DNA of 64,000 bases from Chloroflexota bacterium (lineage in GTDB: Bacteria > Chloroflexota > Dehalococcoidia > Bin125): contig JAPPFB010000002.1 of NCBI GenBank assembly GCA_028875225.1, positions 124,001 through 188,000 of the forward strand, given 5' to 3'. The notes under the pieces are model-generated. The model did not search any database. It saw only the letters and a list, made by a program, of their open reading frames with translations, and was not told where the DNA came from. How positions within the stretch are numbered: the first letter of the stretch is position 1; the number at the start of each line of letters is the position of its first letter. This document shows positions 1 to 64,000 of the stretch, piece after piece. Both the position numbers and the translations under genes were made by a program.

Positions 1-1523
1 TTCAGCTCGCCGACTTCCATCGGGTTCGCAGGATCCGAGAGGTCGAGGACGTAGAGCGGATCGACCAGGCGGAAGGTGACGACGTAGCCGACATCGCCGG
101 CGAACCGCACCGACTTGATCTCCTCCGTCTTGCCGAGTCCGCCGACGCGACCGACCTCGCGCAGTGAACCGGTCGGTCTGCCGTTGTCGTCGTCCACCGA
201 TTCGTCGCTGACCGCCTCGAGCACGGTCACACTGCTGACCCACGGCCAGCGGTTCCTGTTGGTCGTCGCCACGCGTAGGTATCCGTCGTGCTCGGACAAC
301 GACCATTGCGAGAGCAATTGGCCGGTCACTGTCGCGCCGCCGAAGTAGGTCGACTCGAGCGGGTCGGAGATGTCGAAGCGATGAATCGCCGTGTCGCGCC
401 ACCAGTTGTGCGGCGCAGCCAGGTAGAGCGAGTCGCGCGACGCGTAGACCGTCGGGTCCGTCGCCATGCCGAGCACGCCCACGCTGCCCCAATCGCCGAT
501 TCCTGCGGCGTCCTCACCGATGTTGAACGAGAGCATGAAGGCCGTACTGGGCAGCTCGCCCCAGCGGGTCGGCAGCCGATCTTCCGGCGCAAAGGTCTGA
601 GAGCACTCAACGGCGTAGCCGTGCGAGAAGGAGTTGTCGACGTGGTTCTGCAGACCGTACAACGGGAACCAGCGACCCAGCTGGAACGACCCCTGTAGCG
701 CTCGGTTGTAGCGCTCGGCATTGGTCCATCGATTCTGCCAGCCGAACGACCAGGGCGAGACGTAGGGAATCGCCGAGCTGTGTTGCATCGCGACCCGCAG
801 GTCGCTGCCCACCAGCCGTGCGCTGAGGAACCGGCCATCCAGGTCGAGCTCGTGGACCAGCGCCGGCGAGGACGGATCGGCAATGTCTATCTCCAGCAGC
901 TCCGCCTGTTGGCGCTCGTACCAGATGTCGTGAGCGGGCTTGATCAGTTCGTCATCGTCGACTTCGAGCGAAGTAGAGATGGCCGCCAGCTGACGAACCA
1001 CGATCGCCTTCCCGCTGCCGATCAGCAGTTCCTGCCGGTAGCCGCGCGCTGAGAAGTCGATCCGTCCCACTTCGACGAGCGGACCGTCTGCCGAGATCTC
1101 CGCAATCAACAGCGACTGTGGTCGCAAAATGTAGAAATGTGCGCCGTCGGTCTTGATGATGTCCGACTCGTCGACGCCGCGTTCCTGGATGTTGGTCCCC
1201 GTGTCCGACACCTCGCCCTCATCCACAGGACCGGTACCGGTGTTTGGCAACTCCGCGTCGCCCCCGACGCCGGAATCATCGGCCATGGCATCCTCTTCGA
1301 ATGCTGCTTCCTCCTCCTCTGCCACCGCTTCCTCTTCGTACCGCTCCTCCTCTGCCGACGCCACGGCCAGCCGCACGTAGTGATCGTGCAACTCGGCGCA
1401 GGTGTTGAACCTGCGCAAGGCCGGAGCCTCGGTCGACTGCGCCAGTGCGAGGTGTTGGGTAGCCACGACGGCGACCCCCAGGAGTGCCACAAGCACGATG
1501 AGCCAGAGTCGAGATCGGATCAT
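1..1523 (-). CDS. Secreted beta-propeller domain protein (C-terminus outside window)
   Basis: The reading frame is open from an ATG at 1521-1523 to the window edge, giving at least 507 residues; the end is missing. A GGGAGG ribosome site lies 6 nt before the ATG. A signal peptide or anchor covers about residues 1-26. A Glu/Ala-rich acidic stretch follows, then the motif NIQERGVDESDIIKTDG, and near the edge PLYVLDLSDPANPMEVGEL. These two motifs are typical of the secreted C-terminal beta-propeller family (PF09826, distantly WD40-like). Known members are exported and their substrate is unknown, so I assign no reaction. Its only close neighbour on the same strand is another secreted protein. Confidence 0.8.
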   Translation of the reverse strand, partial: MIRSRLWLIVLVALLGVAVVATQHLALAQSTEAPALRRFNTCAELHDHYVRLAVASAEEERYEEEAVAEEEEAAFEEDAMADDSGVGGDAELPNTGTGPVDEGEVSDTGTNIQERGVDESDIIKTDGAHFYILRPQSLLIAEISADGPLVEVGRIDFSARGYRQELLIGSGKAIVVRQLAAISTSLEVDDDELIKPAHDIWYERQQAELLEIDIADPSSPALVHELDLDGRFLSARLVGSDLRVAMQHSSAIPYVSPWSFGWQNRWTNAERYNRALQGSFQLGRWFPLYGLQNHVDNSFSHGYAVECSQTFAPEDRLPTRWGELPSTAFMLSFNIGEDAAGIGDWGSVGVLGMATDPTVYASRDSLYLAAPHNWWRDTAIHRFDISDPLESTYFGGATVTGQLLSQWSLSEHDGYLRVATTNRNRWPWVSSVTVLEAVSDESVDDDNGRPTGSLREVGRVGGLGKTEEIKSVRFAGDVGYVVTFRLVDPLYVLDLSDPANPMEVGEL

Positions 1524-1589
1524 GGAAACCTCCCGTGGGTCGGTGGCGGGGCAACGACGCCTCTTTCACAGTTGACGTTGAGGATGACG

Positions 1590-3566
1590 CTAATGTTCCC
1601 TCAGCGCATCGGCACAGCCATCGAGTCCGTCAATGACAGTCAGCTCCCAAACGCCGAGGCCTGCCAGGTCGAACGAGTCCGTGATTCGGGGATTGGAGGC
1701 GCTGCTGACCGTCAGCCGGTCGGCGCCTCTGATCGCCTCATAGAAGTCGTCGTCGTTTCTCGGAGAGATGGCGCGTCCTACTGGGGAGCGATTGCTCGTC
1801 CAGAGGTCCCAGGTGTCGGTCATGGTCGTTTGGTTGGCCGTCCACGAAACTTCGACGCTGGTACCCGAGGCAGCGAACGGGAATTCCCGCTCCAGGCCGT
1901 AGATCTCGATGCCCAGGCCGTCGATCCCGCAAGTCATCACCAACATCGGTTGGTTCGCGTCCTCGCGATGAACGCTGAGCGAATCGACCTGCAAGCGAAC
2001 CCATCCGTCCCAACGTCCGAGGATGAACCTCCCCCAGTGATAGGTGATCCCTCGCGCCGTATCCCAGAATTTGCCTGTCCGTGGTACGTCCGGTGCGGAT
2101 GGATGCGCGAGACATTGCTCAAGCAACGGTTGCACCGGTGTGCCAAACATCGCATCCAGCAACAATCGGCCGCTCAGCGTTGAGGCTGGTCCTAAGGTCA
2201 AATCAAGCGTGCTCCCTGCGATCACGACGTCGAGAAACTCCTTGATGTTGGCTGGCCGGTATCCGGCCCATGAATCGATCCAGATATCGTCACGAACATC
2301 TCCGCCGTCAACGCTCCACTGAACCCGCAACCGAGAGGCCGGTGACGGGCGATCGGGCGAGAGCGCCGAATGGGCTGATGGGCTCAGGCTGATGCCGCCG
2401 GCCAACCCCTGGTGACCGCAGACCACGTCGAACCACATGGACGGCTGTTCCGAATCGTTGGTTTGCATATCTCCATGCAACGGCGACTCTTGCCGCAGCC
2501 CCACCTCATTCAGTGACCTCGGACCCGCCTCCCGCCACCAGCCATTGACGTATGACTCGTTTCCCTCGAGTCGTCTGCTGTCACTGGCCGAGTAAGGCGG
2601 GGGCAGTAGCCTCGCCGCTTCAGCCAAGTAGTTGCCGCAATGATCGATGTTGTCCTGAATCGGCGTGCTGAACAGACCCGCGATACTGAACGCATAGCGC
2701 GGTAAATCGGTACCCGGCAACTCGATCTCAACAGCTTGACCGCGGTGCAAGAACTCCTGGTGGTCGACAGGCCGTGGCGATGCCACGACGCTGAACGAGC
2801 CATCTCCGCTTTGCCAGACGGACCAGTTTGCGACGTCCACTTCGCCGGTTTCCAGTCTCATCTGCACCGAAACGGTGGTTCCGAGTTCAGCGATCGGCAG
2901 CCGTCGAAGTTCAATTCTGAGGAGATCGCCACTGAGACAGGTGATTTCGAGCTGCACCTCTGGCTCACGCGATTCCCTCGACTTTGCCTGCAACGAGGTT
3001 GTCACGCGGCCCCGGAAATCCATCCAGGTCCGGCACTCGATCGCCTGGCCGATGTGACAGCTGTTGACATAGGCATAGGGCACGTGCGTCGGTCGAGGCG
3101 CGCGTAACGAGGAACTGTAGAGCCAGGTCCGCAGAGCCGGAAGCACGGGGAACAGTCTCGCGACCGGCAACAATCGCTCGGACCATTCACCAACGTCAAG
3201 AATCTGCAACGAGAATTCGATCTGGTCGTTGGCGAGTCGCCGCGCTGCGATCCGCACCTCGACCCCGTTGTCAAGTTGCAACGTGCCGGAATATCTCCAG
3301 GCGTCAACGGGAGAACTCGCCGGCAAGAAGCGCGGGCTGGGCAGCCGCAGCTCGCCCCAGCTGTCCCCCTGCCGTGCCTGCAACGCGAATTCGGTCGCGC
3401 CGCTCGCCAGGCGCTGTGCGGCGATTCGCACTTCGGCGGCGTCCTGCCCCTGCGCCCGCGCTTCGCGAACGAACCCGTCCCCTGGCTGTACGGCCAGGAC
3501 GGCGCCAACGACGCCGGCCGCCAGTAGCGGTAGCAGCAGGGCATATGGAATCGCGCGGCGAACCAC
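1590..3566 (-). CDS. Secreted repeat protein of unknown function
   Basis: 658 residues with a GTG start and a signal peptide (hydrophobic residues 7-27). Two copies of a module of about 55 residues follow, near residues 45-100 and 103-158. Each has the pattern EVRIAA-RL, then E-F-LQ, then W-E-LP-R-FP. The same module occurs in the binding protein at 58952-60412. The rest looks like three beta-rich repeats of about 150 residues. Each opens with a Cys in a TC or VC context (ITCLSGD, VVCGHQG, MTCGIDG) and closes with a Cys (NIDHCG, LLEQC, GLDGC), which suggests one disulfide per repeat. I recognise no enzyme motif. Surface binding or structure is a guess. Confidence 0.7.
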   Translation of the reverse strand: MVRRAIPYALLLPLLAAGVVGAVLAVQPGDGFVREARAQGQDAAEVRIAAQRLASGATEFALQARQGDSWGELRLPSPRFLPASSPVDAWRYSGTLQLDNGVEVRIAARRLANDQIEFSLQILDVGEWSERLLPVARLFPVLPALRTWLYSSSLRAPRPTHVPYAYVNSCHIGQAIECRTWMDFRGRVTTSLQAKSRESREPEVQLEITCLSGDLLRIELRRLPIAELGTTVSVQMRLETGEVDVANWSVWQSGDGSFSVVASPRPVDHQEFLHRGQAVEIELPGTDLPRYAFSIAGLFSTPIQDNIDHCGNYLAEAARLLPPPYSASDSRRLEGNESYVNGWWREAGPRSLNEVGLRQESPLHGDMQTNDSEQPSMWFDVVCGHQGLAGGISLSPSAHSALSPDRPSPASRLRVQWSVDGGDVRDDIWIDSWAGYRPANIKEFLDVVIAGSTLDLTLGPASTLSGRLLLDAMFGTPVQPLLEQCLAHPSAPDVPRTGKFWDTARGITYHWGRFILGRWDGWVRLQVDSLSVHREDANQPMLVMTCGIDGLGIEIYGLEREFPFAASGTSVEVSWTANQTTMTDTWDLWTSNRSPVGRAISPRNDDDFYEAIRGADRLTVSSASNPRITDSFDLAGLGVWELTVIDGLDGCADALREH

Positions 3567-3596
3567 TGTTCGTCGACAGGCTCGCGGCAGCGAGAA

Positions 3597-4772
<1,176 letters not shown>

Positions 4773-4910
4773 CTGGTGGATCCCCTCTGCGTCAGGTACG
4801 CGACCTTGGAACCATTCAAGTCTAGCGCTAGTCTTCGGATTCTTCGATGGCTCCGCGGCAGCGATCGGCTGGTAAGGTGACAGGGAGCGGGGTGAGCGGA
4901 CAAGCCTGGC

Positions 4911-7310
4911 ATGGGCGACGTGCCTCGACTGCAACACCTGTCCCTTCGCATCTGGGTTCTGGCGCCCGTGTTCGCCGTGTTGGCGCTGAGCGCCTGCGTC
5001 TTCGGCGGCGAATCCGAGCGCGACCTCTCGCAGTACTTTCCTCCGCCGCCGCAGGAAGGCGAAGCGCCGACACAGGATCAGGCGACGAGCGCCGGCGCCG
5101 CCGTGGGCGGAACGACCGACCAATCAGGGGCGTATACGCCGCCGGCCGAGGAGCTTGAGTACCTGGAGGTCGCACCCGCCAGCGCGCGCTTCGCCGTGCA
5201 GAGCTTCTTCCACCTGGTCGCGACCGGCGACCTGCGCAGCGCCTACCAGCGGACCTCGACCGAAACCCGCGAACGCATCACCGTCGAGGCGTTCGAGCAG
5301 CGCTACCGCGACGTCTGGGCCGAGGCGACCATCCGCGGCTTTACCTGGGAGGTCACTCCCCAGGAAGACGAAAACGCGTCCTCACATGAAGTCGTCATTC
5401 GCTATCAGACCACGTTCTTCGGCGAGATCGAGGAAATCATCCAGGCCCGCGCCCTGCGCCAACCCCATTGGGTCGTGGACTGGACGCCCGACCTGATGTT
5501 CAGCGGTCTGGGCTCGCCCGGATACCTGATCAACGCGCTGATCGAGACCCCGCCCCGCGGTCAAATCCTCGACCGCAACGGCGTCGTGCTCGCCGGCGAA
5601 ACCGACGTGACCATCGTCGGCGTCCACTGGGACTCGATCTCTGATGAAGAAGCGGTGCTGCGTTTCTTCGTCGATCGGCTGAACATGGCGGAAGAAGACG
5701 TCAGGGCGCTGATCTACCAGGACCTGCCTTCCTATCAGTTCATCCCGGTCGCTGTCCTGCCGATCGACACGCCGCCAGAATCGATCGGCGAGTTCGAGCG
5801 TCTGGCCTCCGATGGCATCCTGCTCACCCACCAGACTCGACGCTTCTATCCGTTCGGCAGCGTGGCGGCTCACGTGATCGGCTACCTCCAGGAGATCAAC
5901 CCGACTGAACTGGCCGAGTGGTTCGTCGAGGGATACCGCGCCGGGGACATGGTCGGCCGTGACGGGATCGAGCAGAGTTTCGAGCGCGCCCTCGCCGGCC
6001 GCCGGGGCGGCACGCTGCTGGTCGTCGATCCGATCGGCCGGCCGGTCCGCGAAATCACCACTCGCGCCGCGATCCCGGGCGCCGACATCCGGCTCACGCT
6101 GGACATTCGCGTCCAGGAACTCGCCGAAGCAGCGCTGGGCGAAGAGCCCGGCGCCGTCGTCGCCATCGATCCCCGTAGTGGTCACGTCCTCGCGATGGCC
6201 TCGTTTCCGAGGATCGACCCCAACACGATCGTCGACGGGGTCACGCAGGAGGAGTACGAAACCTACTTCTTCGACGAGCGACAGCCATTCATCAACCGGG
6301 CCCTCGAGCAGGTCTATGCGCCGGGCTCGACGTTCAAGATCGTCACCCTGGCCGCGGCGCTGGAAGGCGGCGGCTATGAGATCACCGACCGGATTGACTG
6401 TCCGGCGCACTGGATGGAGGTCGGCGATCAGCCGTTGCGAAACTGGAAAGACGAGAATCAGGGCAGAATCACCCTGTCGCAGGCGCTGGCCGAGTCCTGC
6501 AACACCGTGTTCTACGAACTGGGTCTCCACCTCGATCGGATCGATGACCAGCTCCTGCCGTCCGTCGCCTCGGGCTTCGGATTCGGCCAGGCCACCGGCA
6601 TCATCGGCCTGAACGAGGAATCCGGCGTCAATCCCGGCCCGTCGTGGAAAGAGGAACAGGTCAACGAGGCCTGGTTCACGGGCGACACGCTGAACCTGTC
6701 CATCGGCCAGGGCTTCCTCGCCGTGACCGTCCTGCAGCTGGCCAACGCCTACGCCGCCCTGGCGACCAACGGGGTGGTCAGCACGCCGATCATTGCGCAA
6801 TCCATCGAGCCGCACGGACGACCGCCGGAGGTGATCGATCGGCGTTCGATCAGCGTGCTGCCGGTCTCGGCGGACACGTTGGAGCAGTTGCAGGCCGCGC
6901 TGCGAACGACCGTGTCACAGCCCTACGGCACCGGCTTCTACGTGTTCCGCGGCAGCGTCCTGCGCATCGCCGGGAAGTCGGGAACGGCCGAAGACCAGGT
7001 CGTTGAGCCGGACGCGCTCGCCGACATCGACGATGAAGAGACCAACGAACTGAACGACGACGAGCAGATCGATGTCGAGTTGAACAGCGAGCAGACGCAG
7101 GACGAAGAGGCGGATGAGCAAGGCGCGCAGCAGGAGGAAGAACCGGAGCGCTATTTCACGCACGCCTGGTTCTCTGCCTGGGCCAACTTCGAGGAGCCGC
7201 GGCTGGTGGTCACCGTGGTCCTGGACGACGGCAAGTCGGGATCGGACGATGCCGGGCCGATTGTGCAGCGCATTCTCGAGGGCACGATTCTCAACAACTG
7301 GGTACCCTGA
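4911..7310 (+). CDS. Class B penicillin-binding protein, MecA-like lipoprotein transpeptidase
   Basis: 799 residues. It cross-links peptidoglycan outside the membrane. The N-terminus is a lipoprotein signal with lipobox LSAC (Cys29). An NTF2-like MecA-N domain covers about residues 85-190, the PBP dimer domain about 205-380, and the transpeptidase domain follows. The catalytic triad motifs are present: STFK (Ser473), SCN (Ser529) and KSGT (689-692). An Asp/Glu-rich insert of about 51 residues (697-747) sits between the KSGT strand and the next core strand (YFTHAWFSAWA), where the fold usually has a short turn. The metallopeptidase follows after 5 nt, so the two are probably co-transcribed. 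The N-terminal domain makes PBP2a/PBP3-like a better label than FtsI. Confidence 0.93.
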   Translation: MGDVPRLQHLSLRIWVLAPVFAVLALSACVFGGESERDLSQYFPPPPQEGEAPTQDQATSAGAAVGGTTDQSGAYTPPAEELEYLEVAPASARFAVQSFFHLVATGDLRSAYQRTSTETRERITVEAFEQRYRDVWAEATIRGFTWEVTPQEDENASSHEVVIRYQTTFFGEIEEIIQARALRQPHWVVDWTPDLMFSGLGSPGYLINALIETPPRGQILDRNGVVLAGETDVTIVGVHWDSISDEEAVLRFFVDRLNMAEEDVRALIYQDLPSYQFIPVAVLPIDTPPESIGEFERLASDGILLTHQTRRFYPFGSVAAHVIGYLQEINPTELAEWFVEGYRAGDMVGRDGIEQSFERALAGRRGGTLLVVDPIGRPVREITTRAAIPGADIRLTLDIRVQELAEAALGEEPGAVVAIDPRSGHVLAMASFPRIDPNTIVDGVTQEEYETYFFDERQPFINRALEQVYAPGSTFKIVTLAAALEGGGYEITDRIDCPAHWMEVGDQPLRNWKDENQGRITLSQALAESCNTVFYELGLHLDRIDDQLLPSVASGFGFGQATGIIGLNEESGVNPGPSWKEEQVNEAWFTGDTLNLSIGQGFLAVTVLQLANAYAALATNGVVSTPIIAQSIEPHGRPPEVIDRRSISVLPVSADTLEQLQAALRTTVSQPYGTGFYVFRGSVLRIAGKSGTAEDQVVEPDALADIDDEETNELNDDEQIDVELNSEQTQDEEADEQGAQQEEEPERYFTHAWFSAWANFEEPRLVVTVVLDDGKSGSDDAGPIVQRILEGTILNNWVP

Positions 7311-7315
7311 GGTCC

Positions 7316-7747
7316 ATGCGACGTTCACGATTTCGCCGCCTGGTTGAGCGTGCCCTGGACGAAATCCCGGACGCGCTCGCCGACCGGATGGAAAACGTCG
7401 TCATCCTGCTGCGCAATCAGCCAACCGAGGAAGAGCGGGAATCCGTGGGACTCGGGCCGCGTCAGACGCTGCTGGGCCTGTATGTCGGACAACCGCTGAC
7501 CAATCGCGGCTGGTACGGCGAGACCTTGCCCGACCGAATCATGATCTACCAGCAACCAATTGAGAGCATCTGCCGCAGCGAGGACGAAATTGTCGAGCAG
7601 GTCCGCGAGACCGTGCTGCACGAGGTCGCGCACCACTTCGGCATCGACGACGATCGGCTGGACGAGATCGGCATCGCCCCGCCGCCCAGAAACCATGTCC
7701 GCGGCGCGATCAATCTGACCGAGCGCCGGACCCCCTACCTCGAATAG
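7316..7747 (+). CDS. Metallopeptidase family protein (minimal zincin, PF06262)
   Basis: 143 residues, the normal length for this small zincin family. The zinc and catalytic motif HEVAHHFGIDDDRLDEIG (HExxH plus downstream acidic ligand) lies near the C-terminus. There is no signal peptide, so it should be cytoplasmic. It begins 5 nt after the PBP gene, with GAGG overlapping the PBP stop as its ribosome site. Its 3' end overlaps the convergent glycerate kinase gene by 13 nt. The substrate is unknown for the family. Confidence 0.9.
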   Translation: MRRSRFRRLVERALDEIPDALADRMENVVILLRNQPTEEERESVGLGPRQTLLGLYVGQPLTNRGWYGETLPDRIMIYQQPIESICRSEDEIVEQVRETVLHEVAHHFGIDDDRLDEIGIAPPPRNHVRGAINLTERRTPYLE

Positions 7748-8853
7748 CGCCTCAGCAGACGTACGACGGCGGCTGGAACCAGTTCTCCGGTTCGAACCAT
7801 CGCCTCCTCGACAGGCATCCCGGGAGGCGTCGACGCTTCAGAGTCGATCAGGCCGGGAAGCTCCGCGTCACCATCAATCAGGCCGGCAATGGCGAAGCAG
7901 GGAACATTCGCCGTCTTCGCCAGCTCTGCCACTCCGGCCACGGTCTTGCCGTAGGCCGACTGAGTGTCAAGACGTCCTTCGCCCGTGATCACCAGGTCCG
8001 CCTGCGCGATCCGTTCAGGCAGATGGACTGCGTCCGCTACTGCCGCGAAGCCCGACTGCAGCGTGGAGCCGCAGAACGCCATCAACCCCGCCGCGAGTCC
8101 CCCTGCCGCGCCTGCTCCGGGCACATCGGCGACCTTCGCTGTCAGATCGCGCTCCAGGATTGCGGCAAAATTCGACAAGGCACGGTCGAGTTCGGCGACG
8201 CAGACAGGATCGGCTCCCTTTTGCGGTCCGTACACGGCACTCGCGCCTTCTGGCCCCAGCAAGGGATTCTGCACGTCGCAAAGGACGGTCATTCCGACTT
8301 CGCCGAGTCGAGCATCGAGCTGGTTGATGTCGATTGCCGCCAGTTGGGCCAGCGATGCCCCTCCAGGAGGCAGGCGCTGACCCTCGTCATCAAGGAAGAC
8401 GGCGCCCAATGCTTCGGCCATGCCGGCGCCGCCGTCGTTCGTGGCGCTGCCGCCCACGCCGATCAGGATTCGTTCGACGCCGGCGTCAAGTGCGTGGCGG
8501 ATCAGCTGGCCGGTGCCATGGGTCGATGCTCGGCGTGGATCCAGCTCCTCCTGGCGCAGCAGCGTCAGTCCCGACGCCGCGGCCATCTCGATGACCGCGG
8601 TGCGGCCCTCGTCGATCCGGCCCCAGCGGGCGTCGACCGGACTGCCCAGTGGACCGTCAACCCTGGCGATGGATGTGCGTCCGCCGGCCGCGTGGACCAT
8701 CGCGTCGACCGTGCCCGGACCGCCGTCCGCGACCGGAGCCATGTCGACGAGCGCCTCGGGATACATCGATGAGACGCCGCGTTCAATGGCGGACGCGGCT
8801 TCGACGGCAGTCATGCTGCCCTTGAACTCTTGCGGCGCGATAACAACGCGCAT
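7735..8853 (-). CDS. Glycerate kinase (type 1, GlxK/GarK family)
   Basis: 372 residues, full length. Phosphorylates D-glycerate with ATP, linking glyoxylate or serine breakdown to glycolysis; known members make 2- or 3-phosphoglycerate and sequence alone does not decide which. Visible family motifs are the N-terminal IAPQEFKGSMTAVEAA, GVGGSATNDGGAGMAEALGA in the middle and VITGEGRLDTQSAYGKTVAGV near the end. It starts 3 nt after the stop of the small membrane protein gene, so the two are probably translated together. Confidence 0.93.
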   Translation of the reverse strand: MRVVIAPQEFKGSMTAVEAASAIERGVSSMYPEALVDMAPVADGGPGTVDAMVHAAGGRTSIARVDGPLGSPVDARWGRIDEGRTAVIEMAAASGLTLLRQEELDPRRASTHGTGQLIRHALDAGVERILIGVGGSATNDGGAGMAEALGAVFLDDEGQRLPPGGASLAQLAAIDINQLDARLGEVGMTVLCDVQNPLLGPEGASAVYGPQKGADPVCVAELDRALSNFAAILERDLTAKVADVPGAGAAGGLAAGLMAFCGSTLQSGFAAVADAVHLPERIAQADLVITGEGRLDTQSAYGKTVAGVAELAKTANVPCFAIAGLIDGDAELPGLIDSEASTPPGMPVEEAMVRTGELVPAAVVRLLRRYSR

Positions 8854-8856
8854 GGG

Positions 8857-9069
8857 TCAATCGCCTGCCCCGATGCCGAGTATGCGCAGAATGCCGATGA
8901 TCAGAATGGCCACCACCGCCAGCAACAGGGCGAGCCGGATCCTCCGATAGACGGAGAGCAGGTTGCCGAAGGTCAGCAGCCCGCGCATGTACAGCACGGC
9001 GATCAGCAGGGCCAGGATCACGATGGCAACGAGGATGCTCACCGCTTTATCGTACGCGCCGCCGAGCAC
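8857..9069 (-). CDS. Small two-helix membrane protein, unknown function
   Basis: 70 residues from a GTG at 9067-9069. Two hydrophobic helices, about residues 11-33 and 46-64, are separated by a basic turn (VYRRIRLA), so a hairpin membrane topology is expected. A second GTG at 9040-9042 would give 61 residues and still keep both helices; I cannot decide between them. It sits 3 nt upstream of the glycerate kinase gene and overlaps or follows the small zinc-ribbon gene. No function is assigned. Confidence 0.6.
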   Translation of the reverse strand: MLGGAYDKAVSILVAIVILALLIAVLYMRGLLTFGNLLSVYRRIRLALLLAVVAILIIGILRILGIGAGD

Positions 9070-9277
9070 TCCGAGGTCGGGATCCGAACCCGCAAATCAC
9101 GCAGACGATCCGTCGCCCATGATTCGCCGTCGGGCCGGCGCAGCGCGGACAGGCGGAACTCCCGCGCCGAGGTCGCGGATAGGACACTCGAGGACTCGGC
9201 AGGGGATCCAGCATCAGCGGCAATTGCGCGCCCCGGGCAATGAATCCGGTGCCCGACCCAGGACTCTTGATCGACAT
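9047..9277 (-). CDS. Small zinc-ribbon-like protein
   Basis: 76 residues from an ATG at 9275-9277. The C-terminal half holds two CxxC pairs, CPRC and CVIC, 13 residues apart, and ends in a basic tail, as in small zinc ribbons. The N-terminal half is Pro-rich with no predicted fold. Support comes from a good promoter at 9312-9340 reading into it and from the genes that follow closely on the same strand. It is short and I recognise no named family, so a chance frame is possible. Confidence 0.4.
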   Translation of the reverse strand: MSIKSPGSGTGFIARGAQLPLMLDPLPSPRVSYPRPRRGSSACPRCAGPTANHGRRIVCVICGFGSRPRSARRRVR

Positions 9278-9311
9278 CTCGCCATCCGGTACGTACGTTC
9301 TGTTAAGTAGA

Positions 9312-9348
9312 AAGGTAGGACGCACGTACGGCGTTGTCAAATCTGACA
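9312..9348 (-). promoter_or_regulatory. Sigma-70-type promoter with overlapping palindrome
   Basis: Read on the minus strand: TTGACA (9335-9340), a 17-nt spacer, then TACCTT (9312-9317). The -35 box is perfect and lies inside an inverted repeat TGTCA-aatc-TGACA (9335-9348), a plausible repressor site. The 7-mer ACGTACG occurs within the spacer (9324-9330) and again downstream (9291-9297), 33 nt apart, about three helical turns. It would drive the zinc-ribbon, membrane protein and glycerate kinase genes. Confidence 0.5.
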
Positions 9349-9413
9349 GTTGCCTGGATGACAACGCGCCCGGGATGCCTGGTGAAAGCGTTCGCAAATC
9401 CAACAGATGAAGT

Positions 9414-9501
9414 CGCCCCCGCGTATGCGGGGGCGCCGAGTGAGTATGAGAATCGCGAGGTCCCGCCCCCGCATCAAGTACGGGACAGGCTGCGCGGGGC
9501 C
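9414..9501. repeat. Dispersed hairpin repeat, family B (copy 1)
   Basis: A 9-bp stem CGCCCCCGC/GCGGGGGCG with loop gtat at 9414-9435. Further right is a lone arm GCGGGGCC (9494-9501) followed by a flank ending in GGATTGGT. The same parts, in the opposite orientation, form the copies at 26112 and 47506. The stretch 9468-9486 contains CCCCGCATCAAGTACGGG, related to the hairpin at 24050. The region 9278-9537 holds no gene that I can support apart from the promoter and this repeat. Confidence 0.65.
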
Positions 9502-9537
9502 GACCTGGATTGGTGAAGGTGCGGCTTACCGATGGAA

Positions 9538-9669
9538 CTACTGCTGATCCTCAGGACGGTCCAGCCAGTCGACGAAGTCGCGCATCTTTTCGTTCAGCGT
9601 GTCGTAGCGACCCCGGTCGGCGGCGACGAGAATGCTGACGAACAGGATTGCCAGTCCAATCTCCACCAT
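9538..9669 (-). CDS. 43-residue putative membrane-anchored peptide
   Basis: A short frame with ATG at 9667-9669 and TAG at 9538. It is preceded by GGAGGTGCGAG, a near-perfect Shine-Dalgarno at good spacing. The peptide has one hydrophobic helix (about residues 3-17, IGLAILFVSILVAA) followed by a charged soluble tail with Asp, Arg and Trp. It diverges from mtaB, which starts 37 nt away. No family is recognised. The strong ribosome site is the main evidence that it is translated. Confidence 0.5.
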   Translation of the reverse strand: MVEIGLAILFVSILVAADRGRYDTLNEKMRDFVDWLDRPEDQQ

Positions 9670-9706
9670 CTCGCACCTCCGTCAGCGCTTGCTGTCAGTA
9701 TCGTAG

Positions 9707-10999
9707 ATGGGCATGAGCGCCCGTGCATCCACGCCAACGTCCAGTCGATCTCCGGTCGTCGCGACCCTCACACTGGGCTGCAAGCTGAACCAGGCCGAAA
9801 CACAACAGGCCGCCCGGCATCTGCAACAGCATGGTTGCGTCACCATCGACCGTCCGACGCACGCCGATGCATATCTGATCAATACCTGCACCATCACCCA
9901 TGTGGCCGACCGCAAGGCTCGTCGTCTGATCCGGCTGGCCAACCGGCTCTCGCCACAGGCTCCCGTGATCGTGACCGGCTGCTATGCCGAACGGGACGCC
10001 GCAGGTCTCGCCGAGTTGTCAAAGGTCGAGATTGTCGGGAACGCGCGCAAGCACGAGGCGGCGGATGCTGTGCTTGAGGCGGTCTGCGGAACTGTCGAGA
10101 GACCGCCATCCACCGCCAATGAACGCGCCTCGGCCGGCCGGACCAGGTCTTTCATCAAGATCCAGGAGGGCTGCGACGATGTCTGCGCGTTCTGCATCGT
10201 GCCCTACGTGCGCGGGCGCGAACGCGCGGTGCCGATCGACGAAATCGTGGCGACGGCCCAGCAGCGAGTCAACGAGGGCGTCCAGGAGATTGTGCTGACC
10301 GGCACGCAGCCGGGCGCGTATGGACGCGACCGCTCGGACGGCGCATCGGCGGCGGCGCTGATCGAAGCGCTCCTGGCCCGAACCGACGCGCCGCGCATTC
10401 GCTACTCGTCGATTCAACCCCAGGACATCACACCGCAGTTGCTCGCCTGCTGGGACGATTCGCGGATGTGCCGCCACTTTCATCTGGCCCTACAGAGCGG
10501 ATCGGACGACGTGCTCTCGCGCATGCGTCGGCGCTACACCGCCGGTGAATTCCGTCGCGCCGTCGAGACGATCCGAGCGACGGTCCCCGGCGCATCAATC
10601 ACGACCGATATCATCGCCGGATTCCCAGGCGAGACCGACAACGATCACCAGCAGACGATGCGAATAATGGACGATCTGCGCTTCACCGACGTGCACGTGT
10701 TTCCTTATTCCTCCCGACCTGGCACCTCGGCGGCGCTGCTCGCAGACGACGTGCCGCCGCACATCAAGCGCAGCCGCGCGGCGGACGCGCGGGCAAGAGG
10801 CGCGCGCCACCGAACCGCAGCCCTCGATGCCGCCCTTGGCTCGGTGCAGTCGGTGCTGTTTGAGGATTCCAACACCGGCCTCTCCGACACCTACCTGCCG
10901 GTCCGGGTCGACAGCGAAGCAGACCTCACGAACCAGATCCGCAGCGTGAACGTCGTCGCTGCCCACGAAACGGGTCTGCTCGGCGAGCTTTCGGGATGA
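9707..10999 (+). CDS. mtaB: tRNA threonylcarbamoyladenosine C2-methylthiotransferase MtaB
   Basis: 430 residues. A radical-SAM enzyme that converts t6A37 to ms2t6A in tRNAs reading ANN codons. The N-terminal methylthiotransferase domain begins with LGCKLNQAE and has further cluster Cys in NTCTITHVADRKARR and TGCYAERD. The radical-SAM CxxxCxxC triad is in GCDDVCAFCIVPYVRGRE. A TRAM-like C-terminal part follows. LGCKLNQAE and t6A-type motifs separate it from MiaB and RimO. The first 14 residues are weakly conserved, and a second ATG at 9713 is possible. It overlaps scpB by 4 nt. Confidence 0.93.
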   Translation: MGMSARASTPTSSRSPVVATLTLGCKLNQAETQQAARHLQQHGCVTIDRPTHADAYLINTCTITHVADRKARRLIRLANRLSPQAPVIVTGCYAERDAAGLAELSKVEIVGNARKHEAADAVLEAVCGTVERPPSTANERASAGRTRSFIKIQEGCDDVCAFCIVPYVRGRERAVPIDEIVATAQQRVNEGVQEIVLTGTQPGAYGRDRSDGASAAALIEALLARTDAPRIRYSSIQPQDITPQLLACWDDSRMCRHFHLALQSGSDDVLSRMRRRYTAGEFRRAVETIRATVPGASITTDIIAGFPGETDNDHQQTMRIMDDLRFTDVHVFPYSSRPGTSAALLADDVPPHIKRSRAADARARGARHRTAALDAALGSVQSVLFEDSNTGLSDTYLPVRVDSEADLTNQIRSVNVVAAHETGLLGELSG

Positions 11000-11589
11000 C
11001 GACCGACGAATCCGCCTCGCTGCCGCCGCCGGACAATCTGCGCCTCACGCTGGAGGCGCTGCTGTTGGTCGCCGAATCTCCCCCGTCCATTCGCACCTTG
11101 GCGAGAGTCACCGGCGTGTCCGACGCCACGGTACGATCCGCGATCGACGAGATGGAGGCCGATCAGTCCGCCGGGATCCGCATCCGCCGGCACGAACAGA
11201 GCGTGGCCCTGGTCTCGGCGCCCGAAGCGGCGCCGTACGTCGAACGGCTGCTGGGACTGGACACGCCGCCGCGATTGTCACGGGCCTCGCTGGAAACACT
11301 GGCGATCATCGCCTACCACCAACCGGTCACCAGGGACCAGGTCGAGCGAGTCCGAGGAGTGGGCGCCTCTGGCGTCATTCGCTCGCTCCGGGCGCGCGAT
11401 CTGATCGCGCCGAGCGGTCGACTGGACACTCCCGGTCAGCCGCTGCTCTGGAGCGTGACGCCGCGCTTCCTCGACCACTTCGGACTCAGCGCGCTCGACC
11501 AACTGCCACCGCTCGCCGAACTGGAACCGCCGGCAGAGCAGGCCGTGCTCCCGCTCGAAGCGGGCGACGCGAGCGGCGCAGAATCATGA
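10996..11589 (+). CDS. scpB: Segregation and condensation protein ScpB
   Basis: 197 residues. The winged-helix kleisin-partner subunit of the Smc-ScpAB condensin, acting on the nucleoid. The two winged helices are visible: LTLEALLLVAESPPSIRTLA near the start and LETLAIIAYHQPVTRDQVE in the middle, the latter diagnostic. The C-terminal tail is acidic. ATGA overlaps couple it to mtaB upstream and to the DUF503 gene downstream. scpA and smc are not in the window. Confidence 0.92.
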   Translation: MTTDESASLPPPDNLRLTLEALLLVAESPPSIRTLARVTGVSDATVRSAIDEMEADQSAGIRIRRHEQSVALVSAPEAAPYVERLLGLDTPPRLSRASLETLAIIAYHQPVTRDQVERVRGVGASGVIRSLRARDLIAPSGRLDTPGQPLLWSVTPRFLDHFGLSALDQLPPLAELEPPAEQAVLPLEAGDASGAES

Positions 11590-11879
11590 CCTTCATCACG
11601 GTACTGACGCTGGAGTTGCTGATCTTCGAGTCGGCTTCGCTCAAGGACAAGCGGGCCATCACTCGCCAGGTCATCCAACGGACGCGCAACAAATTCCCCG
11701 TCGCTGCGGCCGAGGTCGAGAGCCAGAACGACGCCTCCCGCGCGACGCTGGCGTTCGCCGCCATCTCGTCCGACTCGCAAATCTCACACGCCACGGCGCA
11801 ACGGGTGCTGGCGTTTATCGAGGACCTGCGCCTGGATTGCCAGGTGGGAACCGTGTCGACCGAGACGCTCGCGCTCTAA
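11586..11879 (+). CDS. DUF503 (YlxP-like) protein
   Basis: 97 residues, the usual length for DUF503 (PF04456). The family core is clear: LTLELLIFESASLKDKRAI at the N-terminus, FPVAAAEVESQND in the middle and a closing helix. In many bacteria this family sits beside translation and ribosome-maturation genes and its role is not settled. The start codon overlaps the scpB stop by 4 nt, and the stop overlaps the convergent rimO stop by 4 nt. Confidence 0.85.
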   Translation: MTFITVLTLELLIFESASLKDKRAITRQVIQRTRNKFPVAAAEVESQNDASRATLAFAAISSDSQISHATAQRVLAFIEDLRLDCQVGTVSTETLAL

Positions 11880-13162
11880 TCGACCAGTTCAGCCCAGAGA
11901 TCGTGGCCCATCGCCTCGACGATCTCAACGATTCTGAAATCGCCGGGCTCCGCTTCGCCCAGCGCGAAGACCAGCCCGTCGACTTCAGCCGCCTCGCGAT
12001 ACGTCCGTCCTGCGATGATCGGGTCGCCGTCTTCAGTGGTCTGCCCCGGCTCCGACTCGACCAGCATCGTCATCCGCCGCCCAACCTGTCGCGCATTCTT
12101 CCGCGCCGACACCTCGCCGAGCAGCAGCATCAGCTCCTCATGCCGCCGATGCTTCACGTCCTCACCGATCTGCTCCGACATCACGGCGGCAGGCGTGCCC
12201 TCCTGCGGCGAGTAGACGAACGCGCCGGCCCGGTCGAACTCCGCGTCGGCGACAAATTGGAGCAACTCCCGAAACTCGGAGTCCGTTTCGCCGGGAAAGC
12301 CGACGATGAACGTCGTCCGGATCGCGATGTCGGGCATCGCCTGGCGCAGGCGATCCAGTGTGCCCCGGACCATGCCCATGTTGTGCGGCCGCTTCATTCG
12401 CTTCAGGACCGATGGCGACCCGTGCTGCAATGGAATGTCGAGGTAGCGGCAGACCTGCGGCGTGTTCGCCATGACGTCGACCAGGCTCGGTGTGACGAAT
12501 CCCGGGTAGGCGTACATCAGCCGCAGCCAGTCGGCGCCGGACTCCGCCGCCAGCCGTTCGATCAGACGCGCCAGCCCGTTGGCGTCGCCCCATTCCGCGC
12601 CGTACGCCGTACTGTCCTGGGCGACCAGCACAATCTCTCGCGCCCCCCGCGCCACGAGGTCGCGAGCCTCCCGGACGAGCGCATCGGGCTCGACGCTGCG
12701 GAACTGCCGACCCTTGATCGCCGGAATGTTGCAGAAGGTGCAGGGCCGAGCGCAGCCATCCGAGATCTTCAGATACGCCGACGGTCCGATCCCGATCGAG
12801 GTGTCGGGAATGTCCCGTTCGGCTTCGACACTGCCCGCGTGCTCGGCGATTTCCTGCCAGGCCTCAATCCCGAACGTGGCCCCGATGCCGTCAATCGCGA
12901 TGACCTGTTCCCGCTCAATCTGCGACCAACAACCGGTCACCACGACTTGCTGACCAGGCAAGCGTTCAGTCGCCAGCAGCTCCGCCGCCTGGCGCGACTC
13001 CTCGCGCGCGTCGTCGATGAATCCGCACGTATTGAGAATCACCAGGTCGGCCGCCTGCCGATCGCCGGTCGCACGGTGGCCGGCTTGCGCTAACTCGCGT
13101 GCGATCCGATCGGAGTCGGTCGTGTTCTTGGGACAGCCCAGCGTGACGATCTGGTAACGCAT
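11876..13162 (-). CDS. rimO: Ribosomal protein S12 methylthiotransferase RimO
   Basis: 428 residues. A radical-SAM enzyme that methylthiolates an Asp of ribosomal protein S12. Visible motifs are the N-terminal TLGCPKNTTDSDRIAREL, the cluster Cys in NTCGFIDDAREES and TGCWSQ, and the radical-SAM triad GCARPCTFCNIP. The PKN-SD signature distinguishes RimO from MtaB and MiaB. The C-terminal TRAM domain is present, and the length is normal. Its ATG overlaps the stop of the RodZ-like gene by one base (TGATG), implying coupled translation. Confidence 0.94.
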   Translation of the reverse strand: MRYQIVTLGCPKNTTDSDRIARELAQAGHRATGDRQAADLVILNTCGFIDDAREESRQAAELLATERLPGQQVVVTGCWSQIEREQVIAIDGIGATFGIEAWQEIAEHAGSVEAERDIPDTSIGIGPSAYLKISDGCARPCTFCNIPAIKGRQFRSVEPDALVREARDLVARGAREIVLVAQDSTAYGAEWGDANGLARLIERLAAESGADWLRLMYAYPGFVTPSLVDVMANTPQVCRYLDIPLQHGSPSVLKRMKRPHNMGMVRGTLDRLRQAMPDIAIRTTFIVGFPGETDSEFRELLQFVADAEFDRAGAFVYSPQEGTPAAVMSEQIGEDVKHRRHEELMLLLGEVSARKNARQVGRRMTMLVESEPGQTTEDGDPIIAGRTYREAAEVDGLVFALGEAEPGDFRIVEIVEAMGHDLWAELVD

Positions 13163-13938
13163 CAGCCGCCTCCCGAGCCGCTATCGCCAGCGGCGCCGGG
13201 CCGTGGACCCCGGCTGACGACCAGCGTGATCACCGCGTCCTCGGGCGGCTCCGCGCCTGGCGCGGGCGATTGCTCCAGCACCGTGCCGACCGGCGAGTCG
13301 TCGTAGATCGAGACCACCACGTAGGGCGCGTTGAGCAACTTGATGTAGCTGACCGCCTCGCGCGATGTGAACTGCCGGAGGTCCGGCAAGGGTTGGAAAT
13401 CGGCGCTCGTGCTGATCTGAGGGGTGGTTGGTTGCTCCAGGGTCTCCGCCACGCTGTCGATCCCCGGCACGTCGCGAGTCTCCTCCACCGGCAGCGCCTC
13501 ATCGCGCAAGCTGACCACCGCCACCACCGCGCCAATGATCACCAGGACCACAACGGCGGCAACGAGCCACGGTCCCAGGTGCACTCGCGAAGCGCGAAGC
13601 TCCTCTCGAGGCGTTCCACTTCGTTCCACGGACTGGTACGACTCGATCGTTTCGTCGCTCAGCTGCAGTCCCTCGCCCGGCGCACTCGGTTCAAAGGGAA
13701 ATCGCTGGAGCAACGGCCCGTCGTCCAAACCCAGATACTGCGCATACGAACTGAGGAATCCCCGAGCGAACGGGGCGGCCGGCATGCGCCGCCAGTCCTC
13801 GGCCTCAAGCGCCTCGAGATAATGGCGGGCAATCCTGGTGGCCTGGTGGGCCTGCGCGATCGAACGGCCGCGGCGAATCCTGGCCTGGCGCAGTTCCTCG
13901 CCAATGCCGGTCAGATACCCGTCGCCTCGACCCACCAT
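13162..13938 (-). CDS. RodZ-like HTH membrane protein with C-terminal PASTA domain
   Basis: 258 residues. A cytoplasmic HTH_25/RodZ-type domain covers about residues 9-80 (LRQARIRRGRSIAQAHQATR, then FARGFLSSYAQYLGLD). A linker leads to one membrane helix (about 125-145, WLVAAVVVLVIIGAVVAVV). Outside lies one PASTA-like repeat (about 190-245, with SPVGTVLEQSPAPGAEP and VITLVVSRGP). RodZ links MreB to wall growth, and PASTA repeats bind peptidoglycan or muropeptides in other proteins. The combination suggests a wall-sensing or shape protein. It lies 2 nt after the dehydrogenase gene and is coupled to rimO. Confidence 0.82.
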   Translation of the reverse strand: MVGRGDGYLTGIGEELRQARIRRGRSIAQAHQATRIARHYLEALEAEDWRRMPAAPFARGFLSSYAQYLGLDDGPLLQRFPFEPSAPGEGLQLSDETIESYQSVERSGTPREELRASRVHLGPWLVAAVVVLVIIGAVVAVVSLRDEALPVEETRDVPGIDSVAETLEQPTTPQISTSADFQPLPDLRQFTSREAVSYIKLLNAPYVVVSIYDDSPVGTVLEQSPAPGAEPPEDAVITLVVSRGPRPGAAGDSGSGGG

Positions 13939-13940
13939 GA

Positions 13941-14975
13941 TCAGGCGTCCGGCAACACGGCGGTCTTGAGCACCGAGGGATCTTCACGCGAGGTGTAGGA
14001 CTGATCCGCCTGAGACAGCGCAAACCGATGCGACACGATGCGATCAACGGCGTCCAGCGTCGGCAGAATCGCCGCCGTGCGGCGGAATTGGTCGGGCGTC
14101 GCGTTCTGCGTGCCGGTCAGCGACACCTCTCGATAATGCAGGTCATTGACGTCGACGATCGCCGATGATTCAGGCGGAAATCCGGCGAACAGATTAACGC
14201 TGCTCTGTCGTCCCGCGACCTGCAACGCCGCTTCGGTCAGGCCATGCAGGCCCACCGAGACAATCACGACATCACAGCCATTGCCGCCGGTCGCCTCATC
14301 GACGGTCGCCCGCAACTCGTCCGGATCGCCGCCGCACACACGCGAAGCGCCAACCTCGGCCGCAGCGGCGCGGCGCACATCGACCGGTTCCGAGACGACG
14401 ATCTCGCCGGCCCCGAGCGCCCGCGCGAGCAGCACGTGCAGCAACCCCATCGGTCCCGCGCCGAGAATGGCAACCGTCGCGCCGGCGCGAAACCGGCAGG
14501 ACTCCAGCGAGTTGAGCACGCAGGCGGTCGGCTCCGTCAGCGCCGCGCGTCCCCAGTCGGCCCCGTCGGCGAGCTTGACCGCGTGTCCCTGGGCCACCAG
14601 CGGCGCGGGCAACAGAACCTGCTCCGCCAGGCCGCCATTGGCGTCGTAGCCCAACGTCTGGCGCGAGGTGCAGCGGTTGCGCAGACCGCGGCGGCAGAAC
14701 TCGCAGCCGCCGCAGGAGATGATCGGATAGACGGCAACGCCGTCGCCCAGACTCAAATCGCCGACGCCCTCACCCAGCGCGATGACCTGCCCGGCAAACT
14801 CATGACCCGGAACCACACCCGCCCGGGCGTACTTCTCGCCCCGATAGACGCGCAGGTCGGAAGCGCAGACGCTCGCCGCGCCGACCTCGATCACCACCTC
14901 GCCCGGTCCCGGCTCCGGAGACGGCAGATCGCCGACCCGTATCTCACCGGGTCGTTCAAAAATCAGTGCTCGCAT
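13941..14975 (-). CDS. Zinc-dependent medium-chain alcohol/polyol dehydrogenase
   Basis: 344 residues. The MDR fold of the threonine/sorbitol dehydrogenase type, oxidising an alcohol with NAD(P). The catalytic zinc ligands are Cys37 in SVCASDL and His in VPGHEFAGQV. The structural zinc site is CGGCEFCRRGLRNRC. The Rossmann motif is GAGPMGLLHVLLARALGA. The substrate is not predictable; threonine, sorbitol or another secondary alcohol would fit. It lies upstream of the RodZ-like gene with a 2-nt gap, so the transcript is shared even though the roles appear unrelated. Confidence 0.87.
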   Translation of the reverse strand: MRALIFERPGEIRVGDLPSPEPGPGEVVIEVGAASVCASDLRVYRGEKYARAGVVPGHEFAGQVIALGEGVGDLSLGDGVAVYPIISCGGCEFCRRGLRNRCTSRQTLGYDANGGLAEQVLLPAPLVAQGHAVKLADGADWGRAALTEPTACVLNSLESCRFRAGATVAILGAGPMGLLHVLLARALGAGEIVVSEPVDVRRAAAAEVGASRVCGGDPDELRATVDEATGGNGCDVVIVSVGLHGLTEAALQVAGRQSSVNLFAGFPPESSAIVDVNDLHYREVSLTGTQNATPDQFRRTAAILPTLDAVDRIVSHRFALSQADQSYTSREDPSVLKTAVLPDA

Positions 14976-15020
14976 GGGTGGGCCTATCGCCCAGGTGACG
15001 GTGTCGGTGACACCGACCGC

Positions 15021-15356
15021 TCAGTTTGGCGTGCGCGCCGGCTCGGGCGGTCGCGTGCGGGGGCGGAACGTCGCGTCAGGATTTCGCGACGCGTGATACT
15101 GGCGAAGCAGCCGCGACTTGCGACGCGCAGCGGTGTTGGCGTGGATCACGCCCCGTTGCGCCGCACGATCCAGCGCGCTCACGGCGCGCTGGATCGCGTC
15201 GTCGGCGTCCGTCCACTCCTGCGAGTCAACCGCGTCGTCGATCGCGTCCAACGCATCGCGCACTGTGCTGCGGGCAAACGTCCGCACCGGCTTGTTGCGC
15301 ATGCGCCGTTTCTGGCTCTGGCGTAGATACTTGACGGCAGCAGCCTTGTTGGCCAC
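15021..15356 (-). CDS. rpsT: 30S ribosomal protein S20
   Basis: 111 residues with a GTG start at 15354-15356 and GGGG a few bases before it. The body is typical: ANKAAAVKYLRQSQKRRMRN at the start, and GVIHANTAARRKSRLLRQY in the C-terminal helix that contacts 16S rRNA. The family is usually 85-90 residues. This copy carries an extra Arg/Pro-rich tail of about 20 residues. It is divergent from murJ. Confidence 0.93.
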   Translation of the reverse strand: MANKAAAVKYLRQSQKRRMRNKPVRTFARSTVRDALDAIDDAVDSQEWTDADDAIQRAVSALDRAAQRGVIHANTAARRKSRLLRQYHASRNPDATFRPRTRPPEPARTPN

Positions 15357-15383
15357 GACAACCCCGCTTTCTGAATCCGCCTC

Positions 15384-15411
15384 ATCGTATCAGCCGATCC
15401 GCGAGTGTCTA
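15384..15411 (-). promoter_or_regulatory. Candidate promoter of rpsT
   Basis: On the minus strand TAGACA (15406-15411) is followed after 16 nt by TACGAT (15384-15389). This places transcription start about 20 nt before the rpsT GTG. Each box has 4-5 matches to the sigma-70 consensus. It is a motif reading only. Confidence 0.4.
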
Positions 15412-15496
15412 GCCACGGTCGTGCGCTGGCGCGCGAATATTCGGACGCCATACCCCTCCACGTGCATCTTCCGCCGCAGTTTGCGACAGTGAGCGA

Positions 15497-17128
15497 GTGA
15501 GCCTCAACGCCCCCGCATCGCTTGGTGGAAGACTCTTCGGCAGCCGCAGCGGCATCATCGGCGCGGTCCTGCTGATCGGCGTCTCATTCCTCGGATCTCG
15601 CCTGCTCGGCGTCGCCCGCACTGCCGTCATCGCCGACCAGTACGGCGCCTCGGTCGAGCTCGACGCCTTCTGGGTCGCCATGCGGCTGCCCGATCTCGTC
15701 TTTCAGCTTCTGGCCGGCGCCACCCTGGCCTCGGCCTTTATCCCCGTCTATGCCCGCGTGCTACAGAACCGCGGCGAACGCTCGGCCTGGCGACTGGCCA
15801 GCATCGTGCTCAACTGGGTGCTGCTCGGAACCCTCGCTCTGTCGGTCGGCGTCTTCTTCGCTGCCGAGTGGATCGTCCCCGCCCTCGCCCCTGGGCTGGG
15901 CGAAGACTCCGGCATTCAGGACGCGATCACCGAGGACGCCATCTTCCTCACCCGGGTCCTGCTCCTGTCGCCGATCCTCTTCTCGATCAGCGGCATGCTG
16001 ACCGGCATTCTCCACGCCCGTCGCCACTTCCTCCTCCCGGCGATCTCGCCGATGCTCTACAACCTGGCGATCATCCTCGGCGCGCTGCTGCTGCCGGAGC
16101 AGCTCGGCGTCGAGGCGCTCGTCATCGGCGTGGTCGCCGGCTCGGGTCTGCACCTGATGATCCAGTTGCCGGCACTCTCCACCGCGCTGCGGCGCTCCGG
16201 AGGCGGGCTCGGCCTGCACTTCAACCTCGGCGACCTCGAAGCGCGGGAGGTGCTGCGCCTGATGGCGCCGCGCACGCTGGGCCTGGCCGCGGCACAGGTC
16301 AACCTGATCGTGCTGACATTCTTCGGCTCGCTGGTCGGCGACTCCTCGATCTCCGCGCTCAACTTCGCCTGGCTGCTGCTCATGTTCCCCGTCGGACTGT
16401 TCGGGATGTCCCTGGCGACGGCGGTCTTCCCCAGCCTCGCCGAGCGGGCCGCGCTCGCCGGACCCAGCGCGGTCAATGCGATGGTCTCGCAAACCCTGCG
16501 TTTCACGCTGTTTCTCGCCATCCCCGCCTCGATTGGCATGCTCCTGCTGCGAGACTCAATCGTCGCCACGTTGCTCGAACACGGAGCCTTCGACGCCGTC
16601 GCCACGGAGCTGGTCAGCGACGCCCTGCTCTTCTATTCGATCGGCGTCTTCGCCCATGCGGCCATCGAGATCGTCTCGCGCGGCTTCTACGTCCTCGGCG
16701 ACACGCGAACGCCCGTCGCCCTCGCAGTTTCTTCGATGTTGCTCAACATCATCCTCTCGGCTGTGCTGGTCGGCCCCCTGGAGCTGAAGGGTCTGGCGCT
16801 GGCCCTCTCCATCTCGGCGATCGCCGAGTTCCTGCTGCTGACGCTGTTGCTCAACGGCCGACTGAATCGGCAGTTACTCTCCGGCGTCGTCTGGTGGTCG
16901 ACGGCCAAGACGATCGTGGCGACCGTGATCATGGCGCAGCTGGTCTGGCTGCTGATTGAAGTGCTTATCGGGCTCGACATCGCTCGCGACTCCTGGCTCA
17001 CCCTGCTGCTCTGCGTCAGCGGAGGCGCTGTGGTCTACTTCGTGCTCAGCCTGATCATGAGACAGGATGAGGCGGAGGCGCTGATCCTCAGACTGGAGTC
17101 TGTGCTCTCTCGCGCACTCCGGCGCTAG
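15497..17128 (+). CDS. murJ: Lipid II flippase MurJ
   Basis: 543 residues with a GTG start. A MATE-like MOP-superfamily membrane protein of about 14 helices that moves lipid II across the membrane for wall synthesis. The family N-terminus is clear (GVSFLGSRLLGVARTAVIADQYGAS with DAFWVAMRLPDLVFQLLAGA), as is FPSLAERAAL with SQTLRFTLFLAIPASIG in the middle. Length is normal. It stands alone between rpsT and the zinc-ribbon gene. With the PBP and the RodZ-like protein it shows that the organism builds peptidoglycan. Confidence 0.93.
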   Translation: MSLNAPASLGGRLFGSRSGIIGAVLLIGVSFLGSRLLGVARTAVIADQYGASVELDAFWVAMRLPDLVFQLLAGATLASAFIPVYARVLQNRGERSAWRLASIVLNWVLLGTLALSVGVFFAAEWIVPALAPGLGEDSGIQDAITEDAIFLTRVLLLSPILFSISGMLTGILHARRHFLLPAISPMLYNLAIILGALLLPEQLGVEALVIGVVAGSGLHLMIQLPALSTALRRSGGGLGLHFNLGDLEAREVLRLMAPRTLGLAAAQVNLIVLTFFGSLVGDSSISALNFAWLLLMFPVGLFGMSLATAVFPSLAERAALAGPSAVNAMVSQTLRFTLFLAIPASIGMLLLRDSIVATLLEHGAFDAVATELVSDALLFYSIGVFAHAAIEIVSRGFYVLGDTRTPVALAVSSMLLNIILSAVLVGPLELKGLALALSISAIAEFLLLTLLLNGRLNRQLLSGVVWWSTAKTIVATVIMAQLVWLLIEVLIGLDIARDSWLTLLLCVSGGAVVYFVLSLIMRQDEAEALILRLESVLSRALRR

Positions 17129-17240
17129 GCCGACCAGGCCGATGGCCAACCTCTGATAGAGTTGACCTTGTTCCGGCGCTGCTGCTTTGGCGCTCTCGGA
17201 TTCAGATACATCCAGTCACCGACAACATTGGCGAGAAACC

Positions 17241-17714
17241 ATGGCCTTGCAGGATCGCTCGATCGTATGCCGCGATTGCGGACGCGATTTCGTCTTCACC
17301 TCCGGCGAACAGGAGTTTTACCAGTCCAAGGGACTGCAGAACGACCCGGTCCGCTGCCCGGAGTGCCGCTCCGTGCGCAAGTCGATCCGTACCTCGCCCG
17401 AGGCCGAAGCCGGCTACGTCCGCTACGGCGGCGCAGCCTCGTTCGGCGGCCGCACGCCGCGGCAGATGCACCCCGCCGCCTGCGCCATGTGCGGCGACAT
17501 GATCGAAGTCCCCTTCCTGCCGCGCGGCGACCGCCCGGTCTTCTGTACGACGGTCAAGCGGATCATGACGCTCGGTTACCAGATGGATGAGATTCAGCAG
17601 CGCTGGGGGATTCACCCGTGCCAGGTCGAGGGCATCAACCAGGACCTGCGCCGCGGCTTGATCCCGCCCAAGCCGGGCGTCGAAATCCCGGACTTCGAAC
17701 GCACTCGCTCCTAG
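17241..17714 (+). CDS. Zinc-ribbon protein with CxxC motifs
   Basis: 157 residues from the ATG at 17241; the frame extends upstream, but the conserved start MALQDRSIVCRDCG fits here. Two Cys pairs form a first zinc ribbon (IVCRDCGRDFVFTSGEQEFY, closing with VRCPECRSVRK), the probable zinc-ribbon (zf-trcl) type. A second set (CAMCGD, later FCTTVKR) lies near residues 78-105. The C-terminus ends in a helix and a proline-rich tail. It is probably a nucleic-acid- or protein-binding regulator; the target is unknown. The 112 nt before it hold no clear promoter. Confidence 0.72.
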   Translation: MALQDRSIVCRDCGRDFVFTSGEQEFYQSKGLQNDPVRCPECRSVRKSIRTSPEAEAGYVRYGGAASFGGRTPRQMHPAACAMCGDMIEVPFLPRGDRPVFCTTVKRIMTLGYQMDEIQQRWGIHPCQVEGINQDLRRGLIPPKPGVEIPDFERTRS

Positions 17715-17742
17715 ACATCCTCCGTTCACCCAGAAGGACAAC

Positions 17743-18063
17743 ATGGCAGACACGACGGCGCAACGCTGGATGCGCCTGATGGGCGGTCAGGGCCGGCCCA
17801 CCGCCCGTCCGCCGAGCGACGCCGACGTCGCCGACAACGTGGCCCGTTATCCCGAACGCGCCGCCCAGGCGCTGGTCGACCAGTCCCGACGCCAGGGCCA
17901 GGCCGCCTCCGCCCGACAGGCCCGCGGCTGGATTAGCCGGCAGCTCGATGAAGCTGCCGAACTGCTCGACCAACCAACCCGCGACCGCATCGCCCAACTG
18001 GCCCATGCGCAGATCGCGAAACGATTCCCCGAGGATTCATCCGACGATGACCCAGACAGCTAA
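17743..18063 (+). CDS. Small charged helical protein of unknown function
   Basis: 106 residues, preceded by AGAAGGACAAC before the ATG. It is rich in Arg, Ala, Gln and Asp, predicted mostly helical, with an acidic tail (PEDSSDDDPDS) and no membrane segment or Cys. Its last 17 nt overlap the start of ileS. I do not recognise a family. Its position between a zinc-ribbon gene and ileS, with a good ribosome site, supports a real gene. Confidence 0.62.
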   Translation: MADTTAQRWMRLMGGQGRPTARPPSDADVADNVARYPERAAQALVDQSRRQGQAASARQARGWISRQLDEAAELLDQPTRDRIAQLAHAQIAKRFPEDSSDDDPDS

Positions 18064-21000
18064 CCAGTCCCTCACCGAAGCCGAACGCTCCGAACCCGAT
18101 TCGTCTACTCCTTCCGCCAGCGACCAACCCTTCCGACCCGTCGGTTCGCTGATGCCCCACCGCGAGCTCGAGCAGCGCATCCGCGAGTTCTGGCGGGAGC
18201 GCGACATCTTCCGCCGCTCGGTCGAAGAGCGGCCCGAAGAAGACATCTACTCCTTCTACGAAGGCCCTCCGACCGCCAACGGCACGCCCGGCGTCCACCA
18301 CGTGCTCTCGCGTGTGTTCAAGGACCTCTTCCCCCGCTATCAGACCATGCGCGGCAAGCGCGTCCCGCGCAAGGGCGGCTGGGACACCCATGGCCTGCCG
18401 GTCGAAATCGAGGTCGAGAGGATGCTCGGGCTCGACAGCAAACCCGCGATCGAGGAGTACGGCATCGCCGAGTTCAACCGCCACTGCCGCGAGTCGGTGA
18501 TGGAGTACGTCGAGCAGTGGGAGGACATGACCGAGCGGGTCGCGTTCTGGATCGACATGTCCGACGCCTACCGCACCTACACACCCGAGTACGTCGAGTC
18601 CTGCTGGTGGATCTTCAAGACCCTCTGGGACGCCGGCCTGATCTACGAAGCCCGCCGCACCACGCCGCACTGTCCGCGCTGCGAATCCTCCCTCTCCAGT
18701 CACGAGCTCTCCCAGGGCATGCAGGACGGCGTCCGCGATCAAGCGGTCACCGTAATGTTCAGGGCTCACGACGGATCACTGCCGCCCAACCTGAGAAGTC
18801 CCGAGCCAACTTACTTTCTCGCGTGGACAACGACACCCTGGACACTTCCGGCAAACTCGGGGCTGGCCTTGGCGGCCAACGAAACCTATCGAGTCGTGGG
18901 AATACCGGATCGTGGCAGAGTCATTCTTGCTGACAAGTTGGTTAGCTCGACGCTCACTCCTTTCGGAGACGGCTACTACATGGAAGGCACAGTCCAGGGG
19001 TCCGAACTGGTCAACGTCACCTACGACGGTCTCTACGACCCCGACCGCTGGGGCGTCCCGACCTACCGCTTCGACGGCGCACGACTCATTGAATGCCTTG
19101 AGGAAGACGGTCCATTGCCGGAGCGCAAGGTCGCAGCCGCCGACTTCGTCGAGATGGAGAGCGGCACCGGCATCGTCCACGTCGCCCCCGCATTCGGTGA
19201 GGACGACTACCTGCTCGGCCGGGAGGCTGGCCTGCTCTTCCGCCAACCCGTCGATCTCAGCGGCCGCATTGTCGGCGATCCCGCAGCCGACGACGCGCCG
19301 CCCTTCGTCGGCAAGTGGGTCAAAGACGCCGACCCGATGATCATGGACGACCTCGAGTCTCGAGGACTCCTGTTGCGCCAGGACATCTACGAGCACACCT
19401 ACCCCTTCTGCTGGCGCTGCGACACGCCGCTGCTGTACTACGCCAAGCCGAGCTGGTACATCGCCACCTCGCAGGCCAAGGACCTGCTGACCAGCTCCAA
19501 CGCCGACCTCATCCACTGGCATCCCGAGCACACCGGCACGGGACGCTACGGCGACTGGTTGGCCAACAATGTCGACTGGGCCGTCAGCCGCGAGCGCTAC
19601 TGGGGCACGCCGCTCCCCTTCTGGCGCTGCAGCGAGTGCGGCGACGTCTCCTGTGTCGGCTCCTTCAACGAACTCCGCGAGCGCGCGTTGGCCTTCAGCG
19701 GCGTCGAGCCCGACCTCTCCGATCCGCACCGGCCCTTCGTCGACGAGATCGAGATCGGCTGTGAGCAGTGCGGCGCCGCCGCGCGCCGTTGTCCCGAGGT
19801 CGCCGACGCCTGGTTCGACTCCGGCGCGATGCCGTACGCCCAGTGGCACTACCCGTTCGAGAATCAGGACCGCTTCGACGAGCGCTTCCCCGCCGACTTC
19901 ATCTGCGAAGCCGTCGACCAGACCCGCGGTTGGTTCTACTCGCTCCACGCCGAGGCCGCCATGCTCCACCACGCCGAGGCCGTTCCTGAGCCCATTTCCT
20001 TCCGCCACGTGATCTCGTTGGGCCACATCCTCGACGAGGCCGGCGAGAAGATGTCCAAGTCGAAGGGCAACGTCGTCGACCCCTGGACCGTGCTCGACCA
20101 GAGCGGGGCCGACGCCTTGCGCTGGTATTGCTACGTCGCCTCGCCGGCCGGCAACCCGCGCCGATTCTCGCCCCGACTGGTCGGCGAAGCCCAGCGCCGC
20201 TTCCTGCATACCCTCTGGAACACGTACTCCTTCTTCGTCACCTACGCCAACATCGACGGCTGGCGTCCCGATTCCGATCCGGCCCCGCCAACCGTCGAAC
20301 TCGACCGCTGGATCATCAGCGAGCTGCACGCGCTGATCGACCGCGTCACCGAGGCCCTCGACGACTACGACCCCACCGCCGCCGCCCGCGAGATCGACGG
20401 CTTCGTCGACTCGCTCTCCAACTGGTACGTCCGACGCAGCCGACGCCGATTCTGGTCATCCGCCCGAGGCGGAGCGGCCGCCGACCTCGACGCCAAGCGC
20501 AGCGCCTACCAGACCCTGCACACCGTCTTGACCACGCTGGCCAGACTGCTCGCGCCGATGACCCCTTACCTGGCAGAAGACATCTGGCGCAATCTGGCCG
20601 CCGAGAACGATTCGGACGCCGCCGAGTCGGTCCACCTTGCCGACTGGCCCATCGCCGACGCCGCCCTGATCGACGAAACCCTCAACCAGGAGATGCAGCT
20701 CGTCCAGCGCGTCGCCTCGCTGGGGCGCTCGGCCCGCAGCGGAGCCGGGATCAAGGTGCGCCAGCCCCTGCCGGCCGTGAGCGTCGCCGTCCGCTCGGCG
20801 CAGGACGCCGAAGCAGTCGAGCGGCATCGGGCCACGATCGCTGAGGAACTCAACGTCAAGACCGTCACCCTCGCCGACGCCGAAGCCGATTCGCGCCGCT
20901 ACACGATCAAGCCCAACCTGCGGGCACTCGGACCCCGAATTGGTCCCCAGTTGCCGGTCCTTCGCGCTGCCCTCGACGTGCTCCCGACCGAACTGGCCTC

Positions 21001-21439
21001 CGGGATTGCGCGGGCGGTTGAAGCTGGTCGCGGCGTCGAGATCGAGGGCATCTCGCTGGCGCCAACCGACCTCTTGATCGAGGTCGACAGCGACGCGGCG
21101 GCAGAGGCCGCCTCAGCCGAGGACGATCGCTGCGCCGTGCGGCTCTCCACCGAACTGACCGCCGAACTGATCGCCGAGGGCATGGCCCGTGAGGTGATCA
21201 ACCGAATCCAGGCTCTGCGCCGAGACTCAGGACTCGACCCCGACGACCGAATCTCGCTGCAGTTGGCCTCGGACGATGACCAACTCGCCTCGGCTGTGTC
21301 AGAGTTTGAATCACTGATCGCCGCCGAGACATTGGCGACGTCCATCGCGGTCGACGGCGCCGATCTCGCGCTCGCCGGGCACCGAACTGAAGCGGACATC
21401 GATGGGGCAGCAATCACCCTGGCGCTCGACCGCGCCTGA
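18047..21439 (+). CDS. ileS: Isoleucyl-tRNA synthetase, type 2
   Basis: 1130 residues, class I. Charges tRNA-Ile and edits Val. The HIGH-equivalent is PPTANGTPGVHH, followed by GGWDTHGLPVEIEVER as in the eukaryote-like type 2 enzymes. The CP1 editing domain has the TTTPWTLPAN site, and KMSKSKGN is near residue 670. I use the ATG at 18047, which overlaps the previous gene by 17 nt; the frame is open further up, but that would run deep into it. Codon use between about 18752 and 19130 differs sharply from the rest of the gene. Type 2 enzymes are generally less sensitive to mupirocin; that is family knowledge. Confidence 0.95.
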   Translation: MTQTANQSLTEAERSEPDSSTPSASDQPFRPVGSLMPHRELEQRIREFWRERDIFRRSVEERPEEDIYSFYEGPPTANGTPGVHHVLSRVFKDLFPRYQTMRGKRVPRKGGWDTHGLPVEIEVERMLGLDSKPAIEEYGIAEFNRHCRESVMEYVEQWEDMTERVAFWIDMSDAYRTYTPEYVESCWWIFKTLWDAGLIYEARRTTPHCPRCESSLSSHELSQGMQDGVRDQAVTVMFRAHDGSLPPNLRSPEPTYFLAWTTTPWTLPANSGLALAANETYRVVGIPDRGRVILADKLVSSTLTPFGDGYYMEGTVQGSELVNVTYDGLYDPDRWGVPTYRFDGARLIECLEEDGPLPERKVAAADFVEMESGTGIVHVAPAFGEDDYLLGREAGLLFRQPVDLSGRIVGDPAADDAPPFVGKWVKDADPMIMDDLESRGLLLRQDIYEHTYPFCWRCDTPLLYYAKPSWYIATSQAKDLLTSSNADLIHWHPEHTGTGRYGDWLANNVDWAVSRERYWGTPLPFWRCSECGDVSCVGSFNELRERALAFSGVEPDLSDPHRPFVDEIEIGCEQCGAAARRCPEVADAWFDSGAMPYAQWHYPFENQDRFDERFPADFICEAVDQTRGWFYSLHAEAAMLHHAEAVPEPISFRHVISLGHILDEAGEKMSKSKGNVVDPWTVLDQSGADALRWYCYVASPAGNPRRFSPRLVGEAQRRFLHTLWNTYSFFVTYANIDGWRPDSDPAPPTVELDRWIISELHALIDRVTEALDDYDPTAAAREIDGFVDSLSNWYVRRSRRRFWSSARGGAAADLDAKRSAYQTLHTVLTTLARLLAPMTPYLAEDIWRNLAAENDSDAAESVHLADWPIADAALIDETLNQEMQLVQRVASLGRSARSGAGIKVRQPLPAVSVAVRSAQDAEAVERHRATIAEELNVKTVTLADAEADSRRYTIKPNLRALGPRIGPQLPVLRAALDVLPTELASGIARAVEAGRGVEIEGISLAPTDLLIEVDSDAAAEAASAEDDRCAVRLSTELTAELIAEGMAREVINRIQALRRDSGLDPDDRISLQLASDDDQLASAVSEFESLIAAETLATSIAVDGADLALAGHRTEADIDGAAITLALDRA

Positions 21440-21446
21440 CCGGACG

Positions 21447-22577
21447 TCATTCACCACCGAGCCGTTCGCTGCGCTCCGCGCGGCGACGCTCCAGCCGCGC
21501 CGCCCGGGCCTCCTCGTCTGGCGCGTTCGTGGGAATCGGCCGGTCGTGTACGAGTTGCCGGGCCGCGGCCTGACGCACCCGCTCGCGCAGCGTCATCGGC
21601 CCGACTTCCTCTTGCTCATCCTCATCGTCCCCATCGTCATAGTGGCCGTACATCACGCGCGGCCACTCCGCCGCAATCTCCGCGCCGAAGAGCAACACGC
21701 AAGCGGCGAGATAGACGAAGAAGAGCAGCGCGATCGCCGCGCCCAGCGAGCCGTAGACGGCGTCATAGTTGGAGAAGTTGCTCAGGTAGAGGGCGAATCC
21801 GTGCTTCAGCGCCTCGAACAGCAGCGCGCCGACCAGCGCCCCGGCGACCACGTCGCGCACCCGCGTCGTCACGCTGGGCACGACCTTGTAGATGATCGTG
21901 AAGGTCGTCCAGGTCAGCAGGAACGGCAAGAGCACTGTGACCAGGCGGAAGAATCCCGTTGCCTCCGCCCCGAACGGACCCAGCGAGTCCGAGACCGATT
22001 CCGAGACGTTCGTACCCACCTGCAGCACGGCCGTCGCCCCGATCGAGATCGTCAGCAGTCCGCCCACCCCCAGCACCAGTCCCAGGTCGACCAGCTTGCC
22101 GCGCACGAATGGACGGCGGAACTCCAGGTCCCAGGCCGAATCCAGCGCGAACCGCAACGCGGACATCATCCCCGTCGCCGCCCAGACCAGGCCAAGCACG
22201 AAGACGACTCCCAGTGCCGAGCGTCCGCTGGCGATTGGTTCGATCAGTGCTTCGAGATCTTCCCTACCCGCTCCCGACTGCAGCGGCAGCAGCTCGAACA
22301 ATCCGTCCACGACCTCCTCGCGCAACCCGTCGTCGGTCAGCAGCACGCCGGCAATCGAGACCACCAGGATCGCCAGCGGAAACAGCGAGAAGAACACGTA
22401 GTAGGACATCGACGCGGCCAGCTGCGCGCAATGGTCGTCGAGGAACTCGGAGACCGACCGCTTGGCCAGCAACTGCAGGTCGGTCCGCCACCAGCCCAGG
22501 TGCAGCACCAGCCAGCGGCGCCAGCGCAGCAACCGTTGGCGGTACTGCTCAGGATCTATCCGCAGCAGCCAATTCAT
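21447..22577 (-). CDS. YihY/BrkB-family membrane protein
   Basis: 376 residues. A polytopic membrane protein of the YihY (formerly RNase BN/BrkB) family with about six helices. Family motifs include AASMSYYVFFSLFPLAI near residue 55, TGMMSALRFALDSAWD in the middle and NYDAVYGSLGAAIALLFFVY late. The C-terminal tail is long, acidic then Arg-rich. The role is uncertain in all members, with lipid or export functions suggested. It converges on ileS with a 7-nt gap and diverges from proB. Confidence 0.88.
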   Translation of the reverse strand: MNWLLRIDPEQYRQRLLRWRRWLVLHLGWWRTDLQLLAKRSVSEFLDDHCAQLAASMSYYVFFSLFPLAILVVSIAGVLLTDDGLREEVVDGLFELLPLQSGAGREDLEALIEPIASGRSALGVVFVLGLVWAATGMMSALRFALDSAWDLEFRRPFVRGKLVDLGLVLGVGGLLTISIGATAVLQVGTNVSESVSDSLGPFGAEATGFFRLVTVLLPFLLTWTTFTIIYKVVPSVTTRVRDVVAGALVGALLFEALKHGFALYLSNFSNYDAVYGSLGAAIALLFFVYLAACVLLFGAEIAAEWPRVMYGHYDDGDDEDEQEEVGPMTLRERVRQAAARQLVHDRPIPTNAPDEEARAARLERRRAERSERLGGE

Positions 22578-22630
22578 GACACCATTATCCGCCTGCGGCA
22601 GCGCCGATGGGGCGGACCGGCGGTGAATTC

Positions 22631-23773
22631 ATGACCGACGCCCAACCGCGACGCATCATCTGCAAGCTGGGCACCAATCTGCTCACCTCGGGCAGCGACC
22701 GCCTCGATCCCGGCGTGCTCGAAGAGGTCGTCCGCCAGGTGGCCGAACTTCGTGTCGAGGGCGCCCAGGTCGCCGTCGTCACCTCGGGCGCCGTGACCGC
22801 CGGACGCGCCCGCGTCGGCGTCAGCAAGACCCGTTCCTCGGTCGGCGCGCGTCAGGCCCTGGCCGCGATCGGACAGGGCCAACTGGTCCAACGCTACGAC
22901 TCGCTGCTCCAGCGCTATGGCCTGATCGCCGCCCAGGCGCTGATCACGCGCGGCGACGTGACCGAGCGCCGCGGCTACCTCAACGTCCGCAATACCCTGC
23001 TGCGCCTGCTCCAGTACGGCGTCGTGCCGATCATCAACGAGAACGACGTCGTCGCCGACGAAGAACTGCGCGGCGGCGCGTTCGGCGAAAACGACGCCCT
23101 CTCCGCGCTGATCGCCAACCTGATCGACGCCGACCTGCTGATCCTGCTTAGCGACGTCGATGGCGTCTACGACCACGACCCGCGCACTCACGACGACGCG
23201 CAACTGATTCCCGTCCTGCGCAACCCCGCCTCGATGATGCCGGCGGCCGGCGACGTCGACGAGCGCAGCCGGGGCGGGATGCGGGCCAAGTTGGAGGCCG
23301 CCCGCCGCGCCTCGGCCGGGGGCACCGAGGTCGTGATCGCCTCCGGCCACGAACCCAACGTGATCAGCCGGATCGCCGGCGGCGAACGTCTGGGCACGCT
23401 GGTCCCCGCCGACACCACGATCCGCGACAGCCGCGAGCGTTGGCTGCTCGCCGGTCTGCACAACGGCGAGGGCATCGATCTCGACCAGGGAGCCGTGATC
23501 GCGCTGACCCGGCAGGGCCGCAGCCTGCTGCCCGCCGGCATCACCAACGTCCGCGGCCAGTTCGAACGCGGCGACATCATCCAGCTCTACGACGCCCACG
23601 ACGTGCCGGTCGCCGTGGGGATCAGCAACTACTCGTCCGGCGAGACCATGAGAATCCGCGGCAAGAAATCCTCCGAGATCGCCGAAGCGCTCGGCTACAG
23701 CTACGGTTCCGCCGTTGTCCATCGCAACAACCTCGCCCTCCTGCCCCAGGCTGACCAGGGGCTGTACGCGTAG
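22631..23773 (+). CDS. proB: Glutamate 5-kinase
   Basis: 380 residues. Makes gamma-glutamyl phosphate from glutamate and ATP, the first step of proline synthesis. The amino-acid-kinase domain is clear: ICKLGTNLLTSG, VTSGAVTAGRARVG, PIINENDVVADEEL and LLSDVDGVYDHDP. A C-terminal PUA domain follows from about residue 280 (LLPAGITNVRGQFERGD), with the usual length. I choose the ATG at 22631, which has GGCGGTGA before it, over one 24 nt upstream with no ribosome site. proA is not in the window. Confidence 0.94.
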   Translation: MTDAQPRRIICKLGTNLLTSGSDRLDPGVLEEVVRQVAELRVEGAQVAVVTSGAVTAGRARVGVSKTRSSVGARQALAAIGQGQLVQRYDSLLQRYGLIAAQALITRGDVTERRGYLNVRNTLLRLLQYGVVPIINENDVVADEELRGGAFGENDALSALIANLIDADLLILLSDVDGVYDHDPRTHDDAQLIPVLRNPASMMPAAGDVDERSRGGMRAKLEAARRASAGGTEVVIASGHEPNVISRIAGGERLGTLVPADTTIRDSRERWLLAGLHNGEGIDLDQGAVIALTRQGRSLLPAGITNVRGQFERGDIIQLYDAHDVPVAVGISNYSSGETMRIRGKKSSEIAEALGYSYGSAVVHRNNLALLPQADQGLYA

Positions 23774-23812
23774 ACCGAGATCAGCCCGGATGCCGTCGTT
23801 GTCGCGTTTGCT

Positions 23813-23839
23813 GCGCTGGCCGCGCTGGCCGCGTTGGCC
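23813..23839. repeat. Three 9-bp tandem units
   Basis: GCGCTGGCC occurs twice and GCGTTGGCC once, head to tail. The last units overlap the left arm of the hairpin pair that follows. The region 23774-24124 after proB has no gene; it holds this short tandem, the two-hairpin element and the hairpin at 24050. Confidence 0.6.
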
Positions 23840-23912
23840 GCGGCAATCTCGGCTTGACGTGCGCCGACAGCCGTGCTGGACGCGGCGAGATACCCGCGAC
23901 AGGCGCGGGTAT
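23825..23912. repeat. Two-hairpin element, family A (copy 1)
   Basis: The right hairpin is perfect: ATACCCGCG (23890-23898), 5-nt loop, CGCGGGTAT (23904-23912). The left hairpin has the intact arm CGCGGCAAT (23839-23847), but its partner (23825-23833) matches at only 7 of 9 positions. The centres are 65 nt apart, as in the copies at 28681, 34697 and 51364. The sequence just right of it resembles the flank of the 34697 copy for a further 20-30 nt. Confidence 0.75.
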
Positions 23913-24049
23913 GACGGAGTTTCTTGTTCCTCTTCGGCCAATATGAACAGGGCCCAAACCCCACTCCAGTTCTCTCGATGGCTTCCCACTTTGTCGCTCA
24001 CGGTCGTACTTGACAGGCGCAGGCGCGGGGCATGACGTTCGGAGTCTGG

Positions 24050-24070
24050 GCCCCGCATCGAGTGCGGGGC
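24050..24070. repeat. Hairpin repeat related to family B
   Basis: GCCCCGCA (24050-24057), loop tcgag, TGCGGGGC (24063-24070), an 8-bp perfect stem. A variant, CCCCGCATCAAGTACGGG, is found near 9468. It lies in the gene-free stretch between proB and the HTH gene. Confidence 0.55.
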
Positions 24071-24124
24071 ATCGGAACAGATGGAGACAGCGAAACTGCT
24101 GTGGGCAGCGGAGGCGAGGGTGCG

Positions 24125-24832
24125 TTAGCCGGCTGCTTCGGTGTAGATCAGGGGTGAGGTTTCCTGTTCCGGGGCGTCGGGATTGGTGATCTGGTCGAGG
24201 AACTGGAGGATCTGCTCGGCTGACTGGCCCTTGAGGTGAGGGAAATGTTGCACGGCTTCCTCGATCAGGGCGTCCTGGCCGGGTGGGTTGGGTAGCTGTA
24301 CCGGCTCCGCAGGAAATTTTTCTTGCGCAGGCTGAGATTCCTCGATCTCCTGCTCTGGACTGGAGGTCGTGGAATCGGAGGGGTCAGTTTGAGTTGATTC
24401 TGGACTGGTTTGCGCAGAATTCTGCGATTCTTCGTCGTAGAGGCCGGGCTGGTCAGGTCGTTGCTCTGCTCGCTGATGCACCTGTTGGACGGTGCGGCGG
24501 ATTTCGCGGGCGAGCGCGTTGAGCTGGGACTCCTGGTTCTCGCGGGCGCGCAGGTACTCGACCGGCGTGAGGCGATTGGCGTTCTTGTCAACAGGGTCCT
24601 CCTTGATGGCAAGCGAGAGCCGGAGCTTGAGCAGTTGGAGCGACTCGAGCAGGAGGTCGTCGGCGGCGGGGGCGGCAATGCTGCTCCAGTGCGTCTCGAT
24701 CAGCTGGAGGTCCGAACGGACAGTGGATTTCGAGAGCTTGAGCCTCTCGCCGATTTCTCGCTGCGAGCATCCTCGCTGGGTGAGGTAGTGGACGTGGATG
24801 ACTCGGCGTCGCCGTCTGGGCGGGATGTGCAT
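24125..24832 (-). CDS. Helix-turn-helix protein of unknown function
   Basis: 235 residues from the ATG at 24830-24832, chosen because AGAAGG lies 8 nt upstream; an in-frame ATG at 24857-24859 has no ribosome site. An Arg-rich start is followed by an HTH at about residues 10-45 (LTQRGCSQREIGERLKLSKS, then TVRSDL). A helical middle follows, then a long Gln/Ser/Glu-rich linker and a short C-terminal helix. It resembles the DNA-binding end of terminase small subunits or transposase helpers, but no such partner is nearby. Dispersed repeats flank it on both sides. Confidence 0.65.
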   Translation of the reverse strand: MHIPPRRRRRVIHVHYLTQRGCSQREIGERLKLSKSTVRSDLQLIETHWSSIAAPAADDLLLESLQLLKLRLSLAIKEDPVDKNANRLTPVEYLRARENQESQLNALAREIRRTVQQVHQRAEQRPDQPGLYDEESQNSAQTSPESTQTDPSDSTTSSPEQEIEESQPAQEKFPAEPVQLPNPPGQDALIEEAVQHFPHLKGQSAEQILQFLDQITNPDAPEQETSPLIYTEAAG

Positions 24833-24974
24833 GATGGAAGCCTTCTCTCTCGCGGACATGTGTTCTGGTTACTGTAGTGAATGTATGTTCGATGTTGTTG
24901 TGTCGTGGTTGACGGACGGTCCCTCTCGGGTAGGACGGGGAAGATGAGAGAGGTTTGGTGCGGACCAAGGCGAG

Positions 24975-25135
24975 ATTCCCGCGGCAAGCGCGGGAATGAC
25001 GGACCTGGGCGCGGGAATGACGGAGTTGGGCGCGGGAATGACGGAGTTGGGCTCGGGAATGAGGGAGTTGGGCTCGGAGATTGCCGGACGTAGGCGCGGG
25101 AATGACGGAGTTGGGCGCGGAGATTGCCGGGGAGA
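24975..25135. repeat. Hairpin followed by a 21-bp tandem array
   Basis: A 9-bp hairpin ATTCCCGCG/CGCGGGAAT (24975-24997) leads into units of 21 bp (one of 22) running from 24988 to about 25135. Units 1-3 and 6 read GCGCGGGAATGACGG plus 6 nt. Unit 4 is a variant. Units 5 and 7 switch to a GGAGATTGCCGG form that matches the other stem of the family A element. There is no spacer diversity, so it is not a CRISPR array. The rest of 24833-25190 holds no gene that I can support. Confidence 0.75.
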
Positions 25136-25190
25136 TGGGCACAGCAGGGCAAACGGCTGCTCGCGATTGATCACCCTTTACGATCCTCCC

Positions 25191-26069
25191 ATGACCCAAC
25201 TCACCGACTACCCGGCCTCTCAGATCTACTTCTCCCAGCGCCTCCGACTGCATTACGTCGACTGGGGCAATCCGACGGCGCCGCCGCTGATCCTCGTCCA
25301 CGGCGGACGCGACCATTGCCGCTCCTGGGATTGGGTCGCGCTAGCGCTCAAGGATCGCTACCACGTGATCGCGCCCGACCTGCGCGGCCACGGCGACTCC
25401 GAGTGGGTGAATGGCTCCGGCTATTCGATGATCGACTACGTCTACGACCTCGCCCAGCTGGTCCGACAGAAGCACCTCGCCCCGGTCACCCTGCTCGGAC
25501 ACTCGCTCGGCGGACGCATCTGCCTCGAATACGCCGGCATCTATCCCGATCGCGTCGCCAGGCTGATCGCGATCGAGGGTCTCGGCCCCTCGCGCCGCAT
25601 CACCGACACGCATTCGGCCGTTCCCGCCCACCAGCGCATGTCGGAGTGGATCTCGGACACCCACCGATTCGCCGGCCGCCTCCCGCGCCGCTATCCCACG
25701 CTGGACGACGCCGTCGAGCGGATGCAGGAAGCCAACCCGCGGCTCTCGGACGAACAGGCGCTGCACCTGACGACCCATGCCGTCCACCAGAACGAGGACG
25801 GCACCTTCATCTGGAAGTTCGACAACTACGCCCGCTCCTCATCGCCTTATCCCTTCAATGAAACGGACGCCGAGGAAATCTGGTCGCGGGTGAGAATGCC
25901 CACTCTCCTTATCGCCGGCCTCGAGTCCCAGGGCGATCCCAACGAGGACGACCGAACCAACTCCTTCCCCCAGGCCAAAAGAGTCGGCATCGCCGACGCC
26001 GGTCACTGGGTTCACCACGATCAGCTCGACCGGTTCCTCGGCGAGGTCAACAAGTTCCTCGACTCCTGA
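25191..26069 (+). CDS. Alpha/beta hydrolase
   Basis: 292 residues from the ATG at 25191; the frame runs upstream through the repeat array, where it is not coding-like. The fold motifs are LILVHGGRDHCRSWDW (oxyanion region), the nucleophile elbow GHSLGG, a likely acid near DRTN and the catalytic His in DAGHWVHHDQ. It has no signal peptide. The substrate is unknown; esterase, haloalkane-dehalogenase-like or C-C hydrolase activity would all fit. It precedes the SsuD-like and arylsulfotransferase-like genes but is separated from them by 282 nt of repeats. Confidence 0.86.
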   Translation: MTQLTDYPASQIYFSQRLRLHYVDWGNPTAPPLILVHGGRDHCRSWDWVALALKDRYHVIAPDLRGHGDSEWVNGSGYSMIDYVYDLAQLVRQKHLAPVTLLGHSLGGRICLEYAGIYPDRVARLIAIEGLGPSRRITDTHSAVPAHQRMSEWISDTHRFAGRLPRRYPTLDDAVERMQEANPRLSDEQALHLTTHAVHQNEDGTFIWKFDNYARSSSPYPFNETDAEEIWSRVRMPTLLIAGLESQGDPNEDDRTNSFPQAKRVGIADAGHWVHHDQLDRFLGEVNKFLDS

Positions 26070-26111
26070 CACCTCACCCTCTGGACACTCGCGCGTGAAC
26101 CAATCAAGGTC

Positions 26112-26174
26112 GGCCCCGCGCAGGCGGGGCCCTCGCCGCCAACTGGTCACGGCGCCCCCGCCTTCGCGGGGGCG
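26112..26174. repeat. Dispersed hairpin pair, family B (copy 2)
   Basis: Hairpin GGCCCCGC/GCGGGGCC with loop gcag (26112-26131), then CGCCCCCGC/GCGGGGGCG with loop cttc (26153-26174). The centres are 42 nt apart. The left flank ACCAATCAAGG and right flank ACTTCA recur, inverted, at 9414-9520. Confidence 0.7.
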
Positions 26175-26289
26175 ACTTCATTGAGGGGTGACCCGCAGCT
26201 CTCCACTGCAAGAGGGTTGGGGTACGGGCTGAGTGCATACCGATTTCTGGCTTCAGTCGTTATTGCTAGCGGCAGGGCCCTCACCCTCA

Positions 26290-26310
26290 CCCTCTCCCTC
26301 CGAGAGAGGG
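26290..26310. repeat. CT-rich hairpin, family C
   Basis: CCCTCTC followed by a short loop and GAGAGGG, preceded by two CACCCT units. Similar CT-rich hairpins lie at 33899 and 47595. It may serve as a weak terminator or mRNA-end structure, but there is no T-tract. Confidence 0.45.
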
Positions 26311-26351
26311 GACCGGAACCAGAGTTCCCACCACGACCTACACTTCGCCAC

Positions 26352-27446
26352 ATGACCGCGCGGCCAGACCCGAGGTTCAGCTGGTTCGTCCCGATCGACG
26401 GCGACGGCGACCGGATCGGCTCGCTGCGGGCCCAGCGCGAGCCGACCTTCGCCTACCTCCGCGACGTCGTGCTCAACGCCGAGCGGCTCGGCTACCACTC
26501 GCTGCTGATTCCCACCCGTTTCGCCAACGGCTCCTTCGAACACGCGGCGCCACTGGCCGAGACCTGGACTACGGCCTCCGCGCTCTGCGCGGTTACATCA
26601 CGGATCCGGCTGCTGATCGCCGTCCGACCCGGTATCACGCCGGTCGGACTCTTCGCCCAGCAAGCGGCGACCCTGCACGAAATCTCCGGCGGACGAATCG
26701 ACATCAACATCGTGCCCGGCGGCATCCAGGGCGACAACGAGCGCCTCGGCGTCGGCGGCTCCCACGCCGACCGCTACGCGCAGGCGGACGAGTTCATCGA
26801 CGCCTGCGCCCAGCTCTGGTCAAGCGGCGGCCCGCTCGACTTTGAGGGGGAATCCGTCCGCCTCAACGGAGCAGTCGTCGCGCCGACGCCGTCGCCGCCG
26901 GCGCCCGAGTGGTACCTCGGCGGCGCCTCCGACGCCGCCCTGCGCCTGGCCGCCGAGCGAGGAGACGTCCTGCTCTGCTGGATCCAACCGCAGGACGACA
27001 TGGCCGCGCTGCTCGATCGTGCCCGCGACGCCTCTGCGCTCGCCGGGCGACGACCGCGCTTCGGGCTGCGCACCCACCTCGTCGTGCGAGACTCCGAAGC
27101 CGAAGCCTGGCGAGCCGCATCTGAACTGCTTTCCGAAGCGCATCCCGAAGTGCTCGCGCAGCGCGCCGCCGCCGTCAAATCGACCGCCATGGTGGGAGCC
27201 GCAGCGCAAGCCCGACGGGTCGACGACGACCGGCTCGGCGAGCGGCTCTGGAATGGGATCTCCCGCGTCCGGGTCAATCTCGGCACGGCGATCGTCGGCA
27301 CGCCGCAGCAGGCCGCCGACGAACTCAGCGCTTACTGGCGCATGGGCTTCGACGAGTTCATTCTCTCCGCCTATCCGCACCTGGAAGAGGCCGAACGCAT
27401 CGCCCGCGACGTGATCCCCCGGGTCGCCGTCGCCGAGCAAGTCTGA
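26352..27446 (+). CDS. SsuD-like flavin-dependent monooxygenase (LLM class)
   Basis: 364 residues. A luciferase-like TIM-barrel enzyme using reduced FMN. The alkanesulfonate-monooxygenase branch is suggested by FSWFVPIDGDGDRIG at the start, GYHSLLIPTRFANGSFEHAA, LIAVRPGITPVGLFAQQAAT and GGRIDINIVPGG. In that family the enzyme releases sulfite from alkanesulfonates. The real substrate is not proven, as related enzymes act on other compounds. The ATG at 26352 starts the conserved domain. The arylsulfotransferase-like gene follows after 12 nt, so the pair is likely one operon. Confidence 0.86.
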   Translation: MTARPDPRFSWFVPIDGDGDRIGSLRAQREPTFAYLRDVVLNAERLGYHSLLIPTRFANGSFEHAAPLAETWTTASALCAVTSRIRLLIAVRPGITPVGLFAQQAATLHEISGGRIDINIVPGGIQGDNERLGVGGSHADRYAQADEFIDACAQLWSSGGPLDFEGESVRLNGAVVAPTPSPPAPEWYLGGASDAALRLAAERGDVLLCWIQPQDDMAALLDRARDASALAGRRPRFGLRTHLVVRDSEAEAWRAASELLSEAHPEVLAQRAAAVKSTAMVGAAAQARRVDDDRLGERLWNGISRVRVNLGTAIVGTPQQAADELSAYWRMGFDEFILSAYPHLEEAERIARDVIPRVAVAEQV

Positions 27447-27458
27447 GGAGCCGCGCAC

Positions 27459-28655
27459 ATGGGCTGGCCAATCGATCGTCCTACCGGCTTGACTCACCAC
27501 GACCCGTTCACCTCCTGCAAGGGCTACACGCTGATGTGCGGGACCAACTCGCAGGACGCCGTCCTGCTCGACATGCAGGGCCGCGTCGTCCATCGCTGGC
27601 ACATCGACGACCGGCGCTTCTTCAACGTCGAGTTGCTGCCCAACGGCAACCTGCTCACGATGGTCGCGCCGAAACATCCACCGCCGCAGCGAGAGGAAGC
27701 GAACCAGTCGAGATTCGCCGTCGATCCCGGAGGTCCGCCGGAGGTGTTCGACATGCTTGGCGGACGCGGCAATGGGTTGCGCGAGCTCGACTGGGACGGC
27801 AACACCGTCTGGGAGTACGACAATCTCGGCATCCACCACGACTTCCACCGTCAGGACAACGGCAACACGGTATCGCTGGAATGGGTTGAGATGACGAAGG
27901 AAGTGGAATCTGGCGTGCTCGGCGGCGGCCCGCAGCCCGGTCAGCCGCAGCCCCCCGTCATGCTCGGCGACGACATCATCGAGATCGATCCGGCCGGTGA
28001 GGTCGTCAGCCGGGTCAACCTCTGGCGAGTCCTGCAGCCGGAGGACGCGGTGATCTGTCCGCTGGAGAATCGCTGGGAGTGGACGCACGTCAACAGCATC
28101 GAGAAGATCCCCGATGGCGGACTGCTGTTCTCAGCCAGGAACACCAGCACGATCGGCATCGTCGACGCGCCCGACGGCGATGGTCCGGGCACGCTGCGCT
28201 GGAAGTTTGGCCAACCCGAGATCTCCCACCAGCATCACGCCAACTGGCTGGCCGACGGGCGAGTGCTCGTCTACGACAACGGCATGCACCGCTTGCAGGA
28301 TCTCAGCTATTCGCGGGTCGTCGCCGTCGATCCCGAGACCGACCAGCTCGACGTCATCTACCAGGGACAGCCGCGCGAGCAGTTCTTCTCCGCCCATATC
28401 TCAGGCGTCTCGCAACTCTCGAACGACAACTTCCTCGTCACCGAGGGCGCGGCCGGGCGCTTGTTCGAAGTCGACGCGAAGGGCGCCGTCGTCTGGGAAT
28501 GGATCTCGCCGTTCCAGGTCAAGCAGCGCGGCGACGTCTGCAACTGGGTCTTCCGAGCCTGGCGCTACGACGCCGATTTCCCCGGCCTCGCCGGCCGAGA
28601 ACTGAACCACGAGCGGCACATCGATTTCAACCGATTGCACTGGTTGGCGTTGTAG
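27459..28655 (+). CDS. Arylsulfotransferase-like beta-propeller protein
   Basis: 398 residues, preceded by GGAG 8 nt before the ATG. Repeated propeller blades are visible: KGYTLMCGTNSQDAVLLDMQ, then RWEWTHVNSIEKIPDGGLLF and ISHQHHANWLADGRVLVYDN. His-rich motifs resemble those of PAPS-independent aryl-sulfate sulfotransferases (Arylsulfotran_2, PF14269 type), where a His carries the sulfate. No signal peptide is seen, whereas well-studied enzymes are periplasmic, so either the location or the function differs. It is coupled to the SsuD-like gene, which hints at organosulfur use. Confidence 0.8.
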   Translation: MGWPIDRPTGLTHHDPFTSCKGYTLMCGTNSQDAVLLDMQGRVVHRWHIDDRRFFNVELLPNGNLLTMVAPKHPPPQREEANQSRFAVDPGGPPEVFDMLGGRGNGLRELDWDGNTVWEYDNLGIHHDFHRQDNGNTVSLEWVEMTKEVESGVLGGGPQPGQPQPPVMLGDDIIEIDPAGEVVSRVNLWRVLQPEDAVICPLENRWEWTHVNSIEKIPDGGLLFSARNTSTIGIVDAPDGDGPGTLRWKFGQPEISHQHHANWLADGRVLVYDNGMHRLQDLSYSRVVAVDPETDQLDVIYQGQPREQFFSAHISGVSQLSNDNFLVTEGAAGRLFEVDAKGAVVWEWISPFQVKQRGDVCNWVFRAWRYDADFPGLAGRELNHERHIDFNRLHWLAL

Positions 28656-28680
28656 GGGAAGCAGGATGCCGATGTTCGTC

Positions 28681-28768
28681 ATACCCGCGCTTGCCGCGGG
28701 TATTTTGCCGCTGCCAGCACAGACGTCAGTGCCCGGCACAGCGAGATTGCCGCGGCAAGCGCGGCAAT
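28681..28768. repeat. Two-hairpin element, family A (copy 2)
   Basis: Left hairpin ATACCCGCG/CGCGGGTAT with loop cttgc (28681-28703). Right hairpin ATTGCCGCG/CGCGGCAAT with loop gcaag (28746-28768). Centres are 65 nt apart. Outer flanks are GTC on the left and GACGG on the right. It fills the gap between two convergent genes. Confidence 0.8.
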
Positions 28769-28782
28769 GACGGATGTTGAAG

Positions 28783-29373
28783 CTACGAACCCGAGCGTGG
28801 CGACTTCATCCGCCGCGTCGCGATCAGCAGGTCGTGGGTCTTGCCGTCGGCGTCGATCACGTAGTCCCAGAGCACGGCCTCGCGCTGGAATCCGAGTCGC
28901 CGGAAGACCGATTGCGCCGCCGCCTGGTCGAGCACCATGCGCGCGGTCAGCAGTTGCAGCTCGAGCAGCTGCGCGATGGCGTAGATTTCCTCGGCCAGCA
29001 CACGTCCCAGGCCGCGGCCTCGGGCGGCCGGAGAGAGCAGCAGGCGAATCTCGCCGAGGTGCCGCGTCCAGTCGGCCGAGGAGTAGTTGAGGTCGCCCTC
29101 GCCCAGCAGTTCATCGCCGTCGAAACCCAGCACCGTGAAGGTGCGCTGCTCGACGATCTCCTGCATCCAGCGGTCGACCGCGAACTGCTGGGTGATGTCG
29201 CGGCGCAGGAAGAGCAGGTCGTCGGCGGGCAAGGAGCGGGCGAAGTCGAGGATCAGGTCCTCGTCGCCGGGCGCCATCAGCCGCAGCGAGATCCGGTGGC
29301 CGTCGCGCAATGATGCAGAGCGTGGATAGCGGACGGCAATCTGCTGGTGTGCCTCGGACACGGGGTCGGCCAT
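28783..29373 (-). CDS. GNAT-family N-acetyltransferase
   Basis: 196 residues from the ATG at 29371-29373. The acetyl-CoA site is read from ARGRGLGRVLAEEIYAIAQ (R/Q-x-x-G-x-G/A) at about residues 125-145. LRLMAPGDEDLILDFARSLP at the start and VFRRLGFQREAVLWDYV near the end are typical of the RimI-like fold and of the GNAT domain of protein acyltransferases. The acceptor is unknown. It ends beside the two-hairpin repeat and diverges from nothing close. Confidence 0.88.
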   Translation of the reverse strand: MADPVSEAHQQIAVRYPRSASLRDGHRISLRLMAPGDEDLILDFARSLPADDLLFLRRDITQQFAVDRWMQEIVEQRTFTVLGFDGDELLGEGDLNYSSADWTRHLGEIRLLLSPAARGRGLGRVLAEEIYAIAQLLELQLLTARMVLDQAAAQSVFRRLGFQREAVLWDYVIDADGKTHDLLIATRRMKSPRSGS

Positions 29374-29551
29374 AGTGGCGAGCCTCTCAACCTGGAAGGG
29401 TGCGTGTGAAATTCTGCACGAACTCACGCGGTGCGATTGCACCAGAATATAGAGGCAGTTCGGCTCAAACAGCGACTGAGCGCCCCGACGGCCGAGGTGC
29501 TCAATCGCGTGGTTTACGTTTCGCCGCTGCAGCGACGACCCTCGGGCAAAT

Positions 29552-31330
29552 CTAGGTGCGCTCGCCGGGGAAGTCGGGGTGGCCGGTATCCATCCAGACC
29601 TCTCGACGCCAGTGCCAGCCCTCGCGCTCCCAGACGTTCAGGCTGCGCGGCGGAACGTTGAGGTACGGCCAGTAAATCCCGGTGTCGATGCCGTTACCCA
29701 TGACCGACGATGGCGCGAATCCATCCAGGCCGTAACGCTCATCCTCGCCGAGCAGGATCCACGACACCTCACGCGCCATCTCACGTCGCTCTTCGGCGTC
29801 GAGCGTGACCCGCATCCTTGTGACGATGTCGGTCACGGGCTGGAAGTCGTACTTCTCCCAGTTCTCGCCGCCGCCAGGGACGTATCGCGAGTTCCAGGCG
29901 GATGTCGGGTCCCCGGTGCCGGCGCCCACCCAGATCGGCATCTGCCCGGGGAAGTTGCCAGTCGCGAGCTGGGCGAAGATCGCGTCGTATGGATCGAGCT
30001 GGATGTTAATCGTGACGCCGAGCGAGTTCTCATACATGTTGCGATACAGCTCAGCCGATCCCGGGTAGAGACCCTCGAAGATGTCGGCGACGATCATCGT
30101 GTACTCGGTTCCCTCCTCGACGCCGGCAGCGTCGAGAAGTTCGTTGGCCATCTGGATGTCTTCATCCTTGTTCGGCCGGTAACCGGGTAGTGTTCGCGTC
30201 GTCTCCTGGTCGATGGCCCAGCCGTGGTACCAGTTGAGGTGTTGAATGGTGGACGGGTTGCCCCTGCCGAGGTAAACCGCGTCAATGATGGCGTCGCGGT
30301 CCATTGCGACGTGGAAGGCATAGGGCACCCGACGGTCGAGCCAGGGGTTGTCGGCCCAATCCTGGTTGTAGTTGAAGCGCATCATCAACGGCAGCACCAC
30401 GCCGCGGTCATAGCGGACATGGTCGGGGAAGTCGGTTTCAAGGCCCTCGATTGCCACGGCATTCAGGCTGATCGTGTCCAGATCTCCATTGCGATAGGCG
30501 GTCTCGGCGGCGGTCTGATCGGTCAGAATCACCCAGGTAAACGAATCGAGGAATGGAAGTTGCTGACCGTCAAGCGACATCCAGAAGTCGGGATTGCGCT
30601 CGAGATGCAAGCGCGACTCGGGCTCGAAGATTGTCGGAATGAACGGCCCGCAGCCTGACACCAATTCGACGTTGGTCTGTTCGTCGATCCAGGTGCGTTC
30701 CCACAGCTCCATCGCTTCAAGCGAAGTCATGAAGGACCACTGCATGTGGACCGCTTCGAGGTATGTCGCATCCGGACCCGCCGTCTTGCAGATCAACGTG
30801 ATGTCATCCGGGACATCCATGGACGCGGTGGTTGCATAGATGGTCTGTCGCGGGAATCTGGCATCGGGAACGCCGTCCGCGTCGAGCGCGTCGATCTGCC
30901 GCTGGATGTTTGCCTGGGCGTCATGCGCGGTGAACAGCCGACCGCCCTCGGTCGGGTAGCGGTCCCAGAAGCGCGCGCCCTGATCCATCCTGAAGATGTA
31001 CGTCTCGTCGTCGGGCACCTCCGGAAGCGATGAGAGATATGGGCCGTAGACGGGCCCCGAGTTGTCGTAGATCTCCACGAGGCGGCCCATGGAATCGTTG
31101 AACACCTGGAAGGGATGAGCCAGATTGGTGCGGTGCGGGTCGAATCCGTCCCAGTTCGGCGCGGTGTACGCCGAGTAGTTGCCGCCGTACTGGCGATTGC
31201 CGACGGCCGCCTGCTGCTGTTGTTGCTGTTGCTGGGCTTGCTGCTCGGCCTGTTCCTGCACGTCGGACTCTTGCTGAACCTGCTGCTGAGCCTGTTCTTG
31301 GGCCTGCTGCTCGGCCTGCTCCTGCTGCAT
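29552..31330 (-). CDS. Family 5 ABC substrate-binding protein, mature part
   Basis: 592 residues from an internal ATG. A solute-binding protein of the peptide/nickel/dipeptide class (SBP_bac_5). The first 40 residues are almost pure Gln/Glu/Ala. The lobe sequences then show LVEIYDNSGPVYGPYL, YIFRMDQGARFWDRYPTEGG, VPYAFHVAMDRDAIIDAVYL and a late Trp-rich tail. No permease or ATPase genes for this class are in the window. There is no export signal in this frame; the Tat/lipoprotein leader is encoded in frame just upstream (31343-31564) beyond a TAA. It is either a decayed gene, a read-through product or a sequencing error. Confidence 0.8.
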   Translation of the reverse strand: MQQEQAEQQAQEQAQQQVQQESDVQEQAEQQAQQQQQQQQAAVGNRQYGGNYSAYTAPNWDGFDPHRTNLAHPFQVFNDSMGRLVEIYDNSGPVYGPYLSSLPEVPDDETYIFRMDQGARFWDRYPTEGGRLFTAHDAQANIQRQIDALDADGVPDARFPRQTIYATTASMDVPDDITLICKTAGPDATYLEAVHMQWSFMTSLEAMELWERTWIDEQTNVELVSGCGPFIPTIFEPESRLHLERNPDFWMSLDGQQLPFLDSFTWVILTDQTAAETAYRNGDLDTISLNAVAIEGLETDFPDHVRYDRGVVLPLMMRFNYNQDWADNPWLDRRVPYAFHVAMDRDAIIDAVYLGRGNPSTIQHLNWYHGWAIDQETTRTLPGYRPNKDEDIQMANELLDAAGVEEGTEYTMIVADIFEGLYPGSAELYRNMYENSLGVTINIQLDPYDAIFAQLATGNFPGQMPIWVGAGTGDPTSAWNSRYVPGGGENWEKYDFQPVTDIVTRMRVTLDAEERREMAREVSWILLGEDERYGLDGFAPSSVMGNGIDTGIYWPYLNVPPRSLNVWEREGWHWRREVWMDTGHPDFPGERT

Positions 31331-31342
31331 GGCCTGCTGCTG

Positions 31343-31564
31343 TTACTGCTGCATCGCCTGTTGCTGAGCCTGCTGTTGCTGCGGCTGATCCTGCTGTTGA
31401 ACCTGCGCCGCCGCCTGCGGCTGAGCGTCGTCGTCATCGTCACCGCCGCAGCCGACCAGCGCCAGTCCCGCCGCGCCGACGCCGGCGCGTCCCGACGCCC
31501 GCAACAGCGCACGTCGGCTCATCCGCGATCGGTGCATCCGCTGCCAATAGTTCCTGCGTTCCAT
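31343..31564 (-). CDS. Tat/lipoprotein leader fragment of the family 5 binding protein
   Basis: 73 residues, with AAGGAG about 8 nt before the ATG at 31562-31564. It has a twin-Arg motif (MSRRALLRASG), a hydrophobic stretch, and a lipobox LVGC followed by GGDDDDD and a Gln-rich linker. It stops at TAA (31343-31345) in the middle of the Gln tract. The same frame then continues with Gln codons, reaching ATG 31330 five codons later. The leader and the 592-residue body together make one normal family 5 lipoprotein, so this is the 5' part of a split gene. Confidence 0.75.
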   Translation of the reverse strand: MERRNYWQRMHRSRMSRRALLRASGRAGVGAAGLALVGCGGDDDDDAQPQAAAQVQQQDQPQQQQAQQQAMQQ

Positions 31565-31625
31565 CTGTTCGCTCCTTCAGTTGGACTCGCTGGCGACCCC
31601 GCGACGATGCGAGATTCGTGACAGA

Positions 31626-32783
31626 TTAATCGCCTCCTCCGCCCGCAGCCGCCAACAGTCCGACTTCCTCGACGGCGTCGAAGTCGGGCAGGCGGGTCAG
31701 GGGCGGGCGCTCGGGCTCCTCGAAGGCCGGCATGACCTCGGCGGCGAAGCGCTTCAGCGAGGCGAGGATCTTGTCGTGCGGCACGACCTGGTCGAAGTTG
31801 ATCAGGAAGACCATCCGATCGACGCCGATCTCCTCCCACTGCCGCAGCGCGGCGATCACCGTGTCGGGATTGCCGATCGGCGTGCCCTGCTGGAGTGGGT
31901 TGATCACGTCGCCGGGTCGGTCGCGCAGCTGGATCGCCGAGGCCTGCGAGCTATAGGCGGGCGACGGGTAGATGCTGCCCACGCCGACGAGGTGCGCGGC
32001 CGCGCTCATGAAGGCCATCGCGCCCGCGCCGCCCAGCGCTAACGCCTCTTCGTCCGACTCGCCGCAGTACATCCAGCCGACGCCGTTGACCTGGTTGTTG
32101 ACGAACTTGCCAACCGGGTCGGCGTTGCGGATCACGCGGCGGTAGTCGGCGATTCGCTGTTCGTACTGGGCCGGCGTCCCAATCGAGACTCCGAGCAGGC
32201 CCATGCCGCGCTCGGCGGCCTGGATCGCGGTCTCGGGGCTGGAGACGGCCACCCACATCGGCGGGTGCGGCTTCTGCACCGGCTTCGGAATCACCGCGCG
32301 CTCGGGCATCGAGAAGTACTTGCCGTCCCAGCCGGCGACCTCGTTGGTCCACATATGCGGGATGGCGCGGATCACTTCGTCCCACATGTCCTTGGTATCG
32401 TCGGGCTCGACCTGGAAGCCGCCCAGTTCGGTCCAGGTCGCGGCGCGGCCGGTGCCGAACTCGAGCCGCCCGTTGGAGATGATGTCCAGCGCGGCGGCGC
32501 GCTCGGCCACCCGGGCCGGATGGTTGACCTGGGGTAGACAGAGCGCGATGCCCTGGCCGATGTGGATGTTCTCGGTCATCGTGGCGGCGGCCGAGAGGAA
32601 GACCTCCGGGGCCGGCGAATGGCTGTATTCCTCGAGAAAATGGTGCTCGACCTCCCAGACCTGGTCGAAGCCGAGTTCGTCGGCCAGACAAATCTGTTCC
32701 AGCGCCTGGTGGTAGACGCGCCACTCGGAAGTCTCGGTCCAGGGACGCTGGACGGAGTGTTCGTAGAAGATGCCGAATTTCAT
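31626..32783 (-). CDS. LLM-class flavin-dependent oxidoreductase
   Basis: 385 residues from the ATG at 32781-32783; the longer frame has no family sequence and runs into the divergent degV-like gene. Typical bacterial-luciferase-like motifs: MKFGIFYEHSVQRPW, WEVEHHFLEEYSHSPAPEVF, IGQGIALCLPQVNHPARVAE and NGRLEFGTGRAATWTELGGF. Uses FMN or F420; the substrate is unknown. A Glu-Pro-rich C-terminal extension ends in Gly/Asp. It is followed on the same strand by the split binding-protein gene after 61 nt. Confidence 0.87.
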   Translation of the reverse strand: MKFGIFYEHSVQRPWTETSEWRVYHQALEQICLADELGFDQVWEVEHHFLEEYSHSPAPEVFLSAAATMTENIHIGQGIALCLPQVNHPARVAERAAALDIISNGRLEFGTGRAATWTELGGFQVEPDDTKDMWDEVIRAIPHMWTNEVAGWDGKYFSMPERAVIPKPVQKPHPPMWVAVSSPETAIQAAERGMGLLGVSIGTPAQYEQRIADYRRVIRNADPVGKFVNNQVNGVGWMYCGESDEEALALGGAGAMAFMSAAAHLVGVGSIYPSPAYSSQASAIQLRDRPGDVINPLQQGTPIGNPDTVIAALRQWEEIGVDRMVFLINFDQVVPHDKILASLKRFAAEVMPAFEEPERPPLTRLPDFDAVEEVGLLAAAGGGGD

Positions 32784-32869
32784 GTCAGACTCGCTGCTCA
32801 ACTTGTGGAAACCAGGCCGATCTCCACGGTCCGATCGCACGCGCCACGGGCAATCTGCGGCGTGCGAAG

Positions 32870-32879
32870 ATGCTAGCAT
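32870..32879. promoter_or_regulatory. Perfect palindrome between divergent genes
   Basis: ATGCTAGCAT is a 10-bp perfect palindrome in the 145-nt gap between the leftward flavin oxidoreductase and the rightward degV-like gene. It could be an operator. A 10-bp palindrome can arise by chance, so the support is weak. Confidence 0.2.
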
Positions 32880-32928
32880 TCTGACCGCGCTGCGACGCTC
32901 CGCTATCCAACGGGAAGCGGGAGGCACC

Positions 32929-33798
32929 ATGTCCGTCGGCATCGTTTGTGACTCGTCCGTCGATCTGCCGGACGGACTGCTGGAAGAACGCGGCTTGCGT
33001 ACGGCTCCGGTCGGCTACAGCCTGGGCGCGACCTACTACAGCCAGGGTCAACAAACTCACGCTGAGTTCTACGACGCCCTCGGGCGGGGTGAACGGCTGA
33101 CCCTGAACGGAGTGACCTCCGAAGACTGGGAATCAGTCTTTCTGGAGGCGGCGGATGGCTGCGACGAAGGGGTCATCTGCCTGTGTCAAGCGTTCGGATC
33201 GTCCAGTCCCTCCTTCGACTCGGCGGAATTCGCGTCGCGGCGCATCGAACACTTCCATGAGATCGACGTGAGAATTCACCAGACGCCGCGCTCGACGGCA
33301 GGACAGGCGGCGATCGCGCTGGCGTTGTCGCGGGTCTCAAATGCGGGCGGCGATCGGGAGGCGGTCGAACGCGCGCTCGACGAGGTCTCGGCCAGCGCCG
33401 ACATCTTCATGCTCACGCCCGACGTGGACGGACTCGACCGGGCCGGAGAACTGTCGGCGGTGCAATCGCAGAGCGGAATCGGATCGCTGGATTTCGGCGT
33501 GCCCGTCTTCCGCGCACGCGACCGCGTCAAGGCGGTTGCCCTCGCGGACGATGCCGATCAGGCCGAGCACATGCTCCTCGACCGCGCCGCCGACATCCTG
33601 GGCGGTCAGCCGGCCATTCTCGTGGTCACCCACGCGCTCGCGCCGGAGGCGGCGGCCAGACTCAGCGAGAAAGCGTCTGCCAGACTCACCGCAGAAGAGA
33701 TTCACATCACGGAACTCGGACCGACGGTCGGCGGTCTGCTGGGCGCCGGCGCCTGGGGCCTCGGCTTTTGCCAATCGCCGTCTGCGCCGTCTGCGTAG
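32929..33798 (+). CDS. DegV-family fatty-acid-binding protein
   Basis: 289 residues from the ATG at 32929. GIVCDSSVDLP at the start, with SLGATYYSQGQQ and TLNGVTSEDW (in place of the usual TSQPS), marks the DegV fold. In that fold a bound fatty acid is presented, in some Firmicutes to fatty-acid kinase FakA. No fakA is nearby. The usual SGTYQSA segment is replaced by FGSSSPSFDSA, so lipid binding is likely but kinase coupling is not shown. Confidence 0.82.
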   Translation: MSVGIVCDSSVDLPDGLLEERGLRTAPVGYSLGATYYSQGQQTHAEFYDALGRGERLTLNGVTSEDWESVFLEAADGCDEGVICLCQAFGSSSPSFDSAEFASRRIEHFHEIDVRIHQTPRSTAGQAAIALALSRVSNAGGDREAVERALDEVSASADIFMLTPDVDGLDRAGELSAVQSQSGIGSLDFGVPVFRARDRVKAVALADDADQAEHMLLDRAADILGGQPAILVVTHALAPEAAARLSEKASARLTAEEIHITELGPTVGGLLGAGAWGLGFCQSPSAPSA

Positions 33799-33898
33799 AC
33801 ATCGGTGAGCGAAGGGTCGCATGGCAGGAGTCGCACAGCAGGAGTCATGAAGACAGGCAATCAATCCAACAGAGCGGGACCCCCTCTGCCTTCGGCAT

Positions 33899-33917
33899 CT
33901 CCCCCTGCGAGGGGGAG
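33899..33917. repeat. CT-rich hairpin, family C (copy 2)
   Basis: CTCCCCC, loop tgcga, GGGGGAG: a perfect 7-bp stem. It lies in the gap before the acetoacetate-decarboxylase-like gene, 25 nt upstream of its start codon, so it could affect that gene's leader. Confidence 0.5.
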
Positions 33918-33941
33918 AACAGAACGCGGGAAGGAAGCATC

Positions 33942-34655
33942 ATGCCAGAGTCCGGTCTGATTGACAGTTCGGCCCTGCCCCGCGTGGACATCGGCAGCGA
34001 CGCGCCGGCTCCACCATGGGAAATCGGCGAAGCGTTGGTCCAACACATCACCTTCGAGATTCCCGTGCCAAACGCGCGCCGAAATCTGCCCGACATCGTC
34101 ACACGCTCGGCGCCGACCTACGGGCGGGTCAGTGTGATCGACCGCAGCGACAGCCCGGTCGGTCCCTACCGCGAGGCGCTGCTGATGGTCGGCTGCCGCG
34201 TCGGCATCATCCCGGCGCTCTTCGTCGTCGACGCCGTGGTCGACTCGGAGGCGGCCCGCGACGCGATCGCGGCCCACTGGAAGTACCTGCCCAGCGTCGG
34301 AGTAATCAATGTGGAGCGCGGCGACGACGCAATCACGTCGAGCTTCGACGTCGGCGACGGGCTGACGGTGACGCTGCACTCACCGACCACCGATGCGGCG
34401 CCGGTGGCGATCGTCAGGTACGACCCGCTCCTGGTCGTGCAGCCGAGCAACGGCAGCGGAGCCGCCTCGGAGATTCCCTGCGAACACGACGTGCGCCAGG
34501 CCTGGCTGTCGCGATCGAGCACCTTGAGCTACGACGGCGGCTCGCGCCGTCATCCCTGGATCCAGCTCAGGTCGTCGAACCCGATCACCGCCGTCGCGGC
34601 GGTCGAGGGCCAGACGATCGAGCCTGCCGCGGTGATCGAGTTGCCCGGAGGCTAG
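33942..34655 (+). CDS. Acetoacetate-decarboxylase-like protein
   Basis: 237 residues from the ATG at 33942, with AAGGA 6-7 nt upstream; the frame extends further but only through repeat sequence. The central segment VGPYREALLMVGCRVG resembles the conserved G-P-Y-x-E core of the acetoacetate decarboxylase superfamily, and the rest is beta-rich. I could not place the Schiff-base Lys with certainty, so catalysis is not assured. It follows the degV-like gene on the same strand across 143 nt of repeat sequence. Confidence 0.5.
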   Translation: MPESGLIDSSALPRVDIGSDAPAPPWEIGEALVQHITFEIPVPNARRNLPDIVTRSAPTYGRVSVIDRSDSPVGPYREALLMVGCRVGIIPALFVVDAVVDSEAARDAIAAHWKYLPSVGVINVERGDDAITSSFDVGDGLTVTLHSPTTDAAPVAIVRYDPLLVVQPSNGSGAASEIPCEHDVRQAWLSRSSTLSYDGGSRRHPWIQLRSSNPITAVAAVEGQTIEPAAVIELPGG

Positions 34656-34696
34656 GCCCTGCTCACATAGGTCGACATCAGCCGTCAATCTCCGTC

Positions 34697-34784
34697 ATTG
34701 CCGCGGGAAGCGCGGCAATCTCGCCATGATCTGTACTGACGCCCTTGCTGGACTCGGCGAGATACCCGCGACAAGCGCGGGTAT
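34697..34784. repeat. Two-hairpin element, family A (copy 3)
   Basis: Left hairpin ATTGCCGCG/CGCGGCAAT, loop ggaag (34697-34719). Right hairpin ATACCCGCG/CGCGGGTAT, loop acaag (34762-34784). Centres are 65 nt apart. The outer flanks CCGTC and GACGG and the inner flanks CTCGCC and GGCGAG are inverted copies, so the whole unit is an inverted repeat. The stretch 34656-34950 contains no gene. Confidence 0.8.
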
Positions 34785-34950
34785 GACGGAGGTTCTTATC
34801 TCTATACGGCCCATGCGGATACGCCAGAGTCGGCTCATGGCATGCTTTGCAATGCCGTGCGTAGGCCAATCGCCTGCGGCGCGATAGAATTCGGTTGTTC
34901 GCCCATCCGCCGGGCGTCAAGGACGCGCCGATGGGCTGCCTGAGACCCCT

Positions 34951-36366
34951 GTGATCACCAAACTCCGCAACGCCTACTACGGCTGGTACATCCTCGTTGC
35001 CGCAGTGCTCGGCATGGCGATCGCGTCGGGCGTCTCCTTCTGGGTGTTGGGCTACTACGTCACACCGCTCGAGCAGGAGTTCGGCTGGTCGCGCACGCTG
35101 TTGCAGACCGGCATCTCCGTCTCGCTCCTGGTCAGCGGCCTTGCGTCACCGCTCGCGGGGCGAGTGGTCGACCGCTACGGCCCGCGACGTTCGATCATCT
35201 GGGGGACGATCTTTACCTGCGCCTCCTACGTACTGCTGGCGACCACCTCATCCATCCTCGAGTGGTATCTCTACTTTGCGATCAACTCGTTCTTCCGCGG
35301 GTTCATGTTCTACATCCCCTTCCAGGTGTTGATCTCGCGCTGGTTCGACCGCAAGCGCGGCCGCGCCGTGGGGATCATGGCGATGGGCTTCTCGCTCGGC
35401 GGCTTCCTGATGCCGCTGATGCAACAGATCATCGACAACGTGGGCTGGGATGTCTCATTCCTGTTCGCGGCCGCCATCCTGGCGGTGGTGTTCCTCCCGC
35501 TGGGCCTGTTCCTGGTTCGCGATCACCCGCACGACAAGGGGCTGGAAGTCGACGGCGAGCCGACCCCGGCAGGATCGGATGCGCACCGCCCGCGAGTGTT
35601 CAGCGGTCTGACCGTCAGGCAGGCGATGCGCACGTGGAACTTCTGGGTGATTGCGCTGGCTTTCGCGACCTTCTTCTTCGCCATGTTCGGCTGGATGTTC
35701 AACGGCACACCGGTCTATGAGTCGATGGGCATCAGTCGGGAGACCATCTCAGTGATCCTGTCACTGCAGGCACTAGGCGGTTTGATATCGAGACCGACCT
35801 TCGGACTGTTGGCGGAACGGATTCCGTCGATAGAGCTGGCTTCGGTCGGACTGGCGGCAATCATGTCCTTGGGCATGTTCATTCTGCTGATATTGCACGA
35901 CTCAAATCTGATGCTCGCCGTCACGTTGTTCCTCTGTTGCTGGATGATCGGATCGGCCGGCGGACCCGTGTTGGAGCCGCTGATCCTGCCCCGGACCTTT
36001 GGCCTGGCCCACTTCGGCGCGATCATGGGCACGTTGTTCATGTTCGAGACGATCGGTCAGTTCCTGGTACCGACCGTCGGCGGGGCAATCTACGAGGTCA
36101 CCGGCGCCTACGACCTATTGCTGGTCGTCAACATCGGCTGTCTGGGACTGTCCATGGTGTTTTTCACCCTGGCGCATGCGATTCCGAACCCGCGGATTCC
36201 GAGTCCGTCGCTCAGCTTCGTGCGGCCGCTGGTCGCGAGCCTGGTTGCTCGGACCGAGCCGCAGCACCGGTTCTCGAATGGCGCGCGGGCGGCGTCGGCC
36301 AACGGCGCCGCCAGTGTGGAGCCGAGCGGATCCCCGCGTGAAGCGGGGACCGGGATGATTGACTAG
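34951..36366 (+). CDS. MFS transporter (monocarboxylate/oxalate-formate type)
   Basis: 471 residues with a GTG start. Twelve membrane helices are expected; the loop 2-3 signature GRVVDRYGPRRSIIWG is clear. YYGWYILVAAVLGMAIASG and EQEFGWSRTLLQTGISVSLL at the start are typical of the OFA/MCT-like branch, which carries monocarboxylates and related anions. A cytoplasmic tail of about 60 residues ends the protein. The substrate is not predictable. Its 3' end overlaps the convergent sufT-like gene by 4 nt. Confidence 0.88.
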   Translation: MITKLRNAYYGWYILVAAVLGMAIASGVSFWVLGYYVTPLEQEFGWSRTLLQTGISVSLLVSGLASPLAGRVVDRYGPRRSIIWGTIFTCASYVLLATTSSILEWYLYFAINSFFRGFMFYIPFQVLISRWFDRKRGRAVGIMAMGFSLGGFLMPLMQQIIDNVGWDVSFLFAAAILAVVFLPLGLFLVRDHPHDKGLEVDGEPTPAGSDAHRPRVFSGLTVRQAMRTWNFWVIALAFATFFFAMFGWMFNGTPVYESMGISRETISVILSLQALGGLISRPTFGLLAERIPSIELASVGLAAIMSLGMFILLILHDSNLMLAVTLFLCCWMIGSAGGPVLEPLILPRTFGLAHFGAIMGTLFMFETIGQFLVPTVGGAIYEVTGAYDLLLVVNIGCLGLSMVFFTLAHAIPNPRIPSPSLSFVRPLVASLVARTEPQHRFSNGARAASANGAASVEPSGSPREAGTGMID

Positions 36367-36668
36367 AAGATCCCGAGTTCGAACTTGGCCTCGTCGGAGC
36401 ACATCTCTCGCGGATCCCAGGGTGGGGAGAAGACGATCTCGGACTCGACGTGATCGACGCCTTCCACGGTTGAGGCGGCCTGTTCGATCTGGGCTTTGAT
36501 CATCGGCCCGACCGGGCAGGCGGGCGAGGTGAGCGTGAACTCCACCTTGACGCTGTCATCGGTCGGAGTCTCGACCGCGTAGACGAGGCCGAGATCAACA
36601 ATGTTGATGCCGATTTCGGGGTCGAAGACCGTCTTCAGTGCTTCGAGCACTTCCTGTTCGCTGGCCAT
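36363..36668 (-). CDS. SufT-like DUF59/MIP18 iron-sulfur assembly factor
   Basis: 101 residues. The family core is FDPEIGINIVDLGLVYAVE at the start and TLTSPACPVGPMIKAQIEQA with the conserved Cys. It is the last gene of the leftward suf operon, 34 nt after sufU. Proteins of this type help deliver or mature Fe-S clusters on target enzymes. The C-terminal WDPREMCSDEA is also typical. Confidence 0.9.
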   Translation of the reverse strand: MASEQEVLEALKTVFDPEIGINIVDLGLVYAVETPTDDSVKVEFTLTSPACPVGPMIKAQIEQAASTVEGVDHVESEIVFSPPWDPREMCSDEAKFELGIF

Positions 36669-36702
36669 GTGGGTCTCCTCTGCCTGAAGTCGTGTTCAGA
36701 AT

Positions 36703-37209
36703 CTAGCCGCTGGTGACGCGGGTGGGTATGTCGCTGTCGTCGTTGACGGCTTCGCCGCTGGCATTGGCGAGCGCCTGGTCGAGCACCTTCCAGGCGAGCA
36801 GACCGCACTTGATCCGCACCGGGAATTTGGCCACGCCGGAGAGCGCCTCGAGGTCGCCGAGGTCGACCGCATCAAGGTTGAAGGTGTCGTCGGTCAACAT
36901 CTGCTGGACGTGCTTCGACATCTCGCGGGCGGAGTCCAGCGTGCGACCGGTGAGCGCTTCGGTCATCATCGAGGCCGAGCTCTGCGAGATTGAGCAGCCG
37001 CTGCCGCCGAATCCCAGTCCGTTGAGTGAGCCGTTGACGATGGCGACCGAAAGCTGGATTTCGTCGCCGCAGGAGGGATTGAAGCCCTCAGCGGAGACGG
37101 TCGCGTCGTCGCGAATGCCGCGATTGCGCGGGCTGCGATAGTGATCGAGGATCACGTCGCGGTAGAGGTCGTCCAGATCGACCGGATTCTGCGCCTCTCG
37201 GTTACTCAC
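36703..37209 (-). CDS. sufU: Fe-S assembly protein SufU
   Basis: 168 residues. A zinc-containing sulfur acceptor that takes persulfide sulfur from SufS. Motifs: DLYRDVILDHYRSPRNRG, NPSCGDEIQLSVAI (first Cys), FGGSGCSISQSSASMMTEAL (second Cys) and RIKCGLLAWKVLD (third Cys). The three Cys and the Asp fit a SufU zinc site. It starts 5 nt after sufS. Confidence 0.94.
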   Translation of the reverse strand: MSNREAQNPVDLDDLYRDVILDHYRSPRNRGIRDDATVSAEGFNPSCGDEIQLSVAIVNGSLNGLGFGGSGCSISQSSASMMTEALTGRTLDSAREMSKHVQQMLTDDTFNLDAVDLGDLEALSGVAKFPVRIKCGLLAWKVLDQALANASGEAVNDDSDIPTRVTSG

Positions 37210-37214
37210 CGTTG

Positions 37215-38474
37215 CTACACCCCTCGCTCAAATCCGAAACGTTCGCCCGCGTCCAGCAACCCGTCAACCAGCGCGTCGACTTCGGAGCGTTCGTTGTAGA
37301 GGTAGAACGACGCCCGCGCCGTCGCCGGCACGCCCAGTGTCCGCATCAACGGCTGGGCGCAGTGGTGTCCGGCCCGCACGGCGATGCCGGAGCGGTCGAG
37401 GATCGTGGCGACATCGTGGGAGTGGATGTCGCGGTAGTTGAAGGCGATCACGGCGGAGCGCTCGGCCGGATCTGAGGGACCGTAGATGTCCAGACCCTCC
37501 AGACGCGACAACCGCTCCACGGCATAGTGCGTCAACTCGGCGTCGTGAGCGGCGACCGCGTCCATGCCGAGATCGTTGAGGAAGTCGAGCGCCGCGCCGA
37601 AGGCGATCACGTCGGCGATGTTGGGCGTGCCCGCCTCGAACTTGTGCGGCAACGCGGCCCAGGACGACTCCTCGCGGGTGACGACGCTGATCATCTCGCC
37701 GCCGCCGAGGAAGGGGTCGAGGTCGGCCAGCAACTCCTGCCGTCCCCAGAGCACGCCGACGCCGGTCGGTCCGAGCATCTTGTGCGCGGAAAACGCGAGG
37801 TAGTCGACGCCGAGGTCATTCACATCGACGGGGATGTGCGGCGCGCTCTGGGCGGCGTCGACGATCATCGTCGCGCCTACTGCTCGGGCCATTTCCGATA
37901 TCTCCGCCACGGGCGCGATGCTGCCCAGCACGTTGGACATGTGCACGATCGAGACGATCCGCGTATTGGCGTTGATCGCGGCCCGCGCGGTGTCGACATC
38001 GATCTGTTGGTCGTCGTTCAGTTCGATGAAGCGCAGCACGGCGCCCGTGCGTTGCGTCACCAGCTGCCAGGGCACGAGGTTGGAATGGTGTTCGGCGGTC
38101 GTCAGGACGATCTCGTCGCCCGGCCGCAACCGCGCGCCGAGCGTGTAGGCGAGCAGGTTTAGCGATTCGGTCGTGTTGCGGGTGAAGACAATCTCGCGGT
38201 GACTTGCAGCGCCGACAAATGCGGCGACCTGTTTGCGAACGTCTTCGTATGCCGCCGTCGCTTCCTCGGCCAGCGTGTGCAGGCCGCGGTGAATGTTGGC
38301 GTTCATCGTCGAGTAGTAGTTAGTCAACGCGTCGATCACCGATTGCGGCTTCTGCGTCGTGGCGGCGTTGTCGAGGTACACGAGCGGTTGGCCGTGGACC
38401 TCTCGCGAGAGAATCGGGAACTGCGCGCGGATCGCGGCGGTATCGAGCGGGGCGCCGGCCTTCGTCGTCGTCAT
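37215..38474 (-). CDS. sufS: Cysteine desulfurase SufS
   Basis: 419 residues, PLP-dependent; moves sulfur from Cys to SufU. The PLP Lys is in FSAHKMLGPTGVGVLWG, the active-site Cys in RAGHHCAQPLMRTLG, and VYLDNAATTQKP opens the fold. I choose the ATG at 38472-38474, one base after the stop of the Rieske gene, because the conserved protein begins there; the frame extends 12 codons upstream into that gene. Confidence 0.95.
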   Translation of the reverse strand: MTTTKAGAPLDTAAIRAQFPILSREVHGQPLVYLDNAATTQKPQSVIDALTNYYSTMNANIHRGLHTLAEEATAAYEDVRKQVAAFVGAASHREIVFTRNTTESLNLLAYTLGARLRPGDEIVLTTAEHHSNLVPWQLVTQRTGAVLRFIELNDDQQIDVDTARAAINANTRIVSIVHMSNVLGSIAPVAEISEMARAVGATMIVDAAQSAPHIPVDVNDLGVDYLAFSAHKMLGPTGVGVLWGRQELLADLDPFLGGGEMISVVTREESSWAALPHKFEAGTPNIADVIAFGAALDFLNDLGMDAVAAHDAELTHYAVERLSRLEGLDIYGPSDPAERSAVIAFNYRDIHSHDVATILDRSGIAVRAGHHCAQPLMRTLGVPATARASFYLYNERSEVDALVDGLLDAGERFGFERGV

Positions 38475-38475
38475 G

Positions 38476-38787
38476 TCAGTCAACTTCGATCTGAACCTGA
38501 CCGTCGTCAACCGAGACGGCGAAGCAGCGCACCTTGCCGATCGCCGGCAGGGTCACCGCGCGACCGGTGGTGACATCGAACAACGCGCCGTGACGCGGGC
38601 ACTCGATTCGGTCGCCGTCCAGTTCGCCTTCACCAAGCGGACCGTCGTCATGCGTGCAGCGGTTCTCGATCGCGTACAGATCGCCCTCCTCCACCCGGCA
38701 GAGCGCGATGCTCTGCCCGCCGGCTTCGACGACCCGTGCCGTTCCCGGCTCAATCTCGTCAAGGCTGCCGACATGTTCGAGGGTCAC
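38476..38787 (-). CDS. Rieske [2Fe-2S] ferredoxin in the suf operon
   Basis: 103 residues. The cluster motifs are RCTHDDGPL and IECPRHGALFD (C-x-H and C-x-x-H). It resembles the ferredoxin subunit of non-heme oxygenases, but no oxygenase is near. Its 5' end overlaps sufD by 4 nt and it is followed after 1 nt by sufS, so it is a suf operon member. A Rieske gene at this place is known from actinobacterial suf operons; electron supply to assembly is the likely but unproven role. Confidence 0.92.
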   Translation of the reverse strand: MTLEHVGSLDEIEPGTARVVEAGGQSIALCRVEEGDLYAIENRCTHDDGPLGEGELDGDRIECPRHGALFDVTTGRAVTLPAIGKVRCFAVSVDDGQVQIEVD

Positions 38788-40154
38788 GAGTTCGACCTCG
38801 CCGGTTCCAGTTGAATCTCGACCAGTTCGTCGATCACTTCGCGCATGTGCTCGTCCGGCACGCCGTCGGCGATCTCGGCGAGGAAGCCGCGAACGACCAT
38901 CCGCTCGGCGACCTTGGGCGGAATGCCTCGCGCCTGGAGATAGAAGAGTTGATCCGGGTCAACGGGTCCCACGGCAGCGGCGTGGGAGCACTTCACGTCG
39001 TCCGCTTCGATCTCCAGCATCGGGATCGGATCGGCGCCCGCGCCGTCGTCGAGCAGCAGGTTGCGCATCGTCTGGTGCGCGCTGGTCTTCTGGCCCTCCG
39101 GCTCAATCCGGATCAGTCCGTACTGGACCGCCTGTGATTCGTCGGTCAGCACTCCGCGGATCAGCAGGTCGCTGGTCGCGCCGACGCCCTTGTGATGTTG
39201 GCGAGTGACATGTTCGATGTGTTGCTTACCGTCGCCGACAAAGAGTCCGCGGATTTCGGCGAACCCGCCATTCTGCGACAGGTCCAGATCGATCCGTTGC
39301 TTGTCGAGGTCGGCGCCGAAGGCGGCAGTGGTGACGCGGATCGAGGCGTCGCGACCGACGCGGCCGCGGGTCGTGGACAGGGCAGCGGTTTGCCGATGCC
39401 AACGCTGGACGGAGGCGAACTGCAGTTGCGCGCCATCTTCGGCGATCAGCTCAACGGACGCGTGAATCAAGGGCGATTCATCCAGGTCGGCGCGGCGATC
39501 GTCAGCGTCGCCGGCATCGATCAGGGAAAGCTGGGACTCGCGCTCTGCGACGACGAGGGTGTAGTGCCAGTGATCGCCGGCGGCCGTGTCCTGAGTAACG
39601 AGGTAGAAGAGCGACTCGTCCAACACGACCCCGCGCGGCGCATAGATGAAGACGCCCTGCGTCCAGATGGCGCGGCCGAATGCGTCGTAACGGTCGAGCG
39701 GTTGGCCGACCGCGCCCAGCCACTGCTGAACCAGCTCAGGGTGCTCCAAAGCCGCCTCGGAGAGCGGCTTGACGATTATGCCGTCGGCCTCGGCCTGTTC
39801 GGCGATGTCGGTGGCGACGATGTCGCCGTGATACTTGTGGATCAAGCCAGAGTGGGCATGCGGGGTGAAGGCATGTTGCGGGACCCTGGTGACCCTGCCA
39901 TTGGCGTTGTGGACTGAGGCGCGGAAGTCGGTCACGCGGGCCCGCCGAGGCAGGCGATCGCGCGGCGTGCGGCGCCAGGACTCCTCCTGGCCCGTCCACC
40001 ACTCCATGCCCAGCGCCTGCTCGAGACTGGCCAGCCGGAAGGCCAGCAGCCAGTCGGGCTCGGACTTGCTCCGGCTCAGCGCTTCGACCTCAGCGCGCAG
40101 GTCGTCCGGCTTGATATCCGACTCCGACGGCGCGTCCAACGTCGCAGTGGTCAT
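38784..40154 (-). CDS. sufD: Fe-S scaffold subunit SufD
   Basis: 456 residues. Partner of SufB in the SufBC2D scaffold. It has the SufD/SufB beta-helix fold: FIYAPRGVVLDESLFYLV, then QRWHRQTAALSTTRGRVGRD and DVKCSHAAAVGPVDPDQLFY, the last with the conserved Cys-Ser-His. The N-terminal helix is normal. It lies 35 nt after sufB. Confidence 0.93.
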   Translation of the reverse strand: MTTATLDAPSESDIKPDDLRAEVEALSRSKSEPDWLLAFRLASLEQALGMEWWTGQEESWRRTPRDRLPRRARVTDFRASVHNANGRVTRVPQHAFTPHAHSGLIHKYHGDIVATDIAEQAEADGIIVKPLSEAALEHPELVQQWLGAVGQPLDRYDAFGRAIWTQGVFIYAPRGVVLDESLFYLVTQDTAAGDHWHYTLVVAERESQLSLIDAGDADDRRADLDESPLIHASVELIAEDGAQLQFASVQRWHRQTAALSTTRGRVGRDASIRVTTAAFGADLDKQRIDLDLSQNGGFAEIRGLFVGDGKQHIEHVTRQHHKGVGATSDLLIRGVLTDESQAVQYGLIRIEPEGQKTSAHQTMRNLLLDDGAGADPIPMLEIEADDVKCSHAAAVGPVDPDQLFYLQARGIPPKVAERMVVRGFLAEIADGVPDEHMREVIDELVEIQLEPARSNS

Positions 40155-40189
40155 TGCACGGCTTTCATTGAGTCTGAAGACAGCGAGGG

Positions 40190-41605
40190 CTAGCCAATCG
40201 CGCCGTCCATCTGCAGTTCGATCAGGCGGTTCATCTCGACCGCGTACTCGAGCGGCAGCGACTTGATGATCGGCTCGACGAAGCCGTTGACGATCATCTT
40301 GGTCGCCTCCGCCTCCGACAGGCCGCGGGCCATCAGGTAGAAGAGCTGCTCGTCGCCGACCTTGGAGACGGTCGCCTCGTGGCCGATGTCGACTCGCTTC
40401 TCGTCGATCTCCATCACCGGATAGGTGTCGGATCGGGAGTGCTCGTCCAGCATCAGCGCGTCGCAGCGGACGTTGGAGCGGCAGCCGTCGGCGCCGTCGT
40501 AGACCTTGAGCAGGCCGCGGTAGGTCGAACGTCCGCCGTCCATCGAGAGCGACTTCGATGTGATCACCGAGGTCGTATTCGGAGCGGCGTGGACAATCTT
40601 GGCGCCCGCGTCCTGGTGCTGACCCTGGCCGGCGGAGGCAATCGAGAGCACTTCACCGTGCGCACCCGGCTCCATCAGGTAGACGGCCGGGTATTTCATC
40701 GTCAGCTTGGAACCGAGATTGCCGTCGACCCAGGTCATGACGGCGTCCTGGTAGGCGGTGGCCCGCTTGGTCACCAGGTTGTAGACGTTGTTCGACCAGT
40801 TCTGAATGGTCGTGTAGCGAACGTTGGAGCCCGGCTTGCAGACGATCTCGACGACGGCCGAATGCAGCGAGTCGGACGAGTAGATCGGCGCGGTGCAGCC
40901 CTCGACGTAGTGCACCTGCGAGCCCTCGTCGGCGATGATCAGCGTGCGTTCGAACTGGCCCATGTCCTCGGAGTTGATGCGGAAATAGGCCTGCAGGGGA
41001 ATGTCAACGGTGACGCCCGGCGGCACGTAGATGAACGATCCGCCCGACCAGACCGCCGTGTTGAGCGCGGCGAACTTGTTGTCGTTGGGCGGGATCACTG
41101 TCGTGAAGTATTCCTGCACCAGGTCGGGATACTCGCGCAGCGCCTGGTCGGTGCCGAGGAAGAGCACGCCCTTCTCTTCAAGGTCCTCGCGGATGTTGTG
41201 GTAGACGACCTCGGAGTCATACTGCGCGCCGACGCCGGCCAGCAGCCCTTGCTTCTCCGCCTCGGGAATGCCCAGCTTGTCGTAGGTGTCCTTGATGTAG
41301 TCGGGGACGTCGTCCCAGTCCGACTCGTCGCGGTCGGTGGCGCGGACGTAGTAGTGGATGTCGTTGAAATCGATGTCGCCCAGCTCACCACCCCACTCGG
41401 GCATCGGACGCGCGTTGAAGTGGTCCAGCGCCTTGAGCCGCAGCTTGCGCATCCAGTCGGGCTCTTCCTTGATGTCGGAGATCGTGTTGACGACCTCGCG
41501 CGAGAGGCCCTTGGGCAGCTTGACCAGGGCTTCCACGTCGTCGTGGAATCCGTACTCGTATTCGCTCCGGGGAGTGACCGGCGCTTCGGGGGCAGGCGTA
41601 GTCAT
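40190..41605 (-). CDS. sufB: Fe-S scaffold subunit SufB
   Basis: 471 residues, strongly conserved. The de novo cluster scaffold. Motifs: [40 protein letters not shown] and [20 protein letters not shown]. Conserved Cys and Glu of the core are present. It overlaps sufC by 4 nt. Confidence 0.96.
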
Positions 41606-42369
41606 GAGCTCAACACCTCAGCCTTCGTTCGTTCCATGAACGGTTCGTAGCCGTCGCGCTCGAGCCGTTCGGCCAGACTGGCGTCACCCGATTCCACGAT
41701 CTGCCCGTCGATCAGGACATGCACGTGGTCGGGCTGCACATAGCGCAGGATGCGCTGGTAGTGGGTAATCAGGAGAATCGCGTTGTCATCCGAGTGGAAG
41801 GTATTGATCCCCTCACTGACGATTCGCAGCGCGTCGATGTCGAGACCGGAGTCGGTTTCATCCATGACCGCGACGAGCGGCTGCAGCAGTCCCAGCTGGA
41901 GAATCTCGGCGCGCTTCTTCTCGCCGCCGGAGAAGCCGTCGTTGACGTAGCGGCGCACGAACTGCTCGTCCATCTGCAACCGGCCCAGCACCTCGTTCAG
42001 CAGCTGACGGTATTCGCGGACCGGAATCTCCTCGCCGCGTCGAGCGCTGATCGCGCGGCGCAGGAAGTTGATCATCGACACGCCGGGAATGTCGGTCGGG
42101 TACTGAAAGGCGAGGAAGAGGCCGGCTCGGGCCCGCTCGTCGGGCGGCATGTCGACCACGCTCGTGCCCTGCAGTCGAATGTCGCCTCCGGCGATCGTGT
42201 AGCGGGGATGGCCCATCAGCGAATTGGCGAGCGTGCTCTTACCCGAGCCGTTGGGGCCCATGATCGCGTGCACTTCGCCGGGTTCCAGCGTCAGCGACAG
42301 GCCGTTGACAATCTGCTTGTCCTCGACCGCGACTTCCAGCGCGTCAATCTCGAACAGAGGTGAGGTCAT
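41602..42369 (-). CDS. sufC: Fe-S assembly ATPase SufC
   Basis: 255 residues. The soluble ABC-type ATPase of the SufBCD complex. Walker A is [16 protein letters not shown], the signature is [20 protein letters not shown], Walker B is [17 protein letters not shown], and the H-loop is ITHYQRIL. First structural gene of the operon, 60 nt after sufR. Confidence 0.96.
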
Positions 42370-42429
42370 TCACCGGGTGCTTTCTGTTTGCGGGGTCCAC
42401 CGGCCCGACTCCAGCCATCGTGGACAGAG

Positions 42430-43077
42430 TCAGACGGCTTGCTTGAATTCTGCATCGAGCGAAATGGGCTCCAGCGGAATGATGTAAACGCAGCCATCGT
42501 CGCCGGTGGCCAGTCGCTCGGTTTGTTCCACCTCGACGCCCAGCAGTTTCTCGATTGCCAGGCGGTCGGCGTCGCAGACGCAGGAGTTCGTGTTCGCCGC
42601 GCCGATGTACGGGCAGGCATTGTTGATCAACTGCAGCGCGCTCTCGGTCCGTTGCCAGTGATCGAGGATTCCCTCGGGGCGCAGTGCGTCGACGACGGCG
42701 TCGACCCGCTGCTCCAGCGAGCCGCTCGGCACTTCCGATCGGTGCGCGTTGGCCACCTGGTCGGCCAGGGCTTCCGAGATCATCGATTGCTCGATTTGCA
42801 GGCGCGTCATTTCGCTCAGCAATCGCTCGGCCAGCTCCGGCGTGTGATCGCGTACCGTTCTGACCCCGGCGTCGGTCGCCCGGTAGAGGTATGAGGGACG
42901 GCCTGGTCCGCGGCGCAGCGCCTCGATCTGCAGCAATCCCTCGGCTTCCAGGCGATCCAGGTGCCGCCTGACGGTGGCGTCGGAGATGTCCAGCTCGTTC
43001 GACAGCTGAGCGACCGTCGCGCCACCGAGCTCGACCACGCGTTCAAGCAGGCTCGTTCGGGTTTCCCGTGGACGCAT
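42430..43077 (-). CDS. sufR: SufR-like Fe-S-sensing transcription repressor
   Basis: 215 residues. A DeoR/ArsR-type winged helix occupies residues 10-70 (VAQLSNELDISDATVRRHLD). The C-terminal domain has Cys in NNACPYIGAA, NSCVCDAD and GDDGCVYI, which match the cluster ligands of SufR. By family knowledge it represses suf when it holds a cluster. It leads the suf genes on the same strand, as SufR often does. Confidence 0.88.
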   Translation of the reverse strand: MRPRETRTSLLERVVELGGATVAQLSNELDISDATVRRHLDRLEAEGLLQIEALRRGPGRPSYLYRATDAGVRTVRDHTPELAERLLSEMTRLQIEQSMISEALADQVANAHRSEVPSGSLEQRVDAVVDALRPEGILDHWQRTESALQLINNACPYIGAANTNSCVCDADRLAIEKLLGVEVEQTERLATGDDGCVYIIPLEPISLDAEFKQAV

Positions 43078-43153
43078 GTGTACTTCCCGTCCCCACGCCC
43101 GTCAACCGGTGAACCGTGCCATGGCGCCCCGGCTGTGGAGTGGCGCTTCTCAG

Positions 43154-43184
43154 TTTATCGCCATCGAAAGAGAAAAATGCACAA
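43154..43184 (-). promoter_or_regulatory. Candidate suf operon promoter in an AT-rich island
   Basis: On the minus strand TTGTGC (43179-43184) is followed after 19 nt by GATAAA (43154-43159), about 80 nt before sufR. The stretch 43150-43200 is far richer in A+T than its surroundings. It includes a near-palindrome CAATGA-ttttg-TGCATT on the minus strand that could be a SufR site. The spacing is long, so confidence is low. Confidence 0.3.
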
Positions 43185-43243
43185 AATCATTGAAAATCCC
43201 CGCTGGTGTCGTCTGCGACGCAAGCAACGGAACGTCTCTGCCG

Positions 43244-44050
43244 TCAGCCTCGCTCGTGCGACACGGTGGACGGCAGCGGAACCAACATGGGCCGGTCCAG
43301 GTCGGGATGCGGTTGCAGCGCAAACTCCATCCCGAACACCGGACCGAGCAGGTCGGGATGCAGCGAGGATTCGGCTGGTCCCGCGGCGACCAGCTTGCCT
43401 CGATGCAGCACCAGCGCCGTGTCGACATACATCGCGGCCAGGTTCAGGTCGTGCAGCACCGCCACGACGGCCGCCCCCTCCGAGGCGAGCTCGCGAGCCA
43501 GTTGCAGGACGAGATGTTGGTGGCGCAGGTCCAGATGCGCGGTGGGTTCGTCGATCAGCAGGATCGGCGTTTCCTGCGCCAGCACCCGCGCCAGCGTGAC
43601 ACGCGACTGTTCGCCGCCCGACAGAGTGGGATAGGCGCGGATGGCGTATTCCTGCGTGTCCGTCAGGCCCATGGCATAGTCGGTCAGCCTGGCGCCATGT
43701 TCGCGTTCGCCGCGTTCGCCCTCCCAGGGCGCACGGCCCATGCGCACGACTTCGCGAGCAGTGAACAGAAACGGCAGATACGAGCTTTGCGGCATCACCG
43801 CCCGGCGGCGCGCGAGCTCGCGCGAATCGAAGTCGCTCAACGGCCGATCGTCGATGTAGACCGTTCCCTCAGTCAGCTCCAGATCTCCCGACAACGCGCG
43901 TAGCAGCGTCGTTTTGCCCGCGCCATTCGGTCCGACGATGCCCAGCAACTCGCCGCCGCGCACACCCATGCTGACGCCTTCGAGCAGCGTCTTGTCGTCG
44001 ATTCTGACCGTCAGGTTGTCCCCGCGGATCGCGGGCGCTCCAGGTTGCAC
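43244..44050 (-). CDS. HmuV-type ABC transporter ATPase (hemin/siderophore/B12)
   Basis: 268 residues. Walker A GPNGAGKTTLLRALSGD, signature TLSGGEQSRVTLARVLA, Walker B PILLIDEPTAHLDLRHQ and H-loop VLHDLNLAA are all present. SSYLPFLFTAREVVRMGRAP is typical of the FecE/HmuV/BtuD group. No cognate permease or binding protein is in the window, so it is an orphan or works with distant genes. It precedes the suf operon on the same strand by 166 nt. Confidence 0.86.
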   Translation of the reverse strand: MQPGAPAIRGDNLTVRIDDKTLLEGVSMGVRGGELLGIVGPNGAGKTTLLRALSGDLELTEGTVYIDDRPLSDFDSRELARRRAVMPQSSYLPFLFTAREVVRMGRAPWEGERGEREHGARLTDYAMGLTDTQEYAIRAYPTLSGGEQSRVTLARVLAQETPILLIDEPTAHLDLRHQHLVLQLARELASEGAAVVAVLHDLNLAAMYVDTALVLHRGKLVAAGPAESSLHPDLLGPVFGMEFALQPHPDLDRPMLVPLPSTVSHERG

Positions 44051-44174
44051 GTGCTTAGCTTACTGTCACCTGCCGCCAACACCGATACCGAATTCGACCG
44101 CCCGACAGCGATCGTGGAGATTGGTGTGACGAGGGCATCTCAGTCCTGCAGCGATGCATGGACGCTGAGACTGT

Positions 44175-44933
44175 TCAGAGGTCCAGGACCGCACCGTCGT
44201 ACGCGACCAACACGCTGCAGCTCAGGAGTTGTCTGGCCGCCTGGGCGGCGAGCTCCTTGTCGGCGTCATGCCAGAAGTGAGTCAACATCAGGCGCCGGAC
44301 GGCGGCCTTCCGCGCCAGTTCGGCTGCTTGCGTCGCGGTCAGATGGCCCTGCACGGGACCGTCTTCCGGCTCATCCAGGGTCGCCTCGGCGAGCAGCAGA
44401 TCGGAGCCCATGGCGAGGTCGCAGACTGCCGGTGAGGGCGCCGTGTCGCCGGTGTAGGTCAGGCTTGCCGAGCCGTCGATCCGGATCGCCCATCCCGGGA
44501 TGTAGTGGACGCCGCCGACCAGGCGCGCGCGCAGGCCGGCGGCCAACTCGTAGGTTTCGCCGGCCTGATACTCACGGACCTGCCAGACGGTATCGAAAAA
44601 ATCATCGGGGAAGCTGACGGCGGCCAGGTACCGCGACAGCGCCTCGCGGCCGCCCGGAGGCAGATGCAGGCAACTCCGAGGCGAGGGCAGCCCGTTCATG
44701 TCCTTGGTGACTGCGAAGCGCAGGGGCAACAGATCGATAAAGTGATCTGCGTGCATGTGGGAAACAAACACGTGGTCAACTTCGGCGGCAGACATCATGT
44801 CGACCAGGGAACTGGCCACGCCATGACCGCAGTCCAGAAGAATCCGAACGCCCGCGTCCTCGATCAGGTAGCCGGAACTGTTACCGCCTCCTCCGGCACA
44901 CGCCGCCCCGGAACCAAGAACTGTCAGTCGCAT
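44175..44933 (-). CDS. MBL-fold metal-dependent hydrolase (RNase Z-like)
   Basis: 252 residues. The N-terminus LTVLGSGAACAGGGGNSSGY and the metal motif SHMHADHFIDLLPL are typical of the RNase Z/ElaC-like MBL branch. Later ligands lie in YTGDTAPS, VQGHLTATQAAELA and LTHFWHDAD. It lacks the exosite arm expected for tRNA-processing RNase Z, so another phosphodiester or ester substrate is as likely. It diverges from the small Cys-rich gene at 45065. Confidence 0.86.
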   Translation of the reverse strand: MRLTVLGSGAACAGGGGNSSGYLIEDAGVRILLDCGHGVASSLVDMMSAAEVDHVFVSHMHADHFIDLLPLRFAVTKDMNGLPSPRSCLHLPPGGREALSRYLAAVSFPDDFFDTVWQVREYQAGETYELAAGLRARLVGGVHYIPGWAIRIDGSASLTYTGDTAPSPAVCDLAMGSDLLLAEATLDEPEDGPVQGHLTATQAAELARKAAVRRLMLTHFWHDADKELAAQAARQLLSCSVLVAYDGAVLDL

Positions 44934-45064
44934 GCTGATTCAGACTCTGATCCATGGCGCACCGCGTGCGACGGCGGCCTGGTGCGCGATTACCGAACGT
45001 TCCGTCAATGCTATGCAGGCAGATCACACGGATTCAATCAATTTCGTCTCAGAGAGCGCTACCG

Positions 45065-45268
45065 GTGACACTCTCTCGGGCCGATCCAGGGCTCTGCGCC
45101 GGATGTCGATTCGCCCGGCTGGTGCCAACCCGGCGAGGCTCCACCTTCCTGCGTTGCGGCCTAGCAGACGAAGACCAGCGCTACCCCAGGTATCCGAACC
45201 TGCCGGTGCGGCGCTGCGAGGGGTTCGAGCCCACCGCCGACCAGTCGACGGACACCTCGGCCTTATGA
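45065..45268 (+). CDS. Small Cys-motif protein of unknown function
   Basis: 67 residues from a GTG at 45065. Cys pattern: GLCAGCRFARL, TFLRCGLADED, then YPNLPVRRCEGF. The pattern CxxC, RGSxFxxC and YPxLPVxxC recalls a widespread uncharacterised family of short Cys proteins, probably a single metal site. It ends 28 nt before the AI-2E-type permease gene. The upstream frame has no conserved sequence. Confidence 0.6.
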   Translation: MTLSRADPGLCAGCRFARLVPTRRGSTFLRCGLADEDQRYPRYPNLPVRRCEGFEPTADQSTDTSAL

Positions 45269-45296
45269 TTGGCGCACGGGCGGCCCATATTCGGTT

Positions 45297-46400
45297 GTGC
45301 TTTTGATGAGTTCATTCGCGCCGCGCTGGCTACAGAGTGTCTCCGAACTGGCCCTGCGAGCGGTCGTCGTGGCGGGATTCCTGATCCTGCTGGGTTTGGC
45401 GATCGACCGACTGCGATTGATCTTCCTGCCGGTGCTGGCGGCGCTGATCCTCTCGGCCGCGCTGCTGCCCGCGAAACACCTGCTGACGCGCCGCGGGATC
45501 AACAACGCGGTCGCCGCGATTGCGGTGGTGATCAGCGGGCTGGCGGTGCTGGGATTGATCGGATACTTCACGATCACCACGCTCACGTCCGAGTTCGCCG
45601 AACTTGAAGTCGATATCGAGGCGGGATTCACCGAGGTGCTGCAGTCGATCGGCGACTGGGCCGGGGTCTCGGATGAAGAGATCGACGAGGCGATCGACGA
45701 TGTGCTCGAAGGCGCCCGCGGCAATGCCGACACGATCGCCGGCGGGGTCTTTTCCGGGGTCCGCCTGGCCGCCGAACTGCTGGCCGGGATCATCCTCTTG
45801 GCCGTGCTGACATTTCTGCTGGTCAAGGACGCCGAGTCGATGCAACGCGGCATCGCCAGGCGACTGTCCGGTCATCATCGGCACGATTTCCTGGTGCTGT
45901 CGTCGGGGCTCTTCGACACCCTGGGCAAGTACATCCGCGGCGTCACGATCGTGGCCTTCATGGACGCATTGCTGATCGGCATCGGTCTGGTGATCATCGG
46001 GATCCCCTTCGCGTTGCCGCTGGCCGTGCTGACTTTCTTCGGAGCGTTCATCCCCGTATTGGGCGCGGTCCTGGCGGGACTGGCCGCGTTCCTGATCGCG
46101 CTGGCGACCGAGGGCGTCACGGCGGCGCTGATCGTGGGCGGACTGGTGCTCGCGGTGCAGCAGATTGAAGGCAACGTCATGGCGCCGTTCATTCTGGGGC
46201 GTTCGATTTCGCTGCACCCGATGCTGGTGATCCTGGCTGTTGCCACCGGCGGCGCGCTCTGGGGCATCCTGGGCGCGTTCGTCGCCGTGCCGCTGACGGC
46301 GATCGCTGTGTCATTGCTCGACTTCTACACCGGGACCGGACGGTACGCCTCCCGCAGGCGCCCGCTGAGCGAGAGCGCCGGCCCGGCGCCCGAGAGTTAG
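45297..46400 (+). CDS. AI-2E-family transporter (UPF0118 permease)
   Basis: 367 residues with a GTG start; an ATG 9 nt later is also possible. About eight helices are expected. LLGLAIDRLRLIFLPVLAAL near the start and YIRGVTIVAFMDALLIGIGL in the second half mark the TqsA/YdiK family. IEGNVMAPFILGRSISLHP is the family signature near the C-terminus. Members export or import small molecules, and some are Na+/H+ antiporters. The substrate is unknown here. Confidence 0.9.
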   Translation: MLLMSSFAPRWLQSVSELALRAVVVAGFLILLGLAIDRLRLIFLPVLAALILSAALLPAKHLLTRRGINNAVAAIAVVISGLAVLGLIGYFTITTLTSEFAELEVDIEAGFTEVLQSIGDWAGVSDEEIDEAIDDVLEGARGNADTIAGGVFSGVRLAAELLAGIILLAVLTFLLVKDAESMQRGIARRLSGHHRHDFLVLSSGLFDTLGKYIRGVTIVAFMDALLIGIGLVIIGIPFALPLAVLTFFGAFIPVLGAVLAGLAAFLIALATEGVTAALIVGGLVLAVQQIEGNVMAPFILGRSISLHPMLVILAVATGGALWGILGAFVAVPLTAIAVSLLDFYTGTGRYASRRRPLSESAGPAPES

Positions 46401-46417
46401 CGGACCGGCTACCCCGG

Positions 46418-47440
46418 TTACGCCAACAGGAACAGCAACGCGCTCGCCCCGCCATATCCGCCAACCAGCAGCGCCCCTTCCGGCGTCCACAGGTTCCCGA
46501 CCCGCTTTCTTGGTCTGGTCATGATCCCGACGATCACGACCATGGTCATCAGCAGCGCGATCATGCCGGAGATGATGTGCACCGTCGACACCGCCGACCA
46601 CACGGCTCCGTCGGTAAAGGCGATGTCGTCGAAGAACAGCACGATGCCCATGTTGAAGACGTTGCTGCCGAGGACGTTGGTGATCGCGAGGTCGGGCGCG
46701 TTCAGGCGCAACGCCGCGAACGACGTGCCGATCTCGGGCAGCGAGGTGCTGATCGCCAGGAACTGGGTGCCGACGAAACTCTCCGCCCAGTGCATCGTTT
46801 CGGCGATCTGTTCGCCGACATCGGCCAGCCAGACGGCGGACGCGACGACGACAGCGGCGGAGATCGCGTAGATCGTCAGGGCTCTGGACAGCGACTGGCG
46901 GCGGACGTCGGGTTTGGCCTGTTCTTCGGGCTCGTCAACGCCGGGCGCATCCTGGGTCTGCTGGGAATGGCGATAGATCAGGTACATGGCGGCGACGAAG
47001 CCGAGCATCAGCAGGATCGTGAACGGGCTGAGGTACCAGTCGTCGGTGAGGTCGGTCTCGCTGTAGATGAAGATGGCCAGTGTCGCCAGACCGATCAATC
47101 CGGCGCCCAGCGCTCCAACCATCACCGAGGTGCGGGTCACCGCGTTCAGCACCGGGCCGTTCTGCCAGTAGAGATCGGCGAGGCCGATGATCATCAGGTT
47201 GAAGAGATTGCTGCCGAAGGCGTCGCCGATCGCCAGGTCGGGCGCGTCGAGCCAGGCGATCGAGCTGATCCCGGTGGCCAACTCGGGCAGCGATGTGGCG
47301 GTCGCCAGCATCACCACGCCGATGAACGAACGGCCCAGCCCGGTGCGATCGGCCACGGTGTCGGCGGAGCTGGCGAGGAAGTGGGCCGCAAGCAGGATCA
47401 GCACGGCGGAGGCGACGAACTGAAGCCAGAGCACTGCCAT
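46418..47440 (-). CDS. Sodium/calcium exchanger-type antiporter (YrbG family)
   Basis: 340 residues from the ATG at 47438-47440; the frame extends upstream into repeat sequence. Two alpha repeats are visible: ATSLPELATGISSIAW with AIGDAFGSNLFNLMI, and STSLPEIGTSFAAL with AITNVLGSNVFNMGI. These are the ion-binding repeats of the CaCA superfamily. A charged cytoplasmic loop (about residues 165-185) separates the halves. It converges on the permease gene. Confidence 0.92.
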   Translation of the reverse strand: MAVLWLQFVASAVLILLAAHFLASSADTVADRTGLGRSFIGVVMLATATSLPELATGISSIAWLDAPDLAIGDAFGSNLFNLMIIGLADLYWQNGPVLNAVTRTSVMVGALGAGLIGLATLAIFIYSETDLTDDWYLSPFTILLMLGFVAAMYLIYRHSQQTQDAPGVDEPEEQAKPDVRRQSLSRALTIYAISAAVVVASAVWLADVGEQIAETMHWAESFVGTQFLAISTSLPEIGTSFAALRLNAPDLAITNVLGSNVFNMGIVLFFDDIAFTDGAVWSAVSTVHIISGMIALLMTMVVIVGIMTRPRKRVGNLWTPEGALLVGGYGGASALLFLLA

Positions 47441-47468
47441 CGGCGTCGGTCCTGCCCTCTCCCGACCC

Positions 47469-47481
47469 TCTCCTGAGGAGA
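47469..47481. repeat. Short CT-rich palindrome beside family B copy 3
   Basis: TCTCC, 3-nt loop, GGAGA. One of two CT-rich hairpins flanking the family B pair; the other is at 47595. Confidence 0.35.
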
Positions 47482-47505
47482 TTTGCGTGTCAACCAACCC
47501 AGGTC

Positions 47506-47570
47506 GGCCCCGCGCAGGCGGGGCCCTGCGGAGCTTATCCGCCCGCGGCACCCCCACCTTCGCGGGGGCG
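47506..47570. repeat. Dispersed hairpin pair, family B (copy 3)
   Basis: GGCCCCGC/GCGGGGCC with loop gcag (47506-47525), then a decayed second hairpin with right arm GCGGGGGCG (47562-47570) and a left arm carrying two G-to-A changes. Centres are 44 nt apart. The same ACCAA-type left flank as copy 2 is present. Confidence 0.65.
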
Positions 47571-47594
47571 ACATCTCTTTGAGACTATGCGCAA

Positions 47595-47610
47595 CTCTCC
47601 TGGGGGAGAG
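47595..47610. repeat. CT-rich hairpin, family C (copy 3)
   Basis: CTCTCC, loop tggg, GGAGAG. It lies just past the end of the enoyl-CoA hydratase gene, so it might act as a weak transcript end, but there is no T-tract. Confidence 0.4.
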
Positions 47611-47637
47611 GGATCTGCGCCCCGCGCAGCTACGTCC

Positions 47638-48561
47638 CTAGTCCCAACTGGGCTTGGACGGCGCCGCCGCGCCTCGCATCAGCTCGCGGTCGTGAGGCGC
47701 GTTGGCGCGGGCGCCGCGGAAGTCGCGGAACGGGCCGTCGCGCCACTCAAGAGCGGACTTGAGGCCGTCGCGCTGCACGCGCTCGCCCCACTCGCCGGCC
47801 TCGGGGCGGTGCTTGGACATCGCCTCGACGTCGGTGCCGGAGATCATGGCGGTCTTGTAGCCCTGGATCTCGTAGGCGCGGTTGACCGAGCGCTTGGAGT
47901 ACATCAGCAGGTGGTTGTCAATGTGGCCCATGCGCTGGGCGAACTCCATGGTGAACTCGTCCAGGTCGTCGGCCGGGAGCGCGTAGTTGGCCCAGCCCCA
48001 GCGGTACATGTCGGCGCCCGAGTGCGGGTCGCCGAGGTAGGCGAACTCGCGCGCCTTGGCCTGGGGCAGATGCCAGGGCGCCCACATGGCGTCCATGGTG
48101 CCCATCGCGCGGACCGGCGGGTAGCCGACCTGGCAGTCCTCGGCGATGATCCGCAGGTCGCAGGCCGAGGCCAGCTCGGTCGCGCCGGCCAGGCAGTAGC
48201 CGTGGATCTGTCCGATCACCGGCTTGGCCAGCTCCCAGATGATGAAGTTGCCCATCACGGCGTGCCGCGACCAGTCGTAGTGCTGGGGGTGCGTCGTACC
48301 GGTGTCGGGCAGGCCGGTCCACTGATTCGTGTGCGGATGATCAGGGTCGGGCGATGGCTGGAGGTCGTAGCCGGCCGAGAAGGCGCGCCCGGCGCCCTTG
48401 ATGATGATCACGCCGATCGAGGAGTCGGCCTCGGCCGCCTTGAGGGCGTGGAACATTTCGCCGCGCAATTCGTTGGAGAGCGCGTTGAGTTTCTCGGGCC
48501 GGTTGAGGGTCACGGTCGCGACGCGGCCGTCGGTGTCGTAGAGGATGTTGTCGTAGGTCAT
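47638..48561 (-). CDS. Enoyl-CoA hydratase/isomerase family protein
   Basis: 307 residues, longer than the usual 260. The crotonase fold opens with VATVTLNRPEKLNALSNEL. The oxyanion segments are GRAFSAGYDLQ and IHGYCLAGATELASACDLRI. An unusual insert (PDPDHPHTNQWTGLPDTG) follows the first oxyanion motif. The usual second catalytic Glu is not obvious, since GTMDAMWAP stands where the G-x-x-P-x-x-G segment falls, so the reaction is open. It may hydrate an acyl-CoA or perform another crotonase reaction. Confidence 0.88.
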   Translation of the reverse strand: MTYDNILYDTDGRVATVTLNRPEKLNALSNELRGEMFHALKAAEADSSIGVIIIKGAGRAFSAGYDLQPSPDPDHPHTNQWTGLPDTGTTHPQHYDWSRHAVMGNFIIWELAKPVIGQIHGYCLAGATELASACDLRIIAEDCQVGYPPVRAMGTMDAMWAPWHLPQAKAREFAYLGDPHSGADMYRWGWANYALPADDLDEFTMEFAQRMGHIDNHLLMYSKRSVNRAYEIQGYKTAMISGTDVEAMSKHRPEAGEWGERVQRDGLKSALEWRDGPFRDFRGARANAPHDRELMRGAAAPSKPSWD

Positions 48562-48680
48562 CGGGTGGTCCTTCGAGGTGCAGGGAAATCGGAAACGAGT
48601 ATAGGCGCGGATTGGCGGGCGAAATTCGGGGCCAATGGGTTAGAAATGCACAGTTTTGCAGGGAATGCTGAGGATTTCCG

Positions 48681-48740
48681 TCCAAATCCGTCCAGATTTG
48701 TCCAGATCTGTCTGGTTGAGTCCGGATGGTTCCAGGAACC
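48681..48740. repeat. Six degenerate 10-bp tandem units
   Basis: Six consecutive decamers each begin TCC or TCT: tccaaatccg, tccagatttg, tccagatctg, tctggttgag, tccggatggt, tccaggaacc. Two more units with GTCC spacing of 10 lie at 48761-48780. A period of 10 bp equals about one helical turn and is not a codon multiple. It lies upstream of the enoyl-CoA hydratase gene. The gap 48562-48887 holds no gene. Confidence 0.55.
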
Positions 48741-48841
48741 AACAGGGTGATTCTGCAGTTGTCCAGGTGAGTCCATGATGTGTTCAGAGTTCATGTCAGG
48801 CTCGGTTGCCGTCTGGTTGGCTGGTTGAGGCGGTCGATCTT

Positions 48842-48861
48842 ACCAGCACACATGTGTTGGT
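48842..48861. terminator. Imperfect hairpin after the nuclease-fold gene
   Basis: ACCAGCACA, 2 nt, TGTGTTGGT: 8 of 9 Watson-Crick pairs plus a G-T wobble. It lies 27 nt past the stop of the gene at 48888. No T-tract follows, so it may equally be an operator. Confidence 0.25.
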
Positions 48862-48887
48862 GATGGCGCAAGAGACAAGTGGAGCGC

Positions 48888-49655
48888 TCAAGGCACGTCA
48901 ATCAGGATGCGGCAGTGATCGGAGGGACCCCAATAGGCATCGGAGTCCTCGCAGGGATCATTCAGGGCGGTCACGATGACACGATCGGCAAGCTCCGCGC
49001 TGACAAAGACGTGGTTGAGGCGTCGATGGGCAGACTCCGGGGTTTCGCGCTGGTGCCGGTTCCGACCCACGACATGGATGTAGTTCGCACCACTTGGACC
49101 CGCCCAAGGGAGGCCAATCTCGGACATCCTGGCAAACATCTCGGGCGAGTAGTGCTCGTTCGTGGTCAGATCACCCGCCACGATGGTTGGCATTGCAGGA
49201 TCGTGGCCTTGTTTCTCAAGGGCAGTACGAACTCCTCCAATCAAGAGCGGCAGCGACTGGACTTGACCGTGTCCTGAGACGACACAGACCAGACAACACT
49301 GCTCGTCGGCTTTGCTCACTACCGCGACGCGATGCCAGCGACGGAAGATTCGGTCATGCTTGGGCGGCAAAGAGGGACTGGCCGCTTCGACCACCTCGTG
49401 GCGGTCGAGGCGTTCGATAGACCACCCGGCTCGGATGCCCAGCACTTCCTGGCGATACTGCTTGCGTTGCTCGCCAGGCTGGAGCTCCCACGTCTCGTAC
49501 GGGATGTTCCACTTGGCTGTATCCGCAACTCGCTTCGCGTCCAATGGAGGAACGCACGCCTCCCCGACGAACGCAAAGTCGAAATCCTGATGCCGGTTGA
49601 CCAGGAAACGCCAACTCTGCCTTTTGTTCTGCATGTTCCAGGCGACGATTCTCAT
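48888..49655 (-). CDS. Endonuclease/exonuclease/phosphatase-fold protein (copy A)
   Basis: 255 residues. EEP fold: MRIVAWNMQNKRQSW at the start, an acidic residue in FVGEAC, VAGDLTTNE where the family has GDxN, and WGPSDHCRILIDVP at the end. The catalytic Asn of GDxN is replaced by Thr, which may weaken metal-dependent hydrolysis. It is a tandem paralogue of the next gene, and both end in nearly the same sequence. The substrate (DNA, phosphoester or lipid) is unknown. Confidence 0.78.
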   Translation of the reverse strand: MRIVAWNMQNKRQSWRFLVNRHQDFDFAFVGEACVPPLDAKRVADTAKWNIPYETWELQPGEQRKQYRQEVLGIRAGWSIERLDRHEVVEAASPSLPPKHDRIFRRWHRVAVVSKADEQCCLVCVVSGHGQVQSLPLLIGGVRTALEKQGHDPAMPTIVAGDLTTNEHYSPEMFARMSEIGLPWAGPSGANYIHVVGRNRHQRETPESAHRRLNHVFVSAELADRVIVTALNDPCEDSDAYWGPSDHCRILIDVP

Positions 49656-49685
49656 CCGGACCTCGTTCGCGTTGCAAGGCGAAAC

Positions 49686-50477
49686 CTATCGTACGTCGAT
49701 GAGGATGCGGCAATGGTCGGAGGGGCCCCATTGGTGCGGATCGTTCAGCGCGCGCACGGTGACTTGTTCCGCGATGTTGCGGGTGGCGAATACGTAGTCA
49801 AGCTGTTGCGTTGCGTTGGCCGGCTCTCGCTCGGCGGGGAGGTAGAAGGTCAGCACATCTTCGGGGTGACGGGGTTCCTGGGCTTGCCGACCACCTTCCG
49901 GCGCGTCTGGGCCAACGCAGGGCAGGTCGAGCGAGTTCATCCGCGTGAAGATCGACGTGGACCGCCGCCAGGCATTGAGATCGCCGGCGGCGATCAGCCG
50001 CGTCCGTTTGCCGACCAGGCGCGAGAGGTCGGAGATCAGCCGATGCGCGGAGCCAACCCAGGCGTTGTGCGACGGACGTCCGGACTCTTCCGTCCAACCC
50101 TCAGCCGCCGCGTACATCGAGACCACGGTCAGCGGCAACCCATCGGACGGGGTCACGACCGCAGCAGCCAGCGTGCCCGGCCGGCTGACCGCCAGGTCGT
50201 GGTAGCCCGCATCGGGAATCGACTTTGCCTCAATCCACTGGACGTTCATATCCGATCGGCCCTTCAACACGACCACAGCCGCCTTCCAGCCGCGCTTGAC
50301 TCCGGTCCCGGCCGTGCTCCACGGTCCCGGATCCACTTCAATGAGATCAGCAATCGACTTCTGCGGACGGCGAGCCTCCTGCAATAGGGCCACGTCGATC
50401 TCCCGCGCCTCCAGCATCTCGACGACCACTTCCCACGGCGCTGTGCGACCGGCAATGTTCCAGCTGATGATCTTCAT
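49686..50477 (-). CDS. Endonuclease/exonuclease/phosphatase-fold protein (copy B)
   Basis: 263 residues. MKIISWNIAGRTAPWEVVVE, Glu in VALLQEARRP, IAAGDLNAWRRS (intact GDxN) and WGPSDHCRILIDVR are the EEP motifs, so the active site appears complete. It lies 30 nt upstream of copy A on the same strand and diverges from the enoyl-CoA hydratase at 50530. No signal peptide is seen. Confidence 0.83.
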   Translation of the reverse strand: MKIISWNIAGRTAPWEVVVEMLEAREIDVALLQEARRPQKSIADLIEVDPGPWSTAGTGVKRGWKAAVVVLKGRSDMNVQWIEAKSIPDAGYHDLAVSRPGTLAAAVVTPSDGLPLTVVSMYAAAEGWTEESGRPSHNAWVGSAHRLISDLSRLVGKRTRLIAAGDLNAWRRSTSIFTRMNSLDLPCVGPDAPEGGRQAQEPRHPEDVLTFYLPAEREPANATQQLDYVFATRNIAEQVTVRALNDPHQWGPSDHCRILIDVR

Positions 50478-50529
50478 CGCACCAGCGCTCCGCTAGATTG
50501 CTTGACGAGTCGAACGGCCGAGGAACATC

Positions 50530-51333
50530 ATGTCAGACCTCACGACCGATACCGCCACGTTTGAACTGTCCGAGCACATCGCCACCGTGACGCTGAATCG
50601 TCCCGAGGCGATGAATGCGCTTGACCCGGATCTGATTGCTTCGCTGGCGGATATCTGGGTTGAGATCCGGGATAACCCGGAGATCTGGGTGGGGATCGTG
50701 ACCGGCGCGGGCGAGCGGGCGTTCTGCGCCGGGGCCGATCTGAAGAAGACGATTCCCACGCGGCCGGGGGCGGAGAACGTGAACTGGCCGGTGTTTCAGC
50801 CGTCGCTGCGGCAGACGATCGACGGCGGGATGCAGATCTGGAAGCCGATGATCGCGGCCGTGAACGGGTACTGTCTTGCGGCCGGGCTGACGCTGCTGTC
50901 GGCCTGCGACCTGCGGATCGCGGCGGAGCACGCGCAGTTCGGGCTGCCCGAGGCGATTCGCGGGATTGTGCCGACGCTGGGCGCGACGCAGCGGCTGACG
51001 CGGCAGCTGCCGTGGTCGGCGGCGATGGAGCTGCTGCTGATGGGCGAACACATCGGCGCGCAGCGGGCCTACGAGATTGGCCTGGTCAACCGCGTTGTCG
51101 CGGCCGAAGAGGTGATGCCGACGGCTCGGGCCTGGGCGGAGAAGCTGACGGCCGGCGCGCCGCTGACCCAGCGGGCGATCAAGGAAGCGGCCGTGCGCGG
51201 GCTGTCGCTGCCGATCGACGAGGGGATCCGGATGGAGGAGTTGCTCTCGGCGCACATCCGCAAGACCGAGGACTTCAAGGAAGGCCCAAAGGCGTTCGCG
51301 GAGAAGCGTCCGCCGATCTACCGGGGGAACTAA
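50530..51333 (+). CDS. Enoyl-CoA hydratase/isomerase
   Basis: 267 residues, normal length. IATVTLNRPEAMNALDPDLI opens the crotonase fold. The oxyanion-hole motifs are ERAFCAGADLKK and VNGYCLAAGLTLLSACDLRI, and GLPEAIRGIVPTLGATQRL contains the usual first catalytic Glu position. A helical C-terminus follows. It would hydrate trans-2-enoyl-CoA or a related substrate. It shares the acyl-CoA theme with the dehydrogenase at 3597, though far from it. Confidence 0.92.
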   Translation: MSDLTTDTATFELSEHIATVTLNRPEAMNALDPDLIASLADIWVEIRDNPEIWVGIVTGAGERAFCAGADLKKTIPTRPGAENVNWPVFQPSLRQTIDGGMQIWKPMIAAVNGYCLAAGLTLLSACDLRIAAEHAQFGLPEAIRGIVPTLGATQRLTRQLPWSAAMELLLMGEHIGAQRAYEIGLVNRVVAAEEVMPTARAWAEKLTAGAPLTQRAIKEAAVRGLSLPIDEGIRMEELLSAHIRKTEDFKEGPKAFAEKRPPIYRGN

Positions 51334-51363
51334 GCTCAGAACGATGCACCAACCAAGATCGTC

Positions 51364-51451
51364 ATACCCGCGCTTGCCGCGGGTATCTCGCAGCTCCGGG
51401 CATCGACGCCAGCGTGCACCTCGGCGAGGTTGCCGCGGCGGAGCGCGGCAA
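51364..51451. repeat. Two-hairpin element, family A (copy 4)
   Basis: Left hairpin ATACCCGCG/CGCGGGTAT, loop cttgc (51364-51386). Right hairpin TTGCCGCG/CGCGGCAA, 6-nt loop (51430-51451). Centres are about 65 nt apart. It occupies the gap between the enoyl-CoA hydratase and the first of the twin oxidoreductases. Confidence 0.78.
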
Positions 51452-51482
51452 TGATGAGCAGCTACTTGCGAAAGGGCCAACC

Positions 51483-52430
51483 ATGACCATGCGAATGACG
51501 TTTGGGGCTCAGATTCCGGGGAATTCGACTGATTTTTCCCTGATGCGCGATGTGGCGCAGACGATGGACGCGACGCGATGGTCGTCGGCCTGGACGTACG
51601 ACCACTTTGTCCCGCCGCTGGTCTTCATGGACGAGACGCAGGATTCGCTCGAGGGCTGGATGACGCTGGCCGCGCTGGGCGAGGCGACTTCCAACCTGAT
51701 GCTGGGCACGCTGGTTTCGGGCGTGACCTATCGCAATCCCGGCCTGCTGGCCAAGATGACCGCCACCATGGATCACAACACCGGCGGACGCGCCATCCTC
51801 GGTCTGGGCGCGGCCTGGCACGAGCGCGAGCACGCCGCTTACGGCTGGGATTTCCCCGAGCTGAAGGAACGTTCCGATCGGCTGGAAGAGGCGACCGCCC
51901 TGATCCGCGCGCTGTTCCGCGCCAACGGACCGGTCCAGTTCGAAGGCAAGTACTATCGGCTCGATCACGCGCCGTTCGCTCCTCGCGTGCATCCCGACCA
52001 TCCCGGCGGAGCGATTGAGATCATGATCGGTGGCAACGGCGCTCGCCGAACCCTGCGCACGCTGGCTCGCTACGGCGACATCTGCAATGTCCGGGGCACG
52101 CCGGAAGAGGTCGCGCAGATGATCGGCGTGATTCGCGGCCACTGCGAGGACGCAGGACGCGATCCGTCCGAGATCACGCTGACCACCGTGATGCGTCCGG
52201 CGCTCGTCGACGAGCAGCACAAAATCGACCGTCTGCGGCAGGTGCACGGAGAGGGCATGTCGGACGAGCAACGTGAACGGCTGCCGATTGGCCCGGCCGA
52301 GCACCTGGTCAGCCTGTTCCAGGAGTACGAGGCGATCGGCATCACGGGATTCGTCTTCGAGTCGATTCCGAACAACCCGCGACTCTACGAGCAGTTCGAC
52401 GAGCTGGTGCTGAGCGCGTTCGACGACTGA
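51483..52430 (+). CDS. LLM-class flavin-dependent oxidoreductase (twin 1)
   Basis: 315 residues from the ATG at 51483; the frame extends into the repeat upstream but is not conserved there. Luciferase-like barrel motifs: MRMTFGAQIPGNSTDFSLMR, HNTGGRAILGLGAAWHEREH and GWDFPELKERSDRLEEATAL. Likely F420- or FMN-dependent; the substrate is unknown. The next gene is a close copy starting 34 nt later. Confidence 0.88.
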   Translation: MTMRMTFGAQIPGNSTDFSLMRDVAQTMDATRWSSAWTYDHFVPPLVFMDETQDSLEGWMTLAALGEATSNLMLGTLVSGVTYRNPGLLAKMTATMDHNTGGRAILGLGAAWHEREHAAYGWDFPELKERSDRLEEATALIRALFRANGPVQFEGKYYRLDHAPFAPRVHPDHPGGAIEIMIGGNGARRTLRTLARYGDICNVRGTPEEVAQMIGVIRGHCEDAGRDPSEITLTTVMRPALVDEQHKIDRLRQVHGEGMSDEQRERLPIGPAEHLVSLFQEYEAIGITGFVFESIPNNPRLYEQFDELVLSAFDD

Positions 52431-52464
52431 TCCGGTTCGGTCCAGTTCCAGGCGAGGTGCAACG

Positions 52465-53412
52465 ATGACCATGCGACTCACATTCGGCGCTCAGATTCCG
52501 GGCAATCAGACCGACTTCTCGCTGATGCGCGACGTCGCCCAGACGATGGACGCCACGCGCTGGCATTCGGCCTGGACCTATGACCATTTCGTGCCGCCGC
52601 TGGACTTCATGGACGAGACCGGCGACTCGCTCGAAGGTTGGATGTCGCTGGCGGCGATTGGCGAGGCGACGTCGAACCTGATGCTGGGCACGCTGGTATC
52701 GGCTGTCACGTACCGCAGTCCCAGCCTGGTCGCCAAGATGACCGCGACGCTCGATCACAACACCGGCGGCCGCGCCATCCTCGGGCTGGGCGCGGCGGGA
52801 CATGCGCGCGAACACGGCTTCTATGGCTGGGACTTCCCCTCGATCAGGGAACGCTCCGATCGGCTCGAGGAAGCCACCGAGCTGATCCGCGCATTGCTCC
52901 ATTCGGAGGGTCGCGTCGACTATCAGGGCGAGCACTACCGGCTCAACAACGCGCCGTTCGCGCCTCGCGTGCATCCCGATCATCCGGGCGGCTTCGTCCA
53001 GATCATGATCGGCGGCAACGGCGAGCGGCGGACCCTGCGCACGCTGGCCCGCCATGGCGACATCTGCAATATCCGCGGCACGCCTGAAGAAGTTGCGCGG
53101 CTAATCGAAGTCATTCATCGGCATTGCGCCGACGCGGGCCGCGACCCGTCGGAGATTTACCTGACCACCGTGATGCGCCCGGCGCTGGTCTACGAGCAGC
53201 ACAAGATTGACCGCCTGCGCCAGATCCACGGCGAGGGGATGGCGGAGGACGAACTGCAGCATCTGCCGATCGGCCCGGCAGAGCACCTGATCCGCGTGTT
53301 CGAGCAGTATGAGGCGGTCGGCATCCAGGGGTTTGTGTTCGAGTCGATTCCCAACAATCCGCGCCTCTTTGAGCAGTTCGACGCCGAAGTGCTGAGCGCA
53401 TTCGACGACTAG
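52465..53412 (+). CDS. LLM-class flavin-dependent oxidoreductase (twin 2)
   Basis: 315 residues, the same length as twin 1 and alike along the whole chain, for example both have PNNPRL-EQFD near the end. Motifs HNTGGRAILGLGAAGHAREH and GWDFPSIRERSDRLEEATEL are matched. The pair is a tandem duplication, perhaps with split substrate preference. GAGG lies about 8-11 nt before its ATG. Confidence 0.88.
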   Translation: MTMRLTFGAQIPGNQTDFSLMRDVAQTMDATRWHSAWTYDHFVPPLDFMDETGDSLEGWMSLAAIGEATSNLMLGTLVSAVTYRSPSLVAKMTATLDHNTGGRAILGLGAAGHAREHGFYGWDFPSIRERSDRLEEATELIRALLHSEGRVDYQGEHYRLNNAPFAPRVHPDHPGGFVQIMIGGNGERRTLRTLARHGDICNIRGTPEEVARLIEVIHRHCADAGRDPSEIYLTTVMRPALVYEQHKIDRLRQIHGEGMAEDELQHLPIGPAEHLIRVFEQYEAVGIQGFVFESIPNNPRLFEQFDAEVLSAFDD

Positions 53413-53573
53413 GCGCGCACCAGCGACTTCGTCGCTCTCATTACATTTCCGTGACAGACAGTGTCCTTATTCGAGAACGTCTCGCGACGAAGCTGTGATT
53501 GATCGATAACCTGCCGTCAACAACGTTGCTGTATCAGAATTCGATCGGTTTGAGCCAGAAGAGAGGTCAGATC

Positions 53574-56132
53574 ATGAACATATCGCGCTTGAGAATCTTC
53601 ACCCTCGGGTTGCTTGTCGCATTGGCATTCGGTCTTCTCGCCGCCTGTGGCGATGACGACCCGGACCAGCAGCAACAGCAGCAGGCTGTCGCCGAACAAC
53701 AGCAGGACGAGCAGCAAGGCACGACGACCGCCGCACCCGCGCAACAACAGGAACAGCAGCAGGCCCAGCCGGCGGCTCCCGTTGCCGATGAGCCGCTGAA
53801 GATTGGTTTCCTGGCCGACTTCTCCGGACCGCTGGCTGAGTTCGGACCGGCCATCCAAACGGGCGTCGAACTGGCGATCAAGCATCTCAACGACGCGGGC
53901 GGCGTGCTCGGCCACGACGTGGTCCTGGTTGTCGGCGACACCGGACTCGACCCAACGCAGGCCACCGAGGAAGCACGCCGGCTGATCGAAGTCGAGGGCG
54001 TCCACGCGATCGTGGGGCCGCTGGCTTCGTCGATCACGTTGGCCGTGACCGAATCGGTCGCCGCGTCGGCCGGCGTGCCGATCATTTCTCCGTCGGCCAC
54101 GTCGCCGCAGCTGACAATCGCCGAAGACAACGACTATCTCTTCCGCAGCACCACCTCGGACGCGGCTCAGGGTCCGGTGCTGGCGCAACTGGCGGCCGAT
54201 CAGGGTCTGAGCAATGTCGGCGTGCTGTTCCTCAACGACCCCTACGGTCAGGGTCTGGCCGAAGCCTTCTCCGGCGCCTGGGGCGGCGACGTGAACCTGG
54301 TCTCGATCGAGGACGGTCAGGCATCGTACCTGTCCGAGTTGCAGCAGGCCGCGTCGAACGGGGCGCAGGCGCTGGTCGCCATTGCGTTCCCGCAGCAGGC
54401 CGAAGTCTTCCTGCGCGAGGCGCTGGAGCAGGGTCTGTTCGACCATTTCCTCTTCGTCGACGGCACCAAGAGCCAGGACCTGATCGACGCGATCGGCGGG
54501 GAATACCTGAACGGGATGCAGGGCACGGCGCCGGCGGCCGGACCGGAGTCGGACTCGCTGCGCGCCTTCAACGAGGCCTACGTGGCCGAGTACGGCGAGC
54601 TGTCGCCATTGCCATTCATTCGCGAGGCATACGACGCGGCCATCGCCGTCGGTCTTGCCGCCGAGCTGGCCGGCGCGGCCGACTCGGGCGCGATCCGCGA
54701 CAACCTGCGCAACGCGGCCGCGCCTCCGGGCGAAGCCGTTTCCGCTGGAGCGAGCGGCATCGCGGCAGCGCTGGATGCGATCCGCAGCGGTGACGACGTC
54801 AACTACGACGGCGCCGCGACCTCGCTCGACTGGGACGCCAACGGCGATGTCACTTCGGGCTACATCGGCGTCTGGCAATTCTCCGACGGGACGATCGAAG
54901 AGGTCAGCGTGACCGCGTTCGATCTGAGTGGCGGACCGATCGTGGCGACGCCCAGCGCGTCGGACGATCAGGCCATGATCTCGGACGAGCCGCTGACGAT
55001 CGGCTTCCTGGCCGACTTCTCCGGCCCGCTGGCCGAGTTTGGCCCGGAGATTCTCAACGGCGTGGTCCTCGCCGTCCAACACCTCAACCAGGCGGGCGGC
55101 GTGCTGGGCCGACCGGTCGCGATCGTGACCGGCGACACCGCGCTCGACCCGACCCAGGCCACCGAGGAGACTCGGCGCCTGATCGAGGTTGAAGGCGTCC
55201 ACGCGATCGTCGGGCCGCTGGCCTCGTCGATCACGCTTGCCGTGGTCGAGTCGGTGGCCGCCGATGCGGGCGTACCGGTGATCTCGCCCTCGGCGACGTC
55301 GCCGCAGCTGACGATTGCGGACGACAACGACTTCCTCTTCCGCAGCACGGTGTCGGACGCGGCGCAGGGTCCGGTGCTGGCGCAGCTGGCCGCCGACGAG
55401 GGTTACAGCAACGTCGGCGTGATCTACCTCAACGACCCGTACGGACAGGGTCTGGCCGAAGCGTTTGAAGCGGCCTGGGGCGGCGACGCCAACCTGGTCT
55501 CGATTGAGCCGCGCCAGGCCTCGTACCTGGCCGAGCTACAGCAGGCCTCGGACGACGGGGCTGAAGTCCTGATTGTGATCGCCTTCCCGCAAGAGGCCGA
55601 GATCTTCATCCGCGAGGCGCTGGAGCAGGGCCTGTTCGACGAGTTCCTGTTCGTCGACGGCAGCAAGAGCCAGGAACTGGTCGATGCGATCGGCGGCGAG
55701 TATCTCGAAGGCATGCGCGGCACTGCGCCCGCGCCTGGACCTGAGTCGGAGTCGCTGGTCGCGTTCAACGAGGCCTACATCGCCGAGTTCGGCGAGCTGA
55801 GCCCGCTGCCGTTCATTCCCGAGGCCTACGACGCCGCCATGGCGATTGGTCTCGCGGCGCAGGCGGCCGGATCCCTGGATCCCGCGGCAATCCGCGACGC
55901 GCTGCGCGAGGTCGCGGCGCCGCCGGGCGACATCTACCCGGCGGGCGCGCTCGGCGTGGCCGGCGCGCTGGCGGCGATCGCCAACGGCGAGCGGATCAAC
56001 ATCCAGGGCGCGGCGACCTCTCTGGACTGGAACGAACACGGCGACATCACCTCCGGTTACATCGGCGTCTGGGCCTATGAGGGAGGTCAGATCGTCGAGA
56101 TCAGCGTGACCGCCTTCGATCTGAACGAGTAG
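53574..56132 (+). CDS. Tandem double substrate-binding lipoprotein (branched-chain amino acid type)
   Basis: 852 residues from the ATG at 53574, with AGAGG 7 nt upstream. A lipobox LAAC is followed by DDDPDQQQQQQ and a long Gln-rich tether. Two type I periplasmic-binding (LivJ-like) domains follow, near residues 75-455 and 470-850. Both begin with GFLADFSGPLAEFGP and both contain RLIEVEGVHAIVGPLASSIT and NDPYGQGLAEAF. The copies look about three quarters identical by eye, so the duplication is recent. It is probably the extracellular receptor for the livGFHM operon at 60427-63940. A single-domain receptor is the norm. Confidence 0.92.
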   Translation: MNISRLRIFTLGLLVALAFGLLAACGDDDPDQQQQQQAVAEQQQDEQQGTTTAAPAQQQEQQQAQPAAPVADEPLKIGFLADFSGPLAEFGPAIQTGVELAIKHLNDAGGVLGHDVVLVVGDTGLDPTQATEEARRLIEVEGVHAIVGPLASSITLAVTESVAASAGVPIISPSATSPQLTIAEDNDYLFRSTTSDAAQGPVLAQLAADQGLSNVGVLFLNDPYGQGLAEAFSGAWGGDVNLVSIEDGQASYLSELQQAASNGAQALVAIAFPQQAEVFLREALEQGLFDHFLFVDGTKSQDLIDAIGGEYLNGMQGTAPAAGPESDSLRAFNEAYVAEYGELSPLPFIREAYDAAIAVGLAAELAGAADSGAIRDNLRNAAAPPGEAVSAGASGIAAALDAIRSGDDVNYDGAATSLDWDANGDVTSGYIGVWQFSDGTIEEVSVTAFDLSGGPIVATPSASDDQAMISDEPLTIGFLADFSGPLAEFGPEILNGVVLAVQHLNQAGGVLGRPVAIVTGDTALDPTQATEETRRLIEVEGVHAIVGPLASSITLAVVESVAADAGVPVISPSATSPQLTIADDNDFLFRSTVSDAAQGPVLAQLAADEGYSNVGVIYLNDPYGQGLAEAFEAAWGGDANLVSIEPRQASYLAELQQASDDGAEVLIVIAFPQEAEIFIREALEQGLFDEFLFVDGSKSQELVDAIGGEYLEGMRGTAPAPGPESESLVAFNEAYIAEFGELSPLPFIPEAYDAAMAIGLAAQAAGSLDPAAIRDALREVAAPPGDIYPAGALGVAGALAAIANGERINIQGAATSLDWNEHGDITSGYIGVWAYEGGQIVEISVTAFDLNE

Positions 56133-56231
56133 GCGGACCGAATCGCTTCACCGACGCTGAGCACAGAGCGAATCGCGCCGCGCTCAGCGTCGTCGGGACC
56201 GAGCAACGGCTCCTCGAGAACGAACACCGAG

Positions 56232-57575
56232 ATGCTGGGGCGGCAAGGGAGCCGACCAATCCGTCAACATCATCTCCGGCCGTTCTTCATACCGTTGCTC
56301 ATCCTGACCTTGCTTCTCGTTTCCTGTGGAACCGGTCGAGAGCAAGGGGCCTCCCAATCGTCCGGCACGCAGCAGGCGGGCGGCCAGGGTGCAACGGAGC
56401 CCCAATCAGCGCAGAGACGATTGCCTAGCGAGCCGCTCAAGCTGGGATTCCTGATTGACTTCAGCGGACCGCTGGCGGAATACGGCGAGGAGTTGCTCAC
56501 TGGCTTCGAGCTCGCGATCAAGCACATCAATGAGGCCGGCGGCGTCTGGGGCATGCCGGTCGAGACCGCCGTCGGCGATACGGCACTGGATCCCACCATC
56601 GCCGTGGAAGAGGCACGCCGCCTGATCGAGGTCGAGCATGTCCACGGCCTGGTCGGCCCGATGTCGAGCGCCATGACGCTGGCGGTCGCTGAGTCGGTGA
56701 GCGGGCCGGCGCAAATCCCGACCATCTCGCCGGTCGCGACCTCGTCGCAGATCACGTTGGCCGACGATGACGACTTCCTCTTCCGGGTGTCGCTCGCCGA
56801 CCACGTCGAGGGCCGCTTTCTTGCCCGACTCGCAGAGGAGCAGGGCTACGACAACGTCGGCCTGATCTATCGGGACGACGCGTTTGGTCAGGGAATGGCC
56901 ACCGCCTTCGAGCAACACTGGCCGGGAACCGTCAAGCTGATCGGCGTCGACCCCAGATCTCCCAGCTTTATCGCCGAGCTTGAGCAGTCCATTGAGTTCG
57001 GGCCGCAGGCCCTCGTCCTGATCTCATTTCCGTCCGAAACGATCCTGATCCTGCGCGAGGCGCTGGAACTTGGTTACTACGACCAGTTCGTCTTCGGAGC
57101 GCCGGCAAGGGCGCCGGGGGTCAGTGAAGCGATCGGACCTGAGCTACTGGCGGGCATGCGCGGTACGTACGTGGCTCCCGCGCCGTCGAGCCCATCGTCC
57201 GAGGCCTGGAACCGTGCATACTTCGATGAGCACGGAGCTCCACCAGCGCTTGCCTACGTGAAGGAGGCATACGACGCGACGATTGCGCTTGCTCTCGCGG
57301 CCGAGGCGGCCGGTTCGTCCCACGGCCCCGCAATACGGGATCAGCTGCGTCGCATCGGTTCGTCGCCCGGACTTGTCGTGATCCCCGATCCGGACAGCCT
57401 GTCCCAGGGCCTCCAGGCGGCACGCAGCGGCGACGACCTCGACTACCAGGGCGCAGCCGGCATTCTCGAGTGGGACGAACGCGGCGACAGCACCCACGGC
57501 TTCATCGGCATCTGGGAGTTCACTGCTGATGGCTCCATCGCCGACGTTGCTGTGTTCGAATTCGTTGCCCAGTAG
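56232..57575 (+). CDS. Branched-chain-amino-acid-type substrate-binding lipoprotein
   Basis: 447 residues. Signal with lipobox LVSC, then a Ser/Gln-rich linker. The domain has KLGFLIDFSGPLAEYGEELL, RRLIEVEHVHGLVGPMSSAM and YRDDAFGQGMATAFEQHW, clearly paralogous to the two domains of the previous protein. The C-terminal tail GAAGILEWDERGDSTHGFIG is shared by all receptors here. Its ligand could differ from those of its neighbours. Confidence 0.9.
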   Translation: MLGRQGSRPIRQHHLRPFFIPLLILTLLLVSCGTGREQGASQSSGTQQAGGQGATEPQSAQRRLPSEPLKLGFLIDFSGPLAEYGEELLTGFELAIKHINEAGGVWGMPVETAVGDTALDPTIAVEEARRLIEVEHVHGLVGPMSSAMTLAVAESVSGPAQIPTISPVATSSQITLADDDDFLFRVSLADHVEGRFLARLAEEQGYDNVGLIYRDDAFGQGMATAFEQHWPGTVKLIGVDPRSPSFIAELEQSIEFGPQALVLISFPSETILILREALELGYYDQFVFGAPARAPGVSEAIGPELLAGMRGTYVAPAPSSPSSEAWNRAYFDEHGAPPALAYVKEAYDATIALALAAEAAGSSHGPAIRDQLRRIGSSPGLVVIPDPDSLSQGLQAARSGDDLDYQGAAGILEWDERGDSTHGFIGIWEFTADGSIADVAVFEFVAQ

Positions 57576-57630
57576 GAGTATTGGATAAGCTCACATCGAA
57601 TCGACCAGTTCAATCGCTTCAGGACTGTCT

Positions 57631-58926
57631 ATGCGTCTGATCTCGTTTCTCTGCCTCTTGGTCGCGACTGCTTTACTGGTTGCTTGCGGTTCCGAGAGTG
57701 AATCGCAGCAGGAACAGATTCAGGCTGCGGCGCAGAACACGGACCAGACGATTCAACAGAGCGCTGAACACGGCCCGCTGAAGATTGCCTTCCTCGGCGA
57801 CCTGACCGGCGGTCTGGCCGAGATCGGCGTCGAGATGCGCGACGGCTTCCTGCTGGCGATCAAGCACATCAATGCGGCCGGCGGCGTGTTCGGACAACCG
57901 GTTGAGTTCGTGATCGGCGACACCAACACCGATCCCACCATCGCGGTCGAAGAGGCGCGCCGGATGATCGAAATCGAGGGCGCCCACGTGATCGTCGGCG
58001 CGCATTCGAGCACGAATTCGCTGGCGGTTGCGGAGAGCATCACCGGTCCGGCCGGCATTCCGCAAATCTCTCCGGCGTCCTCCTCGCCGCAGCTGGCGGT
58101 CGCGGCCGACAACGACTTCCTCTTCCGTGCCACGCTGAACGACAAGGTGCAGGGACCGGCCCTGGCTCAGCTCGTCGACGAGCAGGGATATTCCAATGTC
58201 GGCGTGATCTACCGCGACGACGCGTGGGGGCAGGGCATCGCCGACTCGTTCGCCGAGGCGTTCGTCGAGACCTGGGGCGGCCAGGTGGTGATGGTCGCCG
58301 TCGCGCCGCAACAGACCACCTATCTGAGCGAAATCCAGCAGTCGCGTGAGAACGAACCGGAAGCGCTGGTGATGCTCGCCTATGTGCCCGAGGGAACGAT
58401 CATCCTGCGCGAATCGATTGAGAACGGGCTGTACGACCGGTTCGTCTTCGGCCCGACCAGCCGCAATCCGGGTCTGATCGACGCGATCGGCGGGGCGCAT
58501 CTGGGCGGCATGCACGGCACCGCGCCGGGCACGGCCCCCGGCACGGAGTCGGCGCTGCTCTGGGAGTCCGCCTTCATCGACGAATACGACCGGCCCTACG
58601 GCTTCCCCTACACCAAGCAGGCGTACGACGCGACGATCGCATTCGCCCTCGCGGCGGAGGCGGCCGGCTCCACCGATGGCGCCGCGATCCGCGATCAGCT
58701 CCGCCGGATCGGCGGAGCGCCGGGACAGGTCGTTGTGGCAGACATCGGCAGCATCCGCCTTGGCCTCGAAGCTGCGCGAAGCGGCGAAGACCTCGACTAT
58801 GAAGGCGCCGCCCAGACCCTGGAGTGGGACGAAAACGGCGATCTCGCGCGCGGCTTCGTCGGGATCTGGCGATTCACCTCACAAGGAGGGATCGAAGACA
58901 CCGGCGTGATTCCATATGGGGATTAG
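57631..58926 (+). CDS. Branched-chain-amino-acid-type substrate-binding lipoprotein
   Basis: 431 residues. Lipobox LVAC after a short signal; Gln/Glu linker (ESESQQEQIQAAAQ). The binding domain has KIAFLGDLTGGLAEIGVEMR, GGVFGQPVEFVIGDTNTDP and YRDDAWGQGIADSFAEAF. It ends with GAAQTLEWDENGDLARGFVG. A third paralogue of the array, overlapping the fourth frame slightly if the fourth started at its first possible codon. Confidence 0.9.
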   Translation: MRLISFLCLLVATALLVACGSESESQQEQIQAAAQNTDQTIQQSAEHGPLKIAFLGDLTGGLAEIGVEMRDGFLLAIKHINAAGGVFGQPVEFVIGDTNTDPTIAVEEARRMIEIEGAHVIVGAHSSTNSLAVAESITGPAGIPQISPASSSPQLAVAADNDFLFRATLNDKVQGPALAQLVDEQGYSNVGVIYRDDAWGQGIADSFAEAFVETWGGQVVMVAVAPQQTTYLSEIQQSRENEPEALVMLAYVPEGTIILRESIENGLYDRFVFGPTSRNPGLIDAIGGAHLGGMHGTAPGTAPGTESALLWESAFIDEYDRPYGFPYTKQAYDATIAFALAAEAAGSTDGAAIRDQLRRIGGAPGQVVVADIGSIRLGLEAARSGEDLDYEGAAQTLEWDENGDLARGFVGIWRFTSQGGIEDTGVIPYGD

Positions 58927-58951
58927 GCTCAGTGGTCCGGTTTGGAGCGTC

Positions 58952-60412
58952 ATGATGCGGCAGATGACGCGGTTTCCCAGACTCAGCATTGCTGCTGCAA
59001 TCGTTGCCGTCGCCCTGGTCGCCATCGCCGCTTGGCAACTCTCGAGCGGAGACGGACACGCCCGCAACGGCACGGCATCCGGCGACGAAGTGCGGATCGC
59101 GGCTCGCGCGTTGGTCGACGGCAGCACCGAGGTCGCCCTGCAACGGCGCGACGACCACGGCTGGGGCGAGTACATCGCTCCCGAAGCTCGCTTCCTCCCA
59201 ACAGAGGCGGAGGTTGGCCGTTGGTTTCATAGCAACGCCATCGCCCTCGCTCCGATATCGCTCTCCGATCCTGGGCCGGGCCCTCTGAAAATCGCGCTGC
59301 TGCAGACCGTCCACGGTGCGGCCGCTGATCGGCGGCGCGCATTCAAGCTGGCGATCGCTCACCTCAATCAGGCCGGTGGCGTCTTTGGACGCCCGGTGAT
59401 CGGGGTGATTGCCGACTTCAATCTCGACGAGCAGTTCATCGTCGCCTCAGCCACTCGATTGGTTGAAGAGGAAGGTGTCCACGCGTTCGTCGGTCCGACC
59501 TTCAGCTCCACCTCGTTGATCATCTCCGAGCACATCTCAAACCCGCGCCAAATCCCCACCGTCAGTCCATCGGCGACTTCCCCGGCGCTGACCGAGGCAG
59601 ACCCCGGTGATTTCTTCTTCCGCACGTCGCCATCCGATGGCGCCGGCCAGGGAGCGGTCCTGGCCGAACTCGCTCGCGAGCAGGGACATGAGCGGATTGC
59701 GATCCTGTATCGCGACGATGCCTGGGGCAAGGGTCTGGCCGACGAGGTGTTGCGCAGTCAGACGGGCGAAGCCATCGCATTGCCGCTGGACCACATCAAC
59801 GGCGTCACGTTTCTGCCCGAGATTCGGAATGCAGCAGAGGTCGGGGCGACCGTCCTGATTGTCCTCGGCTGCTGGAAAGAGGCCGCCACCGTAATCGGCG
59901 AGTCAGTTGCCAGTGGGACGTTCGACCACTTCCTGCTCGGCGACTGCGGCCAGAGCAGGAGCCTGTTCGAGGCCCTGGGCGCCGACATCGCCACCACGCT
60001 GATCGGCACTGCCCCCACTGTCGGCGAGGCGACTGAATCGACCACGTTCTTCGTCGACGGCTACACGGCAATGTGGGGCCAGCCGCCGCCGGTCAACGTG
60101 TCGTACGTGCCCTCCGTCTATGACGCGACCATCTCCCTGGCGCTGGCCGCGCAGTCGACGGACGGACCAGCGATCCGTGATCAGCTCCGCGGAATCAGCG
60201 ATGGTCAGGGCAAGAGCCTGACCGCCGCTCAGCTCGCTGCGGCGCTGGAGGCGCTGGAACGTGGCCAGCAAATCGACTTCGACGGCGCGGTGTCCAGTCT
60301 CGATTGGGACGATCACGGTGATATCACCCGCTTCACAATCGGCATCTGGCAGTTCACTGCCGACGGTGAGGTCGAGATCTTGCGTCGTCTTCCAATCGAC
60401 CTCAATCGATAG
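58952..60412 (+). CDS. Substrate-binding protein with N-terminal VRIAAR module
   Basis: 486 residues from the ATG at 58952, with GGAG 6 nt upstream. It has an N-terminal anchor or signal (IAAAIVAVALVAIAAWQLSS) and no lipobox. Residues about 45-105 form the module EVRIAARALVDGSTEVALQ with W-E and ARFLP, the same as in the protein at 1590-3566. A LivJ-like domain follows: FKLAIAHLNQAGGVFGRPVI, RLVEEEGVHAFVGPTFSS and YRDDAWGKGLADEVLRSQ. It ends with GAVSSLDWDDHGDITRFTIG. The fourth receptor gene of the array. It ends 14 nt from the convergent livM gene. Confidence 0.88.
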   Translation: MMRQMTRFPRLSIAAAIVAVALVAIAAWQLSSGDGHARNGTASGDEVRIAARALVDGSTEVALQRRDDHGWGEYIAPEARFLPTEAEVGRWFHSNAIALAPISLSDPGPGPLKIALLQTVHGAAADRRRAFKLAIAHLNQAGGVFGRPVIGVIADFNLDEQFIVASATRLVEEEGVHAFVGPTFSSTSLIISEHISNPRQIPTVSPSATSPALTEADPGDFFFRTSPSDGAGQGAVLAELAREQGHERIAILYRDDAWGKGLADEVLRSQTGEAIALPLDHINGVTFLPEIRNAAEVGATVLIVLGCWKEAATVIGESVASGTFDHFLLGDCGQSRSLFEALGADIATTLIGTAPTVGEATESTTFFVDGYTAMWGQPPPVNVSYVPSVYDATISLALAAQSTDGPAIRDQLRGISDGQGKSLTAAQLAAALEALERGQQIDFDGAVSSLDWDDHGDITRFTIGIWQFTADGEVEILRRLPIDLNR

Positions 60413-60426
60413 CTGCCGTCCCGCGC

Positions 60427-61488
60427 TCAACGAGAGACAGCGCTGCGTAAGCGCTCCCACACCGACCCCTGGTCCCCGCCCCGGGTGCGATCGTCAGGAC
60501 CTCGAGTGACGAACCGGCTCACCCGATCCCGCTCGGCCAGCAATCCCTGCGGCCTCCAGAGCAGGAAGACGACGATCAGCAGGCCGATCAACAGTTGCCG
60601 CACCTGGAAGACGCGGCTGCCCAGCCAGTCCGGCAGACTCTCCTGGATCAACGGCGTACCGAACCAGAAGAATCCAACGACGACCGCCCCCAGCAGCGCG
60701 CCGCGGTGATTGCCGCTGCCGCCCACGATCAGCATCGTCCAGACGAAGAAGGTCCCAAGCAGATCGGAGAACGTCAGCGGCGAGATCGTCCCGCTGCGAT
60801 GCGCGTAGATCGCCCCCGCCAGACCCATCAGCATCGCGCCGAGCATGAACGCGCCCATCCGGAACTTCACCGTGTTCTTGCCCGACGCCTTCGCCGTGTC
60901 CTCGTTGTCGCGGATCGCGCGCAGCGTTCTGCCCCACGGCGACGCCGTCGCCCGCGACACCAGCCAGTACACCGCCAGCAGCACGACCAGCGCGATCGCC
61001 AGCTCGACCCAGCGGTAGTCGCCGCCCTGGACCTGGTCCTCCAGGAACCCGTCGACGCCGTTGAGTCCGCGGCTGCGGTTGACCAGTCCCTCGACCGAGT
61101 TGGCGATGCTGCGCAGGATCGCCGCCACCCCGATCGTCGCGATCGCCAGGAAATCGTCACGCAGACGCAAGGTCGGAATGCCCAGCAGGATCGCCAGCAC
61201 CGCGCCGGCCACCATCGCGAACAGCCAGCCCACCGGAATCGGCAGGCCCCAGCCGGCCACGTATGATTCCAGCCCCTCAGGCGCCGGCAGCGTCAGCACG
61301 GCCGAGACGTACGCCCCCACCATGAAAAACGCCGCCACGCCGAAGTTGAGAATCCCCACGCTCCACTGGATGTTCAGCGCCAGCGCGAGGATCGCGAAGA
61401 TGGCGACCGTCGTCAGGAACCCGACCGTCCAGTTGACGGCGCCGTCAAACGTGACCAGCGTGACAACGTTGAGCAGTAGCTGTTCCAT
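60427..61488 (-). CDS. livM: Branched-chain amino acid ABC transporter permease LivM
   Basis: 353 residues, last gene of the leftward liv operon. Expected helices 8-10. NIQWSVGILNFGVAAFFMVG and RDDFLAIATIGVAAILRSIA are the LivM family motifs, and GWTLRAIRDN-like sequence (GRTLRAIRDNEDTAKASG) marks the ATPase-contact loop. The C-terminal tail is Arg-rich. Confidence 0.92.
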   Translation of the reverse strand: MEQLLLNVVTLVTFDGAVNWTVGFLTTVAIFAILALALNIQWSVGILNFGVAAFFMVGAYVSAVLTLPAPEGLESYVAGWGLPIPVGWLFAMVAGAVLAILLGIPTLRLRDDFLAIATIGVAAILRSIANSVEGLVNRSRGLNGVDGFLEDQVQGGDYRWVELAIALVVLLAVYWLVSRATASPWGRTLRAIRDNEDTAKASGKNTVKFRMGAFMLGAMLMGLAGAIYAHRSGTISPLTFSDLLGTFFVWTMLIVGGSGNHRGALLGAVVVGFFWFGTPLIQESLPDWLGSRVFQVRQLLIGLLIVVFLLWRPQGLLAERDRVSRFVTRGPDDRTRGGDQGSVWERLRSAVSR

Positions 61489-61500
61489 CTCAGCGCGCCC

Positions 61501-62415
61501 TCACCGCTGTTGTCCGAACAGACCTCGCGGCCGCAGCATCAGTACCACGATCACGATCACGAACGGGATCCCCGGTTTGAGCCCCGTATTGATCCACTGG
61601 GTCGAGACCTCCTGCGCGATGCCGACGGTCAGCCCGCCAACCAGCGCGCCCCGGGGATTGCCAATCCCGCCCAGGATTACCGCCGCAAACAGCGGCAGCA
61701 GCAGGCGGAACCCGGCGTCGAAGCGGACCTCGGCCTGCAGACCCAGCATCACCCCGGCCAACGCACCGAGGATCCCAGCGATGATCCAGGTCCCCACACG
61801 GATCCGGTTGGTATCGATGCCCGACGCCTCGGCCAGTCCCGGATTGTCCGCCGTGGCCCGCATCGCCTTGCCGAACCGCGTGCGATAGAGCAGCCAGTAC
61901 AGCAGCACCGCCGCCAGGATCGTGACCCCGACGATGAAGAACTGGTCCGGCTTGACCTTGATCCCGCCCAGGATTTCGACCGCCGGATGAATCCCCGGCG
62001 TGTAGCGGAAATTCGAAGGACCCCAGATCAGCTGGATCACCGCCCGCAGCATGATCGAGATGCCCAACGACGCGATCGCGAAGACGAAGAATCCGCCGCC
62101 CGAGGCTCGCAGCCGGCGGAAGACCAACCGCTCCAGCACCACCGAGAGCGCCGCGACGCCCAGCATCGCCACCAGCAAGCCGACAATCAGCCCCCAGCCG
62201 AACGAGAGCGAACCGAACTGTCCGCCCGCGAATCCGAGGTTGGCGCCCTCGGACGAGACGACGAAGAAGGCCAGGAACATGCCCCAGCCCATCTTGTCGC
62301 CGTGGGCAAAATCGCCGACGCCGAGCACGCCGAAGACCAGCGTCAGCCCCATCGCGCCGAGCGCGACGATCGAGCCGACGATGATGCCGATCGTGACCAG
62401 TTGCGCGATCTCTAT
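61501..62415 (-). CDS. livH: Branched-chain amino acid ABC transporter permease LivH
   Basis: 304 residues if started at the ATA codon (62413-62415). The first ATG is at 62350-62352 and would lose the first membrane helix (the family start reads IEIAQLVTIGIIVGSIVALG). A strong site, GGAAGGG, lies 8 nt upstream of the ATA, and the ATA overlaps the livF stop. ATA is a rare but listed initiation codon. Family motifs: GLTLVFGVLGVGDFAHGDKM, MRATADNPGLAEASGIDTNR and GGIGNPRGALVGGLTVGIAQ. It follows livF and precedes livM by 12 nt. Confidence 0.88.
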   Translation of the reverse strand: MEIAQLVTIGIIVGSIVALGAMGLTLVFGVLGVGDFAHGDKMGWGMFLAFFVVSSEGANLGFAGGQFGSLSFGWGLIVGLLVAMLGVAALSVVLERLVFRRLRASGGGFFVFAIASLGISIMLRAVIQLIWGPSNFRYTPGIHPAVEILGGIKVKPDQFFIVGVTILAAVLLYWLLYRTRFGKAMRATADNPGLAEASGIDTNRIRVGTWIIAGILGALAGVMLGLQAEVRFDAGFRLLLPLFAAVILGGIGNPRGALVGGLTVGIAQEVSTQWINTGLKPGIPFVIVIVVLMLRPRGLFGQQR

Positions 62416-63173
62416 TGCGCCGTCCCTTCCTCGATCGTGAACCCCTCGCCGTCTGCCTGGCCCAGGAATGCGCGTCCCACATCGCGGCTGGTCAGCATCT
62501 CCGTGCCGCTGCCCTCGAGGGCGATCTCGCCGTCGACCATCACCACGGCTCGGTCAGACCAGACCAGCGCCTCCGTCGCGTTCTGCTCGACCATCAGAAT
62601 GCCCACGCCGGACATGTGAATCCGGTAGATCCGGCTGAACAGTTCGCCGCGCGCCGCCGGCGAGAGCGCCGCGGTCGGCTCGTCGAGGCAGAGCATCACC
62701 GGATCGAGCATCAGCGCCCGGCCCATCGCCAGCATCTGCCGCTGACCGCCCGAGAGCCGGCTGGCCCGCTCGTTCGGCCGGCTCTCGAGGTCGGGAAACA
62801 TGGCCAGCACTTCGGCGATCCGCTCCCCGAGTCCCGCCTGGCGCATGTAGCCGCCCATCTCCAGGTTCTCGCGGATCGAGAGCGAGGTGAACACGTTGTC
62901 GACCTGCGGCACATAGCCGATCCCCGCGGCGATCATCCGCGGTGTCGACCAGCCGCTGACGTCCTCGCCCTGGAACGAGCGACGCCCCCGCTCGAACGGC
63001 AGCGCCCCCACCGCCGCCTTGAGCAGCGTCGATTTGCCGGCCCCGTTGGGACCGATGATCGTCAGAATCTCGTCTCGATATAGGTCAATCGCGACGTCAT
63101 GGATGATGTCGATCCCGTCGACGTAGCCGCCCGAGAACGCCTCCACGCGCAACATCGGCCGTCGATCGGTCAT
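62412..63173 (-). CDS. livF: Branched-chain amino acid ABC transporter ATPase LivF
   Basis: 253 residues. Walker A GPNGAGKSTLLKAAVGALP, Q-loop YVPQVDNVFTSLSIRENLEM, signature RLSGGQRQMLAMGRALML, Walker B LCLDEPTAALSP and H-loop VEQNATEAL. It overlaps livG by 4 nt (ATGA). Confidence 0.94.
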   Translation of the reverse strand: MTDRRPMLRVEAFSGGYVDGIDIIHDVAIDLYRDEILTIIGPNGAGKSTLLKAAVGALPFERGRRSFQGEDVSGWSTPRMIAAGIGYVPQVDNVFTSLSIRENLEMGGYMRQAGLGERIAEVLAMFPDLESRPNERASRLSGGQRQMLAMGRALMLDPVMLCLDEPTAALSPAARGELFSRIYRIHMSGVGILMVEQNATEALVWSDRAVVMVDGEIALEGSGTEMLTSRDVGRAFLGQADGEGFTIEEGTAQ

Positions 63174-63940
63174 GTTCGCCGCCCGCTCAGGTACGCAGCC
63201 TGCACCTCGGGATTGGCCAGCACGTCGTCGGGCGCACCGACGTCCAGGACCCGACCCTGGGCCATCACGACCACGGGGTCACAGAGCTGCCGGACGAAAT
63301 CGAGGTTGTGCTCGATGATCAGAAAGGTCAACCCCAGCCGTTCGCTCAGGTCGCGGATGTGGTCGGCCAGCCGCACGATCAGGGCCGGATTGACCCCCGC
63401 GCTGGGTTCGTCCAGCAAGATCATTTTCGGCTCCGCCATCAGCGCGCGAGCCAGCTCGAGCAGTTTGCGCTGTCCGCCCGACAGCGCGCCGGCGCGAATG
63501 TAGGCCTGGTGTCCGAGCTGGGTCTGCTCCAGCATTTCATGGGCGCGCGCCTCCAGGCGTTGCTCCTCCCGCCGGACCCGACCGGGCAGCACCCAGTTCA
63601 TCCAGGGCGCCTCGCCCGACTGGTGCTCGCCGGCCAGCATCAGGTTCTCCAGCACGGTCATCGTCTCCAGTCCCTGGGGAATCTGGAAGGTCCGCACCAG
63701 ACCGCGATTGAACATCCGGTGCGGCGGCAATCCGGTGACGTCCTCGCCGGCGAACGAGACCTGCCCGCCGTCGGGCTTCAGGAATCCCGCGACGCAGTTG
63801 AAGGCGGTGGTCTTGCCGGCGCCGTTGGGGCCGATCATTCCGGCGATCGCGCCGGTCTCGATCTGGAACGTCGCTTGGTCGCAGGCGCGCAGGCCGCCGA
63901 AGTGCTTGTCCAGATCGCGGACCTCGAGCAGCGTCTCCAT
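63170..63940 (-). CDS. livG: Branched-chain amino acid ABC transporter ATPase LivG
   Basis: 256 residues. Walker A GPNGAGKTTAFNCVAGFLK, Q-loop LVRTFQIPQGLETMTVLENL, signature ALSGGQRKLLELARALMA, Walker B MILLDEPSAGVNP and H-loop IEHNLDFV. The long insert after the Q-loop is typical of LivG. First visible gene of the operon; the last 60 nt of the window (63941-64000) show no identifiable gene. Confidence 0.94.
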   Translation of the reverse strand: METLLEVRDLDKHFGGLRACDQATFQIETGAIAGMIGPNGAGKTTAFNCVAGFLKPDGGQVSFAGEDVTGLPPHRMFNRGLVRTFQIPQGLETMTVLENLMLAGEHQSGEAPWMNWVLPGRVRREEQRLEARAHEMLEQTQLGHQAYIRAGALSGGQRKLLELARALMAEPKMILLDEPSAGVNPALIVRLADHIRDLSERLGLTFLIIEHNLDFVRQLCDPVVVMAQGRVLDVGAPDDVLANPEVQAAYLSGRRT

Positions 63941-64000
63941 CGACCGGTCTCGGCGCCTCAGCCCGGCGGCCAGCTCAGTCGGCGACCGCCCAGCACATGC

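Follow-up and report, generated by a model that had tools for sequence, protein, structure and literature searches.

The ABC-transporter lipoproteins of the SBP_bac_5 family (PF00496), relatives of DppA, OppA and NikA, are the closest described counterparts of the gene examined here. The likeness lies in a complete match to the domain and in a leader and lipobox like those of exported binding proteins, while the long Asp/Gln-rich spacer that follows the lipobox sets the gene apart from these lipoproteins. In-frame stop codons are widespread in bacterial genes, where they are accompanied by dN/dS values below 1 and persist on approximately the scale of polymorphism, and frequent read-through of these stops has been suggested (Belinky et al., 2021, PMC7918605). 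The gene in the window resembles such nonsense alleles in that it is intact except for a single in-frame stop and has a dN/dS well below 1 and an apparently short persistence, and the worked example of that study is a CAG/TAG change. One difference is that the main set of that study shares the stop position between species, whereas here two orthologous genes have stops at different positions. The window case is of this already documented kind of bacterial gene (PMC7918605).

The locus can also be compared with programmed stop-codon read-through. The C that follows the stop and the near-cognate tRNA-Gln of the window genome are features in common, whereas the window case has no conserved stop position, stimulatory structure or suppressor tRNA. 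In yeast the near-cognate tRNA-Gln(UUG/CUG) misreads UAA and UAG, with a C at position +4 raising read-through, and in bacteria UAA is the least leaky of the stops (PMC5289835).

Structure of the interrupted gene

The window, the whole stretch of 64,000 nucleotides that was analysed, is part of contig 22 of genome G000, a draft assembly of 3.22 Mb in 29 contigs from an uncultured Chloroflexota bacterium, and the relatives used for comparison were MAGs of Chloroflexota or Dehalococcoidia. The minus strand from 31564 to 29552 forms a single frame that is interrupted by one TAA (31345–31343). This divides it into a leader ORF of 73 amino acids and the stop (31564–31343) and a body ORF of 592 amino acids in the same frame (31330–29552), and direct reading around the stop gave the codons ATG CAG CAG TAA CAG CAG CAG GCC ATG. 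A Shine-Dalgarno-like AAGGAG (31572–31577) lies 7 bases 5' of the leader ATG. The Tat-type lipoprotein leader, from Met1 to the lipobox cysteine Cys39 (31448–31564), contains the twin-Arg motif SRRALL, a hydrophobic stretch and the lipobox LVGC, and is followed by the Asp/Gln-rich spacer that contains the stop (31199–31447). Beyond the TAA the remainder of the spacer leads into the intact body of the mature binding protein (29552–31198), with a complete family 5 solute-binding domain (29888–31018) that matches positions 13–359 of the 368 in the PF00496 profile at 125 bits, compared to a curated cut-off of 32.4. All NCBIfam equivalog cut-offs lay far above the scores of the gene, so that no substrate could be assigned. 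The initial annotation had described a leader and body sharing one frame, a stop flanked by Gln codons on both sides, and an intact twin-Arg motif, lipobox, Gln linker and full family 5 domain, and all of these descriptions agree with the direct reading and the domain match. A luciferase-like monooxygenase is encoded upstream of the gene and a GNAT acetyltransferase downstream of it, both on its strand. Between 29300 and 32000 no promoter-like sites were found, and the two terminator-like sites detected were both at chance level.

Orthologues and the ancestral codon

The genome contains 20 matches to the window binding protein, and a close orthologue, whole or partial, was found in 13 of the 15 genomes of the genus, the exceptions being G003 and G010. 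In the five orthologues examined in detail (G012, G014, G001, G006 and G008) leader, spacer and body are open across 663–669 codons, which indicates that the intact arrangement is not a chance join. The export leader and lipobox are in frame with the domain in all five, while in the window copy they are severed from it by the TAA, the single disruptive change relative to the intact orthologues. The codon aligned with this TAA is CAA in G012, G014, G008 and G013, as expected from the earlier proposal that one change from CAA would create the stop; the spacers of G001 and G006 are slightly different at this site but contain no stop. The closest orthologue, that of G013, is 97% identical in the body and has a separate TAA in the same spacer, twelve codons past the aligned site. 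The presence of CAA in the orthologues and of a stop elsewhere in G013 indicates that the TAA of the window is derived and that the two stops are independent.

Identity between G000 and G013 across the leader and early spacer (31199–31564) was 79–88%, depending on the segment compared, while that of most of the body was mostly 93–98%. A possible source of this divergence, gene conversion with a paralogue as donor of the leader, was rejected, as the nearest leaders were those of the orthologues and the paralogues compared do not explain it.

In-frame stops in related and neighbouring genes

With only the leader as the query, the 15 genomes yielded 315 matches, of which nine frames truncated at contig ends were left out to give a denominator of ~306. 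Six of these leader-bearing relatives (~2%) were intact apart from a single in-frame stop; this measure, being based on the open frame around the leader, under-counts frameshifts and stops near the C-terminus. Three of the six lie in the spacer, TAA in the window gene and in G013 and TAG in G011, each followed by C. The other three are TAG codons, in the domains of genes on contig 21 of G000 and in G003, and in the leader of a gene in G005. The window gene contains 113 positions at which a transition would give a stop, 43 of them (38%) in the spacer, so three of six stops are expected there and there is no excess. The poly-Gln setting of the stop is accounted for by target size for point mutation; a stop within a Gln tract resembles recoding and yet is an expected outcome of such mutation.

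The paralogue in the same genome (G000:C21:43400-46500, L184) has its TAG at NNPG*SSIDF and is open elsewhere, and the paralogue in G011 (C5:187000-191000, L150) has an intact leader and body on either side of the TAG in its Gln spacer. The single stops in G003 (C19, L175) and G005 (C73, L176) occur at PEFI*RD and ERNY*DR respectively. Two further leader matches, G011:C5:27200-30500 (L173) and G009:C16:13900-17200 (L177), are rearranged remnants of binding-protein genes in which a displaced C-terminal part comes after the leader, as an internal deletion would leave it.

The background was measured in ~105–120 syntenic genes of G000 and G013, with the frame chosen from codon-position changes. 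Besides the two copies of the window gene there was one clear mid-gene nonsense change, in G000, and no frameshifts were found among ~100 of these genes. The stop rate in the relatives (~2%) is close to that in the neighbouring genes. Outside the window, a ~440-codon gene of G000 (C22, ~268250-269575) has TAG at position 343 where the G013 orthologue has TGG, with conserved sequence on both sides. Every nonsense change at a probable Trp codon, of which the survey gave three and the syntenic genes this one, is TAG and none is TGA, an outcome with a chance of ~1 in 16 in this small sample if the two are equally likely; the Trp origin of the three survey stops was judged from flanking sequence rather than by alignment.

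A genus-wide pattern of in-frame stops in many paralogues was considered and rejected, as most of these stops were natural terminal ones. The pattern CARCARTARCARCAR was found in 20 genomes of the family only in the window and at one site in G016, where it lies outside any such gene and is a chance match.

Selection and the age of the allele

Comparison of G000 with G013 gave dN/dS values of 0.019 for the leader, 0.067 for the spacer and 0.044 for the body. With G012 as the outgroup, the changes in the body numbered 25 synonymous and 8 non-synonymous on the G000 line, compared to 41 synonymous and 4 non-synonymous on that of G013. Taking a dN/dS of 0.04 as the constrained rate, the upper 95% bound on unconstrained evolution since the split was ~16% of the G000 branch and ~4% of the G013 branch. 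The body shows no clear relaxation and remains under strong purifying selection (dN/dS ~0.04), suggesting that the stops are very young, or that they are partly tolerated with some protein still made. The selection data do not separate these two possibilities.

The window gene is probably a young nonsense allele of a redundant and dispensable binding-protein gene. In this gene, which belongs to the family 5 solute-binding lipoproteins of ABC transporters, a C-to-T transition would have changed one Gln codon in the spacer from CAA to TAA. Translation would begin at the normal leader and stop after 73 residues, giving a short lipid-anchored peptide; as this product would have no binding domain, the gene would be a null or very low-output allele. 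Such a loss is likely to be tolerable, given the ~20 related binding proteins and the two of 15 genus genomes in which there is no close orthologue. Among the options offered by the initial annotation, a recent nonsense mutation is the one best supported, by the CAA of the orthologues and the short bound on age, although we infer both the loss of function and the youth of the allele. Three observations run counter to it: the unrelaxed body would also fit continued expression of the gene, the occurrence of a separate stop within this spacer in the closest orthologue is an uncommon coincidence at a rate of 2%, and the syntenic genes contained no frameshifts, whereas old pseudogenes usually have some. 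Overall, an ordinary loss-of-function mutation is most likely, and not a new reading of the genetic code.

An error in the consensus or the assembly, or the incorporation of a minor strain variant during assembly, within a low-complexity spacer common to ~20 paralogues is the likeliest of the alternative sources of the TAA, although an unlikely one. The assembly is a draft, the relatives are MAGs and this particular stop was seen in one assembly only, all of which would be compatible with an error, but the change is a clean single transition and the rest of the spacer aligns well. The absence of frameshifts from the syntenic genes indicates that the assembly is not generally error-prone. Stops are also present in other spacers of other genomes, the G013 contig having a SPAdes-style title with a coverage of 28.9, and these independent stops at other positions make error unlikely as a general cause.

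Termination and decoding at the stop

The nonsense allele could instead be tolerated, with a normal tRNA-Gln misreading TAA at a low level so that full-length output is lowered but not abolished; we consider this improbable. It is consistent with the C that follows each of the spacer stops, given the misreading and +4C effect described in yeast (PMC5289835), with the purifying selection acting before as well as after the stop, and with the argument that the same holds for many in-frame stops in bacteria (PMC7918605). Against it, UAA is the stop least prone to leak in bacteria (PMC5289835), no orthologue shares the TAA site of the window, and TAA or TAG with two Gln codons on either side occurs in just one of the 15 genus genomes, that of the window itself. 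The three survey stops outside the spacer replace other codons, probably Trp, and folding around the window stop was no stronger than that of shuffled sequences (z −0.62), so that no stimulatory RNA structure stands out. The Gln read-through of TAA proposed in the initial annotation thus lacks specific support, is opposed by several of these points, and would be possible only as weak natural leakiness.

Extending this misreading to the whole genus is more doubtful still. Gln-rich spacers would tolerate TAA and TAG through misreading by tRNA-Gln at a useful rate, and individual transporters would be reversibly dimmed by nonsense changes. If true, this would account for the stops that arose independently in the spacers of three genes, including one orthologous pair, whose bodies are still selected. 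Should read-through be demonstrated, the locus would offer a natural system in which to measure misreading of UAA and UAG by tRNA-Gln in an uncultured lineage, and the annotation of such genes in MAGs would change.

Re-initiation at the first in-frame ATG past the stop (31328–31330), giving a leaderless cytoplasmic binding protein, is very improbable. This ATG lies 12 bases beyond the stop and the body that follows is intact, but it is not preceded by a Shine-Dalgarno sequence on direct reading and is an ordinary Met codon in the intact orthologues. The spacer past the stop contains no ATG in G013 and G011, two of the three genes with spacer stops, and a binding protein that is not exported would have no evident use. 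The cytoplasmic form suggested previously is therefore poorly supported, and termination at the TAA of a nonsense allele remains the preferred reading.

Reassignment of TAA, or of TAA and TAG, to Gln is favoured solely by the flanking Gln codons and is already contradicted by intact RF1 and RF2, by the use of TAG (51), TGA (39) and TAA (11) at the ends of 101 syntenic genes, and by 48 tRNA matches among which aragorn found no anticodon reading TAA, TAG or TGA. These matches came from overlapping loci, with some counted twice, and their Gln anticodons were CTG and TTG only. The genetic code is standard. Both release factors are full-length. At what we take to be the sites of the recognition motifs of RF1 (PxT) and RF2 (SPF), one contains PET and the other SPF. 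Three of the 11 terminal TAA codons are followed by C, as is the stop in the window. A third protein with an RF-1 domain, which is short and has a GGQ motif, is also encoded in the genome (G000:C27:77500-80000, L154) and resembles a ribosome-rescue factor.
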